A stretch of 64,000 nucleotides of DNA from Aminomonas paucivorans DSM 12260. Its GTDB lineage: Bacteria > Synergistota > Synergistia > Synergistales > Synergistaceae. The stretch covers positions 372,001 through 436,000 of the forward strand of contig NZ_CM001022.1 in assembly GCF_000165795.1 (NCBI RefSeq), written 5' to 3'. The translations under genes and the position numbers were made by a program. Below, in pieces: positions 1-64,000 of the stretch (the stretch's first letter is position 1; each line of letters starts with the position of its first letter). Under the pieces are notes generated by a model. That model was not told the origin of the DNA. It did not search any database and was given only the letters and a program-made list of their open reading frames with translations.

Positions 1-57
1 GACATAACGCCCCCTCGGAGGTACGGTCCCCGCATCTCGTTGTCGGAGGTGGGATCC

Positions 58-636
58 ATGGAGATCAGAGAGCCGGTCCCCGTTTCGCCGGTTCCCGCAG
101 GTTCGGCCACCCGGTTCTGGGTGCGGGCGGGGCTTTTCGCCGCCCTGACGGCGGTAGGGGCGTTCCTGCGGGTGCCCCTGCCCTTCGTTCCCTTCACCCT
201 GCAGTACTTTTTCTGCGCCCTGGCGGGGTTCCTGCTGGGGGCCAAGGGGGGCTTCGCTTCCCAGGGGATCTACCTGGCCCTGGGGCTGGCGGGGCTGCCC
301 GTGTTCACCGCCGGGGGCGGCCCCGCCTACGTGTTCCAGCCCTCCTTCGGCTATCTCCTGGGTTTTCTGGCCGCCGCCCCCCTGGTGGGATGCCTTGCCC
401 GGGGTCCCCTGACCCTCCTGAAGGCCTACGGGGTTGCCCTGGCGGGGGTGCTGGGGGTCTACGCCCTGGGGGTGCCCTGGCTTTGGGGGGTCTTCAACCT
501 CCACCTGGGGGATCCCCGGACGGTGCGCTGGGCGGTCACCTACGGCTTTCTGGCTCCCCTGGGGGGAGACCTGGTGCTCTGCGGCCTCATCGCCCTGGGG
601 GCGGTGCGGCTGCGGCGGCTGGGGGTCTTCCGATGA
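58..636 (+). CDS. bioY: Biotin ECF transporter S-component BioY
   Basis: Substrate-binding membrane subunit of an energy-coupling-factor (ECF) transporter for biotin uptake. The 192-residue protein is almost entirely hydrophobic, with about six membrane segments, and has the BioY pattern of an early segment followed by PLPFVPFTLQ, a glycine-rich stretch and a conserved region near FQPSFGYLLGF. I chose the ATG at 58 because GGAGGT lies 7 bases upstream; a TTG at 40 is in frame but has no such site. It opens a biotin operon and overlaps bioB by 4 bp (ATGA), implying coupled translation. No EcfA/EcfT genes are nearby, so it probably uses a shared module encoded elsewhere. No BirA operator is recognisable in the 57 bases available upstream. 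Confidence 0.93.
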   Translation: MEIREPVPVSPVPAGSATRFWVRAGLFAALTAVGAFLRVPLPFVPFTLQYFFCALAGFLLGAKGGFASQGIYLALGLAGLPVFTAGGGPAYVFQPSFGYLLGFLAAAPLVGCLARGPLTLLKAYGVALAGVLGVYALGVPWLWGVFNLHLGDPRTVRWAVTYGFLAPLGGDLVLCGLIALGAVRLRRLGVFR

Positions 637-1598
637 GCCCCGGGGAGGTCCGCTCCCTGGTGGATCGGGTCGTCTCCCGGGGGGAGGGGGTCTGTCGGGA
701 GGAGGCCCTGGCGCTTCGGGACGCTCCCCTCCCGGATCTGCTGGAGGGGGCTTCCCGGATCCGGGAGGCCTTCTCGGGGCGGACTCTCCAGCTCTGCGCC
801 ATCGTCCCCTTTGCCTCCGGGGCCTGCGGGGAGGACTGCGCCTTCTGCGCCCAGTCCGCCCGCTGGAACACCCGGTGCGTCCCCCGACGGATGGAGGACG
901 AGGAGGTGCTGGCGGCGGCCCGGCGGGCTCGGAGCCGGGGGGCCCGGTTCTTCTCCCTGGTGGTCTCCGGCCGGGTCCCGGAGGAGGGACTGTTCCGTCG
1001 GATGGTGTCCCTGATCCGGCGGCTTCGGAAGGAGACGGACCTGCACCTGTGCGCCTCCCCGGGGCTGGTGGACGAGGCTCAGGCCCGGGAGCTGGCGGAG
1101 GCGGGGCTTCGGCGGCTTCACGGCAACCTGGAGACGGGGCCCGGGTTCTTCCCCCGGGTCTGCACCACCCACCGGTTCGAAGACAAGCTCCGTTCCCTGG
1201 CGGCGGCCCGGGCGGCGGGGCTGGAGGTGTGCTCCGGGGGGCTTTTGGGGATGGGGGAGGGGTGGGAGGACCGGGTAGACCTGGCCCTGGCGGTGCGGGA
1301 GGCCGGGGCGGTCTCCGTGCCCCTGAACGTGCTGGTGCCCCTCCCCGGCACGCCCCTGGAGAGCCGCCCCTCCCTGGAGCCGGGAGAGTTCCTGCGCGTC
1401 GCCTCGGTCTTCCGGTTCGTGCTGCCCCGAGCGCGGATCCGCTTCGCCGGGGGACGGGCCCGGGTGGGATCGGACCAGGAGGCGGCCCTCCTGGGGCCCG
1501 TGGACGGGGTGCTGGCGGGGGACTACCTCACCACCCCCGGGCCGGGGTGGGAACAGGACCGACAGCTCTTCGCCCGGCTGGGACGGGAGGTGGGGTGA
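633..1598 (+). CDS. bioB: Biotin synthase (radical SAM), variant auxiliary-cluster ligands
   Basis: Inserts sulfur into dethiobiotin, the last step of biotin synthesis. The 321-residue protein carries the radical-SAM triad C65-x3-C69-x2-C72 (CGEDCAFC), then C140 and C200, which correspond to two ligands of the usual [2Fe-2S] sulfur-donor cluster, and an arginine near 275 in the FAGGR region. At the place of the third ligand (E. coli C97) this protein has Ser108 (RFFSLVVSGR). It has extra cysteines at C55 (LQLC) and C177 (VCTTH). This suggests the anaerobe-type BioB with a different auxiliary cluster; that is inference. The start ATG overlaps the bioY stop, and its stop overlaps the bioD start. 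Confidence 0.93.
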   Translation: MSPGEVRSLVDRVVSRGEGVCREEALALRDAPLPDLLEGASRIREAFSGRTLQLCAIVPFASGACGEDCAFCAQSARWNTRCVPRRMEDEEVLAAARRARSRGARFFSLVVSGRVPEEGLFRRMVSLIRRLRKETDLHLCASPGLVDEAQARELAEAGLRRLHGNLETGPGFFPRVCTTHRFEDKLRSLAAARAAGLEVCSGGLLGMGEGWEDRVDLALAVREAGAVSVPLNVLVPLPGTPLESRPSLEPGEFLRVASVFRFVLPRARIRFAGGRARVGSDQEAALLGPVDGVLAGDYLTTPGPGWEQDRQLFARLGREVG

Positions 1599-2341
1599 TG
1601 GGGCGGGCCTTCTGGGTGCTGGGAACGGGCACCGACGTGGGGAAGACCTTCGTTTCGGGCTTTCTGGTGGCGGGGCTGCGTCGCCGGGGCCGGGAGGCGG
1701 GGTACTACAAGCCCGTGGCCAGCGGGGGGGTGCGCACCCCGGGGGGCCTGGCGGCCGCCGACGCCCTCTGGGCGGCGGAAGCCTCGGGGCTGGGGGACGA
1801 CCCCGTCTCCCTGGGGGGGTGCGTCTACGAGACCCCCGTCTCCCCCCACCTGGCGGCGCGGCTGGAGGGGCGCCCCGTGGACCGGGGGCGCATGGACGAG
1901 GAACTGGCCCGGTGGCGGACGATCCGGGATCCCCTGGTGGTGGAGGGGGCGGGGGGGCTGGCGGTGCCCCTGGACGACCGGGGCACCCTGATGGCGGACC
2001 TGGCGGCGGCTTCGGGGCTGCCGGCGGTGCTGGTCGCCGCCCCGGGGCTGGGTTCCCTGAACCACACCGCCCTCTCCGCCGCCTTCGCCCGGGGTCGGGG
2101 CATCCCCCTGCTGGGGGTGGTGGTCTGCGGCCACCGGCCGCAGGACCCGGTGGAGCGGGACAACCTGCTCTGGATGGAGCGGATGGCGGGAGCCCCCCTG
2201 CTGGGGGTCCTGCCCCGGGCGGACCTGCCGGAACGGCCGAGGGACTGGACGGCGGCGCAGCGGGAGAGCTTCGTCTCCCTCTGGGACGAAGGGACCTGGG
2301 GGCGCTTCGAGGCGGCCCTGGGGGAGGGGAGGACGGGATGA
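1598..2341 (+). CDS. bioD: Dethiobiotin synthetase
   Basis: ATP-dependent ring closure of 7,8-diaminopelargonic acid with CO2 to give dethiobiotin. The 247-residue protein has the BioD P-loop GTGTDVGKT at residues 9-17, the YYKPV segment near 35, and VVEGAGGLAVPL in the middle, all typical of the family and of normal length. The ATG sits in a TGATG junction with bioB, so translation is likely coupled. Its own stop overlaps the bioA ATG. It lies between bioB and bioA, as expected for the pathway order run backwards. Confidence 0.95.
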   Translation: MGRAFWVLGTGTDVGKTFVSGFLVAGLRRRGREAGYYKPVASGGVRTPGGLAAADALWAAEASGLGDDPVSLGGCVYETPVSPHLAARLEGRPVDRGRMDEELARWRTIRDPLVVEGAGGLAVPLDDRGTLMADLAAASGLPAVLVAAPGLGSLNHTALSAAFARGRGIPLLGVVVCGHRPQDPVERDNLLWMERMAGAPLLGVLPRADLPERPRDWTAAQRESFVSLWDEGTWGRFEAALGEGRTG

Positions 2342-3690
2342 GCGAAACCTTCACGGAACGGCAGAGGCGGGACCTGGCCCACAACTGGCACCCCTGCACC
2401 CAGATGGCGGACCACGAGGAGTGGCCCCCCCTGGCGGTGCGCTCCGCCCGGGGGGTCTGGCTGGAGGACGAGACGGGGCGCCGGATCCTGGACGGCATCT
2501 CCTCCTGGTGGGTGAACCTCTTCGGCCACGGCCACCCGAGGCTGGTGGAGACCCTGGCCCGACAGGCGGAGAGACTGGACCACTGCCTCTTCGCGGGGTG
2601 CACCCACGACCCCGCCATCGAGCTGGGGGAGCGCCTCGCCGCCCTCTCGGGGCTTCCCCGGGTCTTCTACGCCGACAACGGGTCCTGCGCCGTGGAGACC
2701 GCCCTGAAGATGAGCTTCCACGCCCACCGCAACGCCGGGGCGGTGGGGCGGACCCGTTTCGCCCACCTGGGGGGTTCCTACCACGGGGAGACCCTGGGGG
2801 CCCTGGGGGTGGGGGACCTGGGGCTCTACGGGGAGGTCTACCGGCCCCTCCTCCGGCCGGGGGTGCGGGTGGAGGGGCCGGACTGCTTCCGGTGTCCCTA
2901 CGGCCTGACCCGGGAGGGTTGCGGCGTCCCCTGCCTGGACCGGGACCGGCGCACCCTGGAGGCCCACGGGGAGAGTCTCTGCGGGGTCATCGTGGAGCCC
3001 CTGGTGCAGGGGGCGGCGGGGATGCGGGTGTACCCTCCCGCCTACCTGGCGGGGCTTCGGCGGGTCTGTTCCGATCTGGGGATCCACCTCATCGACGACG
3101 AGATCGCCATGGGCTTCGGCCGCACGGGGACCCTCTTCGCCTGCCAGCAGGCGGGGGTGGTCCCGGACCTGATGTGTCTCTCCAAGGGCATCACCGGAGG
3201 GATGATCCCCTTCTCCGTCGTCCTGGCCTCGGAGGAGATCTACCGGGCCTTCTACGGCGGGGGGGGGCGGCAGGCGTTCCTGCACAGCCACAGCTACTCC
3301 GGCAGCCCCCTGGGCTGCGCCCTGGCCTGCACGGTGCTGGACCTCTTCGAGGAGGAGGGGATCCTGGACCGGGTGGCCCGGCTGGGGCGGTTCCTGCGGG
3401 AGCGGGTGGCCTCGGAGCTGCCCCGGTGTCCCCACCTGGGAGAGTACCGGCAGATCGGGCTGGTGGGGGCCCTGGAGCTGGTGGCGGACCCGGGGACCCG
3501 TGCGTCCTTCTCCCCGGACCTGCGCCTGGGACGGCGCATCGCCCGGGCCGCCCTGGACCGGGGGGTGCTGCTGCGGCCCCTGGGGGAGGTGGTGTACTTC
3601 CTTCCCCCCTACGCCGTCACGGAGGAGGACCTGGAGGTCCTGGCGGAGGGGGCCTTCGGGGCGGTGCGGGAGGTCCTGGGCTCCCTTTAG
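2338..3690 (+). CDS. bioA: Adenosylmethionine-8-amino-7-oxononanoate aminotransferase
   Basis: PLP enzyme that transaminates 7-keto-8-aminopelargonate (KAPA), normally with S-adenosylmethionine, to diaminopelargonate. The 450-residue class-III aminotransferase shows the early NWHPC and SSWWVNLFGHGHP motifs of BioA, an Asp pair (DDEIAMGFGRTG, about 253-254) contacting the cofactor, and the Schiff-base lysine at about K283 (LSKGITGG). The ATG overlaps the bioD stop. It is the last gene of the operon; the next gene runs the other way after 34 bases. There is no bioF, bioC, bioH or bioW in the window, so KAPA must come from elsewhere in the genome or from outside. Confidence 0.94.
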   Translation: MSETFTERQRRDLAHNWHPCTQMADHEEWPPLAVRSARGVWLEDETGRRILDGISSWWVNLFGHGHPRLVETLARQAERLDHCLFAGCTHDPAIELGERLAALSGLPRVFYADNGSCAVETALKMSFHAHRNAGAVGRTRFAHLGGSYHGETLGALGVGDLGLYGEVYRPLLRPGVRVEGPDCFRCPYGLTREGCGVPCLDRDRRTLEAHGESLCGVIVEPLVQGAAGMRVYPPAYLAGLRRVCSDLGIHLIDDEIAMGFGRTGTLFACQQAGVVPDLMCLSKGITGGMIPFSVVLASEEIYRAFYGGGGRQAFLHSHSYSGSPLGCALACTVLDLFEEEGILDRVARLGRFLRERVASELPRCPHLGEYRQIGLVGALELVADPGTRASFSPDLRLGRRIARAALDRGVLLRPLGEVVYFLPPYAVTEEDLEVLAEGAFGAVREVLGSL

Positions 3691-3724
3691 GCAGAAGCCC
3701 CGGGCGGACCGTCGAAGGGGGGGC

Positions 3725-5317
3725 TCAGGCCAGAACGGAGTTCAGCCTCTCCAGCAGGTCCCGCCGATCCCGGTGCACCAGGCAGACCACCTGGATGTCC
3801 TCCAGGGGGTCCCCTAGGGGGACGAAGGCCCCGTCGAAGCGGGTCCGGTTCAGGTGGTCCGCCACCCGGGTCTCCGCCGCCACCCCGTCCAGGCGGCCCC
3901 AGAGGTGTTCCGCAAAGCTGGCCGCGTCGTCCTCCATCTCCGTCACTCGGGCTCCCCGGGACCGGAGCAGGGCGATGAGGTTTCCCGTGCCCCCTCTCTG
4001 GACGCCGATGGAGCGTCCCGAGAGGTTCCGGGGGTCCAGGTCGATCCTTCGGGGGCGGCCCAGGCCGTCCCGATTCGCCCCGTAGATCCGGGTCTGCATG
4101 CGCCCGTAGGGCCGGGTGGCCGCCACGGGGAAGGCGTCGAAGTACGAGTTGGGCCATCCTGCGTTGAGGATCACGTCGATGTCCCCCTCCACCAGCAGGG
4201 GGAAGACCCGGGCCCAGGGGGCCCCCACGAACCGGGGGGTCAGCCCCAGGGCCTTCGCGGCCCGTCGGGCCGTCTCCACCCCGGTGCCCTCGGAGACCCC
4301 TCCGGAGAGGCTCACCCAGGGGGCGTAGGCGTCGTCGTGCCCCACCGCCAGGATCCCCCTCCCCCGATCCAGGGCCCGGACTTCCGGGCTGCGGCGCAGG
4401 GCCTGGATGCGGGCGAACCGCTCCTGTCCCTCCGCCGCGCAGCGGTCCGCCGTCTCCACCAGGGAACGGTTGCGCCGGTCCTGGACGGCGGAGAGAGCCA
4501 GAACCTCCCGGATCCGGTGGCCGATGGCGCAGGTTTCCTCCAGCACGGTGCCTTCCGTGCGGTCCTGGGCCTTCACCTGCTTCGCCATGGCGTCCAGGCG
4601 CTTCGAGGCGTCCGAAAGACCCTCCAGGGAGGCCTGGAGGGTGCGGCGTCCCGAGTGGATGCCCTCCACGGTTCGTTCCTTGTTCTCCCGGAAGTCCTCC
4701 AGCACCGACCGGGTCTCTGCGGTGCGCTCCCCCAGGGTGCCCATGAGGGCGCCGATGCGTTTGGTGATGACCGTGCTCTCCCCCGCCAGTTTGCGCACCT
4801 CGTCCGCCACCACCGCGAAGCCCCGGCCGTGCTCCCCCGCCCGGGCCGCCTCGATGGCCGCGTTGAGGGCCAGGAGGTTCGTCTGCTTGGCCACCTTCTC
4901 GATGCCCGAGAGCATCCCCGCCACCTCCACCGCCACCCCCGCCAGGGAGGCCACCAGGGACTGGACCCCCTGGAAGGAGCGGTTCATGGCCTCCAGGGAC
5001 TCCGTGGCCTCCTCCATGATCCGGGCGCTCTCGTTTCCCCGGGCCACCGTGTCCTCCAGGCGGTTCTTCAGGTCCTCCGCCTCCCCGACGAGGGCGGAGG
5101 AGGTCCGGCGGCTTCCCTCCATCTCCCCGCAGGCCCGTTCCAGGGAGGAGCGGTTCCCCTCCAGCTCCGCAAGCAGCCCCGCCGCGTCGGTCCGGGAGAG
5201 GCGAAGGTCCTCCCTCTGCTCTCGGGCGAAGGAGCGCAGGGCTCCGTCGGCGGCGTCCAGAAGGTCCAGGAGGTCGCGCAGCACCTCCCGGGAGGGTTCG
5301 GGCAGGGTCGGGTTCAT
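3725..5317 (-). CDS. Cytoplasmic chemotaxis transducer with C-terminal solute-binding-like domain
   Basis: A signalling protein of about 530 residues with no membrane segment and no signal peptide. Residues 1-310 (numbered from the ATG at 5317) are helical and contain the highly conserved chemoreceptor hairpin tip ([19 protein letters not shown], then [14 protein letters not shown]), which docks CheA/CheW. Residues about 320-530 look like a family-3 extracellular solute-binding protein: [26 protein letters not shown], a PYGR strand and [15 protein letters not shown]. This is the reverse of the usual order (sensor first, signalling last) and the sensor would be inside the cell. The ATG at 5317 is preferred because the 34 residues before it, from an ATG at 5419, are proline-rich and unlike the family; neither start has a strong ribosome site. 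It converges on bioA. Confidence 0.85.
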
Positions 5318-5465
5318 GGGGGTCACCACTCGTTCTTCAAGGGATGGGAGAGGCCTTTTGGGGGAAGAGGGGTACGGCGAGACGGGTCTCCGAGGAGGAA
5401 GATAGGCAGAGGGCGTCATGAAAACAAGGTGATCCGTTCACAGACTTCCCGCACGGGGTGACAAA

Positions 5466-5490
5466 TCGGGGGGCCTTCAGGGCCCCCCGA
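5466..5490 (-). terminator. Intrinsic terminator of the sulfur/selenium operon
   Basis: A 10-bp GC stem (TCGGGGGGCC / GGCCCCCCGA) with a 5-base loop lies just downstream of the tusA-like stop. Read on the minus strand it is followed by TTTGTC. Confidence 0.7.
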
Positions 5491-5508
5491 AGCGGTGCGC
5501 GTGCCCTC

Positions 5509-5730
5509 CTAGCGGTCCAGCAGGACCCGGAAGTCCCCCTCCGGGGTGGCTTCCGAGGAGACCCGGAAACCCTGTCCCCGGGCGAAGCGGGACACGTTCT
5601 CCCGGGAGGTGACGGAACTCACCAGGACCTCCAGGGCCTTGCCCGCGTGGGCGTCCGCGGCCTTCTTCGTCTCCAGCACCGGCTGGGGGCAGGAGAGCCC
5701 CCGGGCGTCCACAAGGATCCGTTCGGTCAT
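5509..5730 (-). CDS. TusA/SirA-family sulfur carrier protein
   Basis: A 73-residue protein with the TusA-fold signature: VDARGLSCPQPVLETKKA, where the cysteine of the CPxP motif (about C14) carries sulfur as a persulfide. Family members relay sulfur, or possibly selenium, between desulfurases and acceptors. It is the last gene of the minus-strand operon, 13 bases after the YedE-like membrane protein; TusA-like/YedE-like pairs are a common arrangement. It could be called YedF-like in the broad sense, but the longer selenium-type YedF is the separate gene at 8132-8728. Confidence 0.9.
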   Translation of the reverse strand: MTERILVDARGLSCPQPVLETKKAADAHAGKALEVLVSSVTSRENVSRFARGQGFRVSSEATPEGDFRVLLDR

Positions 5731-5743
5731 GAGCGTACCCTCC

Positions 5744-6850
5744 TCACACGTTCTCCCGGCGGTTCAGGAAGCCCACCGCCAGGCAGAACAGCATCCCCAC
5801 GATCCAGGCCCCCAGCACGTAGGGGGTGGGGCCCTTGGCGGAGCTGGCCAGGGTGAAGTTGTGGGCGGCCGCAGCTCCCACCAGCATGCCCAGGACGAAG
5901 ACCGCCGAGTCCCCGTCCCCTTCGCCGCTCAGGATGAACTGCCGCCCCGGGCAGCCCCCCGCCAGGGTGAAGGCCAAGCCGGAGAGGACCATGCCCAGGA
6001 AGTTCCAGAGGTGGTTCGTGTGGGCCACCGGCTGGCCCGTGGTTCCCAGGTGGAACTGTCCCAGGGCCAGGTTCGTGGCGGCGGCGGCCACGATCAGGGC
6101 GGCGATGCCCCGGAAGAGGTGGGGGTCCTTGAGCATCATGAGGTCCCGGAAGGCCCCCACGGTGCAGAAGCGGCTGCGCTGTCCCATCCAGCCCACCAGC
6201 AGCCCCACTCCCAGGGCGACCAGCAGGGGAGCGTGCTGGGAACCCGGTCCCTTGAGGGAGAAGAAGATCGGTCCCGTGGCGTCCCCGTCGGGGGTGCGCC
6301 CCATGAGGGGGGCCGCCACCAGCAGGGCCAGCAGCCCCACCGTGATCAGGGGCATCACGTACCCGGAAGCCCGGGTGGAGGGGTGGGCCCGACCCAGGTT
6401 GAAGCCGTTCCACAAGAAGCCGATCCCCAGGCCGATGCCCGCCAGGAGGCCCGCGATGCCCCCCAGGGCGGTGAGGTCTCCCCCGGAGAGGCGCAGGTAG
6501 GCCCTCCAGGGGCAGCCCAGGAAGATGAGGGCCCCGATCATGGCGAAGAAGCCCAGGAAGAAACGGACTACCGGGGCGGAACCGGAGCGGGGGCGGTACT
6601 CCCGGAAGAGCAGGGAGGCCCCGAAGGACCCCAGGAGGAGGCCCAGAATCTCCGGGCGGAGGTACTGCACCACCCCCGCGCGATGGAGCCCCAGGGCTCC
6701 GGCGATGTCCCGGGTGAAGCAGGCCACGCAGATCCCCATGTTGCCGGGGTTGCCCAGGCGTACCAGCACCGGGGCCAGGATTCCCACCACGATCCCCGTC
6801 AGGACGGGGCCCCAGGAGGAGGTGAGAGGACGATCCAGCGGTTCGAGCAC
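5744..6850 (-). CDS. yedE: YeeE/YedE-family sulfur/selenium transport membrane protein
   Basis: A 368-residue polytopic membrane protein of the YeeE/YedE (DUF395) family, which contains transporters for thiosulfate-type sulfur compounds; the YedE subgroup is linked by genome context to selenium metabolism. About ten membrane segments are visible. Characteristic cysteines lie in MGICVACFTRD, FLGCPWRAYLRL, SRFCTVGAFRD and LAGGCPGRQ, where family members pass the substrate through a cysteine relay. The start is a GTG at 6850 with GGTGAT just upstream. The 110-bp gap to the upstream desulfurase gene holds a small GC hairpin (CGGCGCC / GGCGCCG) without a T-run. It sits in the middle of the sulfur/selenium operon, supporting the subgroup call. 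Confidence 0.88.
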   Translation of the reverse strand: MLEPLDRPLTSSWGPVLTGIVVGILAPVLVRLGNPGNMGICVACFTRDIAGALGLHRAGVVQYLRPEILGLLLGSFGASLLFREYRPRSGSAPVVRFFLGFFAMIGALIFLGCPWRAYLRLSGGDLTALGGIAGLLAGIGLGIGFLWNGFNLGRAHPSTRASGYVMPLITVGLLALLVAAPLMGRTPDGDATGPIFFSLKGPGSQHAPLLVALGVGLLVGWMGQRSRFCTVGAFRDLMMLKDPHLFRGIAALIVAAAATNLALGQFHLGTTGQPVAHTNHLWNFLGMVLSGLAFTLAGGCPGRQFILSGEGDGDSAVFVLGMLVGAAAAHNFTLASSAKGPTPYVLGAWIVGMLFCLAVGFLNRRENV

Positions 6851-6960
6851 AACATCACCTTCTTCTTCAGATTGGTGTTGCCTACGGCGCCTTCCGGCGC
6901 CGGGGGGCGGGTTCAGGCGGCTCGATCCACGGCGTCACCTCCTCTCCGTCCCAAAGGGAT

Positions 6961-8127
6961 CTAGCGGCCCTCTCGGGCCAGCTCCTCCAGGGCCCGGACT
7001 GTCCGGTCCATCTCTTCGGGGGTGTTGAAGTACCCCGGGGAGAGGCGCAGGGCCCCCTGGGGGAAGGTCCCCAGGGTGCGGTGCGCCAGGGGGGAGCAGT
7101 GCAACCCCGGGCGGGACTCGATGCCGTAGCGGTCCGAAAGCTCCAGGGCCAGGGTGCCGTTGTCCCACCCGGCCAGGTTCAGGGCGAACACGGACAGCCG
7201 GTTCGACCCGTCCCGGGGGCCGTGGAGGGTCAGCCCCGGCACGGCCAGGAGCCCCGCCAGGAGACGGGCTCCCAGGCGGTGTTCCCGCTCCGCCACGACC
7301 TCGATCCCCGTCCCGGCAAGCCACTCCAGGGCCGCGGCGAGCCCCGCGATGCCCGGAAGGTTCGGGGTCCCCGCCTCGAACTTGTCCGGCAGGGTGGTGG
7401 GCTGGGTCTCCTCGTGGGAGAAGCTGCCCGTGCCCCCTTCCACGAAGGGGGCGCAGCGCTCCGCCAGGTCGGGTCTCCAGAGGATCCCCCCCACCCCCTG
7501 GGGGCCCATGAGTCCCTTGTGGCCGGTGAAGCACAGGGCCCCCAGGTCCCACCGAGCCGCGTCCAAGGGCACCACCCCGGCGGTCTGGGCGGCGTCCAGC
7601 ACCAGGGGAACCTTTGCGCGGGCGCAGAGAGGGGCCAGGGCGTCCAGGTCCTGCAGGGCGCCGCAGACGTTGCTGCCGTGGGACAGCACCGCCAGGTCCG
7701 CGGGTTCTCTCAGGGCCTCCTCCAGGGTCCGGGGGGCCAGGAAACCCTCGGGGGAGCAGGGCAGCACCTCCAACCGCACCCCTTCGGCCTCCAGGCGGCG
7801 CAGGGGGCGCACCACTCCGTTGTGTTCCATGGAGGAGGTGAGGACCCGCATTCCCGGCCGCAGCAGCCCCTTGAGCACCACGTTCAGGGATTCGGTGACG
7901 TTGGCGGTGAAGGTGACGTAGCGCGGGTCCCCCCCGGCGTGTCCCCCCAGGAGAGAGGAGACGCGCTCCCGGCAGGTGGTCACCAGGTCCAGGGTGGAGA
8001 GGTCCCGGGATGCCGCGGAGCCCCGGGCCAGGTTGGCTCCCCCCGTGCGGAGGAACGCCGCCATGGCCTCGGGCACGCAGTCCGGCTTGGGCCAGGTGGT
8101 GGCGGCGTTGTTCAGGTAGAGGGCCAT
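6961..8127 (-). CDS. Cysteine desulfurase-like class V aminotransferase
   Basis: A 388-residue PLP enzyme of the NifS/CsdA fold. Visible features are the N-terminal NNAATTWPKP, Asp178 in LVLDAAQ, the PLP lysine K204 in FTGHKG, and a C-terminal loop cysteine in RPGLHCSPLAHRTLG that could carry the persulfide or selenide. The sequence type resembles the cysteine-desulfurase subfamily often linked to selenium and sulfur gene clusters rather than housekeeping IscS. It follows the selenium-type YedF by 4 bases, so the two are probably co-translated. Likely role: release sulfur (or selenium) from cysteine (or selenocysteine) for the carriers encoded around it. The actual substrate cannot be told from sequence. 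Confidence 0.88.
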   Translation of the reverse strand: MALYLNNAATTWPKPDCVPEAMAAFLRTGGANLARGSAASRDLSTLDLVTTCRERVSSLLGGHAGGDPRYVTFTANVTESLNVVLKGLLRPGMRVLTSSMEHNGVVRPLRRLEAEGVRLEVLPCSPEGFLAPRTLEEALREPADLAVLSHGSNVCGALQDLDALAPLCARAKVPLVLDAAQTAGVVPLDAARWDLGALCFTGHKGLMGPQGVGGILWRPDLAERCAPFVEGGTGSFSHEETQPTTLPDKFEAGTPNLPGIAGLAAALEWLAGTGIEVVAEREHRLGARLLAGLLAVPGLTLHGPRDGSNRLSVFALNLAGWDNGTLALELSDRYGIESRPGLHCSPLAHRTLGTFPQGALRLSPGYFNTPEEMDRTVRALEELAREGR

Positions 8128-8131
8128 GGGA

Positions 8132-8728
8132 TCAGCCCATCACCACGGGCTTGGCGGTGCCGTATACGGCCTCGGTGATCTCGAACATGTTGGAGATGGT
8201 GCCCACCGCCACCCGATCGGTGACGTCGAAGTGCTTCGTGCAGGTGCCGCACACCAGCACCCGCACCCCCTTGGCGGCCATCTCCCCCAGGGTCTCGTGG
8301 GCGGAGGAGTCCTTCAGGGCCAAGAAGACCGCCCCGTTCATCAGAGCCAGCACCGAGGGCAGGGGGGTCCGCTGGGCCAGGGTGCCCAGGAAGGCCTTCA
8401 TGAGGGCATCCCCCAGCTCCGGGGATTCGCTCCCCAGGGTGCGGGAGAGGAGGAGCACCCCGTAGTCCCCCGTGGCGGGGGAGGAGGGGCAGGTCAGGGC
8501 GGGGGCGGGTCCCGCCTCGCCGGTCTTCTCCGCCTTGAGCACCAGCCGGGGGACCTCTCCACCGGGGGTCACGGAGTATCCCTGGCTCTCCAGGAACCGG
8601 GTCACGTTGGAGGCGGAGACGGGGTTGTCCACCGTCACCTCCAGGGACGCCGCCCCTCCGTCCACCGCCGCCTTGGCCAGCATCACCGGCTGGGGGCAGG
8701 GTTTGCCCGTCGCGTCGATCTGCATCAT
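8132..8728 (-). CDS. yedF: Selenium-metabolism sulfurtransferase-like protein YedF
   Basis: A 198-residue two-part protein. Residues 1-70 are a TusA-like domain with the CPQP motif (C11-P-Q-P). Residues about 85-198 are a DsrE-like domain beginning DYGVLLLSRTLG and containing VLVCGTCTKHF, with a CxxC-like pair. This layout matches the family named YedF that co-occurs with selenium metabolism genes. Start: ATG at 8728, 9 bases after GGAGG. The upstream gene's TGA overlaps this ATG (TGATG on the minus strand). The function in the family is not established; carrier or adaptor for sulfur or selenium is the usual proposal. Confidence 0.88.
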   Translation of the reverse strand: MMQIDATGKPCPQPVMLAKAAVDGGAASLEVTVDNPVSASNVTRFLESQGYSVTPGGEVPRLVLKAEKTGEAGPAPALTCPSSPATGDYGVLLLSRTLGSESPELGDALMKAFLGTLAQRTPLPSVLALMNGAVFLALKDSSAHETLGEMAAKGVRVLVCGTCTKHFDVTDRVAVGTISNMFEITEAVYGTAKPVVMG

Positions 8729-9300
8729 GATCTGAAACCTCCTTGTCCGTCCCCGTCGGGACGGGAGAATGCCCCCAAGGGGGCGAAGGAGAGGGCCGCC
8801 GGGCGGCACCCCTCCGGATTGCCTTCGTCCACCCCCGCGAAGGGGAGGAAGAGTCCCCGCTCCTCCAGGCAGAGGCGAAGCTGGTCCATGAAGACCCCCG
8901 GTCCGGGGATCCGCCGCGCCTCCGGGACCCCCTCGGCGGGTTCCCCGCCGCAGAAGCCCCCGCAGGTGCACCCCACCCCGCAGCTGGGGCTACCCTCCGG
9001 GCCCACCACCCCCGCCACCCGGAAGCTCTCCCGGAGGGAATCCTCCACCTGGTCCAGCAGGGGCTCCAGGATGCGGCGACAGTGCCGCCGGAAGGGAGGG
9101 GTGTCGTACTGCTCCGAGGTCATCCCCCAGCGCCGCAGGCCCAGGTAGGTGGTCTCGGGACAGGGGAGCTGGATCACCCCGAAGCCCTCCCGGATCAGGG
9201 GGAGCACCAGGGGTTCCAGGACCGCCGGGGCGTCGTTGCCCCGCAGTTTCGCGGAGCCGTTGAGGAGGCAGTGGGCCAGGAGGATCAGCCGACGGGTCAT
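8725..9300 (-). CDS. TudS-related putative desulfidase (CD3072-like)
   Basis: A 191-residue protein related to TudS/DUF523, an Fe-S enzyme family that removes sulfur from 2-thiouracil. The three cysteines spaced like the TudS [4Fe-4S] ligands are visible: C11 (AHCLLNGSAK), C47 (QLPCPE) and C107 (GSPSCGVG). Three more cysteines follow at about 111, 113 and 117 (GCTCGGFC), an unusually cysteine-dense loop. The start overlaps the stop of the upstream ECF S-component, and the stop overlaps the YedF start. The context with an importer S-component suggests the substrate is taken up, then desulfurated. That is inference; the family is named in databases only as putative. Confidence 0.82.
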   Translation of the reverse strand: MTRRLILLAHCLLNGSAKLRGNDAPAVLEPLVLPLIREGFGVIQLPCPETTYLGLRRWGMTSEQYDTPPFRRHCRRILEPLLDQVEDSLRESFRVAGVVGPEGSPSCGVGCTCGGFCGGEPAEGVPEARRIPGPGVFMDQLRLCLEERGLFLPFAGVDEGNPEGCRPAALSFAPLGAFSRPDGDGQGGFRS

Positions 9301-9869
9301 GCTTTGTCGGATGCCTCCCGGGTCCGGTAGCGGGCGGGGAGCCGGGGGAGGAGGAGGGCCACCAGGACGCAGCTGGCCACCTTGTCCACCAGGTTTCCGG
9401 CGATGCGGGGCAGGAAGGCGGCGGTGAAGATGTCCTGGCCGCTCTTCATCAGCCACAGGAAGAGGAAGTCCGTGCCGCCCCCGGTAAGGCCCCCGTAGAT
9501 CCACACGGCGATGGGGGTGCCCACCAGGGGGCACAGCACCGCCAGGACCAGGCCCACGGCGGCTGCCACGGGAACGGAGAAGCGGAAGCGCCGGGCCGCG
9601 AAGCCCACCACGAGCCCCACCGTCACGTTCACCAGGGCGAAGGGGATGTCCCGGGGGTTGGTGAGGACCCCCTGGATCAGGTTGGTGCACAGGCCGATGA
9701 GGGCCCCCTGGAAGGGCCCCAGCAGAGCCGCCCCCAGGATGGTGCCCAGGGTGTCCAGAAAGAGCAGGGGGATCTGGAGGGCCTGGACCGTCGTCCCCAG
9801 GGCCAGGTTGGTCACCACGCAGAGGGCCCCCAGGGTGAGGGCGAAGGTGTTTCGTGCCAAGGCGTTCAC
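9297..9869 (-). CDS. Putative ECF transporter S-component (CD3073-like)
   Basis: A 190-residue membrane protein with about six hydrophobic segments, early ALCVVTNLALG, LLFLDTLGTILGAALLGPFQGALIG and a conserved NPRDIPFALVNVTVG loop, like ECF S-components. Database families place this type next to the TudS-related gene (the CD3072/CD3073 pair of Clostridioides difficile), which is exactly the arrangement here. The start is a GTG at 9869 overlapping the upstream DUF3343 stop (GTGA). Substrate unknown. It lacks its own EcfA/T module in the window, as do bioY and queT. Confidence 0.8.
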   Translation of the reverse strand: MNALARNTFALTLGALCVVTNLALGTTVQALQIPLLFLDTLGTILGAALLGPFQGALIGLCTNLIQGVLTNPRDIPFALVNVTVGLVVGFAARRFRFSVPVAAAVGLVLAVLCPLVGTPIAVWIYGGLTGGGTDFLFLWLMKSGQDIFTAAFLPRIAGNLVDKVASCVLVALLLPRLPARYRTREASDKA

Positions 9870-10192
9870 GTCCTTTCGTCGCCGGAGGCTCCGAGGCCCC
9901 CGCAGGGCCCCTCCCGGAGGGGCCGTCCTTCGCATACCAGGTCCACGGGCACCGAAAGGGCGTCGGCGAAGCGCTGAACCTCCCCTTCCAGGTCCGAGGC
10001 GAAGCGCAGGGCCAGGCCGCAGCTCGCCGCCAGGTGCCGGGGGGTGGGGCAGAGGGCATGGGGCAGCCCCTGTACCCGCAGAGATCGGTGGAGCCGGAAG
10101 CCGTCGGTGGCGGTCCGGAAGAGGGCGTAGCTCCACGGAGGGCCGCTTCCCCCCGTGGACTGCCCCGAAGGGGGAGGTCCGAAACGCTCCAT
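9866..10192 (-). CDS. DUF3343 family putative Se/S carrier protein
   Basis: A 108-residue protein with the DUF3343 core: a short N-terminal strand (SYALFRTATDGFRLHRSL), then ALCPTPRHLAASCGLALRF. Proteins of this kind are annotated as putative selenium/sulfur carriers, based on a conserved cysteine in the S-x-CG segment and on gene neighbourhood. Start ATG at 10192 follows TAGGAG by 6 bases. It is 8 bases after the double-cubane reductase gene and overlaps the ECF S-component gene. The first 20 residues are rich in proline and glycine and may be a linker or a slightly long start. Confidence 0.8.
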   Translation of the reverse strand: MERFGPPPSGQSTGGSGPPWSYALFRTATDGFRLHRSLRVQGLPHALCPTPRHLAASCGLALRFASDLEGEVQRFADALSVPVDLVCEGRPLREGPCGGLGASGDERT

Positions 10193-10200
10193 CCCGTCTC

Positions 10201-11478
10201 CTAACCCAGGTTTTCGAGGAAGGCCTCGATGCGGGTGCGCAGCTGTCCCTCGTCCCCGGGGGTGTAGTCCGTCTCCAGGGAAAGCAGGGGGATGCCCTCC
10301 TGGGCCAGGCGGCGGCGCAGGTTCTCCCCCTCCACCTGGTAGGTGGTGCAGAAGCTCAGGGTGGCGTCCACCACCCCCTGGGCTCCGGTCTCCCGGGCCA
10401 GGCGCACCACGTCGTCGAACCGTTCCTCGTTGGGACTGAAGCAGGCGCAGTGGATCCCGTCCAGGTAGCGGTGGGCCAGGGCGTCCAGGAGGGAGGGCAG
10501 GTCGCGGACCCCCGAGAGGTCGGTGGTGCTCTCGTAGTAGCGGGAGCCGGTGCAGTTCTCCTCCCCCACCACCACGGCGCCGCTGGTCTCGATGAGGTGG
10601 TGGATCTTCCAGTTGGGCACCACCACGGGGGTCCCGGTGAGGAGGACCCGCTTCGTCCCCACGGGGAAGGCCCCCTTTCCCTGGGCGATCCGGGCCAGGC
10701 ACTCCTCCGCCAGCTGGTTCGTCATGGCGGTGTAGCGCGGCACGTCGTCGTAGAAGGCGATCTGGGTGGTCACCAGGGCGTCGGTCCCCGAAAGGGGAGA
10801 GGGGTCGTTTTTGCGGGTTCCGTGGAGTTTCTGGAGGGCCCGCCTCTTGTCGTCCACCCGCCGGGTCGCCTCCAGGAGGTTCTCGTAGGTGAGGGTCCGG
10901 CCGGTGCGGCGCTCCAGCTCCTCCGTCAGCCGCCGGATCTCCTCCCGCCACAGGGCGAAGCCCGCAGGGGACTTGCGATTGGGCAGGTCCATCACGTGCA
11001 TGGGGACGTGCTGCCCCAGGATCTCCCAGGCCTTCTTCTTGCCGTCGCAGGTGTTTTCCCCCACCACCAGGTCCACGGACTGGAAGTAGGGACAGGTGCG
11101 GGAGAGCTTGGCCCCCAGCCCGGCCTTGATGAGGGGGCAGAGGGAGCGGGGCAGCACCTTCTCCCCCGCGGGGACCCAGAACTGGGAGCCCGCACACAGC
11201 CCCACGAGGACGCCCCCCAGGGCGGAGACGATCTCTTCGGGGACGTAGACGCAGAAGGAGCCCACCACCAGGCCACCTCGGGCCTTGTGGTCCGCCAGCT
11301 CCTGGATCCGGAGGCCGTGCACCTCCGCGATGACCATGTTGAAGTAGTCCATCCCCTCGGGGCGGTCGGTCTGGTTCAGGAAGGTCTCCTCGAACAGGGG
11401 GGGGAGAGCCGCGCAGAGCTGATCGTGGGTGTCCAGGTCCATGCCCAGGCTTTCCCACAGGGCGTGGTAATCGGCCAT
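10201..11478 (-). CDS. Double-cubane-cluster anaerobic reductase (2-hydroxyacyl-CoA dehydratase D-like)
   Basis: A 425-residue protein of the HgdB/BcrB-like fold. Family hallmark ENTCDGKKKAWE is at about 141-152, with further cysteines in GSFCVY (76), SLCPLI (114), SRTCPYF (129), ENCTGSRYY, CACFSPNEERF and LSFCTTYQ. Double-cubane-cluster proteins couple ATP-driven electron injection to difficult low-potential reductions; a partner activator ATPase (HgdC-like) is not in the window. It is the first gene of the eight-gene operon. The ribosome site GAGGAGG lies about 12 bases before the ATG, a long spacing. The natural substrate of this family is mostly unknown; here a sulfur or selenium compound is suggested by context only. 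Confidence 0.85.
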   Translation of the reverse strand: MADYHALWESLGMDLDTHDQLCAALPPLFEETFLNQTDRPEGMDYFNMVIAEVHGLRIQELADHKARGGLVVGSFCVYVPEEIVSALGGVLVGLCAGSQFWVPAGEKVLPRSLCPLIKAGLGAKLSRTCPYFQSVDLVVGENTCDGKKKAWEILGQHVPMHVMDLPNRKSPAGFALWREEIRRLTEELERRTGRTLTYENLLEATRRVDDKRRALQKLHGTRKNDPSPLSGTDALVTTQIAFYDDVPRYTAMTNQLAEECLARIAQGKGAFPVGTKRVLLTGTPVVVPNWKIHHLIETSGAVVVGEENCTGSRYYESTTDLSGVRDLPSLLDALAHRYLDGIHCACFSPNEERFDDVVRLARETGAQGVVDATLSFCTTYQVEGENLRRRLAQEGIPLLSLETDYTPGDEGQLRTRIEAFLENLG

Positions 11479-11904
11479 GACGTTCTTGTGCCTCCTCGGG
11501 CGGCGCGCGGCCCCTTTCGGTCAGGGGGGCGCCAGGGGTCAGGGAAAGCCCGGGAGGCCGCGAGAGACGCCGGAGGAGGGACGCCTAGGGACGAGGGGAA
11601 CGGGGAAGGGCGAAGACCGGCGGGTCGGCGGACCTGTCCGGGGAATCCGGGGTCCTTGAGGAACGGGGACATGCATGCCATGCACTGATGGCCGCGGTTC
11701 AAAGGTGTCCGTGGATCATGTCCGTCCCTCCTGTCCCGCCCGAAGGCGTTTCTCGATTCGGGGCCATGATAACAGAGACGAGAGGAAAGGGGGAACGAGA
11801 AAAAGGAGCAAAATCGGCGGCTTGCCAGGAATTTTTATCCCCCCTAGGATGGGCGGACGGCGACGGGTGCCTGTGCCCCGAGCCGCCCGAAGGAGGTCCT
11901 GTCC
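11479..11904. other. 426-bp divergent intergenic region
   Basis: The largest non-coding gap in the window, between the minus-strand sulfur/selenium operon and the plus-strand MATE gene. I see a promoter for the MATE gene (11822-11850) and small inverted repeats (TGCATgccATGCA near 11672; GGACC...GGTCC near 11630-11655). The remaining leader before the operon is long and C/G-rich and contains no recognised riboswitch, tRNA or short gene. A structured leader controlling the operon is possible but unsupported. Confidence 0.5.
11822..11850 (+). promoter_or_regulatory. Promoter of the MATE exporter gene
   Basis: TTGCCA, a 17-base spacer, then TAGGAT: a good vegetative-type promoter 55 bases before the start codon. 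Confidence 0.55.
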
Positions 11905-13251
11905 ATGTCCTCGAACCCCCCCATGGAGACGGAGAGCATTCCCCGCCTCTTGGTGCGCTTTTCCGGCCCCGCCATCGCGGGCCTGCTGGCCCACGCCCTC
12001 TACAACATCACCGACCGGATCTTCGTGGGCCGCACCGTGGGGACCGAGGGGCTGGCAGCCCTCTCCCTGGCCTTTCCCTTCATGCTCCTGTTCATCGCCT
12101 TCGGCATCCTGGTGGGGGTGGGCACCTCCTCCCGCATGGCCATCCAGCTGGGGGAGAAGGACGCTCCCGGCGCCGCCGTCACCCTGGGGACGGGTACGAC
12201 CCTGGGGCTGGTGGGGAGCGTGGCCATCACCTTCCTGGGCTTCCTCGTCCTGGGTCCCCTCCTCCGGGCCAGCGGAGCCTCCGGCCGGGTCTTCGACCTG
12301 GCGAAGGCGTACCTGGAGGTGATCCTCCTGGGGGCGGGCTTCTCCTCCCTGGGCATGGGCTTCACGGCGGTGCTCCGGGCGCTGGGGCGTCCCCGGGTGT
12401 CCATGGCCGCCCAGTTTCTGGGGGCGGGGCTGAACATCCTGCTGGATGCCTGGTGGGTCCTGGGGATGGGGTGGGGGGTCCGGGGGGCCGCCTGGGCCAC
12501 GGTGCTTTCGGAGCTGGCCCTGTGCCTCTGGGCCGCCTGGGTGGTCTTCCGGGGGCAGGATGTGGTGCGGGTGCGCCTCCGCCACCTGGTTCCCCAGGGG
12601 GCGGCGCTGCGGCGCATCGTGGCGGTGGGGTTCCCCCCGGGGGTCATGGAGATGGGCTTCACCCTGGTGGTGGCCCTGATGAACCGACAGGTGCAGCGTT
12701 ACGGGGGGGACGTGGGGCTTTCCGCCATGGGGATCTTCTTCGGCCTGGACGCCCTGTTCTTCCTTCCCGCCCTGGGGGTGGGGGAGGGGGCCCAGCCCCT
12801 CATCGGGTTCAACTACGGGGCGGGGCGACTGGACCGGGTGCGGGCGGTGACCTGGATGGCCGCGTCCGCCGCCACGGTCTACTTCCTGGGGAGCCTGGTG
12901 GTCGTGGAACTCTTCGCGGAGAGCCTGGTGGGGCTGTTCAACGCCACGGACCCCCACCTGACCGAGGTGGCCTCCTGGGGGCTTCGGGTCTGCTACGCCG
13001 GGGCGCCCCTGGCGGGGGTCTCCATCACCGCGGGGTACTTCTTCCAGGGGTTGGGGAAGAGCCGGGCCAGCATGGTCCTCACCTTCTGCCGGTTCACCCT
13101 GTTCATCCTGGTGCCCCTGCTGACGCTGCCGCCTCTCCTGGGGCTCACGGGGGCCTGGCTGGCCCTGCCGGTGGCGGACCTGGGGGGGTTCCTTCTGGGG
13201 GGCTGGATGATGCGCCGGACCCTGGCGAAGCTGGAGTCTCCGGGGAGCTAG
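11905..13251 (+). CDS. MATE family multidrug/metabolite exporter
   Basis: A 448-residue protein with about twelve membrane segments in two homologous halves, typical of MATE (NorM/DinF-like) cation-coupled exporters. Landmarks are LLVRFSGPAIAGLLAHALYNITDRIFVGR at the start, AFPFMLLFIAFGILVGVGTSSRMA, and GEGAQPLIGFNYGAGRLDRV in the second half, all classic for the family. Start ATG has AGGAGGT 7 bases upstream. It is monocistronic and ends convergently with the EAL gene: the two stop codons share the palindrome CTAG. The substrate cannot be read from sequence. Confidence 0.93.
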   Translation: MSSNPPMETESIPRLLVRFSGPAIAGLLAHALYNITDRIFVGRTVGTEGLAALSLAFPFMLLFIAFGILVGVGTSSRMAIQLGEKDAPGAAVTLGTGTTLGLVGSVAITFLGFLVLGPLLRASGASGRVFDLAKAYLEVILLGAGFSSLGMGFTAVLRALGRPRVSMAAQFLGAGLNILLDAWWVLGMGWGVRGAAWATVLSELALCLWAAWVVFRGQDVVRVRLRHLVPQGAALRRIVAVGFPPGVMEMGFTLVVALMNRQVQRYGGDVGLSAMGIFFGLDALFFLPALGVGEGAQPLIGFNYGAGRLDRVRAVTWMAASAATVYFLGSLVVVELFAESLVGLFNATDPHLTEVASWGLRVCYAGAPLAGVSITAGYFFQGLGKSRASMVLTFCRFTLFILVPLLTLPPLLGLTGAWLALPVADLGGFLLGGWMMRRTLAKLESPGS

Positions 13252-15275
13252 AAGTTCTTTGCCTTCAGCAGGGCCTCCAGCTGCAGGGGGGCCTGGGGGC
13301 GGGAGTAGAGGAACCCCTGGATGCAGGTGTAGCCCACCCCCTGGACGGCCTGCCGCTGTTCCGGGGTTTCGATGCCCTCCACCACCGTCTCCAGTCCCAG
13401 AGCCCGGGCCATCTCCAGGATGGCGGACACCAGGGCCAGGTCCCGGGAGTCCTGGGGCAGCCGGGTCACGAAGGACTTGTCCACCTTCAGACCGTCCAGG
13501 GAGAAGTCCCGGAGGTAGGCCAGGGAGGAGTACCCCGTCCCGAAGTCGTCGATGAACACCTTCACCCCCAGGGCGCGGAGTTCCCGGAAGAGGGACTCTG
13601 CTGCCTCCCTCTCCTCCAGCAGGGCGTTTTCGCAGATCTCCACCACCAGGAGTTCCGGGGAGAGCCCGGAGGACGCCAGGGCCTCCCGGATGGTCCGCAG
13701 GGGCTGTCCGTGGCGCAGCTCCGTCCCCGAGAGGTTCACCGAGACGGGGAGGGGCCCCACGGGACCGGAGGCCCATCGGGCGGCCTGGGCGCAGGCTTCC
13801 TGAAACACCCACTCCCCCAGGGGGATCATGAGCCCCGTCTCCTCCGCCACGGGCAGAAAGTCCGCAGGGGGCACGAAGGTCCCTTTCCCGGTGGGCCAGC
13901 GAAGCAGGGCTTCCACCGCCTGGACCCGGTTCGTCTCCGGGTTCACCAGGGGCTGGTAGTGCAGGGTCATGCGGCGCTCCTGGATGGCCCGGCGCAGGCC
14001 GTTCTCCAGGAGGATGCGCCGGGCGAAGCGGTTGTGCAGTTCCTTGTTGTAGAAGACGCACCGGCTTCCCCCGTCGGCTTTGGCTTTCCGGAGGGCCTGG
14101 GATGCCTTGTCCAGGAGCTCCTCCGCCCCGTCCGCGTCCCCCGGGGCCAGGGCCAGGCCCAGGCTCACCCCCACCACCAGCCCCTGAGTCCCGTACTCCA
14201 GGGGTTCCCGGAAGGAGGCGAGGATGCGGTCCGCCAGGGTGGCCAGGGAGGCGGGGGTCGTCGCGTCCGCCACCACCAGGGCGAAGGTGTTGCCGTCCAG
14301 CCGGGCCACCGTGTCGGCGGAGCGCACGTGCTCCTGGATCCGCCGGGTGACCAGGGTGAGGATGCGGTCCCCCTCCCGGTGTCCCAGCAGGGCGTTGATG
14401 TCCCGGAACCGGTTCAGGTCCAGCAGCAGGACCCCCAGGGAGCGGTCGTTGCGCCTGGCCCGCTGGAGCTCCAGGTTCAGCCGGTCCAGGAAGAGGTGGC
14501 GGTTGGGAAGCCCCGTGAGGCCGTCGTGGTACACCTGCCAGGCCAGCCGGGCCTCCTGTTCCTTCTGGGTGGAGAGGTCCACCCCCACCCCCAGGTAGCC
14601 CTGGGGGGTGCCCTCTTCGTCTTGGAGGGCCCGGATGCGGATGCGCTGGGGGAAGGTGGATCCGTCCTTCCGGCGGGTCCGAACCTCCCCTTCCCAGAAG
14701 GCGTTTTCCCGGAGGGAGCAGCGGATGGTCTCGGCGGGGACGCTTTTCGGGTCGATCAGGTCGAAGCCAGCCCGGTCCAGGAGTTCGTCTCGGGCAAAGC
14801 CGGTGCAGCGAAGGAGCGCCGGGTTCATGGAGAGGACTTTCCCCTCCCGATCCATCACCAGGGCGCACTCGTCCATCTCCTCCAGGAGGGTCTCCGTGGC
14901 GGCCAGGCGTTCCCGGGTCCGGCTCTCCTCCGTCAGATCCCGGACCTTCACCAGGACCAGGGAGCCCTCGAAGGGAGCCACCAGAAGCCGGCAGAGGCGT
15001 GGGGGCTTTTCCTCGGGACAGGGGAACTCCAGGGAGTGGACCTTCCCTTCGAGGCGACAGCTTTGGACCATCCCCTCCAGGGCGGGACCCAGCTCCGGGG
15101 GGAGAAGGTCCCTCATGGGGCGGCCCAGGGACCGTTCCGGAGGGGCGAGGAGGGGCGTTTCCCGGCCGGACTCGCACTGAAGGACGCACCCCTCTTCATC
15201 CAGGACGTAGAGGGCATCGGACAAAAGCTGTACCAACCGGTGCATGCGAGGGTCCAGGGCGCTCGGGCTCGTCAT
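13248..15275 (-). CDS. PAS-PAS-degenerate GGDEF-EAL c-di-GMP phosphodiesterase
   Basis: A 675-residue cytoplasmic regulator. Two PAS-like sensor regions (about 12-120 and 125-240) are followed by a GGDEF fold (about 247-405) and an EAL domain (about 420-670). The cyclase signature is DGNTF at 327-331 instead of GGDEF, so this half should not make c-di-GMP. The EAL half looks intact: EAL at 455-457, VNLSG, EICEN, DDFGTGYSS at 576-584, K597 and K600 in LKVDKSF, VVEGIET. Predicted role: degrade c-di-GMP, with the dead GGDEF perhaps sensing GTP. AAAGGAG precedes the ATG. No membrane segment is seen. Confidence 0.9.
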   Translation of the reverse strand: MTSPSALDPRMHRLVQLLSDALYVLDEEGCVLQCESGRETPLLAPPERSLGRPMRDLLPPELGPALEGMVQSCRLEGKVHSLEFPCPEEKPPRLCRLLVAPFEGSLVLVKVRDLTEESRTRERLAATETLLEEMDECALVMDREGKVLSMNPALLRCTGFARDELLDRAGFDLIDPKSVPAETIRCSLRENAFWEGEVRTRRKDGSTFPQRIRIRALQDEEGTPQGYLGVGVDLSTQKEQEARLAWQVYHDGLTGLPNRHLFLDRLNLELQRARRNDRSLGVLLLDLNRFRDINALLGHREGDRILTLVTRRIQEHVRSADTVARLDGNTFALVVADATTPASLATLADRILASFREPLEYGTQGLVVGVSLGLALAPGDADGAEELLDKASQALRKAKADGGSRCVFYNKELHNRFARRILLENGLRRAIQERRMTLHYQPLVNPETNRVQAVEALLRWPTGKGTFVPPADFLPVAEETGLMIPLGEWVFQEACAQAARWASGPVGPLPVSVNLSGTELRHGQPLRTIREALASSGLSPELLVVEICENALLEEREAAESLFRELRALGVKVFIDDFGTGYSSLAYLRDFSLDGLKVDKSFVTRLPQDSRDLALVSAILEMARALGLETVVEGIETPEQRQAVQGVGYTCIQGFLYSRPQAPLQLEALLKAKNF

Positions 15276-15344
15276 GGATGGGACTCCTTTGGTGGCGAAA
15301 GATGAATTTCACGTGGCGACATCGAACTGTCCCCGGATTGCCTC

Positions 15345-15373
15345 ACCATAGCGGAAGTCCTTTTTTCTGTCTA
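15345..15373 (-). promoter_or_regulatory. Promoter of the PAS-GGDEF-EAL gene
   Basis: On the minus strand TAGACA, a 17-base spacer, then TATGGT, about 70 bases upstream of the start codon. Confidence 0.5.
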
Positions 15374-15457
15374 GGATTTTGGGAGGGACCAGAAGGAGAA
15401 GGAAGTCCCGTCGCAAGGGGGAGCGATGTCCCGGGAAAGATGGGCTTCGGGACTCTT

Positions 15458-16759
15458 TTAGGGCTGGATTCGGGGCAGGTCCTCCAGGCGGGTGGTGGCG
15501 GCGGAGGAGCGTTGGGCTTTTCGGGGAGCCCAGGGGCGGTGGGGGTTGCGCAGCATCGCCGGGACCAGGGCTCCTCCCCCCAGCTCCTCGTTGATCCGAT
15601 CCACCGCCGCCATGAGGCGCTGCTTTCGGGAATCCGGGAGGGCGTCCTCTTGGGCGAAAAGGTCTTGCTGCACCGCCCCCTCGGGGGTCAGACGGAGCAG
15701 GAGGATCTCTGCCTTGGCGTAGGGGACCCCGGGGACGTGGATCCGCTCCAGCCCCTCCCGGGTGGCGGCGATGAGGTCCGGGGTGTAGGCGGTGGGACGG
15801 GGAAGGGGGATCTCCGCGCTCCGGGAGAGGTAGGTCCCCCGGTGGCGGCTGGAGGAGGCGGTCACCTGCACCAGCCCCGCCCGAAGGCCCTGGGCGCGAA
15901 GCTGTTCCCCCGCGGTGGCGGCGAAGGAGGCCAGGGCCTCCCCCAGGTCCTCCTTGCGGCAGGTGTCCCGCCCGAAGGACCGGGACACCTGGATGCTCTT
16001 CTGCGGGGTCTCTCTGGTCTCCAGGGGGAGACAGGGGATGCCCCGGAGTTCCCACACCAGGTTGAGCCCCCGGACGGTGAGGTGCTGGAGGACCCAGTGG
16101 TCCGGCATGTCCCGAAGTCTGCGGGCGGATCGGATGCCCCGGCGTCGCAGCCGGGGGGCCAGGCGGCGTCCCACCCCCCAGATCTCCTCCACCTCCAGGT
16201 CCTCCAGGAAGCGGTCCCGCTCCACCGGGGAGAGGGTGGCCAGGTCGAAGACTCCTTCCGCCTCGGGGTGCCTCTTGGCGAACCCCGCCGCGGCCTTCGC
16301 CAGGGTCTTGGTGGGGGCCAGGCCCACGGACACGGGGATGTGGATCTCCCGGAGGACCCGCCTCCGGACCTCCCGCATGCGTGCCTCCGGGTCCTCCAGG
16401 GCGGCGATCTCCAGGGAGAGGAAGGCTTCGTCCACGGAATAGACCTCCAGCCGGTCCGTGCAGGTTTCCAGGACCGCCATCATCCGTCGGGAGATGTCCC
16501 GGTAGAGTTCGAAGTTGGAGGAGAAGGCCGTCACCCCGTGGTGGACGCAGAGCCCCCGGATCTCGAAGAAGGGGACCCCCATGGGGATGCCCAAGGCCTT
16601 GGCCTCGTCGGACCGGGAGACGACGCACCCGTCGTTGGAGGAGAGCACCACCACGGGCCTGCCCGCCAGGTCGGGGCGGAAGATGCGCTCGCAGGACACG
16701 AAGAAGTTGTTGGCGTCGCAGAGGGCCACCCGGCGGGGAAGGGGTTCAGCGGGGGTCAT
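15458..16759 (-). CDS. umuC: Y-family DNA polymerase, UmuC-like
   Basis: Translesion DNA polymerase, 433 residues, the usual UmuC length. Catalytic acidic residues are visible in DANNFF (D15) and YSVDEAF (D110, E111); ERIFRPDL and SSNDGCVVSRS mark the UmuC rather than the DinB branch. A helix-hairpin-helix region follows (IWGVGRRLAPRLRRRGI) and a little-finger domain. The last ~100 residues include the AEILLLRL...DLF motif common in UmuC. It overlaps the preceding small UmuD-like gene by 14 bp. Likely damage-inducible, but I see no clear LexA box. The 182 bases downstream, up to the next gene, hold only a weak 6-bp stem. Confidence 0.92.
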   Translation of the reverse strand: MTPAEPLPRRVALCDANNFFVSCERIFRPDLAGRPVVVLSSNDGCVVSRSDEAKALGIPMGVPFFEIRGLCVHHGVTAFSSNFELYRDISRRMMAVLETCTDRLEVYSVDEAFLSLEIAALEDPEARMREVRRRVLREIHIPVSVGLAPTKTLAKAAAGFAKRHPEAEGVFDLATLSPVERDRFLEDLEVEEIWGVGRRLAPRLRRRGIRSARRLRDMPDHWVLQHLTVRGLNLVWELRGIPCLPLETRETPQKSIQVSRSFGRDTCRKEDLGEALASFAATAGEQLRAQGLRAGLVQVTASSSRHRGTYLSRSAEIPLPRPTAYTPDLIAATREGLERIHVPGVPYAKAEILLLRLTPEGAVQQDLFAQEDALPDSRKQRLMAAVDRINEELGGGALVPAMLRNPHRPWAPRKAQRSSAATTRLEDLPRIQP

Positions 16760-17036
16760 GGAGGATCCAGGTGACGACGCCGAAGAGGGACGAGGGGTCC
16801 TCCCCCGCCACCAGGCGACGGGCCGTGAAGCCCCGACCCAGGGGGGCGGGGAGCACCACCAGGTGGCCCGGGGAGGGCGTCAGAGAACAGTCCACCAGCA
16901 CGAGGCGGTCCAGGGAGCCGTCGGGGCGGTCCGTCCGCAGGAGAAAGGTGGAGGGGGGGGAGGGGATCAGCAGGCGGAGAAGCTCGTCCCGCAGGTCCCG
17001 AGGGCCCCGCTGTTCCCGGTGGAACGGTATGGTCAT
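16746..17036 (-). CDS. Degenerate UmuD-like (S24-fold) protein
   Basis: A 96-residue protein matching the C-terminal half of UmuD: FLLRTDRPDG, LVLVDCSLTPSPGHLVVL, GFTARRL and FGVVTWILHD. In functional UmuD the serine nucleophile sits in a GDSM motif and the partner lysine in VKKL or VKRL. Here the first is replaced by DRPDGS with no SM, and the second by ARRL, so both catalytic residues seem lost. The N-terminal arm with the self-cleavage site is also absent. It may be a constitutively UmuD'-like partner for UmuC. Start ATG at 17036 follows GGGGGG; an ATG 30 bases further upstream lacks such a site. It overlaps umuC. Confidence 0.75.
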   Translation of the reverse strand: MTIPFHREQRGPRDLRDELLRLLIPSPPSTFLLRTDRPDGSLDRLVLVDCSLTPSPGHLVVLPAPLGRGFTARRLVAGEDPSSLFGVVTWILHDPR

Positions 17037-17063
17037 GACGTTCCCCCCTTTGTCGGATTGATA

Positions 17064-17126
17064 CATATAGTAATCATAAACGCGATCAAGTCAACATAAA
17101 ACAGTCCCCGGGAGGCTTGCTACAAT
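17064..17126. promoter_or_regulatory. Divergent promoter region umuDC / TolC-like gene
   Basis: An AT-rich island in a GC-rich genome. Minus strand: TTGACT (17089-17094) and, at non-ideal spacing, TATATG, or alternatively a TATGAT (17073-17078) with a weak -35. Plus strand: a TACAAT -10 box (17121-17126) with no good -35, leading into the TolC-like gene. No LexA-type palindrome was found. Confidence 0.4.
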
Positions 17127-17162
17127 GAACCCCGGTCGGTTTCTTCGGAAGCGGGAGGAGGC

Positions 17163-18449
17163 ATGGGCATGAAGAGGATTTCGTTTTGGGGACGATGGCT
17201 CCTGGGGGTGGCCCTGACGGTCCTGGCGGCGGGACTTCCCGCGGAGGCGGCCCCTCTGTCGCTGGAGGACTACCTGACCCTGGTGGCCGCCCGCAACCCG
17301 GACCTGGAGGCCACCCGCCAGCGGGTGGCGGCGTTGCGCCACGCCGCGGAGGCGGTGGCGGCGACCCAGCGTCCTCAGGTGCACCTGGTGGGCAGCGGGG
17401 CTCGGGTCGTCCGGGAGGAGGAGGGGAGCGCCTCCCTCTATCTGGCGGTGACCCATCGGTTCGATCCCTGGGGAAAGGACGATCTCCAGCTCCGGCAGAC
17501 CCTGCTCCAGCACGACCAGGCGGCGGCGTCCTTCGCCGCCCAGGGGAACCGGCTGCTCCAGCAGGCGGAGCGGCTCTACTGGGACGCCTCCCTGGCCCGG
17601 CGGAACCTGGCCCTCCAGGAGACCCTGGTGAGGCAGCGGACGGAGGATCTGCGGGTGACGAAGCGCAAGTTCGACCTGGGGGCGGTGCCCAAGCTCGACG
17701 TGATCCGGGCGGAGGTGGCCCTCTCCCGGGCCCGGGGGGAGAGCACCGCCGCCCGGCTTCTCTGGAAGGACGCCCTGACGGGGCTTGCCCGGCTGGCGGG
17801 GGAGACTCCCGCGGAGCCCCTCCCGGGGGGGCTGGAGAGGCCCTCCCTCCCCGAGACCCCCGCGGACCCGGAGCGGGCCTTCCAGCGGAACCCCGAAGCC
17901 CAAGCCCTGAGGATCGCCCTGGAGGCGGCCCGGGCGGGGCGGGACCTGGCGGCCCTGGGGAAGGTCCCGGAGGTGAGCGGGCGGGTGTCCTACATGGTGG
18001 CCACGGACGAGGACGTCTCCGTGCCCCCCCAGGACGACGCGCGGCTGGCCCTGGAGGTCTCCCTGCCCCTCTACGACGGGGGGCGCACCCGGGCCCAGAC
18101 CGCCCAGGGGGATCGGCTGGTGGCCGCGGCTTCCCAGGATCTGGAAGTCAAGCGGCAGAACCTGGTCCAGGAACTCTCGGAGGCCCGGAACCGATGGGAG
18201 GAGGCCTGTGCCCAGGAGGAGACCAAGCGGCGGGAGGTGGCCTTGGCGGCGGAGGAGCTGCGCATCGCCCGGCTCCGCTACGACCAGGGGGTGGGAAACC
18301 AGCTGGACCTGCTGGACGCCCAGACCAAGGACGCCGGTGCCCGGGTGGAGCACCTTCGGGCCCTTCGGGGGATGTACGTGGCCCTCACCGCCCTGCGCGG
18401 GGCGATGGGGGAGTACGCGGATCGCCTGTCCGCTCCGCCGGGGCCGTAG
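17163..18449 (+). CDS. TolC-family outer membrane efflux protein
   Basis: A 428-residue exported protein. It has a signal peptide of about 30 residues (basic start, hydrophobic core, AAGLPAEAA cleavage region). Two repeats of long alternating coiled coils follow, as in TolC: first half ending near LARLAGETP, second half with the LPLYDGGRTRAQ and LLDAQTKDAGARV patterns. TolC-like proteins form the trimeric outer-membrane channel of efflux pumps or type I secretion, which implies a double-membrane envelope. No inner-membrane pump or adaptor gene lies nearby, so it is an orphan channel. Two ATGs (17163, 17169) fit the GGAGGAGG site; I use the first. Confidence 0.9.
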   Translation: MGMKRISFWGRWLLGVALTVLAAGLPAEAAPLSLEDYLTLVAARNPDLEATRQRVAALRHAAEAVAATQRPQVHLVGSGARVVREEEGSASLYLAVTHRFDPWGKDDLQLRQTLLQHDQAAASFAAQGNRLLQQAERLYWDASLARRNLALQETLVRQRTEDLRVTKRKFDLGAVPKLDVIRAEVALSRARGESTAARLLWKDALTGLARLAGETPAEPLPGGLERPSLPETPADPERAFQRNPEAQALRIALEAARAGRDLAALGKVPEVSGRVSYMVATDEDVSVPPQDDARLALEVSLPLYDGGRTRAQTAQGDRLVAAASQDLEVKRQNLVQELSEARNRWEEACAQEETKRREVALAAEELRIARLRYDQGVGNQLDLLDAQTKDAGARVEHLRALRGMYVALTALRGAMGEYADRLSAPPGP

Positions 18450-18457
18450 GAGACGAA

Positions 18458-18490
18458 GAGGGACGGGGTCGCCCCCCGTCCCTCTTTTTT
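18458..18490 (+). terminator. Intrinsic terminator of the TolC-like gene
   Basis: An 11-bp perfect stem (GAGGGACGGGG / CCCCGTCCCTC) with a 5-base loop, followed by TTTTTT. A textbook terminator, ending six bases before the stop codon of the convergent aminotransferase gene. Confidence 0.93.
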
Positions 18491-18495
18491 ATGGT

Positions 18496-19329
18496 CTAGT
18501 CCAGCCAGTGCTGGAGGGAGGTGCGGAAGAGGCGGTGCAGGTGCTGGGTCACCGGTCCCGGGGTTCCCTTCCCGATGCGGTGGCCGCCGATGCGCACCAC
18601 CCCGAGGATCTCCTTCAGGGAGCCGGTGACGAAGGCCTCGTCGGCCTTTTCCAGCTCCGTCACCTTGGGGCAGCGCTCCTCCACCTTGAAGCCCCCCTCC
18701 CGGGCCAGGTGCAGCACGATGCCCCGGGTGACCCCGGAGAGCACCCGCCCCACCGGAGCGGTGACGAGCTTGCCCTCCACGCAGAGGAAGAAGTTGCTGG
18801 AGGAGGATTCGGTGATCTCCCCCCCCGGGCAGTAGAGGGTCTCGAAGACCCCCTCCATCCCCGCCACGGGGATGTAGCCGAAGAGGTAGTTGATGCTCTT
18901 GATGAGGGGGAAGGGGCGCTCCATGGCGGCGGGCTGCAGGGTGACCCCCTCCCGGTGCAGGTTCGGGTCCGGGGCGTGGAGGGGCTCGAAGAGCACGAAG
19001 AGCCGGGGATGGGGGAACCGCCCCTCCTCCCGCACGTCTCCCCCGGTGAGGTAGGGCTTCATCAGGACCTCTCCCTGGGGGCAGTCCGGCCGGGCCAGTC
19101 CCTCCCGGAGGATGTCCCGCACCTGGGGGATCAGGTTGCGCGCCTCGATCCCCGCCTGTTCGGCGCTTCGGGCGAGGCGCTCCAGGTGGGGGCCCAGGGC
19201 GAAGGTGCGCCGGTCGTAGGTGCGGATGGACTCGAAGACGCCGATGCCCCGTTGGATCGCCAGGTCCGACAGGGGGACGAAAATCTCCTCCAGCGGGCGG
19301 AACTGCCCTTCGTGGTAGCACAGAGTCAT
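18496..19329 (-). CDS. Class IV PLP aminotransferase (BCAA / D-amino acid / ADC-lyase family)
   Basis: A 277-residue fold-IV PLP enzyme. Markers are an RGIGVFESIRTYDRR start motif, the PLP lysine in PLIKSINYL (about 150), ITESSSSNFF binding the phosphate, and LSGVTRGIVLHLA. The family includes branched-chain aminotransferase, D-amino-acid aminotransferase and aminodeoxychorismate lyase; sequence alone does not separate these. The length and the lack of other folate or isoleucine genes nearby leave it open. In an amino-acid fermenter a branched-chain aminotransferase role is reasonable. It is divergent from the butyrate kinase gene; the 187 bases between them hold a TATACT box (19438-19443) but no convincing complete promoter. 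Confidence 0.87.
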   Translation of the reverse strand: MTLCYHEGQFRPLEEIFVPLSDLAIQRGIGVFESIRTYDRRTFALGPHLERLARSAEQAGIEARNLIPQVRDILREGLARPDCPQGEVLMKPYLTGGDVREEGRFPHPRLFVLFEPLHAPDPNLHREGVTLQPAAMERPFPLIKSINYLFGYIPVAGMEGVFETLYCPGGEITESSSSNFFLCVEGKLVTAPVGRVLSGVTRGIVLHLAREGGFKVEERCPKVTELEKADEAFVTGSLKEILGVVRIGGHRIGKGTPGPVTQHLHRLFRTSLQHWLD

Positions 19330-19516
19330 GGGAACGCCCTTCTTTCCGAGTTGTAGTGGTCAAGTCTGGAGTATAGGACAAAGGCCCCCGTCGGCCTAGG
19401 GCTTCCGGACCCGGTAGGAGGGACGGGGAGTTGGTTCTATACTGATAGGGTTCCATAAGTTGCAAGATGGGGACTTCTATCCCCGATCCACGTGGAAGAA
19501 CAAGGAGGAATGCCCT

Positions 19517-20611
19517 TTGGGTTTTGTGATCCTGGCCATCAACCCCGGTTCCACGAGCACCAAAGTGGCCCTGTTCCAGGACGAGGAGGAGTTGGGGCGC
19601 AAGGAGCTTCCGCATCGGGCGGAGGACCTCGCCGGGTTTCCCCGGGTGGCGGACCAGAAGGCCTACCGTCTCGGGGCCATCGAGGCCCTCATGGAGGCCC
19701 GGGGGCGGCGCTTCGAGGAGCTGAGCGCGGTGGTGGGGCGAGGGGGCATCGTGGACCCTATCCCCGGGGGCACCTACCGGGTGGGGCCCCTGCTGCTGGA
19801 GCACCTGCACCGGGGCAAGCCCTGGGAGCACGCCTCCAACCTGGGGGGCATCCTGGCGGAGGCCATCGCCTCCCCCTTGGGTATCCCGTCCTTCATCGTG
19901 GACCCCGTGGCGGTGGACGAACTGGAGGACCTGGCACGGATCACGGGGCTGCCGGAGCTGCCCCTTCGTTCCCTGGTGCACGCCCTCAACGTGAAGGCCA
20001 CGGTGCGCCTCGCCGCCCGGGATCTGAACCGGGACTGGCAGGAGCTTTCCGTGGTGGTGGCCCACCTGGGCAGCGGCTTCTCCATCTGCGCCCACCGGGA
20101 GGGACGCATCGTGGACGTGAACAACGCCAACGAGCGGGGACCCTTCTCTCCGGAACGGGCGGGGGGAGTGCCCGCCCTGGAGCTGGTGCGCCTGGCCTAC
20201 AGCGGCCGGTGGACCCAGCAGGACCTGCGGCGTCGTCTGGTGGGGCGAGGGGGGCTTTCGGCCTACCTGGGCACCACGGACCTGCGGGAGGCGGCGGCCC
20301 GCATCGCCGCCGGGGACGAGGGGGCGGATCGGGTGGTGGAGGCCATGGCCTTCCAGGTGGCCCAGGAGATCGCCGCCATGGCGGTGCCCCTGCGGGGGAA
20401 GGTGGACGCGGTGATCCTCACGGGAGGGGTGGCCCACTCCTCGGACTTCGTGGCCCGGGTGCAGCGGCGGGTGGAGTGGATCGCCCCGGTGCTCCGGTAC
20501 CCCGGGGAGGACGAGATGAAGGCCCTCTGTCAGGGGGCCCTTCGGGTCCTGAGGGGGGAGGAGGAGCCCCGGGACTACGAACGCTTCGCCGGAGGGACGG
20601 GGGAGCGGTGA
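19517..20611 (+). CDS. buk: Butyrate kinase
   Basis: Acetokinase-family enzyme making butyrate (or a branched acid) and ATP from the acyl phosphate, a substrate-level phosphorylation step. The 364-residue product has LAINPGSTSTKVALF at the N-terminus, VVAHLGSGFSICAHREGRIVD in the middle, GRGGLSAYLGTTDLREA, and DAVILTGGVAHS near the C-terminus, matching Buk rather than acetate kinase. I chose a TTG start at 19517: AAGGAGG lies 8 bases upstream and the protein then begins right at the conserved strand. An earlier ATG at 19460 would add residues unlike the family and no ribosome site. No phosphotransbutyrylase gene is adjacent. Confidence 0.93.
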   Translation: MGFVILAINPGSTSTKVALFQDEEELGRKELPHRAEDLAGFPRVADQKAYRLGAIEALMEARGRRFEELSAVVGRGGIVDPIPGGTYRVGPLLLEHLHRGKPWEHASNLGGILAEAIASPLGIPSFIVDPVAVDELEDLARITGLPELPLRSLVHALNVKATVRLAARDLNRDWQELSVVVAHLGSGFSICAHREGRIVDVNNANERGPFSPERAGGVPALELVRLAYSGRWTQQDLRRRLVGRGGLSAYLGTTDLREAAARIAAGDEGADRVVEAMAFQVAQEIAAMAVPLRGKVDAVILTGGVAHSSDFVARVQRRVEWIAPVLRYPGEDEMKALCQGALRVLRGEEEPRDYERFAGGTGER

Positions 20612-20618
20612 GGACCAA

Positions 20619-20644
20619 GGGGGGCGCCCGGGGCGCCCCCCTTT
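20619..20644 (+). terminator. Intrinsic terminator of buk
   Basis: A 10-bp all-GC stem (GGGGGGCGCC / GGCGCCCCCC) with a 3-base loop, then TTT, just after the buk stop codon. Confidence 0.85.
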
Positions 20645-20664
20645 CGCATGGGGGCCGGTGCGGC

Positions 20665-20692
20665 TTGACAGGAGCGGGAGGTGGGGTACAAT
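20665..20692 (+). promoter_or_regulatory. Near-consensus promoter of carAB
   Basis: TTGACA, a 16-base spacer, then TACAAT. This is the best vegetative promoter in the window. The leader that follows (about 53 bases) is unusually AT-rich. I see no PyrR-binding or attenuator structure in it. Confidence 0.85.
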
Positions 20693-20751
20693 CCATCGGA
20701 ACGAAAGATCAGTATATCGGTAAAAATAAACCAAAGTATGGAGGCGGGAAC

Positions 20752-21810
20752 GTGGGGATGGTGCGGCTCGGTCTGGCGGACGGTGCGGTGTTTGAAGGTC
20801 GGTGTGAGGGCCCCTGGGAGCCCCGGGAGGGGGAGACGGTGTTCACCACCGGTTCCACGGGGTATCCCCAGGGGTTGACGGATCCTTCCTACCGAGGGCA
20901 GATCCTGGTCTTCGCCTTCCCCCTGGTGGGGCAGTACGGGGTGGACGAGGACGCCCTGGAGAGCCTGCGACCTCAGCCGGAGGCGGTGGTGGTCTCCCGG
21001 GTTCCGGAAACCGGGGCGGGACGACGCTTTCGGGAGTGGCTGCGCCGCGCCGGGATTCCCCTGATGGAGGGAGTGGACACCCGGGCCCTGGTGCTGCATC
21101 TGAGGGACCGGGGGACCCTGCGGGGCCGTCTGGGAGACGGGAGCCTGCCCCGGTCGTCCCGGTTCGCCCCGGACCTGGTGGCCTCCGCCTCCTGCGCCGT
21201 CCCGGAGACGGACCCCGGGGAAGGGCCCCTGGCGGCGGTGCTGGACTGGGGGGTGAAGGAGTCCATCCTTCGGCGCCTGCGGGAGCGGGGGGTGCGGGTG
21301 GCCCGTCTCCCCTGGAACGCCTCGGCCCGGGAGGTGCTGGCCCTTCGTCCACGGGGGGTGTTGTTGGGCAACGGCCCGGGGGATCCCCAGGACCTTCTGT
21401 CGGGGCCGGTGGGGACGGTGCGGGAGCTGCTGGGGCGGGTGCCCCTCTTCGGCATCTGCCTGGGCATGCAGGTGCTGGCCCTGGCCTGCGGGGCCGCCAC
21501 GGAGAAGCTGCCCTTCGGCCATCGGGGGGTGAACCACCCGGTGCGGGAGGAGGCCACGGGACGCACCCTCCTCACCAGCCAGAACCACGGCTACGGGGTG
21601 GTGGACGCCTCCGCGGAAGGGGCGGGGCTTACGGTCACCTTCCGCCACCTGGGGGACGGAAGCGTGGAGGGCATCGCCAGCGGCGCCTACCCCGCCTGGG
21701 GGGTGCAGTTCCACCCCGAGGCGGCCCCGGGGCCCTGGGACGGGGCGTTTCTCTTCGACCGGTTCGTGGCCTCCCTGGACGAGGAAGGCCGGAAGGGGGC
21801 GGCGGCATGA
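20752..21810 (+). CDS. carA: Carbamoyl-phosphate synthase small subunit
   Basis: Glutaminase subunit that delivers ammonia to CarB for arginine and pyrimidine synthesis. The ~352-residue protein shows the CarA N-terminal domain (LADGAVFEG, TTGSTGYPQGLTDPSYRGQI) and the class I amidotransferase domain with the nucleophile in FGICLGMQVLA and the His/Glu pair in GVQFHPEA. I take the GTG at 20752, 7 bases after GGAGG; an ATG at 20758 is the alternative. Its stop overlaps the carB ATG (ATGA). Confidence 0.94.
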   Translation: MGMVRLGLADGAVFEGRCEGPWEPREGETVFTTGSTGYPQGLTDPSYRGQILVFAFPLVGQYGVDEDALESLRPQPEAVVVSRVPETGAGRRFREWLRRAGIPLMEGVDTRALVLHLRDRGTLRGRLGDGSLPRSSRFAPDLVASASCAVPETDPGEGPLAAVLDWGVKESILRRLRERGVRVARLPWNASAREVLALRPRGVLLGNGPGDPQDLLSGPVGTVRELLGRVPLFGICLGMQVLALACGAATEKLPFGHRGVNHPVREEATGRTLLTSQNHGYGVVDASAEGAGLTVTFRHLGDGSVEGIASGAYPAWGVQFHPEAAPGPWDGAFLFDRFVASLDEEGRKGAAA

Positions 21811-24800
21811 CGGGGCGGGAAAAACCCTCCGTGTTGATCCTGGGCTCCGGCCCCATCCGCATCGGTCAGGCGGCGGAGTTCGACTACTCCGGGAGCCAGG
21901 CGTGCCGCGCCCTGAAGGAGCGGGGCTTCCGGGTGATCCTCCTGAACAGCAACCCCGCCACCATCCAGACGGACCGGGAGCTGGCGGACCTGGTGTACCT
22001 GCGCCCCCTGGAGGCGGAGGTGGTGGAGTCCCTCCTGGAGCTGCACCGCCCCGAGGGGATCCTGGCCTCCCTGGGGGGGCAGACCGCCCTGAACCTGCTC
22101 ATGGAACTGGAGGAGCGGGGCTCTTTGGAGCGGTTCGGGGTCCGGGTCTGGGGCACCCAGCCCGGGGCGGTGCGCACCGCCGAGGCGAGGGAACCCTTCC
22201 GGGACCTCATGGCCGCCATCGGCCAGCCCGTGATCCCCAGCCGCTCCGTGGGGTCCGTGGAGGAGGCCCTGGCGGCGGCGGACGAACTGGGCCTGCCCCT
22301 GGTGCTGCGGCCGGACTTCACCCTGGGGGGGACCGGGGGAGGGGTGTGCACCGACGGTTCCGAGTACCCGGAGCAGGCCGCCGCCGCCCTGGCGGCCTCT
22401 CCGGTGCGCCGGGTCCTGGTGGAGCGGTTCCTGGAGGGGTGGCGGGAGGTGGAGCTGGAGATGCTCCGGGACGGGGAGGGCAACGCCCTCTGCGTCTGCG
22501 GCATGGAGAACCTGGACCCCATGGGGGTGCACACCGGGGACAGCGTGGTGGTGGCCCCGGTGCTCACCCTGAAGGATCGGACCTGGCAGCGTCTGCGAAC
22601 CGCGGCGCTTCGCATCGTGGAGGCCCTGGACATCCGGGGGGCCTGCAACGTGCAGTTCGCCCTGCGACCGGACGAGGAGGCCTACGGGGTCATCGAGGTG
22701 AACCCCCGGGCCAGCCGGTCCAGCGCCCTGGCCAGCAAGGCCACGGGGTACCCCATCGCCCGCATGGCCGCCCTCATCGGGGCGGGGCTCTCCCTGGCGG
22801 AGCTGCCCAACCCCGTCACGGGGTCCGGGAGCGCCCTCATCGAGCCCGCCCTGGACTACCTGGCGGTGAAGGTCCCCTGTTTCCCCTTCGAGAAGTTCCC
22901 CGGGGCGGACCCCTCCCTGGGCACCCGGATGAAGGCCACCGGGGAGGTGCTGGCCCTGGGGACGGACCTGGCGGGAGCCCTGCTGAAGGCCTACCGGGGG
23001 CTGGGCTCTCGGGTGACGGAGCCGGGGTTCTGGGGGGAAACGGATCGGGGTGCCCTGGAGGAGGCCCTGACGGTGCCCACGGACCGGCGCATCGGGGCCC
23101 TCTTCGAGTGGGGGCGCCGGGGGCTGGATCCGGAGGAGGCCGCCCGGATCAGCGGCATCCACCCCTTCTTCTGCCGGGAGCTGGCGGAACTGGGAGCCCT
23201 GGAGCGGGCCCTGGGGGAGGGAGACCTGACCCCGGAGCGGCTGCGGGAGGCCAAGGCCCGGGGGTTGGGAGACCGGCGGATCGGCCAGATCCGGGGCCTT
23301 TCGGAGAGGGAGGTGCGCCGCCTGCGGCGGGAGCACCGCGTCGAGCCGGGGTTCCGGGAGGTGGACGGCTGCGCCGGGGAGACCCCCGCGGGCTCCCGGT
23401 ACCTTTACGGGGTCTACGGGGGGGCGTCGGATCCGATGCCCCGGGACGACCGCCCCGCCGTGGTGGTGCTGGGGTCCGGGCCCATCCGCATCGGCCAGGG
23501 CCTGGAGTTCGACTACTGCTGCGTCAAGGCGGTGGAGGCCCTGCGTCGCCGGGGCTACCGGGGGGTGCTGGTGAACGACAACCCCGAGACGGTGAGCACG
23601 GACCACGACGTCTCCGATGCCCTCTACCTGGCCCCCCTGGCGACGGAGGACGTGCTGGAGGTGTGCCGTCGGGAGAAGGTGGCGGGGGCCTTCGTCACCT
23701 TCGGGGGGCAGACGGCCCTGCGCCTGGCCCAGGGGCTTCAGGAGGAGGGGGTCTCCCTCCTGGGCACCTCCTTCGAGGCCATCCAGGCGGCGGAGGACCG
23801 GGACCTGTTCTCCCGGATCCTCTCGGACCTGGGGCTCTCCCAGCCCCCCGGGCGGGGGGTGCGCAACCTGGAGGAGGGGATCGCCGCGGCGGAGGCCCTG
23901 GGCTTCCCCCTCATGGTGCGCCCCAGCTTCGTCCTGGGGGGGCTGGCCATGAGGCGGGTCCGGGACCGGGAGGGCTTCGAGGCGGTGCTGGAGGAGGCTT
24001 TCCGGGCCGCCCCGGGACAGTCGGTGCTGGTGGACCGGTTCCTGGAGGGGCGGGAGTTCGAGGTGGACGCCCTCTGCGACGGATCGGAGGTGCTCATCCC
24101 GGGGATCTTCGAGCACCTGGACCCGGCGGGGATCCATTCCGGGGACTCCATGGCCCTGTTCCCCCAGCTCTCCCTCCGGCCGGAGGAGACGCGCTTCGTG
24201 GAGCAGGCGGTGCGGAGCCTCTCCGAGGCCCTGGGGCTTGCGGGGCTGCTGAACGTGCAGTTCGTCCACTCCCGGGGGCGGCTCTGGATCCTGGAGGCCA
24301 ACCCCCGGGGCAGCCGCACCGTTCCCATCGTCTCCAAGCTCACGGGGCTTCCCCTGGTGGACTGGGCGGTGGGCCTGGGGCTGGGGGAGCACCTGGGAGA
24401 CCTGACGGACCTGCGGGGGCTTCTGGAACCGACGGGCCCGTTGGGGGTGAAGATTCCCGTCTTCTCCGGGGAGAAGCTCCCGGGGGCGGAGACCCTCCTG
24501 GGCCCCCTGATGCAGTCCACCGGCGAGTCCCTGGGGGTGGGAGACTCCCTGGCGGAGGCCTTCCGGGAGGCCGCCGGGGGTGCGGGTTGGCGCCTTCCCT
24601 CCCGGGGAACCCTCCTGGTGGCGGGGTGCCCCTCCGAGGCGGCGGGAGAGCTGGCGGCCCACCTGGCCTCCCTCCGGGCTCGGGGCTTCGGGGTCTGGGC
24701 GGAGGCGGGGTGCGCCTCCTTGCTGGAGCGTTGGGGCTTTCGGGCGGACCGGAGGCTGGGGGAACCGGAGGGACGGGAGGCCCTGCGGGATCGGGAGGCG

Positions 24801-24941
24801 GACCTGCTGGTGGTGCTGGAGGAGGACGAGGTCCGGGCGGAGGGGTGGCACCGGGGGGCGGTGGACGGGGGGATTCCCCGGATCGCCAACCTCCCGGCCC
24901 TTCGGGCCTGGGTGCTCTCCCTTCCCGGAGGGACGAGGTAG
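21807..24941 (+). CDS. carB: Carbamoyl-phosphate synthase large subunit
   Basis: Makes carbamoyl phosphate from bicarbonate, ammonia and two ATP. The 1044-residue protein has the expected tandem halves: each begins with a GSGPIRIGQ loop (residues about 12 and 558) and holds an ATP-grasp domain (first with LRPDFTLGGTGGG and VIEVNPRASRSSALASKATGYP; second with VRPSFVLGGLAM and ILEANPRGSRTVP). The oligomerisation region lies between, and a C-terminal MGS-like regulatory domain occupies about 930-1044. Length is near the family norm. It is coupled to carA by a 4-bp overlap. Confidence 0.96.
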   Translation: MTGREKPSVLILGSGPIRIGQAAEFDYSGSQACRALKERGFRVILLNSNPATIQTDRELADLVYLRPLEAEVVESLLELHRPEGILASLGGQTALNLLMELEERGSLERFGVRVWGTQPGAVRTAEAREPFRDLMAAIGQPVIPSRSVGSVEEALAAADELGLPLVLRPDFTLGGTGGGVCTDGSEYPEQAAAALAASPVRRVLVERFLEGWREVELEMLRDGEGNALCVCGMENLDPMGVHTGDSVVVAPVLTLKDRTWQRLRTAALRIVEALDIRGACNVQFALRPDEEAYGVIEVNPRASRSSALASKATGYPIARMAALIGAGLSLAELPNPVTGSGSALIEPALDYLAVKVPCFPFEKFPGADPSLGTRMKATGEVLALGTDLAGALLKAYRGLGSRVTEPGFWGETDRGALEEALTVPTDRRIGALFEWGRRGLDPEEAARISGIHPFFCRELAELGALERALGEGDLTPERLREAKARGLGDRRIGQIRGLSEREVRRLRREHRVEPGFREVDGCAGETPAGSRYLYGVYGGASDPMPRDDRPAVVVLGSGPIRIGQGLEFDYCCVKAVEALRRRGYRGVLVNDNPETVSTDHDVSDALYLAPLATEDVLEVCRREKVAGAFVTFGGQTALRLAQGLQEEGVSLLGTSFEAIQAAEDRDLFSRILSDLGLSQPPGRGVRNLEEGIAAAEALGFPLMVRPSFVLGGLAMRRVRDREGFEAVLEEAFRAAPGQSVLVDRFLEGREFEVDALCDGSEVLIPGIFEHLDPAGIHSGDSMALFPQLSLRPEETRFVEQAVRSLSEALGLAGLLNVQFVHSRGRLWILEANPRGSRTVPIVSKLTGLPLVDWAVGLGLGEHLGDLTDLRGLLEPTGPLGVKIPVFSGEKLPGAETLLGPLMQSTGESLGVGDSLAEAFREAAGGAGWRLPSRGTLLVAGCPSEAAGELAAHLASLRARGFGVWAEAGCASLLERWGFRADRRLGEPEGREALRDREADLLVVLEEDEVRAEGWHRGAVDGGIPRIANLPALRAWVLSLPGGTR

Positions 24942-24943
24942 CG

Positions 24944-24972
24944 GGCCGGGGCCCCCTTCGGGGGCCCCGGCC
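24944..24972. terminator. Hairpin between convergent carB and gpsA
   Basis: A 13-bp perfect GC stem (GGCCGGGGCCCCC and its complement) with a TTC loop. It lacks a strong T-run on either strand but lies exactly between two converging stop codons, so it may work both ways. Confidence 0.6.
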
Positions 24973-24985
24973 CCTTGGGGGAGGC

Positions 24986-25990
24986 TCAGAGGGGGGAGGC
25001 TTCGGGGCGCTCGGGCTTGGGGTCCCGGGAGAGGAGGTCCTCCATGAGTAGCCTCGGGGAGGCCCCCTCGAAGAGGACCCGGTGGACCCCCCAGGCGATG
25101 GGGAGGTCCAATCCCAGGCGTTCGCCGTGGCGCACCACCGCCTGCACCGTGAAGGCTCCCTCCGCCACCTGTCCCAACTCCGCGCGGGCTTCCTCCAGGG
25201 TCTTTCCCGCCCCCACCGCCAGCCCCAGGCGCAGGTTCCGGGAGTGGAGGCTGTAGCAGGTGGCCAGGAGGTCTCCCACCCCCGCCAGCCCCGACAGGGT
25301 CAGGGGGTCCGCCCCGAGGCGCACCGCCACCCGGGTCATCTCCGCCAGTCCCCGGGTGGCCAGGGCCGCCAGAGCGTTGTCCCCCAGGCCCATGGCCCGG
25401 GCGATGCCCGCCGCCACGGCCACCACGTTCTTCAGGGCGCCTCCCGCCTCGGTCCCCACCACGTCCTCCCCCGTGTAGACCCGAAAGCGCGGTCCGTTAA
25501 GCAGGTCCTGCCAGGCCCGGGCCTCTTCGAGGTCACGGGAGGCCGCCACCACCGCCGTGGGCAGCCCCAGGGCCACCTCCTCCGCGTGGCTGGGGCCGGA
25601 GAGGACCGAGTAGGGGTCTTTCGGGCGCAGGGACGCCACCACCCGGTGCACCAGGTCTCCCGTGGCGATCTCCAGTCCCTTGGCGAGGTTCAGCCATCGC
25701 TTCGGCCCCGCCGAGGGGGGCAGGGACTCCAGGAGGGGGCGAACCGACTGGGTGGGCACCGCCAGGATGACCCGCTCCGTCCCCGCCAGGGCCTCCTCCA
25801 GGTTCGCCGTGCCTCGGACGTCCTGGTGGAGCAGCAGTCCCTTCAGGTAGTGGGGGTTGCGTCCGGAGGCGCCGATGAGCCGGGCCTGCTCCTCCCGGCG
25901 GCACCAGAGCCGCACGGGGATGCCCCCCTGGGCGATCAGATGGGCCACTGCGGTTCCCCAGCTTCCCGCTCCCAACACGCAGACTTCCAT
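24986..25990 (-). CDS. gpsA: Glycerol-3-phosphate dehydrogenase [NAD(P)+]
   Basis: Reduces dihydroxyacetone phosphate to sn-glycerol-3-phosphate for phospholipid synthesis. The 334-residue protein begins with the dinucleotide fold VLGAGSWGTAVA (residues 5-16), has the NLAKGLE and LSGPSHAEEVA motifs, the catalytic lysine in GALKNVVAVAAG, and LAGVGDLLATC. All are typical of GpsA, and length is normal. It is transcribed alone, divergent from queT, and convergent with carB. The last dozen residues are a proline/charge-rich tail. Confidence 0.96.
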   Translation of the reverse strand: MEVCVLGAGSWGTAVAHLIAQGGIPVRLWCRREEQARLIGASGRNPHYLKGLLLHQDVRGTANLEEALAGTERVILAVPTQSVRPLLESLPPSAGPKRWLNLAKGLEIATGDLVHRVVASLRPKDPYSVLSGPSHAEEVALGLPTAVVAASRDLEEARAWQDLLNGPRFRVYTGEDVVGTEAGGALKNVVAVAAGIARAMGLGDNALAALATRGLAEMTRVAVRLGADPLTLSGLAGVGDLLATCYSLHSRNLRLGLAVGAGKTLEEARAELGQVAEGAFTVQAVVRHGERLGLDLPIAWGVHRVLFEGASPRLLMEDLLSRDPKPERPEASPL

Positions 25991-26042
25991 GGGGTTCCCT
26001 CCTTCGGGCGAAGCCCGCGCCCCGTGGGGCGGCGGGTCCGTC

Positions 26043-26048
26043 TATAAT
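26043..26048 (+). promoter_or_regulatory. -10 box (TATAAT) upstream of queT
   Basis: A perfect TATAAT with no recognisable -35 partner, giving a leader of about 45 bases before the GTG start. Confidence 0.4.
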
Positions 26049-26096
26049 ACCCCAGAGGGTCTCGCACGGTCGGGGCCCCGGAAGGGAGGCGTTCCC

Positions 26097-26570
26097 GTGG
26101 TCCTTCGCATCGTGCGGGCCGGGCTGGTGGCGGCCCTTTACGTGGCCCTGGTGCTGGCCTTCGCCCCCCTCTCCTTCGGGGCGGTGCAGTTTCGGGTGGC
26201 GGAGGTGCTCACCCTGCTGCCCTTCCTCTGGCCCGAGGCGGTATGGGGGCTGGGGGTGGGGTGTGTCCTGTCGAACCTCTTCGGAGGGTTCGGGTTGGTG
26301 GACGTGCTCTTCGGAAGCCTTGCCACTCTGGCGGCGGCGTGGCTTTCCTCCCGGGCCCGAACCCTGGTGGGGGCGGCGATCCCCCCGGTGGTGGTGAACG
26401 GTCTGGTGGTGGGGGGCTACCTGTCCTGGCTGACCCAGACCCCCTGGTATCTCTCCATCCCCTACGTGGCTCTGGGGGAGGCGGGGGTGTGCTTCGCCCT
26501 GGGGATCCCCCTGTTCCGATGGCTGGGGCGCTTCGAGGTTTTCCGAAAAGAGGGACCCAAGACCTCTTGA
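26097..26570 (+). CDS. queT: Queuosine-precursor ECF transporter S-component QueT
   Basis: A 157-residue membrane protein with about five hydrophobic segments, matching the QueT family of ECF S-components that import preQ0/preQ1-type precursors for queuosine in tRNA. Landmarks are LVAALYVALVLAFAPLSFGAVQFRVAEVL, the WGLGVGCVLSNLFGG motif and IPPVVVNGLVVGGYL. The start is GTG with GGGAGG 7 bases upstream. I checked the short leader for a preQ1 riboswitch and found none. No queuosine biosynthesis genes are adjacent. Confidence 0.9.
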   Translation: MVLRIVRAGLVAALYVALVLAFAPLSFGAVQFRVAEVLTLLPFLWPEAVWGLGVGCVLSNLFGGFGLVDVLFGSLATLAAAWLSSRARTLVGAAIPPVVVNGLVVGGYLSWLTQTPWYLSIPYVALGEAGVCFALGIPLFRWLGRFEVFRKEGPKTS

Positions 26571-26694
26571 AGGAACCTTAAGGTTGGTGGAAACTGATAC
26601 GAGCTGTTGCGTCGTCGACCCCGGGCCCCTCAGGCCCGGCCCTGGTCGTTTTGACCCATGGAGGAATCGCACCCCCGGGAGGCCTGCCCAGGAC

Positions 26695-27228
26695 ATGAAA
26701 TGGACCCGACGCCTTGCCGCTTCGCTTCGTCAACGACTCTATCCCGAGGAGTTCCGGCTTCCCGAGGCGGACTTCGGGGAGGAACAGCTGGATCTCCTGG
26801 AGGAGCTGATCCAGATGATCCAGCCTACCCTCTGCCAGGCCGACGCGGCGCAGAAGCAGGACAAGCGCCAGATGGCCCGTTTCCTGGCGGACCTGGGGAC
26901 GGGGATCTGGCGGATCCGCAAGAAGGTGGAAGGGCTGAAGCGGATGCCCAAGGAGCTGAAGGAGGCCCTCTTCGCCCTGGAGAGCACCTGGGATTCCATG
27001 TCCCAGGGAGGGGTGGAGATCGTGGACCACGTGGGGGAGGTCCCCCTGGGGATGGTGCCCCGGGTGGTGCGGACCGAAGACGTCCCCGGCCTGGAGAGGG
27101 AGCAGGTCGTGGAGGCCCTGAGCCCCACCATCCTGCTTCGGGGCGAGGTGGTCCAGGTGGGGGAGGTCGTCCTGGGACGCCCCGCCCCCCTGGTGCCGGT
27201 TCCGGGGGAGGAGGCCTCCCATGGTTGA
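26695..27228 (+). CDS. GrpE-like protein of unknown role
   Basis: A 177-residue cytosolic protein. The N-terminal two thirds are predicted helical (EEQLDLLEELIQMIQ, RQMARFLADLGTGIWRIRKKVEGLK). The C-terminal part (about 108-165) resembles the beta-wing of the DnaK exchange factor GrpE: SQGGVEIVDHVGEVPLG, a variable stretch, then VVEALSPTILLRGEVVQVGEVVLG. No dnaK, dnaJ or hrcA gene is adjacent, so this is likely a specialised relative rather than the housekeeping GrpE. ATG at 26695 has only a weak ribosome site (GGGAGG is 12 bases away). It overlaps the next gene by 8 bp. In the 124-bp gap upstream there is a 12-bp perfect palindrome (AACCTTAAGGTT, 26574-26585). Confidence 0.6.
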   Translation: MKWTRRLAASLRQRLYPEEFRLPEADFGEEQLDLLEELIQMIQPTLCQADAAQKQDKRQMARFLADLGTGIWRIRKKVEGLKRMPKELKEALFALESTWDSMSQGGVEIVDHVGEVPLGMVPRVVRTEDVPGLEREQVVEALSPTILLRGEVVQVGEVVLGRPAPLVPVPGEEASHG

Positions 27229-28195
27229 GCACGTGAGGCACCACCGGGATACCAGCGCCCTGGACCGGCCCCCTCGGGGAGGGATGGGGCAGCATACCGA
27301 GGCGGTGCTGGACGGCTACCAGAAGATCGAGGCCATCGCCTCCCTGGTGGAGTCGGTGATCCTCTGGCGGGGGGCCTACCTGGCCCGGTACGGAAGACTG
27401 GACCAGGCGGAGGCGCTCCTCTTCCGCCTCCTCTTCAAGGAGGGGTCCCGAAACCCCCAGGCCCAGGACCTGTTGGCCCGGGTCTACTTCCAGCAGGGCA
27501 AGACCAGCCAGGCCTTGGACCTGTGGCGCCAGTCCGCGGCGCTGCAGCCCGGCAACCCCGCCCTCAAGCGCACCTTGGCCCTGGCCTCTCTCCTGGAGAA
27601 GGGGCGCAGCCGGGGGGCTCTCCTCTTCGCCCATCGCCTCAAGCTGGCCCTGGGGGCCCTGGTCCTGGGGATCCTCTGCGTAGGCTTGGGCTGGGGGGGC
27701 GTCCAGGGGGTCCGGGCGGTGGACCGGTGGCTGCAGGGTCCCGAGCCTCCCGCCGCGGCTCTGGAAGGGCATTTCACCTGCGACGTGGCCTCCATGGAGC
27801 AGGCCTTCGAGGGGATCTACCCCGTGAGCTTCACCCGACGGCGCATCGGTTCCGGGGCCAACCTGGGACGGCTGGAGGTCATGGTGGAACAGAAGGGGGA
27901 CGAGGTCCGGGCCTTCGGTACCGTGCCCACCCTCTTCCTGCGCTACCAGGTGGAACAGGCCCTTCGGGAGATCCCGGGGGTGCGGCACCTGGACCTGAAG
28001 GACCTGACGGTGGAACGCTCCTACCACGTGAAGAAGGGGGAGAGCCTCTGGGTCATCTCCCGGAAGATCTACGGGGAGGGGCAGTCCTGGACGGTTCTCT
28101 CCCGGTTCAACCAGCTGGATCGCCCCGACCGTCTGAAGGTGGGGCAGAGGCTGGAGCTTCCCCTGGGGGACGAGGAGCTGGTCCCGGATTCCTGA
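27221..28195 (+). CDS. TPR - transmembrane - BON-like - LysM protein
   Basis: A 324-residue bitopic membrane protein. Residues about 55-125 are TPR-like helices (GRLDQAEALLFRLL, NPQAQDLLARVYFQQGKTSQALDLW); a single membrane segment lies at about 140-160. Then comes an exported part with a BON-like alpha/beta region (about 190-265, VRAFGTVPTLFLRYQVEQALREIPGV) and a LysM domain (about 266-313, YHVKKGESLWVISRKIYG). LysM binds peptidoglycan, so the protein probably links a cytoplasmic TPR partner to the cell wall. The GAGGAGG site and overlap with the GrpE-like gene suggest the two act together. The function is unknown. Confidence 0.8.
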   Translation: MVEHVRHHRDTSALDRPPRGGMGQHTEAVLDGYQKIEAIASLVESVILWRGAYLARYGRLDQAEALLFRLLFKEGSRNPQAQDLLARVYFQQGKTSQALDLWRQSAALQPGNPALKRTLALASLLEKGRSRGALLFAHRLKLALGALVLGILCVGLGWGGVQGVRAVDRWLQGPEPPAAALEGHFTCDVASMEQAFEGIYPVSFTRRRIGSGANLGRLEVMVEQKGDEVRAFGTVPTLFLRYQVEQALREIPGVRHLDLKDLTVERSYHVKKGESLWVISRKIYGEGQSWTVLSRFNQLDRPDRLKVGQRLELPLGDEELVPDS

Positions 28196-28238
28196 GGGTT
28201 CCGGGGACGGACGCGCCGGATCAGAGAGGAGAAAGACC

Positions 28239-28496
28239 ATGGCAGGAATCCACCCGATTCGCGCCCTCCGGGGCGGTTGCGGGTTCTACTTCTTTCGGGT
28301 GCTCTTCTGGTGGGGGCTTTTCGTGGCCATGAGCTTCCTGACGAAGCTCTACGCCCCGTCCCTCTCCTTCGACGTGCGTCCCCTGAGCGTCCTGAAGGGA
28401 GTCGTGGCGGTGGCGGAGCTGGCCTTGGCCTACTGGGTGGGCAATACCCTGTGCCGACGGTTTTATCGGAACTACCTGGAGGGCGAGGGTGCCTGA
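28239..28496 (+). CDS. Small membrane protein of unknown function
   Basis: An 85-residue protein with two hydrophobic segments (FYFFRVLFWWGLFVAMSFL and VVAVAELALAYWVGN) and a basic C-terminus (CRRFYRNYLEGEGA). It has no family I recognise. The ATG is preceded by AGAGGAGAAAG, and the gene is followed by a strong terminator, so it closes the operon of the GrpE-like and LysM genes. It may be a membrane partner of the LysM protein; that is inference from position only. Confidence 0.65.
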   Translation: MAGIHPIRALRGGCGFYFFRVLFWWGLFVAMSFLTKLYAPSLSFDVRPLSVLKGVVAVAELALAYWVGNTLCRRFYRNYLEGEGA

Positions 28497-28530
28497 TTCC
28501 CTGAACCTTGAACCTTTGCGGACGACGCGG

Positions 28531-28564
28531 CGGGCCCCTTCCGGGTGGAAGGGGCCCGCGTTTT
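28531..28564 (+). terminator. Intrinsic terminator
   Basis: A 12-bp perfect stem (CGGGCCCCTTCC / GGAAGGGGCCCG) with a GGGT loop, followed by CGTTTT. It ends the plus-strand trio and lies close to the end of the convergent CHASE4 gene. Confidence 0.88.
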
Positions 28565-28576
28565 CTGCTCCCCCCC

Positions 28577-30010
28577 CTACCGGAGGGATCGAGGCCCTTC
28601 GTCGGTCTCTCGGGCGGAAAGGGCCACTTCCTTGGGAGTGCCGTTCCGGTCCCGCACCAGGTTGGCCAGGAAGGCCACGCGGAGGGGGCCCCTCAGGGTG
28701 AGGATGCGGCAGGAAAGGGGGGCCTCCAGGGGCTCTCCCAGGAGGAGACGATGAAGCCCTTCCCGGAAGGTCTCCTGATCCTCCGGGTGCACCAGGTTCC
28801 AGATCGGCCTTCCCGCGGCCTGCTGCCTGGTCCCTCCCACCTGGCGGCGGAATGCCTCGTTGGCGAAGGTGACCTCTCCCTCCAGGCTGCAGAAGAGCAC
28901 CATGTCCCGGATCTGGTCCAAGACCTGCCTCATGATGTCCCGCTGCTCCTGTTCGCTCCGTCCCCGTTCCCGGGCCTGCTCCATCAGGGACTCCACGCCC
29001 CGGCCCACCTGGGCGATCTCGTCGTCCCCTGCGGGACAGGGGGAGGGGACCTGGGGGCTGTTCGGGTCGAAGCGCTGCACCTGGTCCCGGAGGTCCCGAA
29101 GCCTCTGGAGGATGCCCCGCTCCACCCCCAGGAGGAAGCACCCCACCGTCAGGATGCCCGCCCCCAGGATGGACAGGAGGTGGAGCAGAAGGGTCTGGCG
29201 GGTCTGGAGGGCGATCCACCGGGGGAGGTCCACCTTGGCCATCACCGCCACCTCCCCGAAGAGGTCCTTCAGGAGGACGTAGGCGGAGAGGGTGTCGTCG
29301 TTCACCGGCACGATGAGCCGGGTGTCCGTTCGGGATGTGAAGCCGGAGGTGATGAAAGAGAAGTCCACCGGGGGCTGCCCCACGGAGAAGGGGCGGGCGG
29401 ACACGGGAAAGCCCATCTCGGAGCTGATGGAGCGGAGTTCCGAGGCGTCCAGGGGGCGCATCATCACCAGGGTTCCCCGGGAGGGACCCTGGAACTGGCT
29501 GTTCAGAATGGATCGGGCCGCCACCAGGTAGATCCCCTGGGGGGTGACCCAAAGGCCCCGGCGGGATTTCCCCGGGGGGATGTCCTGGAGGGGGCCTCCG
29601 GGCAGCAGCCGCTCCCGAAGGGTTCCCGGGACGGGAAGGGGGCGGTCCAGTTCCCGGTCGAACCCCTTGCCGTAGAGGAGGGTCCCGTCGGGGCGAGCGA
29701 AGAGCAGGTATCCCAACCGGAGGGTGGTGAAGGTCTCCTCCATCAGGTTCTCCTGACGGTACCGTTCGTTCCCGTCGGCCATGAAGGCGTAGGTGGCGTC
29801 CCAGGCAGCCCAGTCCGCACAGGTGGTGTCCAGGTTCTCCAGGCGCAGGGCCAGCACCCGGCCGAGGCGATCCAGGCTCTCCTGGGCCTGTTGGGTCTCC
29901 AGGCGGTAGAGGGTCTTCTGGGTATGGGCCAGGGTAAGGAGGAACAGGACCCCGAAGGAAAGGCACGTGAGAAGCAGCAGACGAAGAAAGGTCTTTTCTC
30001 TCAGGTTCAC
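28577..30010 (-). CDS. CHASE4-HAMP-PAS membrane sensor without output domain
   Basis: About 477 residues. An N-terminal membrane segment (FLRLLLLTCLSFGVLFLLTL) is followed by a periplasmic CHASE4 domain, recognised by DTTCADWAAWDATYAFM, then a second segment (LLLHLLSILGAGILTVGCFLL), a HAMP linker and a PAS domain (MVLFCSLEGEVTFANEAF). It stops there: no kinase, GGDEF, EAL or chemotaxis domain follows. It may signal by binding a partner. I prefer a GTG start at 30010 (GGGGGG 7 bases upstream); a GTG at 30076 is too close to a TACAAT-like -10 box (about 30087-30092) to have a leader. It is divergent from the binding-protein gene. Confidence 0.82.
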   Translation of the reverse strand: MNLREKTFLRLLLLTCLSFGVLFLLTLAHTQKTLYRLETQQAQESLDRLGRVLALRLENLDTTCADWAAWDATYAFMADGNERYRQENLMEETFTTLRLGYLLFARPDGTLLYGKGFDRELDRPLPVPGTLRERLLPGGPLQDIPPGKSRRGLWVTPQGIYLVAARSILNSQFQGPSRGTLVMMRPLDASELRSISSEMGFPVSARPFSVGQPPVDFSFITSGFTSRTDTRLIVPVNDDTLSAYVLLKDLFGEVAVMAKVDLPRWIALQTRQTLLLHLLSILGAGILTVGCFLLGVERGILQRLRDLRDQVQRFDPNSPQVPSPCPAGDDEIAQVGRGVESLMEQARERGRSEQEQRDIMRQVLDQIRDMVLFCSLEGEVTFANEAFRRQVGGTRQQAAGRPIWNLVHPEDQETFREGLHRLLLGEPLEAPLSCRILTLRGPLRVAFLANLVRDRNGTPKEVALSARETDEGPRSLR

Positions 30011-30154
30011 CTCATCGCCCCCCTGGCGAGTCCTGGAGATGCGCTTCTTGCGTCGGGCGTACGGCGGAAACCCCACCGCTTAAGATTGTAGCATCTCCTT
30101 GCCCCCTTGGCCTGTCCCCGCGGCAGCGCCTTCCCTTTTCCCCAGTTCATTCTC

Positions 30155-30160
30155 TATAAT
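30155..30160 (+). promoter_or_regulatory. -10 box (TATAAT) upstream of the binding-protein/GGDEF operon
   Basis: A perfect TATAAT 18 bases before the ATG at 30178, so the leader would be very short. The -35 region is poor. Confidence 0.4.
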
Positions 30161-30177
30161 GGTTCCGGGTGATCGCC

Positions 30178-31350
30178 ATGATAAAGCGTTTGAAAGCTAC
30201 AACGGGACCTGCCCCCTTCCCCGTCTCGGCCGTTTCGGTGGGGACCTCCCTTCGTCGTGTGCTCTGGCTTTGTCTGTGTCTGCTCCTGGCGATCCCCTGC
30301 CGTTGCTGGGGGGGGGAGATCCTGGTGGGGGTGGTGGGGTCCTTCTCGGGGCGCTACGGCACCCTGGGGGTCACGTCGGCCCAGGGGGCGATCCTGGCCC
30401 TGGAGGAGCGCAACGCCCGGGGCGGGGTCCGGGGGGACAAGGTCCGGGTCCTTCTGGGGGACGACGGGGGGCGACCGGATCGGGCCGCGTCGGTGGACCA
30501 GGCCCTGCTGGACCGGGGGGTGCGGGTCTTTCTGGGGCACACCATCACCCAGACCACCGCGGCGGTCCTTCCCCTCCTGAATCGCTCGGGCTGCCTGCTC
30601 TTGAGCGCCACGGTCTCCAGCCCCGTCCTCTCGGGGAAGGAGGACGCCCTGATCCGGATCGTCCCGGGGTCCACCGGAGCCGCCTCGGATCTGGCGCGGG
30701 TGGGGCTGCGCCGGGGATTGCGCCGGGTCGCCTGCGTCTGGGACCGGGGGAACGCGGTCTACGCCCTTCCCTGGCAGGAGGACTTCTTCCGGGAGCTTCG
30801 CCAGGGCGGGGGGACCCCCCTGGCGTGCCTCTCCTTCCTCAAGGACGAGAAGACCTCCTTCGACGACCTGGCCCGGGAGATCCTGCGTCCCCAGACCGAC
30901 GGCGTCCTCCTGGTGGCCCGGCCCCTGGATACGGCCCTGCTGGCCCAGCGGCTGCGCCTCCAGGGGTACCGGGGGGGCATCCTGTGCGCCACCTGGGGGG
31001 TGGGGCCGGAGCTGATCCCCTATGGAGGACGGGGGGTGGAGGGGCTCCTGTCGGTCCACCTGGCCCATCCCCAGGGGAGGACCCGGGAGGGGGATTTCCC
31101 CCGGCGCTTTCAGGACCGTTTCGGCGTCCCCCCCTCCTGGGCGTCCCTGATGGGCTACGAGGCCGCGTCGGTGCTCCTGGAGGCGCTGGAGGCGGTGGGG
31201 GAGGACCCCCTGGCCCTGCGGCGCTGGATGGTCAACCGGACCTACCGGGGCCTGGAAGGTTCCTTCTCCGTGGACCGCTTCGGGGACGGAGAGCGGGCGA
31301 CCCGGGTCTTCGAGCTGCGGGACGGGGTCTTCCGGGAGGTGTTCCCGTGA
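30178..31350 (+). CDS. Periplasmic amino-acid-type binding protein (receptor ligand-binding family)
   Basis: About 390 residues. A long signal peptide or anchor (RRVLWLCLCLLLAIPCRCWGG) precedes a type-I periplasmic binding fold of the Leu/Ile/Val-binding protein class: ILVGVVGSFSGRYGTLGVTSAQGAILALEERNA at the start of the mature part, then the paired-lobe pattern with GHTITQTTAAVLPLL, LLLSATVSSPVLSG and MGYEAASVLLEALEAVG. No ABC permease or ATPase genes follow. Its stop overlaps the start of a membrane diguanylate cyclase, so it probably serves as a sensor feeding that protein rather than a transporter. A GTG at 30169 is an alternative start. Confidence 0.85.
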   Translation: MIKRLKATTGPAPFPVSAVSVGTSLRRVLWLCLCLLLAIPCRCWGGEILVGVVGSFSGRYGTLGVTSAQGAILALEERNARGGVRGDKVRVLLGDDGGRPDRAASVDQALLDRGVRVFLGHTITQTTAAVLPLLNRSGCLLLSATVSSPVLSGKEDALIRIVPGSTGAASDLARVGLRRGLRRVACVWDRGNAVYALPWQEDFFRELRQGGGTPLACLSFLKDEKTSFDDLAREILRPQTDGVLLVARPLDTALLAQRLRLQGYRGGILCATWGVGPELIPYGGRGVEGLLSVHLAHPQGRTREGDFPRRFQDRFGVPPSWASLMGYEAASVLLEALEAVGEDPLALRRWMVNRTYRGLEGSFSVDRFGDGERATRVFELRDGVFREVFP

Positions 31351-33707
31351 AGAGCCGAAGCCTGCAAGGGGTGTTGGCGGGGGCCTTCTTCCTGATGATC
31401 CTCCTGCCCCTGGCGGGGGTGACCTTCTGGGGAGGACGGGTGCTTCGTTCCCACCTGGGGGGATTCGGGGATCGGGAGGTGATGGTCCTGGCCCGGAGCA
31501 TCGCCGAGGAGGCGGGGGTGTACCTCCAGGGCCCAGAGCGCTTCCTGGCCCTCCTGTCCCAGACCCTCTCCCAGGGGGACGGCTCCTCGGCGGATCTGGA
31601 GAGGCGGCTGGGGGAACAGGTGGAGGCGACGGGCTATTTCCACCGGGTCCTCCTGCTGGACCCCCGTGGCCGGGTCGTCCTTTCCAGCCCGAAGAACCGG
31701 GACCTGGTGGGGATCGACTACTCCCGGCAGCCCTTCTTCCTGCCTGAAGCGCGCGCCCCCTACTGGACCTCCCCCCAGATGGATCCGGAGACGGGGGACC
31801 TGGTGGTGGCCCTGGGGGTGCCCTGGCCGGGGGGAGTGGTGGTGGGGCTCGTGTCCCTTCAGTGGTTGGGGGAACGGCTGGAACGCATCTCCCGGGAGGG
31901 GGGGGTGGACCTGATCCTCCAGGACCGGCAGGGAGGGGTGGTCTTCCGCTCCGGGGCCCCCGAGGGCTCCCTCCGGGGACCGGTGGAACGGGGCGATCGG
32001 GGGCCCCTCCGCCTGGCTCGACCCTTCGACCGGGAGGAGGACGGGGTCCTGTACCGTTGCGGATCGGCGGAGGTGCCCGGGGTGGGGTGGCGGGCCACGG
32101 TCTGCCGATCCATGGCGGATCTGATGGCCCCCACCAGGAGGATGGAGCGGATCCTGGAGTTCCTCCTCCTGGGGGGGCTGGCCCTGGCGATCGGGGTGGC
32201 CTGGGGCATCCTGCGCTGGGTGCGGCGTCCCCTGCGCCGCCTGGAGCGCCTTTCCCAATCCCTGGCGGAGGGGAAGGTCCCGGAGGACCTGAAGTCCCCC
32301 CAGGAAGGGTTTCGGGAGATCGCCCAGGTGGAGCGGGCCTTCGAGGCCATGGTCCAGGCCATCCACCGCAGGGAGGAGGCCCTCCGGGTCAGCGAGGAGC
32401 GCTATGCCCTGGCCATGAAGGGGAGCAACGAGGGGCTGTGGGACTGGGACATCCTGGAGGGACGGCTCTACGTGTCCCCCCGGTGGAAGGAGATCCTGGG
32501 GCTGGACCCGGAGGAGCCCATGGACCGAATGGCCCAGTGGGAGGCCCGGATCTACCCGGAGGATCGGGACGAGGTGGTGGCCTCCCTGAGCGCCGCCATG
32601 GCCCAGGAGGAGATCCAGTACGACCAGACCTTCCGGATGCGCCACGGAGACGGGGAGGACAGGTGGGTCCGGTGCCGGGGGGTGGCCCGGTACGACGGGG
32701 AGGGAAACCCGGTGCGCATGGCGGGCTCCATGGGCGAGGTGACGGGGCAGGTGGAGACGGAAAAGCAGCTCCGCCTGGCGGCCAGCGTCTTCGAGAACGC
32801 CCAGGAAGGCATCCTGGTGGCGGATCGGGAGGGGACCATCCTTTCGGTGAACCGGGCTCTGTGCGGCATGACGGGCTACGCCCCCGAGGAGCTGCGGGGG
32901 CAGAACCCCCGCATCCTCAAGTCCGGGGTTCACGACGACGCCTTCTACAAAACCCTGTGGGACGCCATCCTGAACCAGGGCTCCTGGCAGGGGGAGATCT
33001 GGAATCGCCACAAGGACGGGCGGGTCTACCCGGAGTGGCTTACCATCTCGGCGGTCCGGGACTACACCGGTCGGATCCTGAACTTCGTGGGCATCACCCG
33101 GGACCTGACGGAGCGGAAGCGCTACGAGGAGCGCATCGCCCACGAGGCCACCCACGACGCCCTCACGGGGCTGCCGAACCGACGGCATTTCCTGGAGAGC
33201 CTCCAGCATCACCTGGCCCTGGCGGACCGGGCGGGAGATCTTCTGGGGGTCCTCTTCATGGACCTGGACGGTTTCAAGGGCATCAACGACACCCTGGGGC
33301 ACGACGTGGGGGACCGGCTTCTCTGCGCCGTGGCGGAGAGGCTGCAGCACTGCGTCCGCGCTTCGGACCTGGTGGCTCGGATGGGAGGGGATGAGTTCAC
33401 CTTCCTCCTGCCCCAGCTCCACGGCCGGGAGGACATGAAGGGGGTGGCGGGAAAGATCCTCCTCGCCTTCCGGGAACCCTTCGCCCTGGGGAAGGACACC
33501 GTCCGGGTGAGCGCCAGCATCGGGGGCGCCCTGTTCCCCCTGGACGACCGAGACCTCCAGGGACTCCTGAAGCTGGCGGACATGGCCATGTACCGCACCA
33601 AGGAAAGGGGACGAAACGGGTTCACCGGCGCGGAGGAGCTTCTGGGAAGAGAACAGGAAGCGGGGCGGGGGGTGAGGACGGATGAGGATCCTGGTAGCGG
33701 AAGATGA
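31347..33707 (+). CDS. Cache-HAMP-PAS-PAS-GGDEF diguanylate cyclase
   Basis: A 786-residue membrane receptor that should make c-di-GMP. Layout: membrane segment (about 8-30), periplasmic Cache-type domain (35-260, with QPFFLPEARAPYWTSPQ and RGGVVF-like strands), second segment (about 270-290), HAMP linker, two PAS domains (about 350-470 and 475-590), GGDEF domain (about 600-770). The active-site GGDEF is intact at 680-684 and an inhibitory RxxD site (R671-A-S-D674) lies the standard five residues before it. GTG start at 31347 with GGGAGG 7 bases upstream; it overlaps the binding-protein stop (GTGA). A receiver gene overlaps its end. Confidence 0.92.
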   Translation: MKSRSLQGVLAGAFFLMILLPLAGVTFWGGRVLRSHLGGFGDREVMVLARSIAEEAGVYLQGPERFLALLSQTLSQGDGSSADLERRLGEQVEATGYFHRVLLLDPRGRVVLSSPKNRDLVGIDYSRQPFFLPEARAPYWTSPQMDPETGDLVVALGVPWPGGVVVGLVSLQWLGERLERISREGGVDLILQDRQGGVVFRSGAPEGSLRGPVERGDRGPLRLARPFDREEDGVLYRCGSAEVPGVGWRATVCRSMADLMAPTRRMERILEFLLLGGLALAIGVAWGILRWVRRPLRRLERLSQSLAEGKVPEDLKSPQEGFREIAQVERAFEAMVQAIHRREEALRVSEERYALAMKGSNEGLWDWDILEGRLYVSPRWKEILGLDPEEPMDRMAQWEARIYPEDRDEVVASLSAAMAQEEIQYDQTFRMRHGDGEDRWVRCRGVARYDGEGNPVRMAGSMGEVTGQVETEKQLRLAASVFENAQEGILVADREGTILSVNRALCGMTGYAPEELRGQNPRILKSGVHDDAFYKTLWDAILNQGSWQGEIWNRHKDGRVYPEWLTISAVRDYTGRILNFVGITRDLTERKRYEERIAHEATHDALTGLPNRRHFLESLQHHLALADRAGDLLGVLFMDLDGFKGINDTLGHDVGDRLLCAVAERLQHCVRASDLVARMGGDEFTFLLPQLHGREDMKGVAGKILLAFREPFALGKDTVRVSASIGGALFPLDDRDLQGLLKLADMAMYRTKERGRNGFTGAEELLGREQEAGRGVRTDEDPGSGR

Positions 33708-34062
33708 CTACGCCAGCCGGAGGCTGTTCCTGGCCTTCCTGGCACCCTTGGGTCCCTGCGAGGCGGTGGAGAACGGCCTGGACGCGGTGGAGGCCTTCGA
33801 GGCGGCCCTGGAGGAGGGCAGCCCCTTCGAGGGGGTCTGTCTGGACCTGATGATGCCGGGGATGGACGGTCGCCAGGTTTTGGTGGCCATCCGGCGCCTG
33901 GAGAGGCAGCGGGGGCTTTCCCCCGTGCCGGTGGTGCTGGTCTCCGCCCTGGGGGAGGAGGAGGCCTTCCGGATGGTGGAGGGGGAGGAAGGGGTGTTCT
34001 GCCTGTCCAAACCCGTGGACCAGGGAGCCCTTCTGAGCCTGTTCTCCCGCAGGAGCTTCTGA
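33682..34062 (+). CDS. Stand-alone response regulator receiver
   Basis: A 126-residue CheY-like protein with no output domain. It has the acidic pair (AEDDY), the phospho-acceptor Asp in CLDLMMPGMDG (about 54), a Ser in LVSALG and the conserved lysine in LSKPVD. Its start lies inside the end of the cyclase gene (26-bp overlap) and the hybrid kinase follows 5 bases later, so it is likely phosphorylated by that kinase or acts as a phosphate sink. Confidence 0.9.
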   Translation: MRILVAEDDYASRRLFLAFLAPLGPCEAVENGLDAVEAFEAALEEGSPFEGVCLDLMMPGMDGRQVLVAIRRLERQRGLSPVPVVLVSALGEEEAFRMVEGEEGVFCLSKPVDQGALLSLFSRRSF

Positions 34063-34067
34063 TCCCC

Positions 34068-35690
34068 ATGTCCTCCCGACTCCCCTCGGAGAAGAGCCGA
34101 CGTTTCCGGAGCCTCTTCCTGGCGGCGGAACACAACCCCAGCGCCATCGTCATCACCGATGCGGCGGGGCGGATCGAGTACGTGAACCCCCGTTTCCAGG
34201 AGCTCACGGGGTACACGGCGGAGGATGTGCTGGGCAAGACCCCCCGGGTCCTCCAGTCGGGGCTCCACGATCGAGGCTTCTACGAGGAGCTTTGGGGAAC
34301 CCTGGCCCGGGGAGAGGTGTGGAAGGGGGAATTCTGCAACCGCAGGAAGACGGGGGAACTCTACTGGGAGAGCGCCGCCATCGCCCCGGTGCGGGACCGG
34401 AAGGGAGTCGTGGCGAACTACGTGGCGGTGAAGGAGGACGTCACGGAAAGCAAGGTCCTTCGGGAAGAGCTGCTCCGGGCCAAGGAGGACGCGGAGACGG
34501 CCAACGAGGCAAAGAGCGTCTTCCTGGCCTCCATGAGCCACGAGATCCGCACCCCCATGAACGGCATCCTGGGCATGCTGGAGCTGCTTCGGCAGACCGA
34601 TCTGGACCCCCAGCAGGAGGAGTACCTGCGCATCGTCCGGGAATCCGCCCAGACGCTGATGCACTTTCTGAACCAGGTCCTGGAGTACTCCCGCCTTCAG
34701 GCGAACCGGACGGAGCTGGAGTCCCTGGACTTCGACCTGATGTGCACCGTGGGTCCCCTCTTCGAGCTCTTCGCCCTGCGCGCCCGGGAGAAGGGACTGG
34801 AGACGGTCCTGGACCTGGACCCCCAGGTTCCCCCGAGGGTTCGGGGAGACCCTCTGAGGCTGCGGCAGATCCTCACGAACCTGTTGGACAACGCCCTCAA
34901 GTTCACCGAAAAGGGATGGATCGCCCTCTCCATCCGTCGCTTTCCCCCCGAGGACGGGGGACTGTGGCTGGAATTCGGGGTGGTGGACACGGGGATCGGC
35001 ATCCCCCGGGAGAAACGCCACCGCATCTTCCAGGGGTTCGGGCAGCTGGACCGGAGCACCACGAGGCGTTACGGGGGGTCCGGGCTGGGTCTGGCCATCG
35101 TGCGGCAGATGGTGTCCCTCTGGGGCGGTTTCCTCAGTTTGGAAAGCGAGGAGGGGAAGGGCAGCTCTTTCCACGTGCGCCTTCCCTTCCTCCCGGCGGG
35201 GCCTGCCCCGTCCCGGGAAGCCCCGGAGGAGGGGGAGGGGAGGATTCTCCCGGATCCCCCCCTGCCCCTTCGGCTGGACGCGCTTTTGGTGGAGGGGCAT
35301 CCCGTCAGCCAGAGGCTGGTGGCGGCCCTGTTCGCAAGGCGGGGTTGGAACCTGGACCTGGTCCCCGGGGGGGAGGAGGCCATGGAGGCGGTGCGGGAAA
35401 AGGACTACGACCTGATCCTCCTGGACGTGGACCTGCCGGGGATGGACGGCCTCGAAACGGTCCGAAGGCTTCGCCGTCGGCTAAAGAGGCCCCGGCCGGT
35501 CCCCCTGGTGGCCCTTACCGCCCAGGACCTCCCGGAGGAGAGGAAGCGGGGGCTGGAGGCGGGGTTTGACGCCTGGGTGACCAAGCCCCTTCGGGTGCGG
35601 GAACTCCTGGTGGTCCTTTCGCGGCTTTTGACCGGTGATCCGGAGGGGGAGGTGGTGGACCGTGAAGCGGATCCTGGTGATCGAGGATGA
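34068..35690 (+). CDS. PAS hybrid histidine kinase with C-terminal receiver
   Basis: A 540-residue cytosolic kinase. PAS domain at about 15-125 (NPSAIVITDAAGRIEYVNPRF), HisKA with the phospho-acceptor in MSHEIRTPMNGILGM (about 160), HATPase with NLLDNALKFTEKG, DTGIGIP and GGSGLGLAI, then a receiver domain (about 405-525) with the acceptor Asp in LLDVDLPGMDG and lysine in VTKPLR. No membrane segment is seen. It may phosphorylate the stand-alone receivers on either side. Its end overlaps the next receiver gene. Confidence 0.93.
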   Translation: MSSRLPSEKSRRFRSLFLAAEHNPSAIVITDAAGRIEYVNPRFQELTGYTAEDVLGKTPRVLQSGLHDRGFYEELWGTLARGEVWKGEFCNRRKTGELYWESAAIAPVRDRKGVVANYVAVKEDVTESKVLREELLRAKEDAETANEAKSVFLASMSHEIRTPMNGILGMLELLRQTDLDPQQEEYLRIVRESAQTLMHFLNQVLEYSRLQANRTELESLDFDLMCTVGPLFELFALRAREKGLETVLDLDPQVPPRVRGDPLRLRQILTNLLDNALKFTEKGWIALSIRRFPPEDGGLWLEFGVVDTGIGIPREKRHRIFQGFGQLDRSTTRRYGGSGLGLAIVRQMVSLWGGFLSLESEEGKGSSFHVRLPFLPAGPAPSREAPEEGEGRILPDPPLPLRLDALLVEGHPVSQRLVAALFARRGWNLDLVPGGEEAMEAVREKDYDLILLDVDLPGMDGLETVRRLRRRLKRPRPVPLVALTAQDLPEERKRGLEAGFDAWVTKPLRVRELLVVLSRLLTGDPEGEVVDREADPGDRG

Positions 35691-36033
35691 CGATTCGGTG
35701 CGGAAGCTGATCCGCCGGATCCTGGAGGGGGCGGGCTACACGGTCCTGGAGGCCCCCGACGGGGTCCAGGGGGTCCAGGTGTACCGGGAGCAGCGTCCCG
35801 ACCTGGTGCTGACGGACATCTTCATGCCCGGGAAGGAGGGGCTGGAGACCATCCTGGAACTGGGGCTCCTGGACCCGGAGGTGCGGATCATCGCCGTCTC
35901 CGGGGGGGGCAACATGGGGATCCTCAACCCCCTGCCCATGGCGGCGAAGCTGGGGGCGCTGCGGACCCTTTCGAAGCCCTTCAGCGGCAAGGAGCTGGTG
36001 GACCTGGTGGAGGAGATCTTTCCCCGGCCCTGA
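35662..36033 (+). CDS. Stand-alone response regulator receiver
   Basis: A 123-residue CheY-like protein: IEDDDS acidic pair, acceptor Asp in LTDIFMPGKEG, a Ser in AVSGGGNMG and Lys in LSKPFSGKEL. The start is a GTG at 35662 with GGGAGG nine bases upstream, inside the end of the hybrid kinase gene. It closes the signalling operon. No DNA-binding part is present. Confidence 0.88.
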   Translation: MKRILVIEDDDSVRKLIRRILEGAGYTVLEAPDGVQGVQVYREQRPDLVLTDIFMPGKEGLETILELGLLDPEVRIIAVSGGGNMGILNPLPMAAKLGALRTLSKPFSGKELVDLVEEIFPRP

Positions 36034-36064
36034 CGCCTTCCCGGGGCCATGGGGATCGCGTACC

Positions 36065-37003
36065 ATGCAGGGGGCGGCGGATCGGGGCCGCCCGGGGGAG
36101 GGAATCGATCTGTCCTGTTTGCATGGAGGGGCGGTGGTCCTGGCGGCCTGCCTCTGGGGAACCTTGGGGCCCATGGGACGGCTGGCCTACGAGAACGGGG
36201 CCACCCCGGCGACCATCTCCCTGGTGAGGGGCTTGGTGGCCTGCGGTCTGGTGGGGGGGTGGGCCTTTCTGCGGTGCCCTTCCGCCCTGCGCTTCCGTCG
36301 GGAGGAGGTCCCGGAGCTGGCGGCCTACGGCCTGTTCGGCATGGCGCTGCTCTACGTGGGGTACAACCTGGCGGTGGTGCGCATCCCCGTGGGAGTGGCG
36401 GTGCTGCTGTTCTACACCTCTCCCCTCTGGGTGATCCTGGGGACGGTCCTCCTGCGGAAGGAGCGTCTCACCCCCTTGAGGGGGCTGGCTCTGCTTCTGG
36501 GGTTGGGGGGGGTCTGGTTCGCCGTGGGGGGACGGAGCGCCCTCTCGGGGCATCTGGATCTCCTGGGGGTCCTGGGAGCCCTGGCCAGCGGAGCCTCCTA
36601 CGCGGTGTACGTCTTGGGGGGGCGGTACGGCCTGGGGAGGACGGAGCCCTTCCGCATGTTCCTCCAGGCTTTTCTCTGGGGCACCGGAGCCCTGCTGGTC
36701 TACGGGGCCGTCTTTGGGGGGGCGAAGGTCCTGGCGTCGGTGCGCCCCGCGGGGTGGGGGGTCATGGTCTACATGGGGGCCCTCCCCACCGTGGGGGGCT
36801 ACGCCCTGCTTCTGTGGGCCCTCCGCAAGGTCCCCTCCACCGTGGCCTCCCTGGTCTCCATGTCCGAGATCGCCTTCGCCCTCCTCTGGGCCTGGCTGAT
36901 CCTGGGGGAGGTGCCCTCCCGGGGGGCCCTGCAGGGAGGGGCTCTCATCGTGGCCTCCGTGGCGCTCTTGTCCCTGGAGGGGCGTTTCGGGGAGGCTGTC
37001 TGA
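36065..37003 (+). CDS. EamA/DMT-family transporter
   Basis: A 312-residue membrane protein with ten predicted segments in two EamA repeats (first from LAACLWGTLGPMGRLAYENG, second from LLGVLGALASGASYAVYVLGG). The drug/metabolite transporter superfamily mostly exports amino acids or other small metabolites. It directly precedes the serine dehydratase genes by 23 bases, so a link with amino-acid balance is plausible. The ATG at 36065 has a weak ribosome site; the first ~19 residues look extraneous and a later GTG start is possible. Confidence 0.87.
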   Translation: MQGAADRGRPGEGIDLSCLHGGAVVLAACLWGTLGPMGRLAYENGATPATISLVRGLVACGLVGGWAFLRCPSALRFRREEVPELAAYGLFGMALLYVGYNLAVVRIPVGVAVLLFYTSPLWVILGTVLLRKERLTPLRGLALLLGLGGVWFAVGGRSALSGHLDLLGVLGALASGASYAVYVLGGRYGLGRTEPFRMFLQAFLWGTGALLVYGAVFGGAKVLASVRPAGWGVMVYMGALPTVGGYALLLWALRKVPSTVASLVSMSEIAFALLWAWLILGEVPSRGALQGGALIVASVALLSLEGRFGEAV

Positions 37004-37026
37004 TCCGTTTTGGAGGAGGTGGGCCC

Positions 37027-37701
37027 ATGGCCCTGGAGGAGATCATCGGTCCCGTGATGGTGGGGCCTTCGTCCAGCCACACCGCGGGGGCCGTGCGCCT
37101 GGGCAATCTGGCTCGGCTCTGCTGGGGGCGTCCGGTGACGGAAGTGGACCTGTACCTGCGGGGGAGCTTCGCCGCCACCTTCTGGGGGCACGGCACCGAT
37201 CGGGCCCTGCTGGCGGGGCTGCTGGGGCTGCGCCCCGACGACGAATCCCTGCGGGAGTCCTTCCGCCTGGCCTCCGAACGGGGGCTGCGCTTTCGGCTCC
37301 ACGCGGAGCGGGCCGACGGGGCGCACCCCAACTCGGTGCGCTTCGTCTTCCGGGGGGAGGACGGAAGGACCCTGGAGGTCATCGGAGCCTCCATGGGGGG
37401 CGGAGCGGTGGAGCTTCAGAGCGTGGACGGGTTCCAGCTCCGCGCCACCGGGGCCTTCCCCACCCTGGTCACCTTCCACCGGGACGAACCGGGGGTAATC
37501 GCCGCGGTGAGCGCCCTGCTGGCGGAGGGGGGGCTGAACATCGCCTCCATGAACGTACACCGCCAGGGCCGGGGCGCCAAGGCCGCCATGGTGCTGGAAC
37601 TGGACGGAGCCCCGGACGGGGCGCTTCTGGCGCGCCTGGAGGCCTGTCACCCCGGACTGGAGAGGCTGCTGGTCCTGCCCGGGCCGGAGGGAGAAGTCTG
37701 A
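37027..37701 (+). CDS. sdaAB: L-serine dehydratase, iron-sulfur, beta subunit
   Basis: Subunit of the oxygen-sensitive [4Fe-4S] enzyme that turns L-serine into pyruvate and ammonia, a central step in serine fermentation. The 224-residue product starts with IIGPVMVGPSSSHTAGAVRLG, the family signature, and ends with an ACT domain (about 153-215, VTFHRDEPGVIAAVSALLAEGGLNIASM), which may bind serine or a regulator. ATG at 37027 with GGAGGAGGT seven bases upstream. Its stop overlaps the alpha-subunit ATG by one base. Confidence 0.94.
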   Translation: MALEEIIGPVMVGPSSSHTAGAVRLGNLARLCWGRPVTEVDLYLRGSFAATFWGHGTDRALLAGLLGLRPDDESLRESFRLASERGLRFRLHAERADGAHPNSVRFVFRGEDGRTLEVIGASMGGGAVELQSVDGFQLRATGAFPTLVTFHRDEPGVIAAVSALLAEGGLNIASMNVHRQGRGAKAAMVLELDGAPDGALLARLEACHPGLERLLVLPGPEGEV

Positions 37702-38579
37702 TGCGATCCTTCGAGGCGATCCTGGCCCGGTGTCGGGAGGGACTGTCCCTGCCCGAGGCGGTGCTGGCCCTGGAGGAGGAGGAGCGGGGGATCCCGGCGG
37801 CGGAGGTGCGGGAGCGGATGCGTCGTCGCTTGGAGGACCTGGAGGCTTCGGTGCGGGGGGTGGAGGAGCATCCCGCCCGGGGGCGGCTGGTGGGGGGGGA
37901 GGCGGAACGGATGGAGGCCTACCTTCGGGAGGGCAGCCCCCTCTCCGGGCCCTTCACCGCCCAGGCTTCGGCCCTGGCGCTCAAGGTGGCCACGGGGAAC
38001 GCCGCCATGAGGCGCATCGTGGCGGCCCCCACCGCGGGAAGCTGCGGCATCCTGCCGGGGGTCCTGGTGGCGTACCGCCGAACCTTCGCCCCCTCGGAGG
38101 AGGAGCTGCTGGCGGCCCTGGTGGTCGCCGGGGCGGTGGGGTCCGTGGTGGCGGAGCGGGCCACCCTGGCGGGGGCGGAAGGGGGCTGCCAGGCAGAGTG
38201 CGGCGCCGCCGCCGCCATGGCCGCTTCGGCCCTGGCGGTCCTCCGGGGAGGCTCCCCGGAGGACGGGGTCCACGCTGCCGCCCTGGTGCTCCAGTCCGTC
38301 CTGGGATTGGTCTGCGACCCCGTGGCGGGGCTGGTGGAGGTGCCCTGCGTGCTGCGCAACGGGTCCCTGGTGGGCCTGGCGGTGCTGGGGGCGGACCTGG
38401 CCCTGTCGGGGATCCGGTCCCTCATCCCCCCCGACGAGGTGGTGGATGCCCTGGGGAGCGTGGGGCGGGCCCTGCCCGCGTCCCTTCGGGAGACCTCCCG
38501 GGGGGGGCTTGCGGTCACCCCCACGGGGGCGGCCCTCGCCCGACGCCTCGCCTCCGAGGCGCCCCGGCTGGAGGGGTAG
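37701..38579 (+). CDS. sdaAA: L-serine dehydratase, iron-sulfur, alpha subunit
   Basis: Catalytic 292-residue subunit holding the Fe-S cluster. Cysteines sit in the conserved places: TAGSCGILPG, EGGCQAECGAAAAMAA and LVCDPVAGLVEVPC. It is coupled to the beta subunit by the TGATG junction. Together they form the Bacillus-type two-subunit SdaA. The gene converges on the regulator gene with one base between the two stops. Confidence 0.94.
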   Translation: MRSFEAILARCREGLSLPEAVLALEEEERGIPAAEVRERMRRRLEDLEASVRGVEEHPARGRLVGGEAERMEAYLREGSPLSGPFTAQASALALKVATGNAAMRRIVAAPTAGSCGILPGVLVAYRRTFAPSEEELLAALVVAGAVGSVVAERATLAGAEGGCQAECGAAAAMAASALAVLRGGSPEDGVHAAALVLQSVLGLVCDPVAGLVEVPCVLRNGSLVGLAVLGADLALSGIRSLIPPDEVVDALGSVGRALPASLRETSRGGLAVTPTGAALARRLASEAPRLEG

Positions 38580-38580
38580 G

Positions 38581-39216
38581 TCACCCCTCGTCCAGGAGCC
38601 GGTAGGTGTACAGGGGTCTCCCGGGGCGGCCGTCCTGGTAGACCACCGCCTGTTCCACCTGCTTGCGGGAGGAGAGGAACTCCAGGTACCGGCGCACCGT
38701 GGGGTAGGAGAGCCCCGTCTCCGCCGCCACCTCCTGGGAGGTGGGGCGGTGGTCCCGGGCGCGGAAGCTCCGCAGGGCCGCGAGCACCCGTTCCAGGGTG
38801 TCGTGGTGGATGTGTTTCGGCGTGGCGGACAGGGCGGCCTCCTTCATCCGGGCCAGGGAGGCGTGCAGATGGATCCGGGCGGCGAAGTCCGCCAGCTTCA
38901 CGGGCTTGGTGACGAAGTCGTCCGCCCCCGCCTCCAGCATCTCCTGGGCGATCTCCAGTCGCTCCTCCACCGTCAGGCCCAGCAGCACCACCGTCTTGGA
39001 GAGCTTCCGAGCCCGGCGCAGGAACTCCGCCCCGCTCATCTGGGGCATGTGGTAGTCCACCAGCATCAGGTCCAAGGCCCCTTCGGCCACCCAGCCCAGG
39101 GCGACCTCCGCATCGCTGGTGACGCTCATGGTCCAGCCCTGGCTGCGCCCCATGGCCTCCAGGGTGTAGAGGATGCCCCGATCGTCGTCCAGTACCCCGA
39201 TGGAAAGCTCCGTCAC
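38581..39216 (-). CDS. Response regulator with HTH output (CitB/DcuR-like)
   Basis: A 211-residue regulator. The receiver domain (about 1-120) has LDDDRG, acceptor Asp in LVDYHMPQMSG and Lys in VTKPVK. The C-terminal part has a winged helix-turn-helix pattern (PTSQEVAAETGLSYPTVRRYLEFL, then GRPLYTYRL), like CitB/DcuR family regulators of organic-acid and amino-acid metabolism. GTG start at 39216, preceded by GGAGGAG, overlaps the kinase stop (GTGA), so this is its cognate partner. The target genes are not evident; the neighbouring dipeptidase and dehydratase genes are candidates only by position. Confidence 0.88.
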   Translation of the reverse strand: MTELSIGVLDDDRGILYTLEAMGRSQGWTMSVTSDAEVALGWVAEGALDLMLVDYHMPQMSGAEFLRRARKLSKTVVLLGLTVEERLEIAQEMLEAGADDFVTKPVKLADFAARIHLHASLARMKEAALSATPKHIHHDTLERVLAALRSFRARDHRPTSQEVAAETGLSYPTVRRYLEFLSSRKQVEQAVVYQDGRPGRPLYTYRLLDEG

Positions 39217-40610
39217 GCCCTCTCCTCCTTCCGCTCTTCCCGAAGGGGAAGGCTCAGGGTCACTTCCGTCCAGGAGCCCTCCCGACGGACCGCGAGGGTC
39301 CCCCCGTGTTCCCCCGCCACGTCCTCCACGAAAGGCAGGCCCAGCCCCGTGGAGCCCCAGAGGGATTTCCCCGGCCGGGGGTCCTCCCGGAAGCCCGGGC
39401 CGTTGTCCCGGACTCGAAAGGCCAGCGTCTCCGCCTCCCGGAAGACCCGCAGGGAGACGCTCCCCTCCGGGGTTGCCTCCACCGCCCGGGCGGCGTTGTC
39501 CAGCAGGTTCACCAGGGCCCGGGAGAACCGCACCAGGTTCAGGTCCAGGGGGACCCCCAGGTCCTCCCGCCGTGCCTCCACCTGCACCCGAGGCCACCAG
39601 GGCAGGGGGGTGACCTGGCTTCGGGTGTAGTCCAGCACCTCTCCTGCGGTGATCCGGCGGCGCCACCGGGGGTTCAGGATCTCCGAGATCAGGTCGTTCA
39701 TGGTGGTGGCGGACCGGAAGATCACCTCCCCGTGGTCCCGGCAGAAGGGGTCCTCAGCCTGCTGGCGCAGCAGGTCTCCCAGGCCCAGCACCGCCGTGAG
39801 GGGGCGCTTGAGGTCGTGCACCAGCCGCTGGAGTTCCAGGAGCCCCCGGGTGCGGATCCGCTCCTCCCGAAGGCGGGCCAGCTCCCGCTCCTGCCGGGCG
39901 ATGCGGCGCTGCTGCCGCACCTGCCGGTCTCCCGCCACCAGAAGCCCCGTGGTCACCAACCCTCCCGAGAAGACCCCCAGAAAGGCCACGGACCCCGCCA
40001 GGTCCAGCACCTCCGCCCTGTCCAGGATGACCGAGAGGGTCTTGAGGGTCGCCGCCAGCTCTCCCTGGCCGAAGCCGAAGGGGGTGAGGGCGGGGATCAC
40101 GTCCAGCCACTGGAAGGAGCCCAGAAGAAGCCCCAGGGCCAGGGCCTTGTTGGGCCAACCCGGGACGGCGTCGGTGAGCCAGGCCACCAGCCAGACGCTC
40201 AGGGCGCTCAGGAGAAAGGAGACCCCCATGTGCAGGGCCGCCCGGTGTTCCAGGAGCCCCGCGGCGTGGAGGCACAGGGGGATGGCGAGAAGGGGCAGAA
40301 ACCGGCTCCAGGGGGGGAGCTGGGGATTGTTCCGGGAAAGGTAGTCTCCCAGGAGGAACCATCCCAGATAGAGCATCCAGGCGGAGCAGGTGTTGAGGAA
40401 CACCAGCCAGAAGGAGGCCGCCACCAGGTAGCCGCTGTCCCCGAACCGGGCCGCCAGGTCGAAGGAGCGGAAGACCGGCCGGAAGGGTTGAGGCACGAAG
40501 AGGGAGGCTCCCCACCCCGCCAGGAGCAGCACCCCCCAGACCCGCTCCGTCTGGAGGGAGAGGGGGATGGGGCGGTAGGGGTGGGGCGGATCCGGGGTGG
40601 TCCGGGGCAT
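39213..40610 (-). CDS. Membrane sensor histidine kinase
   Basis: About 465 residues. Seven or so hydrophobic segments fill the N-terminal ~225 residues (VWGVLLLAGWGASLFV, YLVAASFWLVFLNTCSAWMLYLGWFLLGDYL and others), a 7TM-like input region. A coiled-coil linker (RQERELARLREERIR), the phospho-acceptor region LVHDLKRPLTAVLGLGDLL and an ATPase domain with NLLDNAARAVEA and DNGPGF follow. The ATG at 40610 has a distant GGAGG (15 bases), so the start is uncertain. It is translationally coupled to the response regulator. Confidence 0.87.
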   Translation of the reverse strand: MPRTTPDPPHPYRPIPLSLQTERVWGVLLLAGWGASLFVPQPFRPVFRSFDLAARFGDSGYLVAASFWLVFLNTCSAWMLYLGWFLLGDYLSRNNPQLPPWSRFLPLLAIPLCLHAAGLLEHRAALHMGVSFLLSALSVWLVAWLTDAVPGWPNKALALGLLLGSFQWLDVIPALTPFGFGQGELAATLKTLSVILDRAEVLDLAGSVAFLGVFSGGLVTTGLLVAGDRQVRQQRRIARQERELARLREERIRTRGLLELQRLVHDLKRPLTAVLGLGDLLRQQAEDPFCRDHGEVIFRSATTMNDLISEILNPRWRRRITAGEVLDYTRSQVTPLPWWPRVQVEARREDLGVPLDLNLVRFSRALVNLLDNAARAVEATPEGSVSLRVFREAETLAFRVRDNGPGFREDPRPGKSLWGSTGLGLPFVEDVAGEHGGTLAVRREGSWTEVTLSLPLREERKEERA

Positions 40611-40703
40611 GGAGTCCGTGGCAAACCCTCCTGACGTTTGGGGCGGGGAAGGGTGTTTCCCCGGTACACGATTGTACCGGACCGGAAGGGTTTTCCCAAA
40701 AGG

Positions 40704-40736
40704 GAAGGGTGCGGGCGATGGCGCGCCCGCACCCTT
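40704..40736 (-). terminator. Terminator downstream of the first C69 dipeptidase gene
   Basis: A 13-bp stem (AAGGGTGCGGGCG and complement) with a 6-base loop; on the minus strand it is followed by CCCTTTTGGG, a short T-run. Confidence 0.6.
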
Positions 40737-40765
40737 CGGGAGGTGAGAGGTGTGTTGCCCGGTGG

Positions 40766-42406
40766 TTACTTCTTGGGCTGGAGCATGGTCTCCCCGAAGC
40801 CCACCTTCTTGAGCCACTCCGTGGGGTAGCCCGGAGAGGTCTGCTTGCCGCTGGGTTCGGTGATGTAGCCGTCGTGGTACTTGCCCACCAGGGTCCAGCC
40901 CAGCTTCCACCAGCCCTCCACCACCTTGGTGGCGTGGGCGTTGGAGTAGTCCGTGAGGAACTTGACCGCCTCGGCGGGGTTCTTCTTGAAGAGATCCGCG
41001 GCCTTCTTCTCCGTGGAGGCCTGGTTGCGGAACGCCTCGTCCTCATAGGTCTTCTGGGCGGCGGTGATGTCCTTCATCATGGCGTCCCAACGGAGCATGG
41101 CCCAGTTGTTCACGAACTGGAAGGCCCAGAAGGCGGAGTTGGGGTCGAACTCGGCGCGCTTGCCCTCCGCGAAGGACTTGGGCACGGAGGTGTTGCCGCA
41201 GTAGAAGGGGACGTACACGGTGGTGTCCGGGGCGTCCTCGCCGAACCACAGCACGCCGCCCACGGGATCGGGCAGCCAGGAGCGGGACTGGGACACGAAG
41301 CTGTAGGAGCAGCGGAACATGGAGATGGCTCGCTCCCAGTCCAGCTTCTTGCGGTCTTCGGGCCGCACGCCCCCGGGGGTGGCGAACCGGTTGGGGTTGC
41401 CGAAGGGACCGGCGGCCAGGCCCTGGGTGAGATCGAAGGGCGTGCCCTCCAGGTGGTCTCGGTACAGTGCCTGGACCTCCCGGACGGAGAGCTTCTTCTC
41501 GGGTTTCACGAAGAGGGGCAGCTCGTCCTTGTAGGCGTCCAGCTTCATGGAGGGGACCACCCGAGCCAGCATCCGCCACTCCCGACGCTGGGCGTAGAAG
41601 GGGGAGCCGTAGGGTTCGGGGTTGTAGACCTTATGGAAGACGAACTTCTCTCCGGGCTTCCACCACCCCTGCTCCTGGGCGAAGGTGAAGACGTTGGAGG
41701 AGGCCATGCAGTTGTCCTTGTCCTTGGGGTTCACCTCGGTGATGCGGGAGCGGTTGGCCCCCACGAAGAAGCTGTCGTCGGGAACCCGCACGGCGGCCCA
41801 CACGGCGCCGGGCTTCTTGTCGCCCTGCTTCCACAGGGGGCCGGGGCCGGCGATCTCGAAGAGCCACACCTCGTTCTTGTCCGCCACGGTGAGGGCCTCG
41901 CCGCCGTCGGCGTAGCCGTACTTCTCCGCGATGGCGCCCATGATCTGGATGGCTTCCCGGGCGGTGGAGGCGCGCTGCAGGGCGTAGACCTCCAGCTGTT
42001 CGATCATCATCCAGGCGTTTTCCTCGCAGAGCAGCTCGTCCCGGCCGCTCCAGGTGTACTCGCCGATCATGACCTGTTTCTCGTTCATGAAGGGGTAGCC
42101 CACGTGGAAGTACGTGAGAGTCTTCTTGGCCTGGGGGATCTCCCCCACCTTCTTGAGGGGCAGATTGGGACGGGTGCCGTGGCAGATCTCCTTGTAGACG
42201 GGGGTCATGGCCCCGTCGGGGAAGGACTGTCCCTTGATGACCTGGATGCGGTTGTCGTACCAGCCGTCGCAGGTGTGGCTGGTCATGATGGACCCGTCCG
42301 AGGTGGCCTTCTTGCCGATGGCGGTGACGGTGCAGGCCAGAGCGGATCCGGCGGTGGCCAGGACCAGTAGCGTGACGCACAGAGCCAGGAAACGATTCCG
42401 TTTCAT
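40766..42406 (-). CDS. Secreted C69-family dipeptidase (copy 1)
   Basis: A 546-residue exported peptidase of family C69 (PepD-like, N-terminal nucleophile fold). The signal peptide (MKRNRFLALCVTLLVLATAG) ends in SALA just before Cys25 of ACTVTAIGKKATSDGS. In C69 the nucleophile is an N-terminal cysteine at exactly this place, so signal peptidase cleavage after ALA would uncover the active site. It is not a lipobox, because Leu is not at -3. Further family motifs are SHTCDGWYDNR, YGYADGGEALTVAD and NSRI-like strands. ATG at 42406 follows GAGGAGG. It is a tandem paralog of the next gene. Confidence 0.92.
   Translation of the reverse strand: MKRNRFLALCVTLLVLATAGSALACTVTAIGKKATSDGSIMTSHTCDGWYDNRIQVIKGQSFPDGAMTPVYKEICHGTRPNLPLKKVGEIPQAKKTLTYFHVGYPFMNEKQVMIGEYTWSGRDELLCEENAWMMIEQLEVYALQRASTAREAIQIMGAIAEKYGYADGGEALTVADKNEVWLFEIAGPGPLWKQGDKKPGAVWAAVRVPDDSFFVGANRSRITEVNPKDKDNCMASSNVFTFAQEQGWWKPGEKFVFHKVYNPEPYGSPFYAQRREWRMLARVVPSMKLDAYKDELPLFVKPEKKLSVREVQALYRDHLEGTPFDLTQGLAAGPFGNPNRFATPGGVRPEDRKKLDWERAISMFRCSYSFVSQSRSWLPDPVGGVLWFGEDAPDTTVYVPFYCGNTSVPKSFAEGKRAEFDPNSAFWAFQFVNNWAMLRWDAMMKDITAAQKTYEDEAFRNQASTEKKAADLFKKNPAEAVKFLTDYSNAHATKVVEGWWKLGWTLVGKYHDGYITEPSGKQTSPGYPTEWLKKVGFGETMLQPKK
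40770..40935. repeat. Direct repeat copy A, 3' end of dipeptidase gene 1
   Basis: About 166 bp matching 42559-42724 with three mismatches, including 82 identical bases at the 3' end. The rest of the two genes is far more diverged, so this looks like local gene conversion or strong constraint on the C-terminus. Confidence 0.85.
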
Positions 42407-42502
42407 GAGTGTTCTTCCTCCTCTTCCCTTACCTAGAGGTGCAAAACCGACCTTGTCTACGCGTAAGACCACGGATCCGAGGGGCACCACCTCCCGCATG
42501 TG

Positions 42503-42541
42503 CCCTTCGGATCCGGGAGACGGGCTCCCGGATCCGAAGGG
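42503..42541 (-). terminator. Hairpin downstream of dipeptidase gene 2
   Basis: A 17-bp perfect inverted repeat (CCCTTCGGATCCGGGAG and complement) with a 5-base loop, 14 bases past the stop codon. No T-run follows on the minus strand, so it may stabilise the transcript end rather than stop transcription. Confidence 0.55.
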
Positions 42542-42554
42542 ATAAGCCGACGCG

Positions 42555-44219
42555 TCAGTTCTTGGGCTGGAGCATGGTCTCCCCGAAGCCCACCTTCTTG
42601 AGCCACTCCGTGGGGTAGCCCGGAGAGGTCTGCTTGCCGCCGGGCTCGGTGATGTAGCCGTCGTGGTACTTGCCCACCAGGGTCCAACCCAGCTTCCACC
42701 AGCCCTCCACCACCTTGGTGGCGTTGGCGTTGCTGTAGTCGGTGAGGAGCTTCACCGCCTCCGCGGGGTTCTTCTTGTAGAGATCCGCGGCCTGCTTCTC
42801 GATGGAGGGCTGATTGAGGAATGCGTCGTCCTCGTAGCCCTTCTGAGCGGCCCGGATGTCCTTCATCATGGCGTCCCAGCGCAGATTCGCCCAGTTGGAC
42901 ACGAACTGGAAGGCCCAGAAGGCGGAATCCCGGTCGAACTCCGCCCGCTTGCCCTCGGCGATGCACTTGGGGGTGCTGGTGTTGCCGCAGTAGAAAGGCA
43001 GGTACACGGTGCTGTGAGGGGCGTCCATGCCCACCCAGGCCACGCCGCCCACGGGATCGGGCAGCCAGGAGCGGGATTGGGACACGAAGCTGTAGGAGCA
43101 GCGGAAGATGGAGATGGCCCGCTCCCACTCGGTGTTCTCGTAGCCCTTGGGGGCCAGGGACGCGGGGGTCTTCCACCGGTCCGGGGTGCCGAAGGGATCG
43201 GCGGCGAGGCCCTTGGTCAGGTCGTAGGGGGTGCCCTCGTAGTGGTCCCGCAGGATGGCCATGATGTCCCGGACGGAGAGCTTCTTCTCGGGTTTCACGA
43301 AGAGGGGGTAGTCCGTGTTCCGGGGATCCTGGGCGGGGTCGAACTTCTGGGATGGGGCGAGGGTGGAGTAGACCCTCCACAGCCGCCGCTTCTGGTTGAA
43401 CAGGCGGGGGTAGGGGTTCTCGCCGTAGGCCTTCTTGAAGCTGAAGGTCGTCCCGGGCTTCCACCAGCCCTGATCCTTGGCGAAGTCCGTCAGGTTGGTG
43501 CTGGCCAGGAAGTGGTCCTGATCCGCGGGGTTCACCTCGCCGATCCGGGAGGTGTTGGTGCTCACGGTGACGCTGTCGTCGGGCACCCGCACCGCCACCC
43601 AGTGGGCGCCGGGCTTGCCCGAACCGGGCTTCCACAGGGGGCCGGGGCCCACGATCTCGAAGAGCCAGGCCTCCTGGGTGTCCGCCAGGGTGAGGGCCTC
43701 GCCGTAGTCCCCGTAGCCGTACTGCTCCGCCAGGGCGCCCATGATCTTGATGGCCTCCCGGGCGGTCTTGGCCCGCTGGAGGGCGAAGACCTCAAGCTGC
43801 TCGATGGTGAACCAGCCGGTCTCGTTGACGCACTCCTCCCGGCCGTCTATGGTGGTTTCCCCGATCATGAGCTGGTGCTCGTTCATGAAGGGGTACCCCG
43901 AGTGGAAGTAGGTGTAGGTCTGGGCCACCTGGGGGATCTCCCCCACCTTCTGCAGGGGAGCGGTGGGCTTGGTCTGGTAGCAGAGGTTCTTGTACACCGG
44001 GGCGGTGGAGCCGGCGGGGAAGGTCTTGCCGGGGACCACCACCACGCGCTGGTCATACCAGCCGTCCACGGTGTGGCTGGTCATGACGGACCCGTCGACG
44101 GTGGCCTTTTTGCCCACCAGGATGGAGGTGCAGGCCAGGGCTGCGGACTGGATCGACAGCAGGAGCCCCAGGGTCAGGGCGAGGGACAGAGTCTTCGAGG
44201 TGCGTCGTGATGCATGCAT
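42555..44219 (-). CDS. Secreted C69-family dipeptidase (copy 2)
   Basis: A 554-residue paralog of the preceding peptidase. The signal peptide ends IQSAALA before Cys30 (ACTSILVGKKATVDGS), so maturation should again expose the N-terminal cysteine nucleophile. Matching motifs are SHTVDGWYDQR, YGYGDYGEALTLAD and a shared FRCSYSFVSQSRSWLPDPVGG stretch near the middle. ATG at 44219 follows AGGAGG by about 8 bases. Located between copy 1 and the amidohydrolase gene, on the same strand. Likely role: cleave peptides outside the cytoplasmic membrane. Substrate preference differs perhaps between the copies; this cannot be read from sequence. Confidence 0.92.
   Translation of the reverse strand: MHASRRTSKTLSLALTLGLLLSIQSAALACTSILVGKKATVDGSVMTSHTVDGWYDQRVVVVPGKTFPAGSTAPVYKNLCYQTKPTAPLQKVGEIPQVAQTYTYFHSGYPFMNEHQLMIGETTIDGREECVNETGWFTIEQLEVFALQRAKTAREAIKIMGALAEQYGYGDYGEALTLADTQEAWLFEIVGPGPLWKPGSGKPGAHWVAVRVPDDSVTVSTNTSRIGEVNPADQDHFLASTNLTDFAKDQGWWKPGTTFSFKKAYGENPYPRLFNQKRRLWRVYSTLAPSQKFDPAQDPRNTDYPLFVKPEKKLSVRDIMAILRDHYEGTPYDLTKGLAADPFGTPDRWKTPASLAPKGYENTEWERAISIFRCSYSFVSQSRSWLPDPVGGVAWVGMDAPHSTVYLPFYCGNTSTPKCIAEGKRAEFDRDSAFWAFQFVSNWANLRWDAMMKDIRAAQKGYEDDAFLNQPSIEKQAADLYKKNPAEAVKLLTDYSNANATKVVEGWWKLGWTLVGKYHDGYITEPGGKQTSPGYPTEWLKKVGFGETMLQPKN
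42559..42724. repeat. Direct repeat copy B, 3' end of dipeptidase gene 2
   Basis: Partner of 40770-40935; about 166 bp with three mismatches. Confidence 0.85.
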
Positions 44220-44269
44220 AAGGGTTTCCTCCTCTTCGGCTGTGCTCTCGTCTCATCTCAACACGGCAG

Positions 44270-44301
44270 CTCTCTCCGACGCCTCGGGGCGTCGGAGAGA
44301 G
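44270..44301 (-). terminator. Hairpin downstream of the amidohydrolase gene
   Basis: A 14-bp perfect stem (CTCTCTCCGACGCC and complement) with a 4-base loop lies between the amidohydrolase stop and dipeptidase gene 2. The T-run is lacking. Together with the 170-bp gap it suggests the dipeptidase genes are transcribed separately. Confidence 0.55.
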
Positions 44302-44390
44302 GGGGACAAGGACAACGCAGGTTGCCTCCAAGAATGCGGTTCGCCGATGTTTGCGGCGTCACCTCCCCGGTGTCGTCTTGTCCGCTTCGA

Positions 44391-45563
44391 TCAGTCGAAG
44401 GCCACCCGATCCGCCGGAGCCTTCGACGGGTCCTGCAGGAACGCCCCGGTGCCCCGGGCCACCACGTCCTTGTAGCGGGGCACCCCCTGGATCGTTACGC
44501 CCTGGGCGGGGTCGTTCTGGGAGTAGATGTCCAGCACCGTCAGCAGGGTGGAGATGTGCCGCCCCACCCGCACGTCGATGGGCCAGCCGTTTTCGTCGAT
44601 GGGGGCGTAGAGCAGCTTGTGGGCCCCCGCCGCCATGACGAAGGGATCCTTGCCCGTCATGAGCAGGTGTTCGTCCGTCACCCCCCGGACTCGGTCCAGG
44701 AAGGGTTCCGGGGACTCGAAGAGCACGGACATGGCGTCGGTGTGGTCCCCGATCTCCCGGTGGGAGAGACCGTGCAGCCCCGCGGGGGAGAACTCCATGG
44801 CGATGGGAACCGGCAGTTCCTGGGCGCTCAGGGTCATGGAGGCCATGGCCGCCACCGCCTGGGCCTTCTCGTGGGCCACGATGGTGTTGATGACGGGGTA
44901 CTCCAGTTCCGCTTCGTGGAAGTCCACCGCCAGGCCCACCTTCTCCTTGCGGATCAGCTCGGAGAGGGCGTAGGTGGTGCGCTCCACCAGCAGGCCGTCG
45001 GGCTTGCCGGGCCAGCAGCGGTTCAGATTACGCACGTCCATGTAGGCCAGCATCTGTCCGCTGGGGTAGTGGACGTATACCTCCGGGTCGGGCCAGGAGT
45101 CCAGGGGGTTGGCGTTCCGGTCCCCCATGCGGTAGACCTGTTCCCCCCAGGGAGTGGGAACCCGGTAGAAGAGGGGATAGGCCTCCCCGGGGCGGGTCAC
45201 CGTGGAAGCGCTCCGGTTGGCCCGGATGACCACGAAGAGCTTGCCCTGGGTGGGCACCGCCGTCTCCACCAGCATCTGGGCGGTGAGGTTGGCGCTGGGC
45301 TCCTCCGGGTGGGTGCCCCCGATGACCAGGGCCGCCCCGCCGGGCTTGCCGCTGTCCAGCACGTAGACGTTGCAGTCGTTGATCGTGTCCTTGATGCCGG
45401 GGAAGTAATCCCCCAGCTTGACCACCTTGGTGACCCCCGGGCCCAGGACCGTGGGCTCCCGGAAGGTGCGGTGCTGGCGGAACTCCAGCCCCGCGAAGGT
45501 CGCCAGGACCAGGGCTGCGGCGACGGAGAGGATCTTGACGAGGTTCAGTCGGCGTTCGTTCAT
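44391..45563 (-). CDS. Membrane-anchored succinylglutamate desuccinylase/aspartoacylase-like amidohydrolase
   Basis: A 390-residue protein of the M14-type AstE/AspA superfamily. One N-terminal membrane segment (about 10-28) suggests it faces outward as an anchored enzyme. The zinc-binding pair is in GGTHPEEPSAN (H85 and E88), with a second motif VDFHEAELEYP (H215, E216) later. Related enzymes cleave the acyl group from N-acyl amino acids or trim C-terminal residues. Located nine bases downstream of a 54-residue membrane protein gene and the permease gene, it probably acts on the substrate of that transporter. Actual substrate unknown. Confidence 0.85.
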   Translation of the reverse strand: MNERRLNLVKILSVAAALVLATFAGLEFRQHRTFREPTVLGPGVTKVVKLGDYFPGIKDTINDCNVYVLDSGKPGGAALVIGGTHPEEPSANLTAQMLVETAVPTQGKLFVVIRANRSASTVTRPGEAYPLFYRVPTPWGEQVYRMGDRNANPLDSWPDPEVYVHYPSGQMLAYMDVRNLNRCWPGKPDGLLVERTTYALSELIRKEKVGLAVDFHEAELEYPVINTIVAHEKAQAVAAMASMTLSAQELPVPIAMEFSPAGLHGLSHREIGDHTDAMSVLFESPEPFLDRVRGVTDEHLLMTGKDPFVMAAGAHKLLYAPIDENGWPIDVRVGRHISTLLTVLDIYSQNDPAQGVTIQGVPRYKDVVARGTGAFLQDPSKAPADRVAFD

Positions 45564-45573
45564 GGAGAGCCTC

Positions 45574-45738
45574 CTACTTCACCCGGAGGATCCGGAGGAC
45601 GAAGGGAATCAGGATCACCGAGCAGAGAACCGCCTCCTGGGGGTCCCGGGTTTTCCAGAGATTCCGGCCGAGGATGAAGGCGAAGAACGCCGTCATCCCG
45701 TAGTAGAGCACGCTGATGACGCTGTCGAGCACGGGCAT
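45574..45738 (-). CDS. 54-residue membrane protein next to the permease
   Basis: A short frame with ATG at 45738 and TAG at 45574-45576, fitting exactly between the permease stop (4 bases away) and the amidohydrolase start (10 bases away). The product begins MPVLDSVISVLYYGMTAFF, has a charged middle (GRNLWKTRDPQEA) and a second hydrophobic stretch (VLCSVILIPFVLRIL) ending RVK. Two membrane segments with this spacing suggest a small accessory subunit of the permease. I do not recognise a family. The tight spacing and AGGAGG-type site support it as a real gene. Confidence 0.72.
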   Translation of the reverse strand: MPVLDSVISVLYYGMTAFFAFILGRNLWKTRDPQEAVLCSVILIPFVLRILRVK

Positions 45739-45742
45739 GGGT

Positions 45743-47032
45743 CTAGCCTCCCACCAGGAACGCCAGGTTCTTGCTGAACACCAGGAAGAGGGTGGCCAGC
45801 AGCGAGATCAGGGCGGCGGGCACCAGGCAGGCCTTGAGGAAGTCGCCGTAGTACCGTCCCTTGTAGTCCAGTTCCATCACCACCGCCCGACCCACCACCG
45901 CGGTGGGGGGGAGGCAGTCTCCCAGGGGCCACATCACCGCCATGGCGGAGAGGGCGATCACCGGGTCCATGCCCTTCATGTTGAAGAGCATGATGAGGGG
46001 CACCCCCAGCAGGGGAGCCGCGGCGTACTGCACCGCCCCCTCGGAGATCGGCAGGATCAGGAAGAGGGTGGCGAAGAGCACCCCCAGGGGCAGGGTGACC
46101 ACCCCCAGGGAGATGAGCCCCCGGCTGCCGCTTGCGGCCATCACCTGGATGAGGACCCCCACCACCACCATGATGCCCACCAGGGGCATGAGGGAGCGGG
46201 TGGTGGTGCAGGCGATGTCGAACAGGGGAAGGCGCACGGGGCTCACCAGGAGCACCGCCGCCGCGGAGAGCAGGAAGATCAGGGGCAGTCCCAGGATGGG
46301 CATCCGGAAGGGGAAGAGGCGTCCTGCCACCACCAGGGCGAAGAGCACCCCGAAGGGCAGCAGCACCCGTCCCCAGGACATGTCCTTCGGGGGCTCCGGC
46401 AGGGTCGCCAGGGCGGATTCCAGGTCGATGGGCTCTCCCTTCCCCGCCAGGAGGAACATGGAGAGGAGCGCTCCGGTCACGGAGAGCACCAGGAGAGGCA
46501 GCATGAAGCCCACGTAGGGCATGTTGGCCCCCGCGGCGGCCATCATGGCCCACAGGTTGATGGGGGGCGCGGCGGCGCTCATGGCGGCGCAGAGGAAGAC
46601 GATGGCGGCGGCCCGGGTGTGGGGGACCCCCATGGTGAGGAGCACCGATCCCACCAGGGTGCCCACGGTGAGCACCGTGGCGGCTCCGGACCCGGTGAGG
46701 GCCCCCGGGACCAGCATCACCAGGGTGAGCAGCAGCAGACAGACGGAGCGGCGGGCGTGGAAGGTTCGCACGATCCAACGGACGATGAACGCGATGCCCC
46801 CCGCCTCCTTCAGGAGGTTCATGAAGAAGGTGGCGGTGAGGAAGATGAGACACACGTCGAAGTAGGTGAAGGCTCCCTCCACGAGGTGCCGCACCGGCAG
46901 GCCGTGGAAGTGGGCGACCGCTCCCGCCACAGCCCCGGCGAGCATGGAGAGCTCCGTGTTGAGGCGCAGGAACTTGGCGACCCCGAAGGCCGCCACGATG
47001 ACGGCCAAGACGAACCCGGCATGGATGAACAT
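45743..47032 (-). CDS. DctM-like / ion-transporter superfamily permease
   Basis: A 429-residue polytopic protein, about 12 membrane segments, resembling TRAP large subunits and other C4-dicarboxylate or citrate-type permeases. Motifs are GALTGSGAATVLTVGTLVG, AAPPINLWAMMAAAGANMPY (paired re-entrant loop pattern) and WPLGDCLPPTAVVGRA in the second half. No normal DctP-type binding protein or DctQ small subunit is present; instead a DUF6305 periplasmic protein lies upstream and a 54-residue membrane protein downstream, so these may replace them. Substrate unknown, perhaps a product of the adjacent amidohydrolase or peptidases. Confidence 0.85.
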   Translation of the reverse strand: MFIHAGFVLAVIVAAFGVAKFLRLNTELSMLAGAVAGAVAHFHGLPVRHLVEGAFTYFDVCLIFLTATFFMNLLKEAGGIAFIVRWIVRTFHARRSVCLLLLTLVMLVPGALTGSGAATVLTVGTLVGSVLLTMGVPHTRAAAIVFLCAAMSAAAPPINLWAMMAAAGANMPYVGFMLPLLVLSVTGALLSMFLLAGKGEPIDLESALATLPEPPKDMSWGRVLLPFGVLFALVVAGRLFPFRMPILGLPLIFLLSAAAVLLVSPVRLPLFDIACTTTRSLMPLVGIMVVVGVLIQVMAASGSRGLISLGVVTLPLGVLFATLFLILPISEGAVQYAAAPLLGVPLIMLFNMKGMDPVIALSAMAVMWPLGDCLPPTAVVGRAVVMELDYKGRYYGDFLKACLVPAALISLLATLFLVFSKNLAFLVGG

Positions 47033-47099
47033 GGCGAACTCCCTTTCAGAAGAGGATCACAGGTCGGAAGGCTTGCGGGCCTTCCTCGAAGGTACGAAA

Positions 47100-47124
47100 C
47101 GGGGGATCCTCTCGGATCCCCCCG
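47100..47124 (-). terminator. Partial terminator between DUF6305 gene and permease gene
   Basis: A 9-10-bp stem (GGGGGATCC / GGATCCCCC) with a TCTC loop, nine bases after the DUF6305 stop; on the minus strand GTTTCG follows. A second weaker hairpin (GGAAGGC / GCCTTCC) lies 30 bases further on. This could lower expression of the membrane genes relative to the soluble periplasmic protein. Confidence 0.55.
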
Positions 47125-47133
47125 CTGAAAAGG

Positions 47134-47703
47134 CTACTTCGCCAGTTTCTTCATGCCCGCCCCGATGCCCAGGGCATCGGAGACCTTGAGGATGGGCTTG
47201 CCGTTGGCGGCGGCGTACTTGGTGAAGTAGCCGTCCTTGTCGCTGTCGTTCACCACCAGGATCAGACCGGCGTCGGGCAGGACCGCGTCGATGGAGGTCT
47301 GGTCGCTCTTGTCCACCCGGCGGGACATGCCCTCCACGTGGGCGGCCACCACCAGCAAGCCCTGCTTCTTGGCCTCGGCGATGAGTTCCTTCACCCGCTT
47401 GACCTCCGTGTCCACGTTGGTGCCTGCGGCGCCCATGCCTTTCATGCTGGTGCCGGTGGTGACGATGAGGGTCTTGTAGCCCTTGCCCTTCAGGTCCGCG
47501 GCGGCGAGTTTGTTGTTGTGTTCCGCCGCGAGCTTGGCCTGGACGCAGGACATCTTCACCATCACCGCGCCGGGGCTCTGGCCGCAGGTGGTGACGATGA
47601 TGGGCTGTCCCACCGGGGGCAGGGGCTTGTCGGCGGCGAAGGCCGAGGGGGCGAGGGCCAGGACGGCGGCGGTCAGGAGCAGCAGTGCCAGGTGCTTGCG
47701 CAT
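47134..47703 (-). CDS. DUF6305 family periplasmic protein
   Basis: A 189-residue exported protein: signal peptide MRKHLALLLLTAAVLALAPSAFA, then a compact alpha/beta domain starting PVGQPIIVTTCGQSPGAVMV, with LIVTTGTSMKGMGAAG, LLVVAAHVEGMSRR, SIDAVLPDAGLILVVND and GKPILKV. The regular strand-loop pattern suggests a Rossmann-like fold. The family (DUF6305) has no known function. It is first in a minus-strand operon with the permease, which makes a role as periplasmic ligand-binding subunit reasonable; I infer this only from location and order. Good SD (GAGGAGG) and promoter upstream. Confidence 0.85.
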   Translation of the reverse strand: MRKHLALLLLTAAVLALAPSAFAADKPLPPVGQPIIVTTCGQSPGAVMVKMSCVQAKLAAEHNNKLAAADLKGKGYKTLIVTTGTSMKGMGAAGTNVDTEVKRVKELIAEAKKQGLLVVAAHVEGMSRRVDKSDQTSIDAVLPDAGLILVVNDSDKDGYFTKYAAANGKPILKVSDALGIGAGMKKLAK

Positions 47704-47742
47704 GGTGTTTCCTCCTCAAAGTAAAGGATTCGCTTCACGAAC

Positions 47743-47771
47743 ACTCTACCGAGGGGGGAGGAGCGGGGCAA
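47743..47771 (-). promoter_or_regulatory. Promoter of the DUF6305-permease operon
   Basis: On the minus strand TTGCCC, a 17-base spacer, then TAGAGT, about 40 bases before the start codon. Confidence 0.5.
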
Positions 47772-47811
47772 TCGTTCTTCTCATTTCTCTAACCGTTTCC
47801 TTTCGGGGGCG

Positions 47812-48291
47812 TTACCTCCCCCGTTCTCTCCGGGGCGGAAGGAACGAAGGGTCCCGCAGGCGGGCACGTCGTTCCGGCAGGTCGGGCAGGCAGGACGCCA
47901 CCAGGTCCCAGAACTCTCGGCGGTGGTTTCGGTGCACCAGATGGGCCAGCTCGTGGACCGCCACGTACTCCACCAGGTCCGGGGCCACCCGGGCCAGGGA
48001 GGAGGAGAAGCTCAGGTCCCCGTGGATCCCGCAGGACCCCCAACGGGACCGGAGGGGCTTCACGGAGACGGAACGGGGGCGCACCCCCATGCGGTGGGTC
48101 CAGAGGGGGAGGATGCGGCGCAGGAGCACCCAGAGCCGGTCGCCGTACCAGCCCTCGAAGACGGGGTCCGCCTGGGGAAGCAGGTCCTCCCGCAGGGAGA
48201 AGCCCCGTCGGTCCAGGAAGAGGGGGAGGGGTTGCCGGTCCAGCCGGAGGGGGTGGAGGCGTCCCAGGAAGGGGCGGGGCTCCAGGGTCAC
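47812..48291 (-). CDS. YgjP-type zinc metalloprotease-like protein
   Basis: A 159-residue protein of the YgjP/DUF45 family, related to SprT-like and WLM metallopeptidases. The zinc motif HELAHLVHRNHRREFWDLV is clear (HExxH plus a downstream His), preceded by the family's SRWGSCGIHGDLSFSSSLA. The GTG start at 48291 overlaps the SfsA-fusion stop (GTGA). This is shorter than typical YgjP (about 230 residues), lacking part of the N-terminal domain; longer open frame upstream exists but runs into the SfsA gene. Likely soluble; the target protein is unknown. Confidence 0.8.
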   Translation of the reverse strand: MTLEPRPFLGRLHPLRLDRQPLPLFLDRRGFSLREDLLPQADPVFEGWYGDRLWVLLRRILPLWTHRMGVRPRSVSVKPLRSRWGSCGIHGDLSFSSSLARVAPDLVEYVAVHELAHLVHRNHRREFWDLVASCLPDLPERRARLRDPSFLPPRRERGR

Positions 48292-49433
48292 GGTTCCAGC
48301 TCCGGAAGGCGGGTGCGCAGGTCCAGCACCGCCTCGAAGAGGGGACCGCACCGCGAGGGGTCTGAGGCGAAGCGGAACAGGTGGCTGGGGCAGGAGCAGT
48401 CGGAGCAGCCGAAGCGGGGCACCGCCTCTTCCGCCAGCTCCCCGACCCTTCGGGCCAGCTCGCACTCCTCGTCCCGGGAGGAGCGCACCGGCAGGTCCCG
48501 CACCACCCGGCACCGTTCCCGCAGGAAATCGATGTGCCCGTGGAGCTTCTTTCCCACCCTTCGGTGCCGGGCGAGGCGGGCGGAGAGCCCCCCCCGGGCG
48601 GAGCCCGCGTAGACGTAGTACCCCTTGGGGAAGAAACGCTCCCCCAGGGCCCCCACGGGCAGGATCTCGTCCCGGGACAGCTCCAGCACCAGGAGGTAGG
48701 AGCCCCGGTCCCGGGCCTCCCGCATCCCCGCCTCCCAGGGCACCGGCAGCTCCCTCACCTCCGGGGACAGGCGGAAGGCCTCGTCCCAGGAAAGGGCCGC
48801 CACGAAGACCTCCACCCCCCTATCCCGGGCGGCGAAGAGGCTTGCGGCGAACTCCGGGTCGGTGTGCCAGTCCGGCAGGAAGGCCCGAGGCACCGGGGCC
48901 TGCACGAGGAAGAGCACCCCGCAGGGCTGTCCCGAGGAGGCCAGCTCCCCCAGGTGGTCCAGGTGGCGACGCCCCCGCAGGGAGGGGGCGTCGGGGAAGA
49001 GGGCCAGCCGTCGGTCGAAGAGGGTGCAGCACTTCACCTCCAGGAGAAAGGGCCCGCCGCTGCGCTGCAGGAGGAAGTCGAAGCGGCTCGCCCCGACCGC
49101 CACCTCCCGGCGGGTCACCGCGGCGTCCTCCAGCCCCGGGATCCCGCGTTGGCGCAGCAGGTGTTCCGCCGCGTCGTTGGCCCGGAGGGTGTCCAGGGGG
49201 ACGAAGGAGTCCAGCCGCTGTACCCCCACCGTCCGGAAGGGCAGGGTCCCTCCCGAGGGGGCCAGCCACAGGGGGCGCCCCGGGACCAGCAGCTCCAGGA
49301 GCCGTCCGGGGTTGGGGAGGTGCGCCCGGACCGTCCGTCCCTCCAGGTCCGCCTCCACCACGAAGCGGTTGAGACGCTGCAGGAAGCGGCCCTCCCGCAG
49401 GGACGGGGCCAGGGAGAAGGGCGAAGGGGGCAA
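48288..49433 (-). CDS. SfsA nuclease fused to a DUF123/GIY-YIG-like domain
   Basis: A 381-residue two-domain protein. Residues about 1-235 are SfsA, a DNA-binding or nuclease family protein: AHLPNPGRLLELLVPG, SRFDFLL and LEVKCCTLF with the PD-(D/E)xK-like residues. Residues about 240-365 match DUF123, a GIY-YIG-type fold: GSYLLVLELS, GYYVYAGSARGGLSARLARHRR and a cysteine cluster GCSDCSCPSHLF. I chose a TTG start at 49433 because AAAGGAGAG lies 6 bases upstream and the frame further up is antisense to the transporter gene. It overlaps the YgjP gene. Confidence 0.85.
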   Translation of the reverse strand: MPPSPFSLAPSLREGRFLQRLNRFVVEADLEGRTVRAHLPNPGRLLELLVPGRPLWLAPSGGTLPFRTVGVQRLDSFVPLDTLRANDAAEHLLRQRGIPGLEDAAVTRREVAVGASRFDFLLQRSGGPFLLEVKCCTLFDRRLALFPDAPSLRGRRHLDHLGELASSGQPCGVLFLVQAPVPRAFLPDWHTDPEFAASLFAARDRGVEVFVAALSWDEAFRLSPEVRELPVPWEAGMREARDRGSYLLVLELSRDEILPVGALGERFFPKGYYVYAGSARGGLSARLARHRRVGKKLHGHIDFLRERCRVVRDLPVRSSRDEECELARRVGELAEEAVPRFGCSDCSCPSHLFRFASDPSRCGPLFEAVLDLRTRLPELEP

Positions 49434-49577
49434 GGGGATCTCTCCTTTCGACGGCCCAGGGGGCCTCCGGGGTTTTGCGGGACCGAGAGCGAAGGTGGTA
49501 GAGTGGCTCGACCCGACGGATTTCCCGATTGTATCCCCGTCGGGGGCCTTGCGGGAAACGAAGGGAGACGTGAGGGC

Positions 49578-50471
49578 TTGAGAAGTGCCGAAACGGCGAA
49601 CCTCTTCCGGGGGAGGGCCTGCGCCCTGGGGGCGGTGCTGTTCTGGGGAGTCTCCTTTGTGGCCGCCAAGGCGGCGCTGCGGGAGCTGCCCCCGGGGCTT
49701 CTGGTGTGGGTCCGCTGCACCCTGGGGGCGGGGGTGTTCACCCTGGCCGCCCTCCTTCGGGGCAGCGAACTGCGGATCCCCCGGGACCAGAGGCTCTACC
49801 TGGCGGTCCTGGGGGTTATGGGGATCCCCTTCCACCTGATGATCCAGAGCGTGGGGCTGCTCACCGTCTCCGCCTCCGCCACCGCCTGGATCCTGGCGGT
49901 CTCCCCCGCCCTGGTGGCCCTGCTGGGGTGGGCCTTCCTGGGGGAGCGGCTTGGGGCGAAGGGGGCGGGGGGCATTGCCCTGGCCATGACGGGGGTCTTT
50001 CTGGTGGCGGGGGGCGGGAAGGGGCCGCTGGGCTACACCCTGGGGGACGGGCTGGTGCTCCTCTCCGCCCTGAACTGGGCGGCCTTCTGCGTGGCCTCCC
50101 GCCGGGGGCTGAAGGTCCTCTCCCCGGCCCAGATGGGGTGGGCCATCATGGTCCTGGGGTGGATCGCCTCCTTCCCCCTCCTGGCGTTGCCGGGCTGCGA
50201 CCTGACGGTCCTGGCCCGCCTCTCCCCCGCAGGCTGGGGGGCGGCGCTGTTTCTGGGGGTGGGGTGCTCCGGCCTGGCCTACGCCCTGTGGTACGACGCC
50301 CTCCTGGTCCTGCCGGTGGCCCAGGCGGGGGCCTTCCAGTACCTCCAGCCCCTGGTGGCGGTGCTGACGGGGTGGTTCCTTCTGGGGGAAACCCCCACCT
50401 GGCCCCTCCTGGCGGGAGGGGGGGCCATCCTCGCGGGAGTGTCCATCCTGAGCCGGTCGGGAAGGCACTAG
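49578..50471 (+). CDS. EamA/DMT-family transporter
   Basis: A 297-residue protein with ten predicted membrane segments and two EamA repeats (GAVLFWGVSFVAAKAALRELPPG at the start; LVLLSALNWAAFCVASRRGL for the second half; AQAGAFQYLQPLVAVL near the end), typical of the drug/metabolite exporter superfamily. The start is unsure: the frame has no ATG near the first segment; TTG at 49578 with GGGAG ten bases away is my choice. Monocistronic, divergent from the SfsA gene. The 144-bp gap between them shows no convincing promoter. Confidence 0.85.
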   Translation: MRSAETANLFRGRACALGAVLFWGVSFVAAKAALRELPPGLLVWVRCTLGAGVFTLAALLRGSELRIPRDQRLYLAVLGVMGIPFHLMIQSVGLLTVSASATAWILAVSPALVALLGWAFLGERLGAKGAGGIALAMTGVFLVAGGGKGPLGYTLGDGLVLLSALNWAAFCVASRRGLKVLSPAQMGWAIMVLGWIASFPLLALPGCDLTVLARLSPAGWGAALFLGVGCSGLAYALWYDALLVLPVAQAGAFQYLQPLVAVLTGWFLLGETPTWPLLAGGGAILAGVSILSRSGRH

Positions 50472-50596
50472 AGAACCGGGACCGAGGCCCCGGGAGAAAG
50501 ACGACGCTTCAGGTGGCCGCAGCATGACGGTTCGAGTAAACTGCGGAAAGAAATCGGGGAGAACGTTTTCTCCGTCTCCCCGTCCGGGGGTGGGGC

Positions 50597-51712
50597 ATGG
50601 TTCGACGGGTGTACCGGGATGATTTTCGGGCGGGCATGGTCCTGGCCAGCGCGATCCTCTCCGACGGGGGGCTCTTCCTCCTCTCCGAGGGGGTCGTCCT
50701 GAACGACGACCATCTTCGCCTGCTTCGGTCCAACGGGGTTCCCTTCATCCACGTCCGGGAGGGGGAGGCCTTCGCCCCCTGGGAGGGAGGCGTGCCGCCC
50801 CTGATCCCCGAGGGGAGCATGACCGGGGCGGTGGAGGCCCTCAAGGGCGCCTTCGCCAGCGCCGCCCAGGGGGACGAGGAGCTGCTGGGGGCCCGTCTGG
50901 AGGGCCTGATCCCCGTGGTGGCGGAGATTCAGGACCAGGTCCTCTCCCAACCGGAGATGGTGGCCCACTGCCAGGACCTGCGGGGGCACGACGACTACAC
51001 CTTCCGCCACTCCGTCCACGTCATGGTGATCTCCCTCCTCATGGGCAAGGCCCTGGAGATGCCCGAAGGGATGCTCACGGCCCTGGCCATGGGGGCCGTC
51101 CTCCACGACATCGGCAAGACCCAAATTCCCGTGGAGATCCTCAACAAGCCGGGACGCCTGAACCCGGAGGAGATGCGGATCATGCGCCGCCACCCGGAGA
51201 TGGGGGCGGCGATGCTGGAGAGCAGCCACCTGGTGTCCCTGGAGAGCCGCAGGGTCCTGGCCCAGCACCACGAGCGCTGGGACGGCTCCGGCTACCCCCT
51301 GGGGCTCAAGGGGCGGGAGATCCACCCCTTCGCCCGGCAGGTGGCGGTGGCGGACGTGTACGACGCCCTGGCCTCCGCCCGGCCCTACAAGACCCAGCGC
51401 TTCGCCCACGAGGTGTACCGGTACGTCCGCTGCCAGTCCGGAACCCTCTTCGACCCCAAGGTGGTGGAGGTCTTCTCCCGGGTCACCACCCCCTACCCCG
51501 TGGGCACCTGGATGCTCCTCTCCTCGGGACACGTGGGCATGGTCACCCGGGTGGAGCGGGGCAACACCCTCCGCCCGGAGGTGACGGTAGTGCATCACAC
51601 CCGGACGGGCACCCTGTCCACCCCCCTGGTTCTGGACCTGGCGGCCCACCCTCGCCTGCAGGTGCGGGACATCCTACCCGCGGAGCCGGGGTACGAGGTC
51701 TGCCCCCGGTGA
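50597..51712 (+). CDS. HD-GYP domain c-di-GMP phosphodiesterase
   Basis: A 371-residue cytosolic protein that should hydrolyse c-di-GMP. An N-terminal part of about 130 residues has no clear family. The HD-GYP domain covers about 130-300 with metal ligands in FRHSVHV, VLHDIGKT and LAQHHERWDGSGYP, and the ADVYDALASARPYK helix. A C-terminal strand-rich segment follows (GTWMLLSSGHVGMVTRV). It opens an operon with two kinases: its stop overlaps the next GTG start. The upstream gap holds a GGGGAGA / TCTCCCC hairpin-like element but no obvious promoter. Confidence 0.92.
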   Translation: MVRRVYRDDFRAGMVLASAILSDGGLFLLSEGVVLNDDHLRLLRSNGVPFIHVREGEAFAPWEGGVPPLIPEGSMTGAVEALKGAFASAAQGDEELLGARLEGLIPVVAEIQDQVLSQPEMVAHCQDLRGHDDYTFRHSVHVMVISLLMGKALEMPEGMLTALAMGAVLHDIGKTQIPVEILNKPGRLNPEEMRIMRRHPEMGAAMLESSHLVSLESRRVLAQHHERWDGSGYPLGLKGREIHPFARQVAVADVYDALASARPYKTQRFAHEVYRYVRCQSGTLFDPKVVEVFSRVTTPYPVGTWMLLSSGHVGMVTRVERGNTLRPEVTVVHHTRTGTLSTPLVLDLAAHPRLQVRDILPAEPGYEVCPR

Positions 51713-53139
51713 CGGAACCCCGCCGCCCGGACGTGCTCATCGTGGACGATGAGCCCTCCTGGCGGGAGGTCCTGGAGGTGCTCCTCCTCCCGGAGGAGTA
51801 CTCCCTGCGCTTCGCCTCCTCCGGAATCCAGGCACTGGAGGAGGCCCGGGGCCGCTGCCCCGACCTGGTGCTTCTGGACGTGATGATGCCCGGCATGGAC
51901 GGGTTCCAGGTCTGTCGCGCCCTGAGGGAGCAGCGGGAGACGGGGGAGGTTCCCGTGGTGATGATCACCGCTCTGGAGGACCGACAGTCCCGCATCGCCG
52001 GGGTGGAGGCGGGGGCGGATGACTTCGTCTCCAAACCCTTCGACCGGATGGAGCTGCGGGCTCGGATCCGAACCATCCTCAAGCTGGACCGGTTTCGCAG
52101 GCTCTGTACGGAGCGCTCCCGCTTCCAGAAGCTCATCGAACGCTCCCGGGAGGGATACCTGATCCTGGACCCCCGGGGGCGGGTGTCCTTCGCCAACCCC
52201 ACCGCCCGAACCCTCCTGGAACTCCCCGACCCCTCCTCTCCGTCCTTCCTCCTGGAGGAATGGCTGGGGCAGGAGTGGGTCCGGCGCCCCCTGGGGGAGG
52301 CGGAAGGGAGGGCGCCGGGAGCCTGTCTCCTGGTGCGGCCCCGTCGGGAGGGGGCCCCTCCGGTCTGGCTGTGCCTGGATCGCCCCCTGGACGAGGCGGA
52401 GCCCTCGGAGGAGCGGGTGTTCCGGGTCCGGGACGTCTCCGCGGAGATGGGGCTTTGCCGCAGCCGCGGGACCTTTCAGGTCCTGGTGAACCACAAGCTG
52501 CGCACCCCCCTTTCCGCCGCCCTGGCGGGGGCCCAGGTGTTGCAGGGCCGGAGGGACGGAAAGGAGGACCCCTGTCTGCGGGCGGTGTCCTCCTCCCTGG
52601 AGCGCCTGGCGGCGGAGATCCGGGGCGTCCTGGCCTACACGGAAGCCTTGGGGGGAAGCGGTTTCGGCGCCCCCTTTCCCTTGGCGGAGCTGAAGCCCCT
52701 GGTGGAGGGACTGCGGGTCGACCTGGGGCTGGCCGACCCGGTGGACTGCGCCCTGGAGACCTCCCTGGAGGAGGCGACGGTACCCCTTTCCCGGGAGGTC
52801 CTCCAGACCCTCCTGGCGGAGCTGTTGGGGAATGCCGTCAAGTTCCATCCCCGAGGGGTACCCCGCCTGGAGCTGGAGGCGCGCCGGGAGGGAGACCGGG
52901 GGGTCCTGCTGCTGCGGGATGACGGGGTGCGCCTTTCTCCGGGACAGCTCGGCCGGGTCTTCCATCCCTACTTCCAGGGGGAGCGGGGCTTTACGGGGGA
53001 AACGGCAGGCATGGGGCTGGGGCTTTCCCTGGTGGAGGTGTTGGTGCTGGAGGCGGGGGGGCGCTGCGTCCTGACGAACCGGGAGGACCGCCCGGGGGTC
53101 CAGGTCCGCCTGGAGCTGCCCCTGCAGGAGCGGGCATGA
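51709..53139 (+). CDS. Receiver-PAS-histidine kinase
   Basis: A 476-residue protein in which the receiver comes first: acidic pair VDDEPSW, acceptor Asp in LLDVMMPGMDG, Lys in VSKPFD (about 1-120). A PAS-like region (GYLILDPRGRVSFANP, about 145-250), a short HisKA part with LVNHKLRTPLSAALAG (about 263) and a HATPase domain with LLGNAVKFHPRG and GMGLGLSLVE follow. GTG start overlaps the HD-GYP stop (GTGA). Such receiver-first kinases relay a signal from another kinase, perhaps the one encoded next. Confidence 0.9.
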   Translation: MTEPRRPDVLIVDDEPSWREVLEVLLLPEEYSLRFASSGIQALEEARGRCPDLVLLDVMMPGMDGFQVCRALREQRETGEVPVVMITALEDRQSRIAGVEAGADDFVSKPFDRMELRARIRTILKLDRFRRLCTERSRFQKLIERSREGYLILDPRGRVSFANPTARTLLELPDPSSPSFLLEEWLGQEWVRRPLGEAEGRAPGACLLVRPRREGAPPVWLCLDRPLDEAEPSEERVFRVRDVSAEMGLCRSRGTFQVLVNHKLRTPLSAALAGAQVLQGRRDGKEDPCLRAVSSSLERLAAEIRGVLAYTEALGGSGFGAPFPLAELKPLVEGLRVDLGLADPVDCALETSLEEATVPLSREVLQTLLAELLGNAVKFHPRGVPRLELEARREGDRGVLLLRDDGVRLSPGQLGRVFHPYFQGERGFTGETAGMGLGLSLVEVLVLEAGGRCVLTNREDRPGVQVRLELPLQERA

Positions 53140-55769
53140 CCCCCCTCCCGGACTCCCGAGCCTCCCGTCGCCTCCTGGAGGCGGCGGCCCGGTGCGCCTC
53201 GGAGCTTCTCCTGGCCCCGGACGTCCCCCGGGCCATATCCCGCTCCCTGGGGATCCTGGGGGAGGCGGTGGGGGTGGATCGGACCTACCTCTTCGAGAAC
53301 CACCGGGACCCCGTCACGGGGGGGCTTCGGATGTCCCAGCGCTTCGAGTGGGTCGCCCCGGGCATCCCCCCGCAGATCGAGAACCCTTCCCTTCAGAATC
53401 ATCCCTACAATCCGGACTTCCAGCGGTGGGAGCGGGTGCTCCGTTCCCGGGCCTCCATCCGGGGGGAGGTCCGCACCTTCCCGGAGGAGGAGCGGGAACT
53501 CCTGGAATCCCAGGGCATCCGGAGCATCCTGGTGGTCCCGGTCTTCCTGGAGGAGCAGTTCTGGGGGTTCGCGGGGTTCGACGACTGCCGCCGGGAGCGT
53601 CGCTTCGACGAGGACGAGGAGTCCGTCCTCTCCCTGGCGGCGGCGGGGATCGGGGCGGCCCTGGTGCGCTCCCGGATGCACCGCCGCATGGAAGAGGAGG
53701 TGCGGGAGCGGACCCGGGACCTCCAGCGCCAGGGAGAGGTCCTGCGGCAGGAGGTGGCGGAGCGTCAGGCGGGGGAACGGCGGCTTCGTCTCCAGAACCG
53801 GTTCCTGGAGTCCCTGCACCAGATCTCCCTGGATTTCCTGTCCCTCCAGGATCCCCGGGAGGTGGAGCGGGCCATCCTGGAACGGGCACGGGATCTCTTC
53901 GGGGCCCGTCGGGCCTACCTGGTCTCGGCGGAGACGAAAAGCCCCGGCGCCCCCTCCCCCCGGTACCTGCGGGACGTCCCCCCGGGGGAGACGGACCCCC
54001 GGCATCCCTGGGGAGGGGACCTGGCCTCGGAGACCCTGCGGGGAGGCATCCCGAGGCTTCGGGTTCGGGAGAACGGGGGGACGTGCCTGGGGTTGCCCCT
54101 CCTGTGGGGGGAGGATGCGGCGGGAGCCCTGCTCCTGGACCTTCAGGACCCCGGGACCCCCTCGGCGGACCGGCTGCTTTTGGCACACGCCTTCACGGAC
54201 CTGGCGGCCCTGAGCTGGCGCAACGCCTCCCTGCACGAAGCCCTGCTGAAGCAGCTGGAGGAAGGGCGGCGCACCCGGGCCGTCCTGGAGGAGAGCCGGG
54301 AACGCTACCGCCGTCTGGTGGACCACGCCCCCCTGGGCATCGTGCGTCTGGAGGGAGGGGGCCGGGTGGTGGACTCCAACGCCAAGCTCCTGGAACTCTT
54401 CGACACCACCGGGGAGCGCCTGGCGGATCGGGACATCTTCTCCCGTCCCGGCCGGCTTCTGCCGGAGGTGCTGGAGGCGGTGCGCCAGTGCCAGCAGACC
54501 CGAAGACCCCGGGTCCTCTCCTTCGCCTTCCCCAAAGGGACGGGGTGCAAGCACCTGAAGGCCCACCTGGTCCCCCTGGGGCCGGAGGAGCTTCTGGGGG
54601 TGGTGGAGGACGTGACGGACCTGGTGGAGGCGGAGAAGGCCCTGTGGAAGCGAACGGAGGAGCTGAGCGCCGCCAGCGCCGACCTGACCCGCACCGCCCG
54701 GATGAAGGACGAATTCCTCGCCCACATGAGCCACGAGCTGCGCACCCCTCTGGGGGCCATGCTCAACCTGGCGGAGGCCCTGGCGGAGGAGTCCCTGGGG
54801 ACCCTGAACGAGGCCCAGAGACGCATCCTCCAGAGCATCGAGGAGTGCGGCCGCCACTTCCTCTCCCTCATCGGGGACATCCTGGACCTGTCCAAGGTCG
54901 AGGCGGGGCGGCTCGACCTGGTCCGCTCTCCCCTGGACGTGGCCTCCCTGGCCCGGGGGGCCCTGACGGCCCTCTCCCGGGATTTCGAGAAGAAGGGAAT
55001 CGCCGTGTCCCTGGAGGCCCCGGAGGACCTGCCCCGGGCGGACGGGGATCCGAAACGGGTCCGGCAGATCCTGGTGAACCTCCTGTCCAACGCCGTCAAG
55101 TTCACCCCCCAGGGGGGGCGCGTGGGGGTGGAGGTCCTTCGGGACCCCCTGCGACCCGCCGTGGCGGTGACGGTGTGGGATCGGGGCATCGGCATCTCCC
55201 CGGAGGACCTGGATCGTCTTTTTGTCCCCTTCGTGCAGGGAGAAGGGGGGCTGAGCCGTTCCTTCTCCGGGACGGGGCTGGGGCTGAGCCTGGTGTTGCG
55301 GATGGTGGAGCTTCACGGCGGGGGACTTCAGGTGGAGAGCGCCCCGGGAGAGGGAAGCCGCTTCACCGTCCGCCTCCCCCTGGCGGAGGAGGTCTCGGAG
55401 GAGCCCCTTGCCCCTCCCCACGGGGTCCCTTCGGTGCTTCTGGCCACCCGGAGGCTCCACCCGTTTCGCTCCCTGGTCCGTCGCCTGGGTCGGGAAGGAC
55501 TGGGGGTCCTGCGGCTTCGCACCCCCGAGGAGGTCCCCGACGCCCTCCGTCAGGGTCCCGTCCGAGGGGTCCTGGTGGACTGGACCGGGGGAGGGCGGGA
55601 ACTCTTCCGGGACCTGATGCGGGACCCCGATCTGGGGAACCTTCCCAAGGCGGTCTGTGCCACCCTGGTGTTCCCCGGCACCCGCAGGGAGGTCCTGGCG
55701 GCGGGGGCTGGAGCCTTCTTCCCCCTTCCCCTGGACCCGGAGGCGGTCCTGGAGTCCTTCCGAGCCTGA
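53136..55769 (+). CDS. GAF-GAF-PAS histidine kinase with degenerate receiver
   Basis: An 877-residue cytosolic kinase. Two GAF-like domains (about 10-180 and 225-370; VDRTYLFENHRD, LVVPVFLEEQFWGFAGFDD), coiled coil between them (RRMEEEVRERTRDLQRQGEVL), a PAS (about 385-490, APLGIVRLEGGGRVVDSN), HisKA with MSHELRTPLGAMLNLAEAL (about 530), HATPase with NLLSNAVKFTPQGG, DRGIGIS, and GTGLGLSLV. The last ~110 residues look like a receiver that has lost its acceptor (GVLVDWTGGGRELF in place of the usual DxxMPxMDG). It is coupled to the previous kinase by a 4-bp overlap. Confidence 0.9.
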   Translation: MTPLPDSRASRRLLEAAARCASELLLAPDVPRAISRSLGILGEAVGVDRTYLFENHRDPVTGGLRMSQRFEWVAPGIPPQIENPSLQNHPYNPDFQRWERVLRSRASIRGEVRTFPEEERELLESQGIRSILVVPVFLEEQFWGFAGFDDCRRERRFDEDEESVLSLAAAGIGAALVRSRMHRRMEEEVRERTRDLQRQGEVLRQEVAERQAGERRLRLQNRFLESLHQISLDFLSLQDPREVERAILERARDLFGARRAYLVSAETKSPGAPSPRYLRDVPPGETDPRHPWGGDLASETLRGGIPRLRVRENGGTCLGLPLLWGEDAAGALLLDLQDPGTPSADRLLLAHAFTDLAALSWRNASLHEALLKQLEEGRRTRAVLEESRERYRRLVDHAPLGIVRLEGGGRVVDSNAKLLELFDTTGERLADRDIFSRPGRLLPEVLEAVRQCQQTRRPRVLSFAFPKGTGCKHLKAHLVPLGPEELLGVVEDVTDLVEAEKALWKRTEELSAASADLTRTARMKDEFLAHMSHELRTPLGAMLNLAEALAEESLGTLNEAQRRILQSIEECGRHFLSLIGDILDLSKVEAGRLDLVRSPLDVASLARGALTALSRDFEKKGIAVSLEAPEDLPRADGDPKRVRQILVNLLSNAVKFTPQGGRVGVEVLRDPLRPAVAVTVWDRGIGISPEDLDRLFVPFVQGEGGLSRSFSGTGLGLSLVLRMVELHGGGLQVESAPGEGSRFTVRLPLAEEVSEEPLAPPHGVPSVLLATRRLHPFRSLVRRLGREGLGVLRLRTPEEVPDALRQGPVRGVLVDWTGGGRELFRDLMRDPDLGNLPKAVCATLVFPGTRREVLAAGAGAFFPLPLDPEAVLESFRA

Positions 55770-55779
55770 AGACGAAGAA

Positions 55780-55809
55780 GAGGAGGTCCGGGATTTCCCG
55801 GACCTCCTC
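55780..55809. terminator. Hairpin between the kinase operon and arcC
   Basis: A 13-bp stem (GAGGAGGTCCGGG and complement) with an ATTT loop, placed between convergent stops. The flanks are pyrimidine-rich on the minus strand (CTTCTTCGTCTTC), so it may serve both directions. Confidence 0.65.
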
Positions 55810-55846
55810 CGATGTTTCGTCCCTTGGGGACGCAGGACAGTGGCCC

Positions 55847-56803
55847 CTAGGCCATGGTGACCACGGTGCCCTCCTTGCCCTCCAGGGCGTCCACGGCCTT
55901 GTAGAGGGAGGTGATGATGGCCTTCCGGCCCGGGAAGGTGCGGGCGAACTTCACCGCCGCCATCACCTTGGGGAGCATGCTCCCCGGGGCGAAGTGCCCC
56001 TCCTCCATGTACTGGATGGCCTCCGCCACGGTCATCTGGGAGAGGACCTTCTGCTCGGGCTTCTTGAAGTTCAGGCAGACCCGGTCCACCTCCGTGAGGA
56101 TGAGGAGCACGTCCGCCTCGATGTCCTCCGCCAGCTTCTCCGCCGCCAGGTCCTTGTCGATCACCGCCGCCACTCCGGTGAGGGAGCCGTCCAGGTTCTC
56201 CACCACCGGGATGCCGCCGCCTCCGGCGGTGACCACGATGGTGCTGTCCCAAAGGCGCTTCACCGCAGCGATCTCGGAGATCTTCTTGGGCTCCGGGGAG
56301 GCCACCACGCGCCGCCAGCCCCGTCCCGCATCCTCCTTCATGGCGTAGCCCTTCTCCTCCGCCAGCTTCTTGGCCTCCTCTTCGCTGTAGAAGGGGCCGA
56401 TGGGCTTCGTGGGCTTCTGGAACGCCGGGTCCCGGGGGTCCACCACCACCTGGGTCACCAGGGTCACCACGGGGATGTTGAGGTTCCGGTTCCGCAGGGC
56501 GTCCCGCAGGGCCTGCTGGATCTGGTAGCCGATGTAGCCCTGGCTCATGGCGCCGCACACGTCGAAGGGCATGGCGGGGGTCTCGGGGTTGGCCTGGGCG
56601 GCGATCTCCTGCCCCAGGACGATGCGTCCCACCTGGGGACCGTTGCCGTGCACCACCGCCATCTCGTAGCCTCGCCGGCTGATCTCGGCCAGGTACGCGG
56701 CGGTCTTCTGCACCACCTGCAGCTGCGCTTCTGCGGTGGGGGGCGTGCCTGCCTCCTGCAGCGCGTTGCCTCCCAGAGCGACGACGACCTTCGTGGCACC
56801 CAT
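55847..56803 (-). CDS. arcC: Carbamate kinase
   Basis: Makes ATP from carbamoyl phosphate in arginine or citrulline fermentation. The 318-residue protein has VVALGGNALQ at the start, VVHGNGPQVG, the AGGGGIPVV loop, AVIDKDLAA and LLILTEVDRV, all in family order and with usual length. No arcA (deiminase) or arcB (transcarbamylase) gene is adjacent, so arcC is an isolated member here. It is divergent from an Lrp-type regulator gene. Confidence 0.95.
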   Translation of the reverse strand: MGATKVVVALGGNALQEAGTPPTAEAQLQVVQKTAAYLAEISRRGYEMAVVHGNGPQVGRIVLGQEIAAQANPETPAMPFDVCGAMSQGYIGYQIQQALRDALRNRNLNIPVVTLVTQVVVDPRDPAFQKPTKPIGPFYSEEEAKKLAEEKGYAMKEDAGRGWRRVVASPEPKKISEIAAVKRLWDSTIVVTAGGGGIPVVENLDGSLTGVAAVIDKDLAAEKLAEDIEADVLLILTEVDRVCLNFKKPEQKVLSQMTVAEAIQYMEEGHFAPGSMLPKVMAAVKFARTFPGRKAIITSLYKAVDALEGKEGTVVTMA

Positions 56804-56847
56804 TGCGGATCACTCCTCCATACGATTCGGGTTGGGGTCTGGGGAAG

Positions 56848-56877
56848 AGTGTAAACCTAAACCGGTCTCCGGTTCAA
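56848..56877 (-). promoter_or_regulatory. Promoter of arcC
   Basis: On the minus strand TTGAAC, an 18-base spacer, then TACACT, 45 bases before the start codon. Confidence 0.55.
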
Positions 56878-56915
56878 TATGAGGGGTTGCCATGGAATCT
56901 CATGAAGTCGACAGG

Positions 56916-56945
56916 TTGGGAGGAGGGGGCTTTTTCCGGTATGAT
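56916..56945 (+). promoter_or_regulatory. Promoter of the lrp-nitroreductase operon
   Basis: TTGGGA, an 18-base spacer, then TATGAT, with the inverted repeat described next lying right at the expected transcription start. Confidence 0.45.
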
Positions 56946-56970
56946 CCGTGGGAAGCGTAGGATTCCACGG
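56946..56970. promoter_or_regulatory. Inverted repeat, possible operator
   Basis: CCGTGG and CCACGG arms separated by 13 bases, with further partial symmetry (gAA / TT). It lies between the -10 box and the lrp start, a location fitting autoregulation by Lrp. No direct evidence of binding. Confidence 0.4.
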
Positions 56971-57018
56971 TTTTGCCTCCCGGGGGAGCGTAAACCGAAA
57001 CGAAACGGGGGAAGGGAC

Positions 57019-57495
57019 ATGCAGTCGGACAAATTGCTGGACGACATCGGTCGGCAGATCCTCAGGGCGCTTCAGGAGGATGCCCGGATCTCCTTCAGCG
57101 AGCTGGGGCGTCGGGTGGGGCTCTCGTCTCCCGCCGTGGCGGAGCGGGTCCGCCGCATGGAGGAGGGAGGGGTGATCCAGGGCTACCGGGCCATGGTGAG
57201 CTACGAGCGCCTGGGATTCCCCATCACCGCCTTCATCCGGGTGAGCACCCCCGCCAGCCGCATGCACGAGGCGGACCTCATCGCGGAGAAGATCCCGGAG
57301 GTGCTGGAGTGCCACCACCTCACCGGCACGGACTGCCTGATCCTCAAGGTGGTGGTCTCCTCGGTGGGGCATCTGGAGGAAGTGATCAACCAGATGGGAC
57401 ACTACGGCCAGACCACCACCTCCATCGTCCTGTCCTCCCCGGTGACGAGCCGCATCCTGGAGCCGTCCATGCTGGACAACGCCGAGAGACCGTGA
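57019..57495 (+). CDS. Lrp/AsnC-family transcriptional regulator
   Basis: A 158-residue regulator. N-terminal helix-turn-helix (DDIGRQILRALQEDARISFSELGRRVGLSSPAVAERVRRMEEGGVI) followed by the RAM/AsnC ligand-binding domain (about 65-145, ITAFIRVSTPASRMHEAD, VLECHHLTGTDCLILKVVV). Family members bind amino acids and control amino-acid metabolism, so divergent arcC is a natural target. ATG at 57019 with GGAAGGG upstream. Its stop overlaps the nitroreductase start by 4 bp. Confidence 0.93.
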   Translation: MQSDKLLDDIGRQILRALQEDARISFSELGRRVGLSSPAVAERVRRMEEGGVIQGYRAMVSYERLGFPITAFIRVSTPASRMHEADLIAEKIPEVLECHHLTGTDCLILKVVVSSVGHLEEVINQMGHYGQTTTSIVLSSPVTSRILEPSMLDNAERP

Positions 57496-58019
57496 CCCTG
57501 CGGGAGAACCCCGCCGTGGCCGCCCTCCTGGGGAGGCGGAGCATCCGCCGCTTCGAGTCCCGGGAGGTGGAGGAGGAGCGGATCTCCCTGCTCCTGGAGT
57601 GTGCCTGCGCCGCCCCCTCGGCGGCGGGGACGCGGCCCTGGCACTTCGTGGTGGTGCGGGACCGGGGGCGCCTGGACGCCCTGGCCCAGGCCCACCCCTA
57701 TGGGAAGATGCTCTTTCAGGCCCCCCTGGCGGTGGTGGTGTGCGGGGACCCGGGGAAGAGCGACCTGGCCCGGCTCTATTGGGAGGAGGACTGCTCCGCC
57801 GCCATGGAGAACCTCCTGGTGGCCGCCCATGCTCTGGGGCTGGGAGGGGTGTGGCTGGGGGTACAGCACACCCCCCAGAGGGAGGCGGCCCTTCGGGTGA
57901 TCCTCTCCATCCCCGAGACCGTCCGGGTCCTGGGCGTGGCGGCCCTGGGTTACCCCGGGGAGGCCAAGGCTCCCCACAGCGGATGGGACGAAGGCTCGAT
58001 CCACCGGGACGGCTGGTGA
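57492..58019 (+). CDS. Nitroreductase-family FMN protein
   Basis: A 175-residue flavoprotein. The N-terminal LGRRSIRRFESREV binds FMN phosphate in the family, then ACAAPSAAGTRPWHFVVV and a GLGGVWLGV segment. Length is at the short end. Reductases of this type act on quinones, flavins or nitro compounds; no substrate can be named. The GTG start overlaps the lrp stop, so it is co-expressed with the regulator. Confidence 0.9.
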   Translation: MTLRENPAVAALLGRRSIRRFESREVEEERISLLLECACAAPSAAGTRPWHFVVVRDRGRLDALAQAHPYGKMLFQAPLAVVVCGDPGKSDLARLYWEEDCSAAMENLLVAAHALGLGGVWLGVQHTPQREAALRVILSIPETVRVLGVAALGYPGEAKAPHSGWDEGSIHRDGW

Positions 58020-58074
58020 CCTTTCCCCCCATGGATCTCCCCGGGACGTCCCGGGGACGCAGGCAGCGACGTGC

Positions 58075-58080
58075 TACAAT
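58075..58080 (+). promoter_or_regulatory. -10 box (TACAAT) of gyrA
   Basis: TACAAT in the 137-bp gap upstream of gyrA; no good -35 partner is seen. Confidence 0.4.
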
Positions 58081-58089
58081 CAACGTGTT

Positions 58090-58129
58090 CCCCACGGACG
58101 GTCGGGATTTGTCCCTGCCGACCGTGGGG
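58090..58129 (+). promoter_or_regulatory. Leader hairpin upstream of gyrA
   Basis: ACGGTCGG (58098-58105) pairs with CCGACCGT (58118-58125) and an outer CCCCAC / GTGGGG pair can extend it, forming a stem with a 12-base loop in the transcript leader. It has no following T-run, so it is not a standard terminator. Confidence 0.45.
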
Positions 58130-58156
58130 TGATTTCCGTTTTCTGGAGGCTCTCAG

Positions 58157-60607
58157 ATGGATCAGGATTCCAGCCAGACCGATCTTTTCCACAAGGTGAT
58201 TCCCCTTCCCCTGGAGGAGGAGATCAAGCACAGCTATCTCGACTACGCCATGAGCGTCATTGTGGGCCGGGCCCTGCCCGACGCCCGGGACGGCCTCAAA
58301 CCGGTGCAGCGCCGGGTCCTCTACGCCATGTTGGAGCTGGGGCTGCGGCACAACCAGGCCTTCAAGAAGTCCGCCCGGGTGGTGGGGGAGACCATGGGCA
58401 AGTACCATCCCCACGGAGACGCGGCGATCTACGAGACCATGGCCCGGTTGAGCCAGGACTTCAGCCTCCGCTACCCCCTGGTGGACGGACAGGGCAACTT
58501 CGGCTCCATCGACGGGGACCCTCCGGCGGCCATGCGGTACACCGAGGCCCGCCTCCACTCCCTGGGGGAGGAGATGCTGGCGGACATCGACGAGGAGACG
58601 GTGAACTGGGGGCCCAACTTCGACGAGTCCCTCCAGGAACCCCTCGTCCTGCCCTCCCGGGTGCCCAATCTGCTGGTCAACGGCAGCACGGGCATCGCCG
58701 TGGGGATGGCCACCAACATGCCCCCCCACAACCTGAGGGAGGTCATCGACGCGACCTGCGCCCTCCTGGAGGATCCCCAGATCGAACTGGGGGAGCTGAT
58801 GGCCCTCCTGCCCGGTCCGGACTTCCCCACCGGCGGGGTCATCCTGGGACGGGACGGCATCGTGGACGCCTACAAGACCGGACGGGGGAAGGTCATCGTC
58901 CGGGGCTGCGCGGACATCGAGGACGGCCGACGGGGCCGGAAGGCCATCGTCATCACCGAGATCCCCTACATGGTGAACAAGACCTCCCTCATCGAGACCA
59001 TCGCCAAGGGCGCGCAGAGCGGCCATCTGGACGGCATCACGGACCTGCGGGACGAGTCCAACCGGGAGGGCATCCGGGTGGTGCTGGAGCTGCACCGGGA
59101 CGCGGACCCGAACCTGGTGCTGCGGCAGCTCTACAGCCGAACCCAGCTCCAGAGCACCTTCGGGGTCATCAATCTGGCCCTGGTGGACGGGCGGCCCCGG
59201 GTGCTCACCCTCCACCAGATCCTTCAGGTCTTCCTGGACCATCGCCGGGCGGTGGTGCGCCGCCGCACGGAGCATCGGCTCCGCAAGGCGGAGGAGCGGG
59301 CCCACATCGTGGAGGGGCTGGTGCGGGCCCTGGACCTGATCGACCAGGTCATCGCCCTCATCCGGTCCGCTTCCGACCCCGCCTCCGCCAAGGCAGCCCT
59401 GGTGGAGACCCTGGGTTTCAGCGAGGTGCAGGCCCAGGCCATCCTGGACATGCGGCTCCAGCGCCTCACGGGGCTGGAGCGCAGCAAGCTGGAGGAGGAA
59501 CTGGCCCAGCTTCTCCAGGACATCGAACGCTACCGCAGCATCCTGGCCAATCCGTCGATCCTGGACGGGGTGGTGCGGGGAGAGCTTCAGGAGATCCGGG
59601 CCGCCTACGAGGACGACCGGCGCACCCGCATCGAAGACGCGGTGGAGGACGTCTCCGCGGAGGACCTGATCCCGGAGTCGGAGATCGTGGTGGTCTTGAG
59701 CCGCGACGGCTTCCTGCGCCGCATGCCCCTCCAGGACTACCGCTGCCAGTCCCGGGGAGGCAAGGGCGTCAAGGGCGCCTCCACCCGGGGGGAGGACGAG
59801 ATCGCCCTGGTGACGGTCACCACCACCCACCGGACCCTGTACCTCTTCACCAGCCGGGGCCGGGTGTTCGCCATCCGGGGTTTCACCCTGCCGGAGCCCA
59901 AGACGGGCAAGGGCAAGCACGTGAGCACCTTCGTCTCCCTGGAGGAAGGGGAGCGGGTGGTGACCCTCCGGGACAGCCGTCTGGACGGGGCGCGGTTCGT
60001 GTTCTTCGTCACCCAGCGCGGGGTGGCCAAACGCCTCCCCGTGACGGAGCTGGACGGGATCAACCGGGCGGGGCGACGCATCCTGGGCCTGGCCCCGGAG
60101 GATACCATCGCCCGGGTTCGGTTCACCGGGGGGGAGGACGAGCTGCTCCTCACCACCGCCCAGGGGCAGACCCTGCGGGTGCCGGAGGGGGAGTTCCGTC
60201 CCCAGGGCCGGACGGCCCACGGGGTGCGAGGAGTCCGTCTGGACGAGGGAGACCTGGTGGTGGGGTGCGACGTCATCGAGCCGGGCCGCCAGGTACTCTT
60301 CATCAGCGAGCGGGGCATCGGCAAGCGCACCCCCTACGACGAGTTCACCGCCCACCACAGGGGGGGCGGGGGCGTCCGGGCCATGAAGCTGGTGGACCGC
60401 ACCGGGGACCTGGTGGGCGCCTGGGGGGTCCGGGAGGACGACGAACTGGTGGTCATCTCCGCCAAGGGGCGCATGGTGCGCCTTCTGGCCGGGGAGATCT
60501 CCAGCCTCGGACGGGCCGCCACGGGCTATAAGGTGGTGCGTCTGGATGAGGGAGACGAGGTGGCGGACGTGAGCATCATCCGCTGCGCGGACCTGGAGGA
60601 GGAGTAG
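58157..60607 (+). CDS. gyrA: DNA gyrase subunit A
   Basis: Breakage-reunion subunit of gyrase, 816 residues. N-terminal part: [26 protein letters not shown]; catalytic tyrosine Y128 in AAMRYTE; the coiled-coil tower; then six beta-propeller repeats with the GyrA-box variant QSRGGKG (about 530), which marks it as GyrA rather than ParC. In the quinolone region the residues equal to E. coli Ser83 and Asp87 are Ala89 and Glu93 (GDAAIYE). The C-terminal ends with a short acidic tail. It is followed at 4 bases by psd. Confidence 0.96.
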
Positions 60608-60611
60608 CCCC

Positions 60612-61232
60612 GTGCGCCTTGCCCGGGACGGTTTCCCCTCCATCGGAGGCCTCCTCTTCATGATCGTCGGGGCTTGGTTCTTTTCCCGTCCCGTGGCGCT
60701 CTTCCTGCTGCTCCCCCTGGCCTTCGTGGTCTGGTTCTTCCGGGACCCGGAGCGGGTCGCCCCGGCGGATCCCTCCGTCTGGGTGAGCCCCGCGGACGGC
60801 AAGGTGGTGGAGATCGAGCGGACCTACCATCCCTTCGTGGGGGAGGTCACCAAGGTGGGCGTCTTCATGAGCCCCCTGGACGTGCACGTCAACCGGGCCC
60901 CCACGGTGGGCACCGTGGCCCACCTGGAGTACGTCCCTGGGAAGAAGTGGCTGGCCTTCGCCCCCAAGGCGTCGGAGGAGAACGAACGGCTCTACCTGGG
61001 GCTGGAGACGGAACAGGGCCGGACCATGATGGTCCAGATCGCGGGGCTCCTGGCGCGACGCATCGTCTGCCGGGCCCCCAAAGGAACCCCTTTGGCCCGG
61101 GGGCAGCGCTACGGCATGATAAAATTGGGCAGCAAAGTGGACCTGTACCTGCCGAACTCCGTGAGCCCCGCGGTGACGCTGGGGCAGAAGGTTCGGGCGG
61201 GAGAGACCCCCATAGGAGTGGTGAACGGATGA
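60612..61232 (+). CDS. psd: Phosphatidylserine decarboxylase (short, archaeal-type form)
   Basis: Converts phosphatidylserine to phosphatidylethanolamine. The 206-residue proenzyme has an N-terminal hydrophobic part (about 10-42), VSPADGKVV, the KVGVFMSPLDVHVNRAP motif and IKLGSKVDLYLP, where the G173-S174 bond is the self-cleavage site that makes the pyruvoyl group. It belongs to the short PSD form of about 200 residues. GTG start, with GGAGGAG upstream, four bases after gyrA. Its stop overlaps the pssA start. Confidence 0.92.
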   Translation: MRLARDGFPSIGGLLFMIVGAWFFSRPVALFLLLPLAFVVWFFRDPERVAPADPSVWVSPADGKVVEIERTYHPFVGEVTKVGVFMSPLDVHVNRAPTVGTVAHLEYVPGKKWLAFAPKASEENERLYLGLETEQGRTMMVQIAGLLARRIVCRAPKGTPLARGQRYGMIKLGSKVDLYLPNSVSPAVTLGQKVRAGETPIGVVNG

Positions 61233-61975
61233 AAAAGACGAGAACCCTGCGGAAGGACCTGCCCTTCCGGAAGATCATCCCCAACATGATCACCAGCGGC
61301 AACCTGCTCTGCGGTTTCCTGTCCCTGGTGATGGTCTACCAGGGGCACCCCTTGCCCGCGGCGTGGCTGGTGGCCATCGCGGTGGTGTTCGACTACCTGG
61401 ACGGCAAGGTGGCCCGAAGCCTGGGGGGAAGCTCCGACTTCGGGGTGGAGCTGGACAGCCTGGCGGACGTGGTCAGCTTCGGCGTGGCCCCCGCCTTCCT
61501 GGCCCACTCGGTCTACATCGGCCTGGACGGGGGGCTTCACGGCGCCCTGGCGGCGGCCTTCTTCGCCCTCTGTGGGGCCCTGCGGCTGGCCCGGTTCAAC
61601 GTCACCCACGTGGTGGGGCCCTTCCAGGGGCTTCCCATCCCCGCGGCGGGGTTGAGCCTGGGGGCCTTCATCCTCGCGGGGGTGCCCCTGCCCGCCTGGG
61701 GTGCGGAACTGGCCCTGGTGAGCCTGGGGGGGCTCATGATCTCCAAGGTCCCCTACGGAAACCTGAAGAAGCTCCGCAAGGGCAACCTGAACCGACACCG
61801 GGCGGCCTTCCTGGGGGGCTTTCTGCTTCTCCTGGGGGTGGTGCTCAAGGAAAAGGCGCCCCTGGCCATGGGAGGCATCTACGTGGCCAGCGGCTTGGTG
61901 CACCTCGACTGGGGGACGTGGCTTTCCCTGTGCCCCCTGGAGGACGAGGAGGAACCCCTGGAAGAGGAGATCTAG
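61229..61975 (+). CDS. pssA: CDP-diacylglycerol-serine O-phosphatidyltransferase
   Basis: Makes phosphatidylserine, the substrate of psd next door. The 248-residue membrane protein carries the CDP-alcohol phosphatidyltransferase motif D58-G59-x2-A62-R63-x8-G72-x3-D76-x3-D80 and about seven hydrophobic segments. ATG overlaps the psd stop (ATGA), so synthesis and decarboxylation of the lipid are coupled. The C-terminus is acidic (EDEEEPLEEE). A terminator follows. Confidence 0.95.
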   Translation: MKKTRTLRKDLPFRKIIPNMITSGNLLCGFLSLVMVYQGHPLPAAWLVAIAVVFDYLDGKVARSLGGSSDFGVELDSLADVVSFGVAPAFLAHSVYIGLDGGLHGALAAAFFALCGALRLARFNVTHVVGPFQGLPIPAAGLSLGAFILAGVPLPAWGAELALVSLGGLMISKVPYGNLKKLRKGNLNRHRAAFLGGFLLLLGVVLKEKAPLAMGGIYVASGLVHLDWGTWLSLCPLEDEEEPLEEEI

Positions 61976-62018
61976 CCTCGAAGGGGCGTTCCCGGGAAGA
62001 CCGGAACCGGAAGAAGAA

Positions 62019-62058
62019 GGAGCGAGGGTCCCGACGGGGCCCTCGCTCCTTGGTTTTT
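62019..62058 (+). terminator. Intrinsic terminator after pssA
   Basis: A 10-bp stem (GGAGCGAGGG / CCCTCGCTCC, extendable inward) followed by TTGGTTTTT. It ends the gyrA-psd-pssA operon. Confidence 0.88.
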
Positions 62059-62065
62059 GGGGGGC

Positions 62066-64000
62066 TCAGCTCCGGTTCGGCAGGGACAGGGGGCCCTCCG
62101 TGCGGAACCGGGACAGGTCCGTCTGGATCTTCTTGGACCCCTCCGCGAGTCCCTGGGACTCCAAGGCCACCTGCTCCGAGGCCCGGGACGTCTCCCCGGT
62201 GGAATACCGGATGGACGAGAGGGCCTCCGTCACCTGCACCGTGCCCCTCGTGACCTGGTCCACGCCGCTGGCCATCTCCTGGGCGGCGGCGGCCTGTTCC
62301 TCCGAGGTGGCGGCGATGTTCTGCATGGCGTCGTTCACCCGGGCGATTTCCCGCAGGGCCTCCCGGAGTTTTTCCCGGGTCGTCTGGGCGCGGGCCACGG
62401 TCTCCTCCATGGCCGTCCCGGCCCTGCGGCTCACCTCCAGGGAGCCTTGGGTATCCTCCCGAAGGGAGCCGATGAGGGTCTCCACCTCCCGGGCGGCCTG
62501 GGCGGATTCTTCCGCCAGTTTGCGCACCTCTTCCGCCACCACCGCGAAACCCCTCCCGGCCTCTCCCGCTCGGGCGGCCTCGATGGCGGCGTTCAGGGCC
62601 AGGAGGTTGGTCTGGTCCGCGATGCTGCGGATGGTCCCCACGAAGCCGGAGATGGAGGAGACCGAATCGGCCACCTTGTGCATGCTTTCCAGGGATTCCC
62701 GGCTCTGCTCCCCGATGGCCGCGATGGTCCGCACCACGTCGTCCACCTGGGTCACCGCCTGTTCGGAGAGGGCCGCCGTGTGCCCCGACGCCTCCGCGCC
62801 CTGGGAAGCGGCGTTCGCCGCGTTGGTGGCGGAGGAGGAGACCTCCTCCACCCCCGCGTTGGTCTGCTGCAGGGCGGCGGAGTTGGACTCGGAGAGGGCG
62901 GCGGCCTGATCCACGGAGGAACGGATCTCCTCCATGGAGGCCACGGATTCCTGGGAAAGGGCCGCCAGAGATTCCGCAGCGGCGTTCACCCGGGAGGCCT
63001 CCTCCCCCAGGGAGCGGATCAGGGAGGCCAGGTGCCCCCTCATGTCCTCCATGCTTCGGACCAGGACGCCGATCTCGTCGTGTCGCCGCAGCGCCCCTTC
63101 CTCGGCCCGGGTGGTCAGGTCCCCCTCGGCGATGGCGGCCATCTGGGCGCTGGTGTCCCGGATGGGTCTCGCCACGCTGCGGGCGAAGAGGAAGGCGAAG
63201 CCCACCCCCGCCGCCACGAAGACCAGGGTCAGGGCCAGGAGGGTCAGGGTGGTGGAGCGCACCGCCGCGAAGGCCTCCTCCTCCGGGACCGGGGCGGCCA
63301 AGGACCAGCCCGTGTCCCCGATGGGGGCGAAGGCCACGGTCATGCCCCGCCCGTCCTCGCGGTAGGTCCCCTCACCCCGTTCCCCCGCGGTCATGCGCCG
63401 GGCGATCTCCCGCAGGGAGGCGTCCCGTCCCTTGCCCTCCTCCAGCAGGTTTTCCAGGTTCTTCACCTTCTCCGGGTCGCTGTGGGCCACCAGGGCCCCG
63501 GAACGGTCCAGGGCGAAGGGGTGCCCCGTCTTGCCCAAGAGGATTTCGGAAACGATGCGGGAGAAGAGCGTTCCGTCCAGGGCGGCGGTGAAGACCCCCG
63601 TGATCGTTCCCTGGGGGTTTCGTACCGGGATGGCCGCCACGGAGACCAGCAGCCCCGTGGTCTTGCTCACCAGCGGGCTGGAGAGGTTGTCCTTTCCCTG
63701 GAGGGCAAGCCGGAAGTAGCCCCGGTCCCCCAGGTCCACGTCCTTGTCGTCGAAGGTGAACCCCTTGCCGTCGGGCCCCAGGAGGGTCAGGTTGGTGAAC
63801 TCCGGGTACAGGGCCTTCACCTCCCCGAGGATCTGGCATAGCCGTTCCCGGTTCTCCCGGTAGGCCGTCTCGTCGGCCCGGTCGTGGGCCCGGGGGAAGC
63901 GATCGTTGGCGGCGGCGGTGGTCAGGATGGCGTAGATCCTCTGGATGCGGGCATCCAGGGTGGAGGCCACCTCCAGGGAGGTGCGTCTCAGGGCGGCGTG
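62066..64000 (-). CDS. Methyl-accepting chemotaxis protein (N-terminus beyond window)
   Basis: At least 644 residues, open at the right edge, with the first membrane segment outside the window. Visible: a periplasmic dCache-type sensor ([47 protein letters not shown]), a membrane segment ([22 protein letters not shown]), HAMP, and the signalling hairpin with the tip [18 protein letters not shown] and [18 protein letters not shown]. The dCache type often binds amino acids. The frame stays open to base 64000 with no start codon of good context, so it is partial. Confidence 0.93.

Follow-up and report, generated by a model that had tools for sequence, protein, structure and literature searches.

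The window analyzed here, a 64,000-nt stretch of the single-contig, 2.63-Mb genome of Aminomonas paucivorans DSM 12260, carries eight consecutive open reading frames (ORFs) at positions 5509–11478, all on the (−) strand. The first gene encodes a double-cubane-cluster reductase (DCCP; 10201–11478; NF040772, 464.5 bits against a cut-off of 350) and is followed by genes for a 108-aa DUF3343 protein, a putative Se/S carrier (9866–10192; PF11823, 45.2 bits, cut-off 25); a 190-aa ECF S component of the CD3073 family with a GTG start (9297–9869; NF045596, 245.1 bits, cut-off 180); a 191-aa TudS-related putative desulfidase of the CD3072 family (8725–9300; NF045597, 145.3 bits, cut-off 130); and the 198-aa sulfurtransferase-like selenium-metabolism protein YedF (8132–8728; TIGR03527, 157.4 bits, cut-off 110). 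The remaining three encode a 388-aa cysteine desulfurase or selenocysteine-lyase-like PLP enzyme (6961–8127; TIGR01977, 377.4 bits, cut-off 377), a 368-aa putative selenium transporter of the YedE family with a GTG start (5744–6850; TIGR04112, 482.2 bits, cut-off 200) and, last, a 73-aa TusA-like carrier (5509–5730; PF01206, 62.1 bits, cut-off 28.6). Seven of the eight proteins scored clearly above their curated cut-offs, and the desulfurase barely reached its own. Like that enzyme, SclA of Enterococcus faecalis is a PLP desulfurase-family protein, a selenocysteine lyase encoded beside selenium genes (PMC13188914), but the window desulfurase scored 322.6 bits with the SclA model NF040779 (cut-off 525) and is therefore not called SclA.

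From DCCP to TusA, the intergenic gaps are 8, −4, −4, −4, 4, 110, and 13 bp, i.e., at six of the seven junctions the genes either overlap or lie no more than 13 bp apart. Specifically, the DUF3343, ECF, TudS-like, and YedF genes are linked by three consecutive 4-bp overlaps (GTGA or ATGA), and the sole loose junction is the 110-bp spacer between the desulfurase and YedE genes (6851–6960), which contains a GC-rich hairpin that lacks a T-run and whose fold z-score (−1.5) does not go beyond that of shuffled sequences. On the coding strand of the operon, a single terminator-like call was obtained; it fell inside YedF and within shuffle expectation. A sequence-only reading of this DNA had given the same positions, families, and tight spacing (most junctions overlapping or under 15 bp apart), and all of these agreed with our results. 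At 3725–5419, the window encodes a chemoreceptor-type protein in which a family-3 solute-binding domain lies C-terminal to the signaling domain, an unusual order.

Relation to known selenium operons

The host carries a selD gene with an in-frame TGA and a selB gene scoring above its cut-off and, judging from these genes, uses selenium. YedE, YedF, and DUF3343, each above its cut-off in this selD-bearing host, make up a selenium set, and the earlier assignment of the locus to selenium metabolism is thereby borne out. Double-cubane reductases are activated, or driven, by DCCPR, a BadF-type ATPase. In the genomes G004 and G012 of a sister genus, the genes DCCP-DCCPR-DUF3343-YedF-desulfurase-YedE-TusA lie on one strand in that order; six of the eight window genes keep their order in both, which indicates that the arrangement of the operon is not due to chance. 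Compared with these genomes, the window lacks DCCPR and has the ECF S component and TudS-like genes inserted between DUF3343 and YedF. G004 also has, away from its selenium operon, an ECF gene cut to a 37-residue stub (L039:9096–9206, on contig C1) adjoining an intact TudS gene.

The window DCCP matched the solved DCCP structure 6eno over its full length (E = 2e-132), but the window copy has no BadF-type ATPase gene beside it. The sole clear BadF-type ATPase of the host is encoded at 2.27 Mb (L087:8301–10286), where it adjoins a second DCCP, and it is the likely source of an activator for the window DCCP. Among 121 Synergistota genomes, YedF occurred in 55 of 58 DCCP carriers versus 25 of 63 others (P = 3e-11).

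In the parts of the literature that concern these genes, YedE, YedF, DUF3343, and Sec lyase were tied to selenium by Lin et al. 2015, in a table that also includes 2-hydroxyglutaryl-CoA-dehydratase-like genes (PMC5322559), and DCCP, which occurs in selenium-linked clusters, was provisionally linked to selenium by Kountz and Balskus (PMC10418091). The neighborhoods outlined in these passages share six of the window's eight genes, whereas the window is without DCCPR and has gained the ECF S component and the TudS-like enzyme; the CD3072 and CD3073 families are not named in the same passages. Overall, the operon is a modified form of a known type of selenium operon, and six of its genes are the known set.

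The CD3073/CD3072 pair and its predicted chemistry

The structural model of the window CD3073 protein (pLDDT 89) had PanT, FolT, BioY, RibU, and ThiT as its top PDB folds (TM 0.55–0.66), and the protein is accordingly modeled as having the ECF S-component fold. For CD3072, there was no solved relative by sequence, and its structural model matched no solved fold. Residues C11, C47, C107, E49, and S104 were invariant in all 41 diverse CD3072 proteins compared, and they correspond by motif and spacing to Cys10, Cys43, Cys104, Glu45, and Ser101 of TudS (PMC10611767). CD3072 thus shares the three cluster cysteines, the CPE glutamate, and the SPS serine with the TudS/DUF523 desulfidases (PF04463; Fuchs et al. 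2023, PMC10611767) but differs from them in belonging to its own NCBIfam family, in being paired with importers, in occurring in selenium users, and in falling below the Pfam cut-off (21.7 versus 34.7 bits; E = 2e-4 for the window protein). PF04463 was matched by 16 of 41 CD3072 relatives at E ≤ 1e-3. Since the cut-off is missed and the catalytic residues are kept, we describe the protein as predicted to work like TudS, not as being TudS. A standard TudS protein was not found in the loci examined, and E. coli YbgA was discarded as a TudS reference because it is annotated as DUF1722 only.

The substrates of the characterized TudS enzymes are thiouracils and 4-thio-UMP; the enzymes bind sulfur at the free iron of a [4Fe-4S] cluster, from which water displaces it in a non-redox reaction (PMC10611767). 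The sequence-only reading had proposed that the locus strips S or Se from its substrate reductively; given this non-redox chemistry and a reductase that has no ATPase partner in the operon, such stripping is not supported for the TudS-like enzyme.

Distribution of the pair across genomes

A scan with one genome per species returned 45 loci with an ECF gene, and a TudS gene was detected by profile in 39 of them, in either order and sometimes divergent. CD3072/CD3073 carriers come from many families of two phyla, Bacillota and Synergistota, and 53 of 55 CD3072 proteins were less than 85% identical; the pair is widely conserved, as had been stated before, and its strong tie to selenium use (see below) adds to that earlier statement. 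The proposed pairing of an importer with a TudS-like enzyme, with carriers nearby, is likewise supported: the two window proteins exceed both family cut-offs and are encoded next to each other, and DUF3343, YedF, and TusA lie in the same operon. The typical pair stands alone, whereas that of the window is fused into a selenium operon. Elsewhere, it joins DCCP/DUF3343 only in some Synergistota, with the order DCCP-ECF-TudS-DUF3343-ATPase in L041 and L025/L043, which differs from the window order, so that at least two arrangements combine the pair with DCCP. The window DUF3343 protein retains a Cys-containing CPTPRHLAASCG stretch common to L025 and L041. In other genomes, neither YedE nor the desulfurase was found to adjoin the pair, and YedF did so only once. 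In Lachnospiraceae loci, and only there, genes for ECF ATPases and a T component come after the pair, an arrangement that speaks for a functional transporter. Rfam searches of the window and 21 loci revealed no riboswitch element marking the pair, and an FMN riboswitch in L059 was rejected as a ligand clue because it precedes a separate upstream gene. In L026 (411–8804) and L040, TudS-ECF is preceded on its own strand by genes for a xanthine-dehydrogenase-like Mo hydroxylase and an SsnA-like amidohydrolase and by a dihydroorotate-dehydrogenase-like gene; the SsnA-like gene of L026 (294.6 bits, cut-off 455.5) was not counted as a selenium gene.

Further analysis revealed other importers beside CD3072. 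Where the CD3072 gene lies away from an ECF gene, it is accompanied by CUT1-type ABC importers in three genomes (G312, G491, and G313) and by NMT1-type importers in two (G374 and G277), and it has no adjacent importer in G370; in G456, a CUT1-type importer also lies beside the ECF-TudS pair. These ECF, CUT1-type, and NMT1-type associations make CD3072 plus an importer a recurrent unit, and the three importer classes may reflect more than one substrate. In L180, L181, L183, and L187, CD3072 shares an operon with a CUT1/UgpB-like ABC importer, or the importer lies divergently next to the ECF-TudS pair; the binding proteins are 36–82% identical. This importer is a possible second import route. 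Two genomes that lack selD have lower-scoring TudS relatives adjoining a ThiI/QueC-like ATP-pyrophosphatase (L197:7632–8845 and L198:6004–7223), perhaps as a separate sulfur-transfer pair.

Physical links to selenium genes were also observed. The selenium LysR regulator (NF040786, above cut-off) is adjacent to or at most two genes from the pair in L048, L060, and L064 and ~7 kb from it in L075, and SelD lies 5 kb beyond the pair in L048. In G374, a Clostridia genome, a second CD3072 gene and an NMT1-type ABC importer are located between DCCP and YedF, in a stretch adjoining SaoX, SaoB, SaoP, SaoE, SaoT, and SaoA. The whole forms a selenium island on contig C5 (L199:12737–19250 and L184:99–13260), and a gene for a binding protein of the glycine-betaine type lies close by.

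Among the genomes behind the ECF loci of the species scan, 42 of 44 had selD above its cut-off. In a sample of 343 Clostridia genomes, 13 carried CD3073, set off from lower scores by a clear gap (230 versus 121 bits), and 17 carried CD3072, including all 13 CD3073 carriers. selD was present in 87 of the 343 (25%) but in 13 of 13 CD3073 carriers (Fisher's test, 9e-9) and in 17 of 17 CD3072 carriers (2e-11), with significance overstated because the test takes genomes as independent and ignores shared ancestry. Leaving out the genome on which the sample was centered gave 3e-8 and 8e-11, respectively. In comparison, control genomes with only weaker ECF relatives had selD at the baseline rate (21 of 77, P = 0.27). 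Among selD genomes, CD3072 accompanied selB (16 of 17 versus 35 of 62, P = 0.004), and the one CD3072 genome with neither selB nor selU, G358, nevertheless has selD. Of a set of 14 control genomes, two have selD, and M. jannaschii, which is one of these, was the only genome where CD3072 exceeded its cut-off. The pair, therefore, occurs almost only in selenium users, a strong link. The sequence-only reading had called for mapping all eight genes against selD: the pair does track selD, but the eight genes do not form one unit elsewhere, and the idea that they travel together fails because the window's other six almost never adjoin the pair. A role in recycling selenouridine tRNA from within the cell was considered and rejected: SelU was not enriched with CD3072 (11 of 17 versus 30 of 62, P = 0.28), and selU was also not found in the window genome.

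A candidate import-and-release module

We favor, with a probability of about 0.5, the reading that a two-gene import-and-release module (CD3073 plus CD3072) has been inserted into a Se/S-handling operon, most likely with an organic selenium or thio substrate and hydrolytic release. In the mechanism that we infer, a small organic Se (or S) compound would enter the cell through the CD3073 S component, with an ECF module encoded elsewhere supplying the energy. The CD3072 enzyme would hold a [4Fe-4S] cluster on its three cysteines with one iron free to bind the chalcogen atom, which water would displace with the assistance of Glu49 and Ser104; Se or S would thus be freed without net reduction, and a reductant would not be needed. 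DUF3343, YedF, and TusA would act as carriers that take over the released Se or S and deliver it to SelD, with the desulfurase contributing Se or S from (seleno)cysteine and YedE bringing in further Se/S species. DCCP more likely performs a separate low-potential reduction, borrowing the ATPase encoded at 2.27 Mb. A narrower version, which we hold somewhat more tentatively, is that CD3073 and CD3072 are a dedicated organoselenium acquisition module, consisting of an ECF seleno-compound importer and an iron-sulfur deselenidase, with other importers in some genomes.

Alternatively, the pair may import and desulfurize thiolated nucleobases or related thio-compounds for C, N, or S, in which case its overlap with selenium use would be indirect, both being traits of anaerobes that ferment amino acids or purines. 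The substrates of the known TudS enzymes fit this explanation, as do the xanthine-dehydrogenase-like and dihydroorotate/dihydropyrimidine-dehydrogenase-like genes near the pair in L026/L040 and a nucleoside hydrolase near CD3072 in L185. However, selD accompanied CD3072 in all 17 carriers of the Clostridia sample while the ECF-relative control was flat; YedF, DCCP, SelD, and the selenium LysR regulator are physically linked to the pair in separate lineages; and the lower-scoring TudS relatives of the two selD-less genomes adjoin a ThiI-like gene, not an importer. We consider this explanation rather unlikely.

The three 4-bp overlaps that bind the pair into the operon speak against its being a chance insertion that serves some unconnected function (vitamin salvage, for example) in what is otherwise only a known selenium operon. 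The pair also joins DCCP/DUF3343 in a different gene order in L025 and L041, and every CD3072 carrier in the sample uses selenium, so that such an accident appears improbable, even though the sister genomes carry the operon without the pair and most pairs elsewhere stand alone. Least probable, with only a slim chance of being correct, is a function in metal or metalloid (organometal) handling like that of the Sao system, in which Se or Fe-S chemistry would break carbon-metal bonds; it draws on the CD3072 copy and NMT1-type importer located among the six Sao genes, an arrangement seen in one genome only, whereas importers accompany CD3072 and carrier proteins surround its gene in the window.

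The new point is that CD3072/CD3073 constitute a candidate import-and-release module found in selenium users, a proposal that is testable; no paper in the literature collection searched was found to link these families to selenium uptake. If the organoselenium reading is true, the module, spread over Bacillota and Synergistota, would provide the specific system for bacterial selenium uptake that has so far been missing, and TudS chemistry would extend from sulfur to selenium. Uncharacterized and known merely by names taken from C. difficile locus tags, CD3072 and CD3073 are now a concrete candidate for the uptake of organic selenium in anaerobes.

What the first reader, a model, noticed from the sequence alone, without database searches (positions are those of the whole stretch)
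44391..47703. Possible new uptake system: DUF6305, DctM-like permease, 54-residue subunit and anchored amidohydrolase
Seen: four tightly arranged minus-strand genes with a promoter in front. There is no ordinary periplasmic binding protein or TRAP small subunit. DUF6305 has no known function. Inference: DUF6305 may bind the ligand in the periplasm, the 54-residue protein may be the small subunit, and the anchored M14-type enzyme may process the substrate, for example N-acyl amino acids or peptides.
Basis: partly seen in the sequence, partly recalled or inferred. Interest (0 to 1): 0.75.

Follow-up and report, generated by a model that had tools for sequence, protein, structure and literature searches.

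The report
Transport cassette linked to poly-γ-glutamate metabolism
Four genes that travel together in at least seven bacterial phyla (a small periplasmic protein of unknown function, a membrane carrier, a tiny two-helix membrane protein and an anchored zinc peptidase) occur almost only in bacteria that carry genes for poly-γ-glutamate synthesis, and probably recover the breakdown products of that polymer.

Summary
Window 44391-47703 (minus strand) carries DUF6305 (PF19823), an IT-superfamily permease, a 54-aa membrane protein and an anchored AstE/M14-like zinc hydrolase. The set is no accident: the same genome has a second full copy, and of 120 DUF6305 loci in Synergistota 116 have the permease, 111 the small protein and 110 the hydrolase. 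It also occurs in Fusobacteriota, Clostridia, Spirochaetota, Atribacterota, Pseudomonadota and Desulfobacterota. The small frame is under protein-coding selection (third codon positions vary most in 46 of 46 disjoint pairs).

Context changes the substrate guess. Neighbours are γ-glutamyltranspeptidase or C69 peptidase, PgsB, PgsC/CapC and TIGR04332 'poly-γ-glutamate system protein', plus a two-component pair. In 185 Synergistota genomes DUF6305 and CapC co-occur (60 both, 8 and 5 alone, 112 neither); 36 of 42 other DUF6305 genomes also have CapC.

Best reading: a TRAP-like salvage system for glutamate or γ-glutamyl oligomers released in the periplasm from poly-γ-glutamate. The poly-γ-glutamate link is well supported; import direction, DUF6305 as binder and the small protein as subunit are inference. 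I found no description of the cassette.

The parts
47134..47703 (-). DUF6305 protein, 189 aa, Sec signal peptide (about residues 1-23), single Rossmann/flavodoxin-like domain; proposed periplasmic ligand carrier
   Evidence: PF19823 E 2.6e-48; AlphaFold2 mean pLDDT 91.8; invariant G41 Q42 K77 G84 S86 K88 G89 R128 R129 D157 F160; signal peptide by inspection
45743..47032 (-). IT-superfamily permease, 429 aa, DctM-like; proposed elevator-type carrier
   Evidence: 20 of 24 family members match DctM PF06808; model pLDDT 90.1, Foldseek best hit TRAP IseQM 9pym E 1.6e-8, VIA Z 20-28 to ArsB, NaS1, VcINDY, SiaQM
45574..45738 (-). 54-aa membrane protein with two hydrophobic stretches and a conserved C-terminal P-x-x-L-R-x-x-x-x-K motif; proposed permease subunit
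   Evidence: Y12, P45, R49 invariant, L48 and K54 nearly so in 24 sequences; codon-position test; in 111 of 120 Synergistota loci
44391..45563 (-). AstE/M14-like zinc hydrolase, 390 aa, N-terminal signal anchor, catalytic domain predicted periplasmic; proposed gamma-glutamyl hydrolase
   Evidence: all 24 family members match PF24827, 8 of 24 match Peptidase_M99; H85, E88, H216, E283, N179, R182 invariant; anchor by inspection
42555..44219 (-). C69-family peptidase, secreted, directly downstream; partner enzyme of this cassette type
   Evidence: PF03577 E 2.1e-77; C69 next to 32 of 33 window-type cassettes
40766..42499 (-). second C69-family peptidase (start probably at 42406)
   Evidence: NF033678 E 3.4e-57
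39213..40610 (-). sensor histidine kinase, probably a separate transcript; possible regulator of the cassette
   Evidence: same family beside 27 of 120 cassettes; promoter-like site 40699-40671; start inferred
38581..39219 (-). response regulator following the kinase (start approximate)

Best explanation
The cassette is a periplasmic salvage and uptake module that accompanies a poly-gamma-glutamate (PGA) system. PgsB and PgsC, encoded elsewhere in this genome, are expected to make a gamma-linked glutamate polymer outside the inner membrane. A secreted Ntn hydrolase (GGT in one cassette type, C69 in the window's type) and the membrane-anchored AstE/M14-like zinc enzyme cut gamma-glutamyl bonds in the periplasm. 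DUF6305 captures the released anionic products (glutamate or short gamma-glutamyl oligomers) in the loops at one edge of its sheet. The IT-fold permease, with the two-helix small protein as a subunit in place of DctQ, carries them into the cell by an ion-coupled elevator mechanism. Shown here: the genes, their order, conservation, co-divergence, predicted folds, conserved catalytic residues and the link to PGA genes. Inferred: substrate, import direction, DUF6305 as binder, and small protein as subunit.
For: All four genes in 110 of 120 Synergistota and 33 of 42 other DUF6305 loci; identities of the four proteins co-vary (r 0.89-0.96). GGT or C69 in 109 of 120 and 38 of 42 loci; PgsB, PgsC and TIGR04332 often in the same run of genes. 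DUF6305 and CapC co-occur in Synergistota genomes (60/8/5/112, Fisher p 1.7e-33, uncorrected for ancestry), and CapC is in 36 of 42 other DUF6305 genomes against 10 of 198 Spirochaetota genomes drawn evenly. TIGR04332 is in 38 of those 42. The window's own genome has PgsB-PgsC-TIGR04332 at C1 about 2.583-2.586 Mb. Gamma-PGA is known to be cut by GGT from the N-terminal side and by the carboxypeptidase-A-like zinc enzyme PghP (PMC4497714). IT-fold carriers move small anions (fold matches; family knowledge). PGA capsule genes were already reported as abundant in Synergistetes and Fusobacteria (PMC5542703). Nine of ten Spirochaetota genomes with CapC and TIGR04332 lack DUF6305, so the cassette is an accessory to synthesis.
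Against: No substrate, direction or interaction was tested. Only 7 of 33 window-type cassettes have GGT or Pgs genes within the fetched neighbourhood; most carry C69, whose link to gamma-glutamyl bonds is not established. PgsB here scores below its NCBIfam equivalog cut-off (93 against 222.7 bits), so the polymer might not be PGA. DUF6305 has no close solved relative, and an enzymatic or structural role is possible. Relatedness inflates the co-occurrence p-value.
Confidence: 0.5

Rival explanations
1. The cassette works in synthesis or export: the permease, small protein, DUF6305 and M14-like enzyme help release, trim or anchor nascent PGA, as accessory PgsA/CapD/CapE-like parts do in Bacillus.
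For: Adjacent to PgsB and PgsC in many loci; CapA (PF09587) shows no association with CapC here (35 of 65 against 77 of 120, p 0.2), so something else may fill its place; CapE is also a very small protein needed for the capsule (Candela 2005, cited in PMC5542703).
Against: PgsC and TIGR04332 occur without the cassette in 9 of 10 Spirochaetota genomes; IT-fold elevator carriers move small solutes, not polymers (family knowledge); the cassette is often apart from PgsB and PgsC, as in the window's genome.
Confidence: 0.22
2. The window-type cassette (C69-linked) takes up other products, such as peptides or N-acyl amino acids; only the GGT-linked type serves gamma-glutamyl compounds.
For: Sharp partner split: C69 with 32 of 33 window-type, GGT with 51 of 56 second-type cassettes; C69 enzymes are named dipeptidases (NCBIfam); the M14-like protein is nearest to N-acyl amino acid deacylases in the PDB.
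Against: Genomes with DUF6305 nearly all have CapC whichever cassette type they carry, and some window-type cassettes sit beside PgsB-PgsC-TIGR04332 (L105, L111).
Confidence: 0.2
3. The set is an ordinary TRAP transporter whose binding protein is encoded elsewhere, with DUF6305 and the small frame as bystanders.
For: The permease is closest to DctM by sequence and Foldseek ranks a TRAP permease first.
Against: Across at least seven phyla DUF6305 and the small frame stay with this permease clade, and in Synergistota the clade was found without a DUF6305 match in only two genomes, both fragmented.
Confidence: 0.05

Closest known systems
TRAP transporters (DctP/DctQ/DctM, for example SiaPQM, IseQM)
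   Same: Large IT-fold permease closest to DctM, a separate small membrane protein and a secreted partner protein encoded together
   Different: Partner is a single flavodoxin-like domain, not a two-lobed DctP/TAXI protein; small protein has about 50 residues and two hydrophobic stretches with no DctQ similarity; an anchored hydrolase is part of the set
Bacillus pgs/cap operons (PgsB-PgsC-PgsA-PgsE, CapD)
   Same: PgsB, PgsC and a GGT-family enzyme in the neighbourhood; a very small protein is present
   Different: No PgsA link; adds DUF6305, the IT permease, the M14-like enzyme and TIGR04332, none of which I know from Bacillus pgs operons; the control B. subtilis genome has CapC but no DUF6305
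AstE/aspartoacylase and M14/M99 zinc hydrolases (DoeB, Csd4, PghP)
   Same: HxxE...H zinc ligands, the N-x-x-R motif and catalytic Glu conserved
   Different: Membrane-anchored, predicted periplasmic, always beside the permease; substrate untested
DASS/AbgT-type IT carriers (VcINDY, NaS1, YdaH, MtrF)
   Same: Same overall fold
   Different: They work without a secreted partner and without a small subunit

Membership tests
IT superfamily (elevator carriers) | IT fold over the whole chain | tested here: met
   Foldseek E 1.6e-8 to 9pym; VIA Z 20-28 over about 400 residues to ArsB, NaS1, VcINDY and SiaQM
TRAP transporter | Permease related to DctM by sequence | tested here: met
   20 of 24 family members match PF06808, best E 9.9e-13; the window's own protein does not reach E 1 alone
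TRAP transporter | DctQ small subunit | tested here: not met
   The small protein and its 23 aligned relatives have no DctQ match at E 10; 54 aa is far shorter than DctQ
TRAP transporter | DctP or TAXI two-lobed binding protein in the gene set | tested here: not met
   The only soluble secreted protein of the four is DUF6305, a single domain of about 150 residues
DUF6305 (PF19823) | Profile match above the curated cut-off | tested here: met
   164 bits against 25
AstE/AspA-M14 zinc hydrolase | HxxE and H zinc ligands and catalytic Glu conserved | tested here: met
   H85, E88, H216, E283 invariant in 24 sequences
AstE/AspA-M14 zinc hydrolase | Pfam gathering score for the window's own protein | tested here: not met
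   21.9 against 25 bits; relatives do better, best E 4.8e-14
PGA-associated system | Genomes with the cassette also encode PgsC/CapC | tested here: met
   60 of 68 Synergistota and 36 of 42 other genomes
PGA-associated system | The polymer is made by this organism | not testable with these tools
   Needs biochemistry
SGNH/GDSL hydrolase (fold neighbour of DUF6305) | Invariant nucleophile Ser after strand 1 | tested here: not met
   Position 43 is Gly in three of 24 DUF6305 proteins

The most novel reading that the evidence does not exclude
A new class of secreted-partner-dependent secondary transporter, in which a single flavodoxin-like domain replaces the two-lobed binding protein and a two-helix peptide of about 50 residues replaces DctQ, coupled to an anchored gamma-glutamyl hydrolase and dedicated to recycling poly-gamma-glutamate across at least seven phyla.
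Probability: 0.35. Interest if true: 0.85.

Novelty: new variant of a known kind. Interest (0 to 1): 0.68.

Why it matters
Poly-γ-glutamate is studied mainly in Bacillus, yet its genes are common in Gram-negative anaerobes, where how the polymer is handled is little known. This cassette gives DUF6305, an unannotated permease clade and an overlooked small protein a shared, testable function, and may show a carrier that has replaced both usual TRAP partners. It also predicts which enzymes cut γ-glutamyl polymers in these bacteria.

Tried and rejected
DUF6305 as a classical binding protein or a known enzyme: profile search of the PDB gave only chance-level hits, and Foldseek/VIA gave a mixed list of Rossmann-like folds with best Z about 9 and no stand-out family. 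DUF6305 as an SGNH hydrolase: rejected because the serine is not invariant. A weak NCBIfam match of a DUF6305 protein to S-methyl thiohydantoin desulfurase (E 2.5e-7 in one relative, 30 bits against a cut-off of 450) was not followed. Small protein as any named family: no credible match. Long opposite-strand frames beside many cassettes (L045:2340-4481, L111:619-2589) have no family match and are taken as shadow frames of the GGT/C69 genes. Literature: no held paper mentions DUF6305 or TIGR04332, and no search turned up a description of this cassette. No plasmid in PLSDB carries the window's set at DNA level.
Full report
The observation. The first is DUF6305 (PF19823, E 2.6e-48) with a clear Sec signal peptide by inspection. 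The second is a 429-aa permease without a Pfam match of its own. The third is a 54-aa frame. The fourth is a 390-aa AstE/AspA-like protein with an N-terminal membrane anchor. The promoter claim is not supported: no 9/12 sigma-70 site lies upstream of DUF6305.

A conserved unit. The same genome has a second complete set, with 38% identity between permeases. I searched 185 Synergistota genomes for DUF6305; 69 had a match, 68 above the cut-off, and none of 14 control genomes. I then read 120 neighbourhoods. The permease is in 116, the small frame in 111 and the hydrolase in 110, in the order DUF6305, permease, small, hydrolase, mostly a few to a hundred bases apart. Most exceptions are contig ends or one genus (g50), which also has solo or displaced DUF6305 copies. 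Searching the same genomes with permease and hydrolase profiles finds nearly the same set of genomes. Pairwise identities of the four proteins co-vary (r 0.89 to 0.96).

Beyond Synergistota. One scan of the genome collection found 329 DUF6305 loci; the best 80 include Fusobacterium, Cetobacterium, Clostridium, Tissierellia, Treponema, Rectinema, Atribacteria, Lysobacterales, Comamonadaceae and Dethiosulfatarculus. Of 42 loci outside Synergistota, 33 have all of permease, small protein and hydrolase. In Atribacteria and one Actinomycetota MAG, DUF6305 is on the other strand but still adjacent. Taxon names are record titles; many are MAGs, so single placements may be wrong.

The small protein is real. 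Relatives of 40 to 61 aa sit between permease and hydrolase, with a conserved tyrosine and a C-terminal P-x-x-L-R-x-x-x-x-K. In 46 disjoint pairs the third codon position always differs most (0.18, 0.08 and 0.41 differences per codon position). It has no credible match in Pfam, DctQ included.

Folds. DUF6305 is predicted with confidence (mean pLDDT 91.8) as one Rossmann or flavodoxin-like domain, without a stand-out relative among solved structures. The permease model (pLDDT 90.1) has the IT fold; Foldseek ranks the isethionate TRAP transporter IseQM first, and VIA gives Z 20 to 28 with ArsB, NaS1, VcINDY and SiaQM. The hydrolase keeps the HxxE, H and Glu residues of M14/AstE enzymes and is nearest in the PDB to N-acetyl-diaminobutyrate deacetylase and relatives.

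The poly-γ-glutamate link. Clustering of neighbouring genes and annotation gave γ-glutamyltranspeptidase, PgsB, PgsC/CapC, TIGR04332 'poly-gamma-glutamate system protein', C69 peptidase and a two-component pair. GGT or C69 is in 109 of 120 Synergistota and 38 of 42 other loci. Across the 185 genomes, 60 have both DUF6305 and CapC, 8 only DUF6305, 5 only CapC, 112 neither (Fisher p 1.7e-33, not corrected for ancestry). Of the 42 other DUF6305 genomes, 36 have CapC and 38 have TIGR04332. In an even draw of 198 Spirochaetota genomes CapC is in only 10, all with TIGR04332, but only one of the ten has full DUF6305. So the cassette implies PGA genes, while PGA genes do not imply the cassette; this favours an accessory role such as turnover or uptake over a required synthesis part. 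The window's genome has PgsB, PgsC and TIGR04332 at C1 2.583-2.586 Mb. CapA (PF09587) shows no association.

Two cassette types. By permease identity the window's copy belongs to a type found with C69 in 32 of 33 cases and with GGT in 1; the second copy's type is found with GGT in 51 of 56 and with C69 in 1; a third type is found with C69 in 13 of 13. The window's cassette is followed by two C69 genes and a two-component pair. The clean split suggests that each carrier is matched to the product of its own hydrolase (inference).

Mechanism. [quoted passage not shown] PGA capsule genes are abundant in Synergistetes and Fusobacteria (PMC5542703); Fusobacterium nucleatum makes polyglutamate (Candela 2009, cited in PMC3815933). 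I infer that secreted hydrolases release glutamate or short γ-glutamyl oligomers in the periplasm, DUF6305 captures them, and the permease with its small partner imports them. An elevator carrier is unlikely to move the polymer itself. Direction, ligand and interactions are untested.

Known or new. It works like a TRAP system but fails two defining TRAP features (DctQ and DctP/TAXI), so I do not file it as one. The individual families have names; I found no description of the set, in a library that lacks most subscription journals and preprints.

Noticed in passing
window 38581-40610: Two-component pair (histidine kinase with a multi-helix N-terminal region and a response regulator) downstream of the C69 genes with its own promoter-like site; the same families flank many cassettes, so it may sense the released products.
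   Followed up: partly
L150:3860-5347 and L151, L152: One Synergistota genus (g50) has diverged solo or tandem DUF6305 genes without a permease, besides full cassettes; up to seven DUF6305 matches per genome.
   Followed up: no
L206:11352-12083, L211:11166-11909, L218, L224: Clostridia and relatives carry a second, shorter AstE-like gene (about 245 aa) right after the anchored hydrolase and before PgsB.
   Followed up: partly
L046:2978-3802 and related Pyramidobacter-type loci: An Asp/Glu racemase-family gene lies upstream of the GGT-type cassette in a few loci, which could bear on D-glutamate in the polymer.
   Followed up: no
L073:6046-7233 and several places: A few hydrolase genes contain one in-frame stop; they may be broken copies or sequencing errors.
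   Followed up: no
window 47812-48513: YgjP-like metallopeptidase gene (PF01863) just upstream on the same strand; it did not come up as a recurrent neighbour of the cassette.
   Followed up: partly
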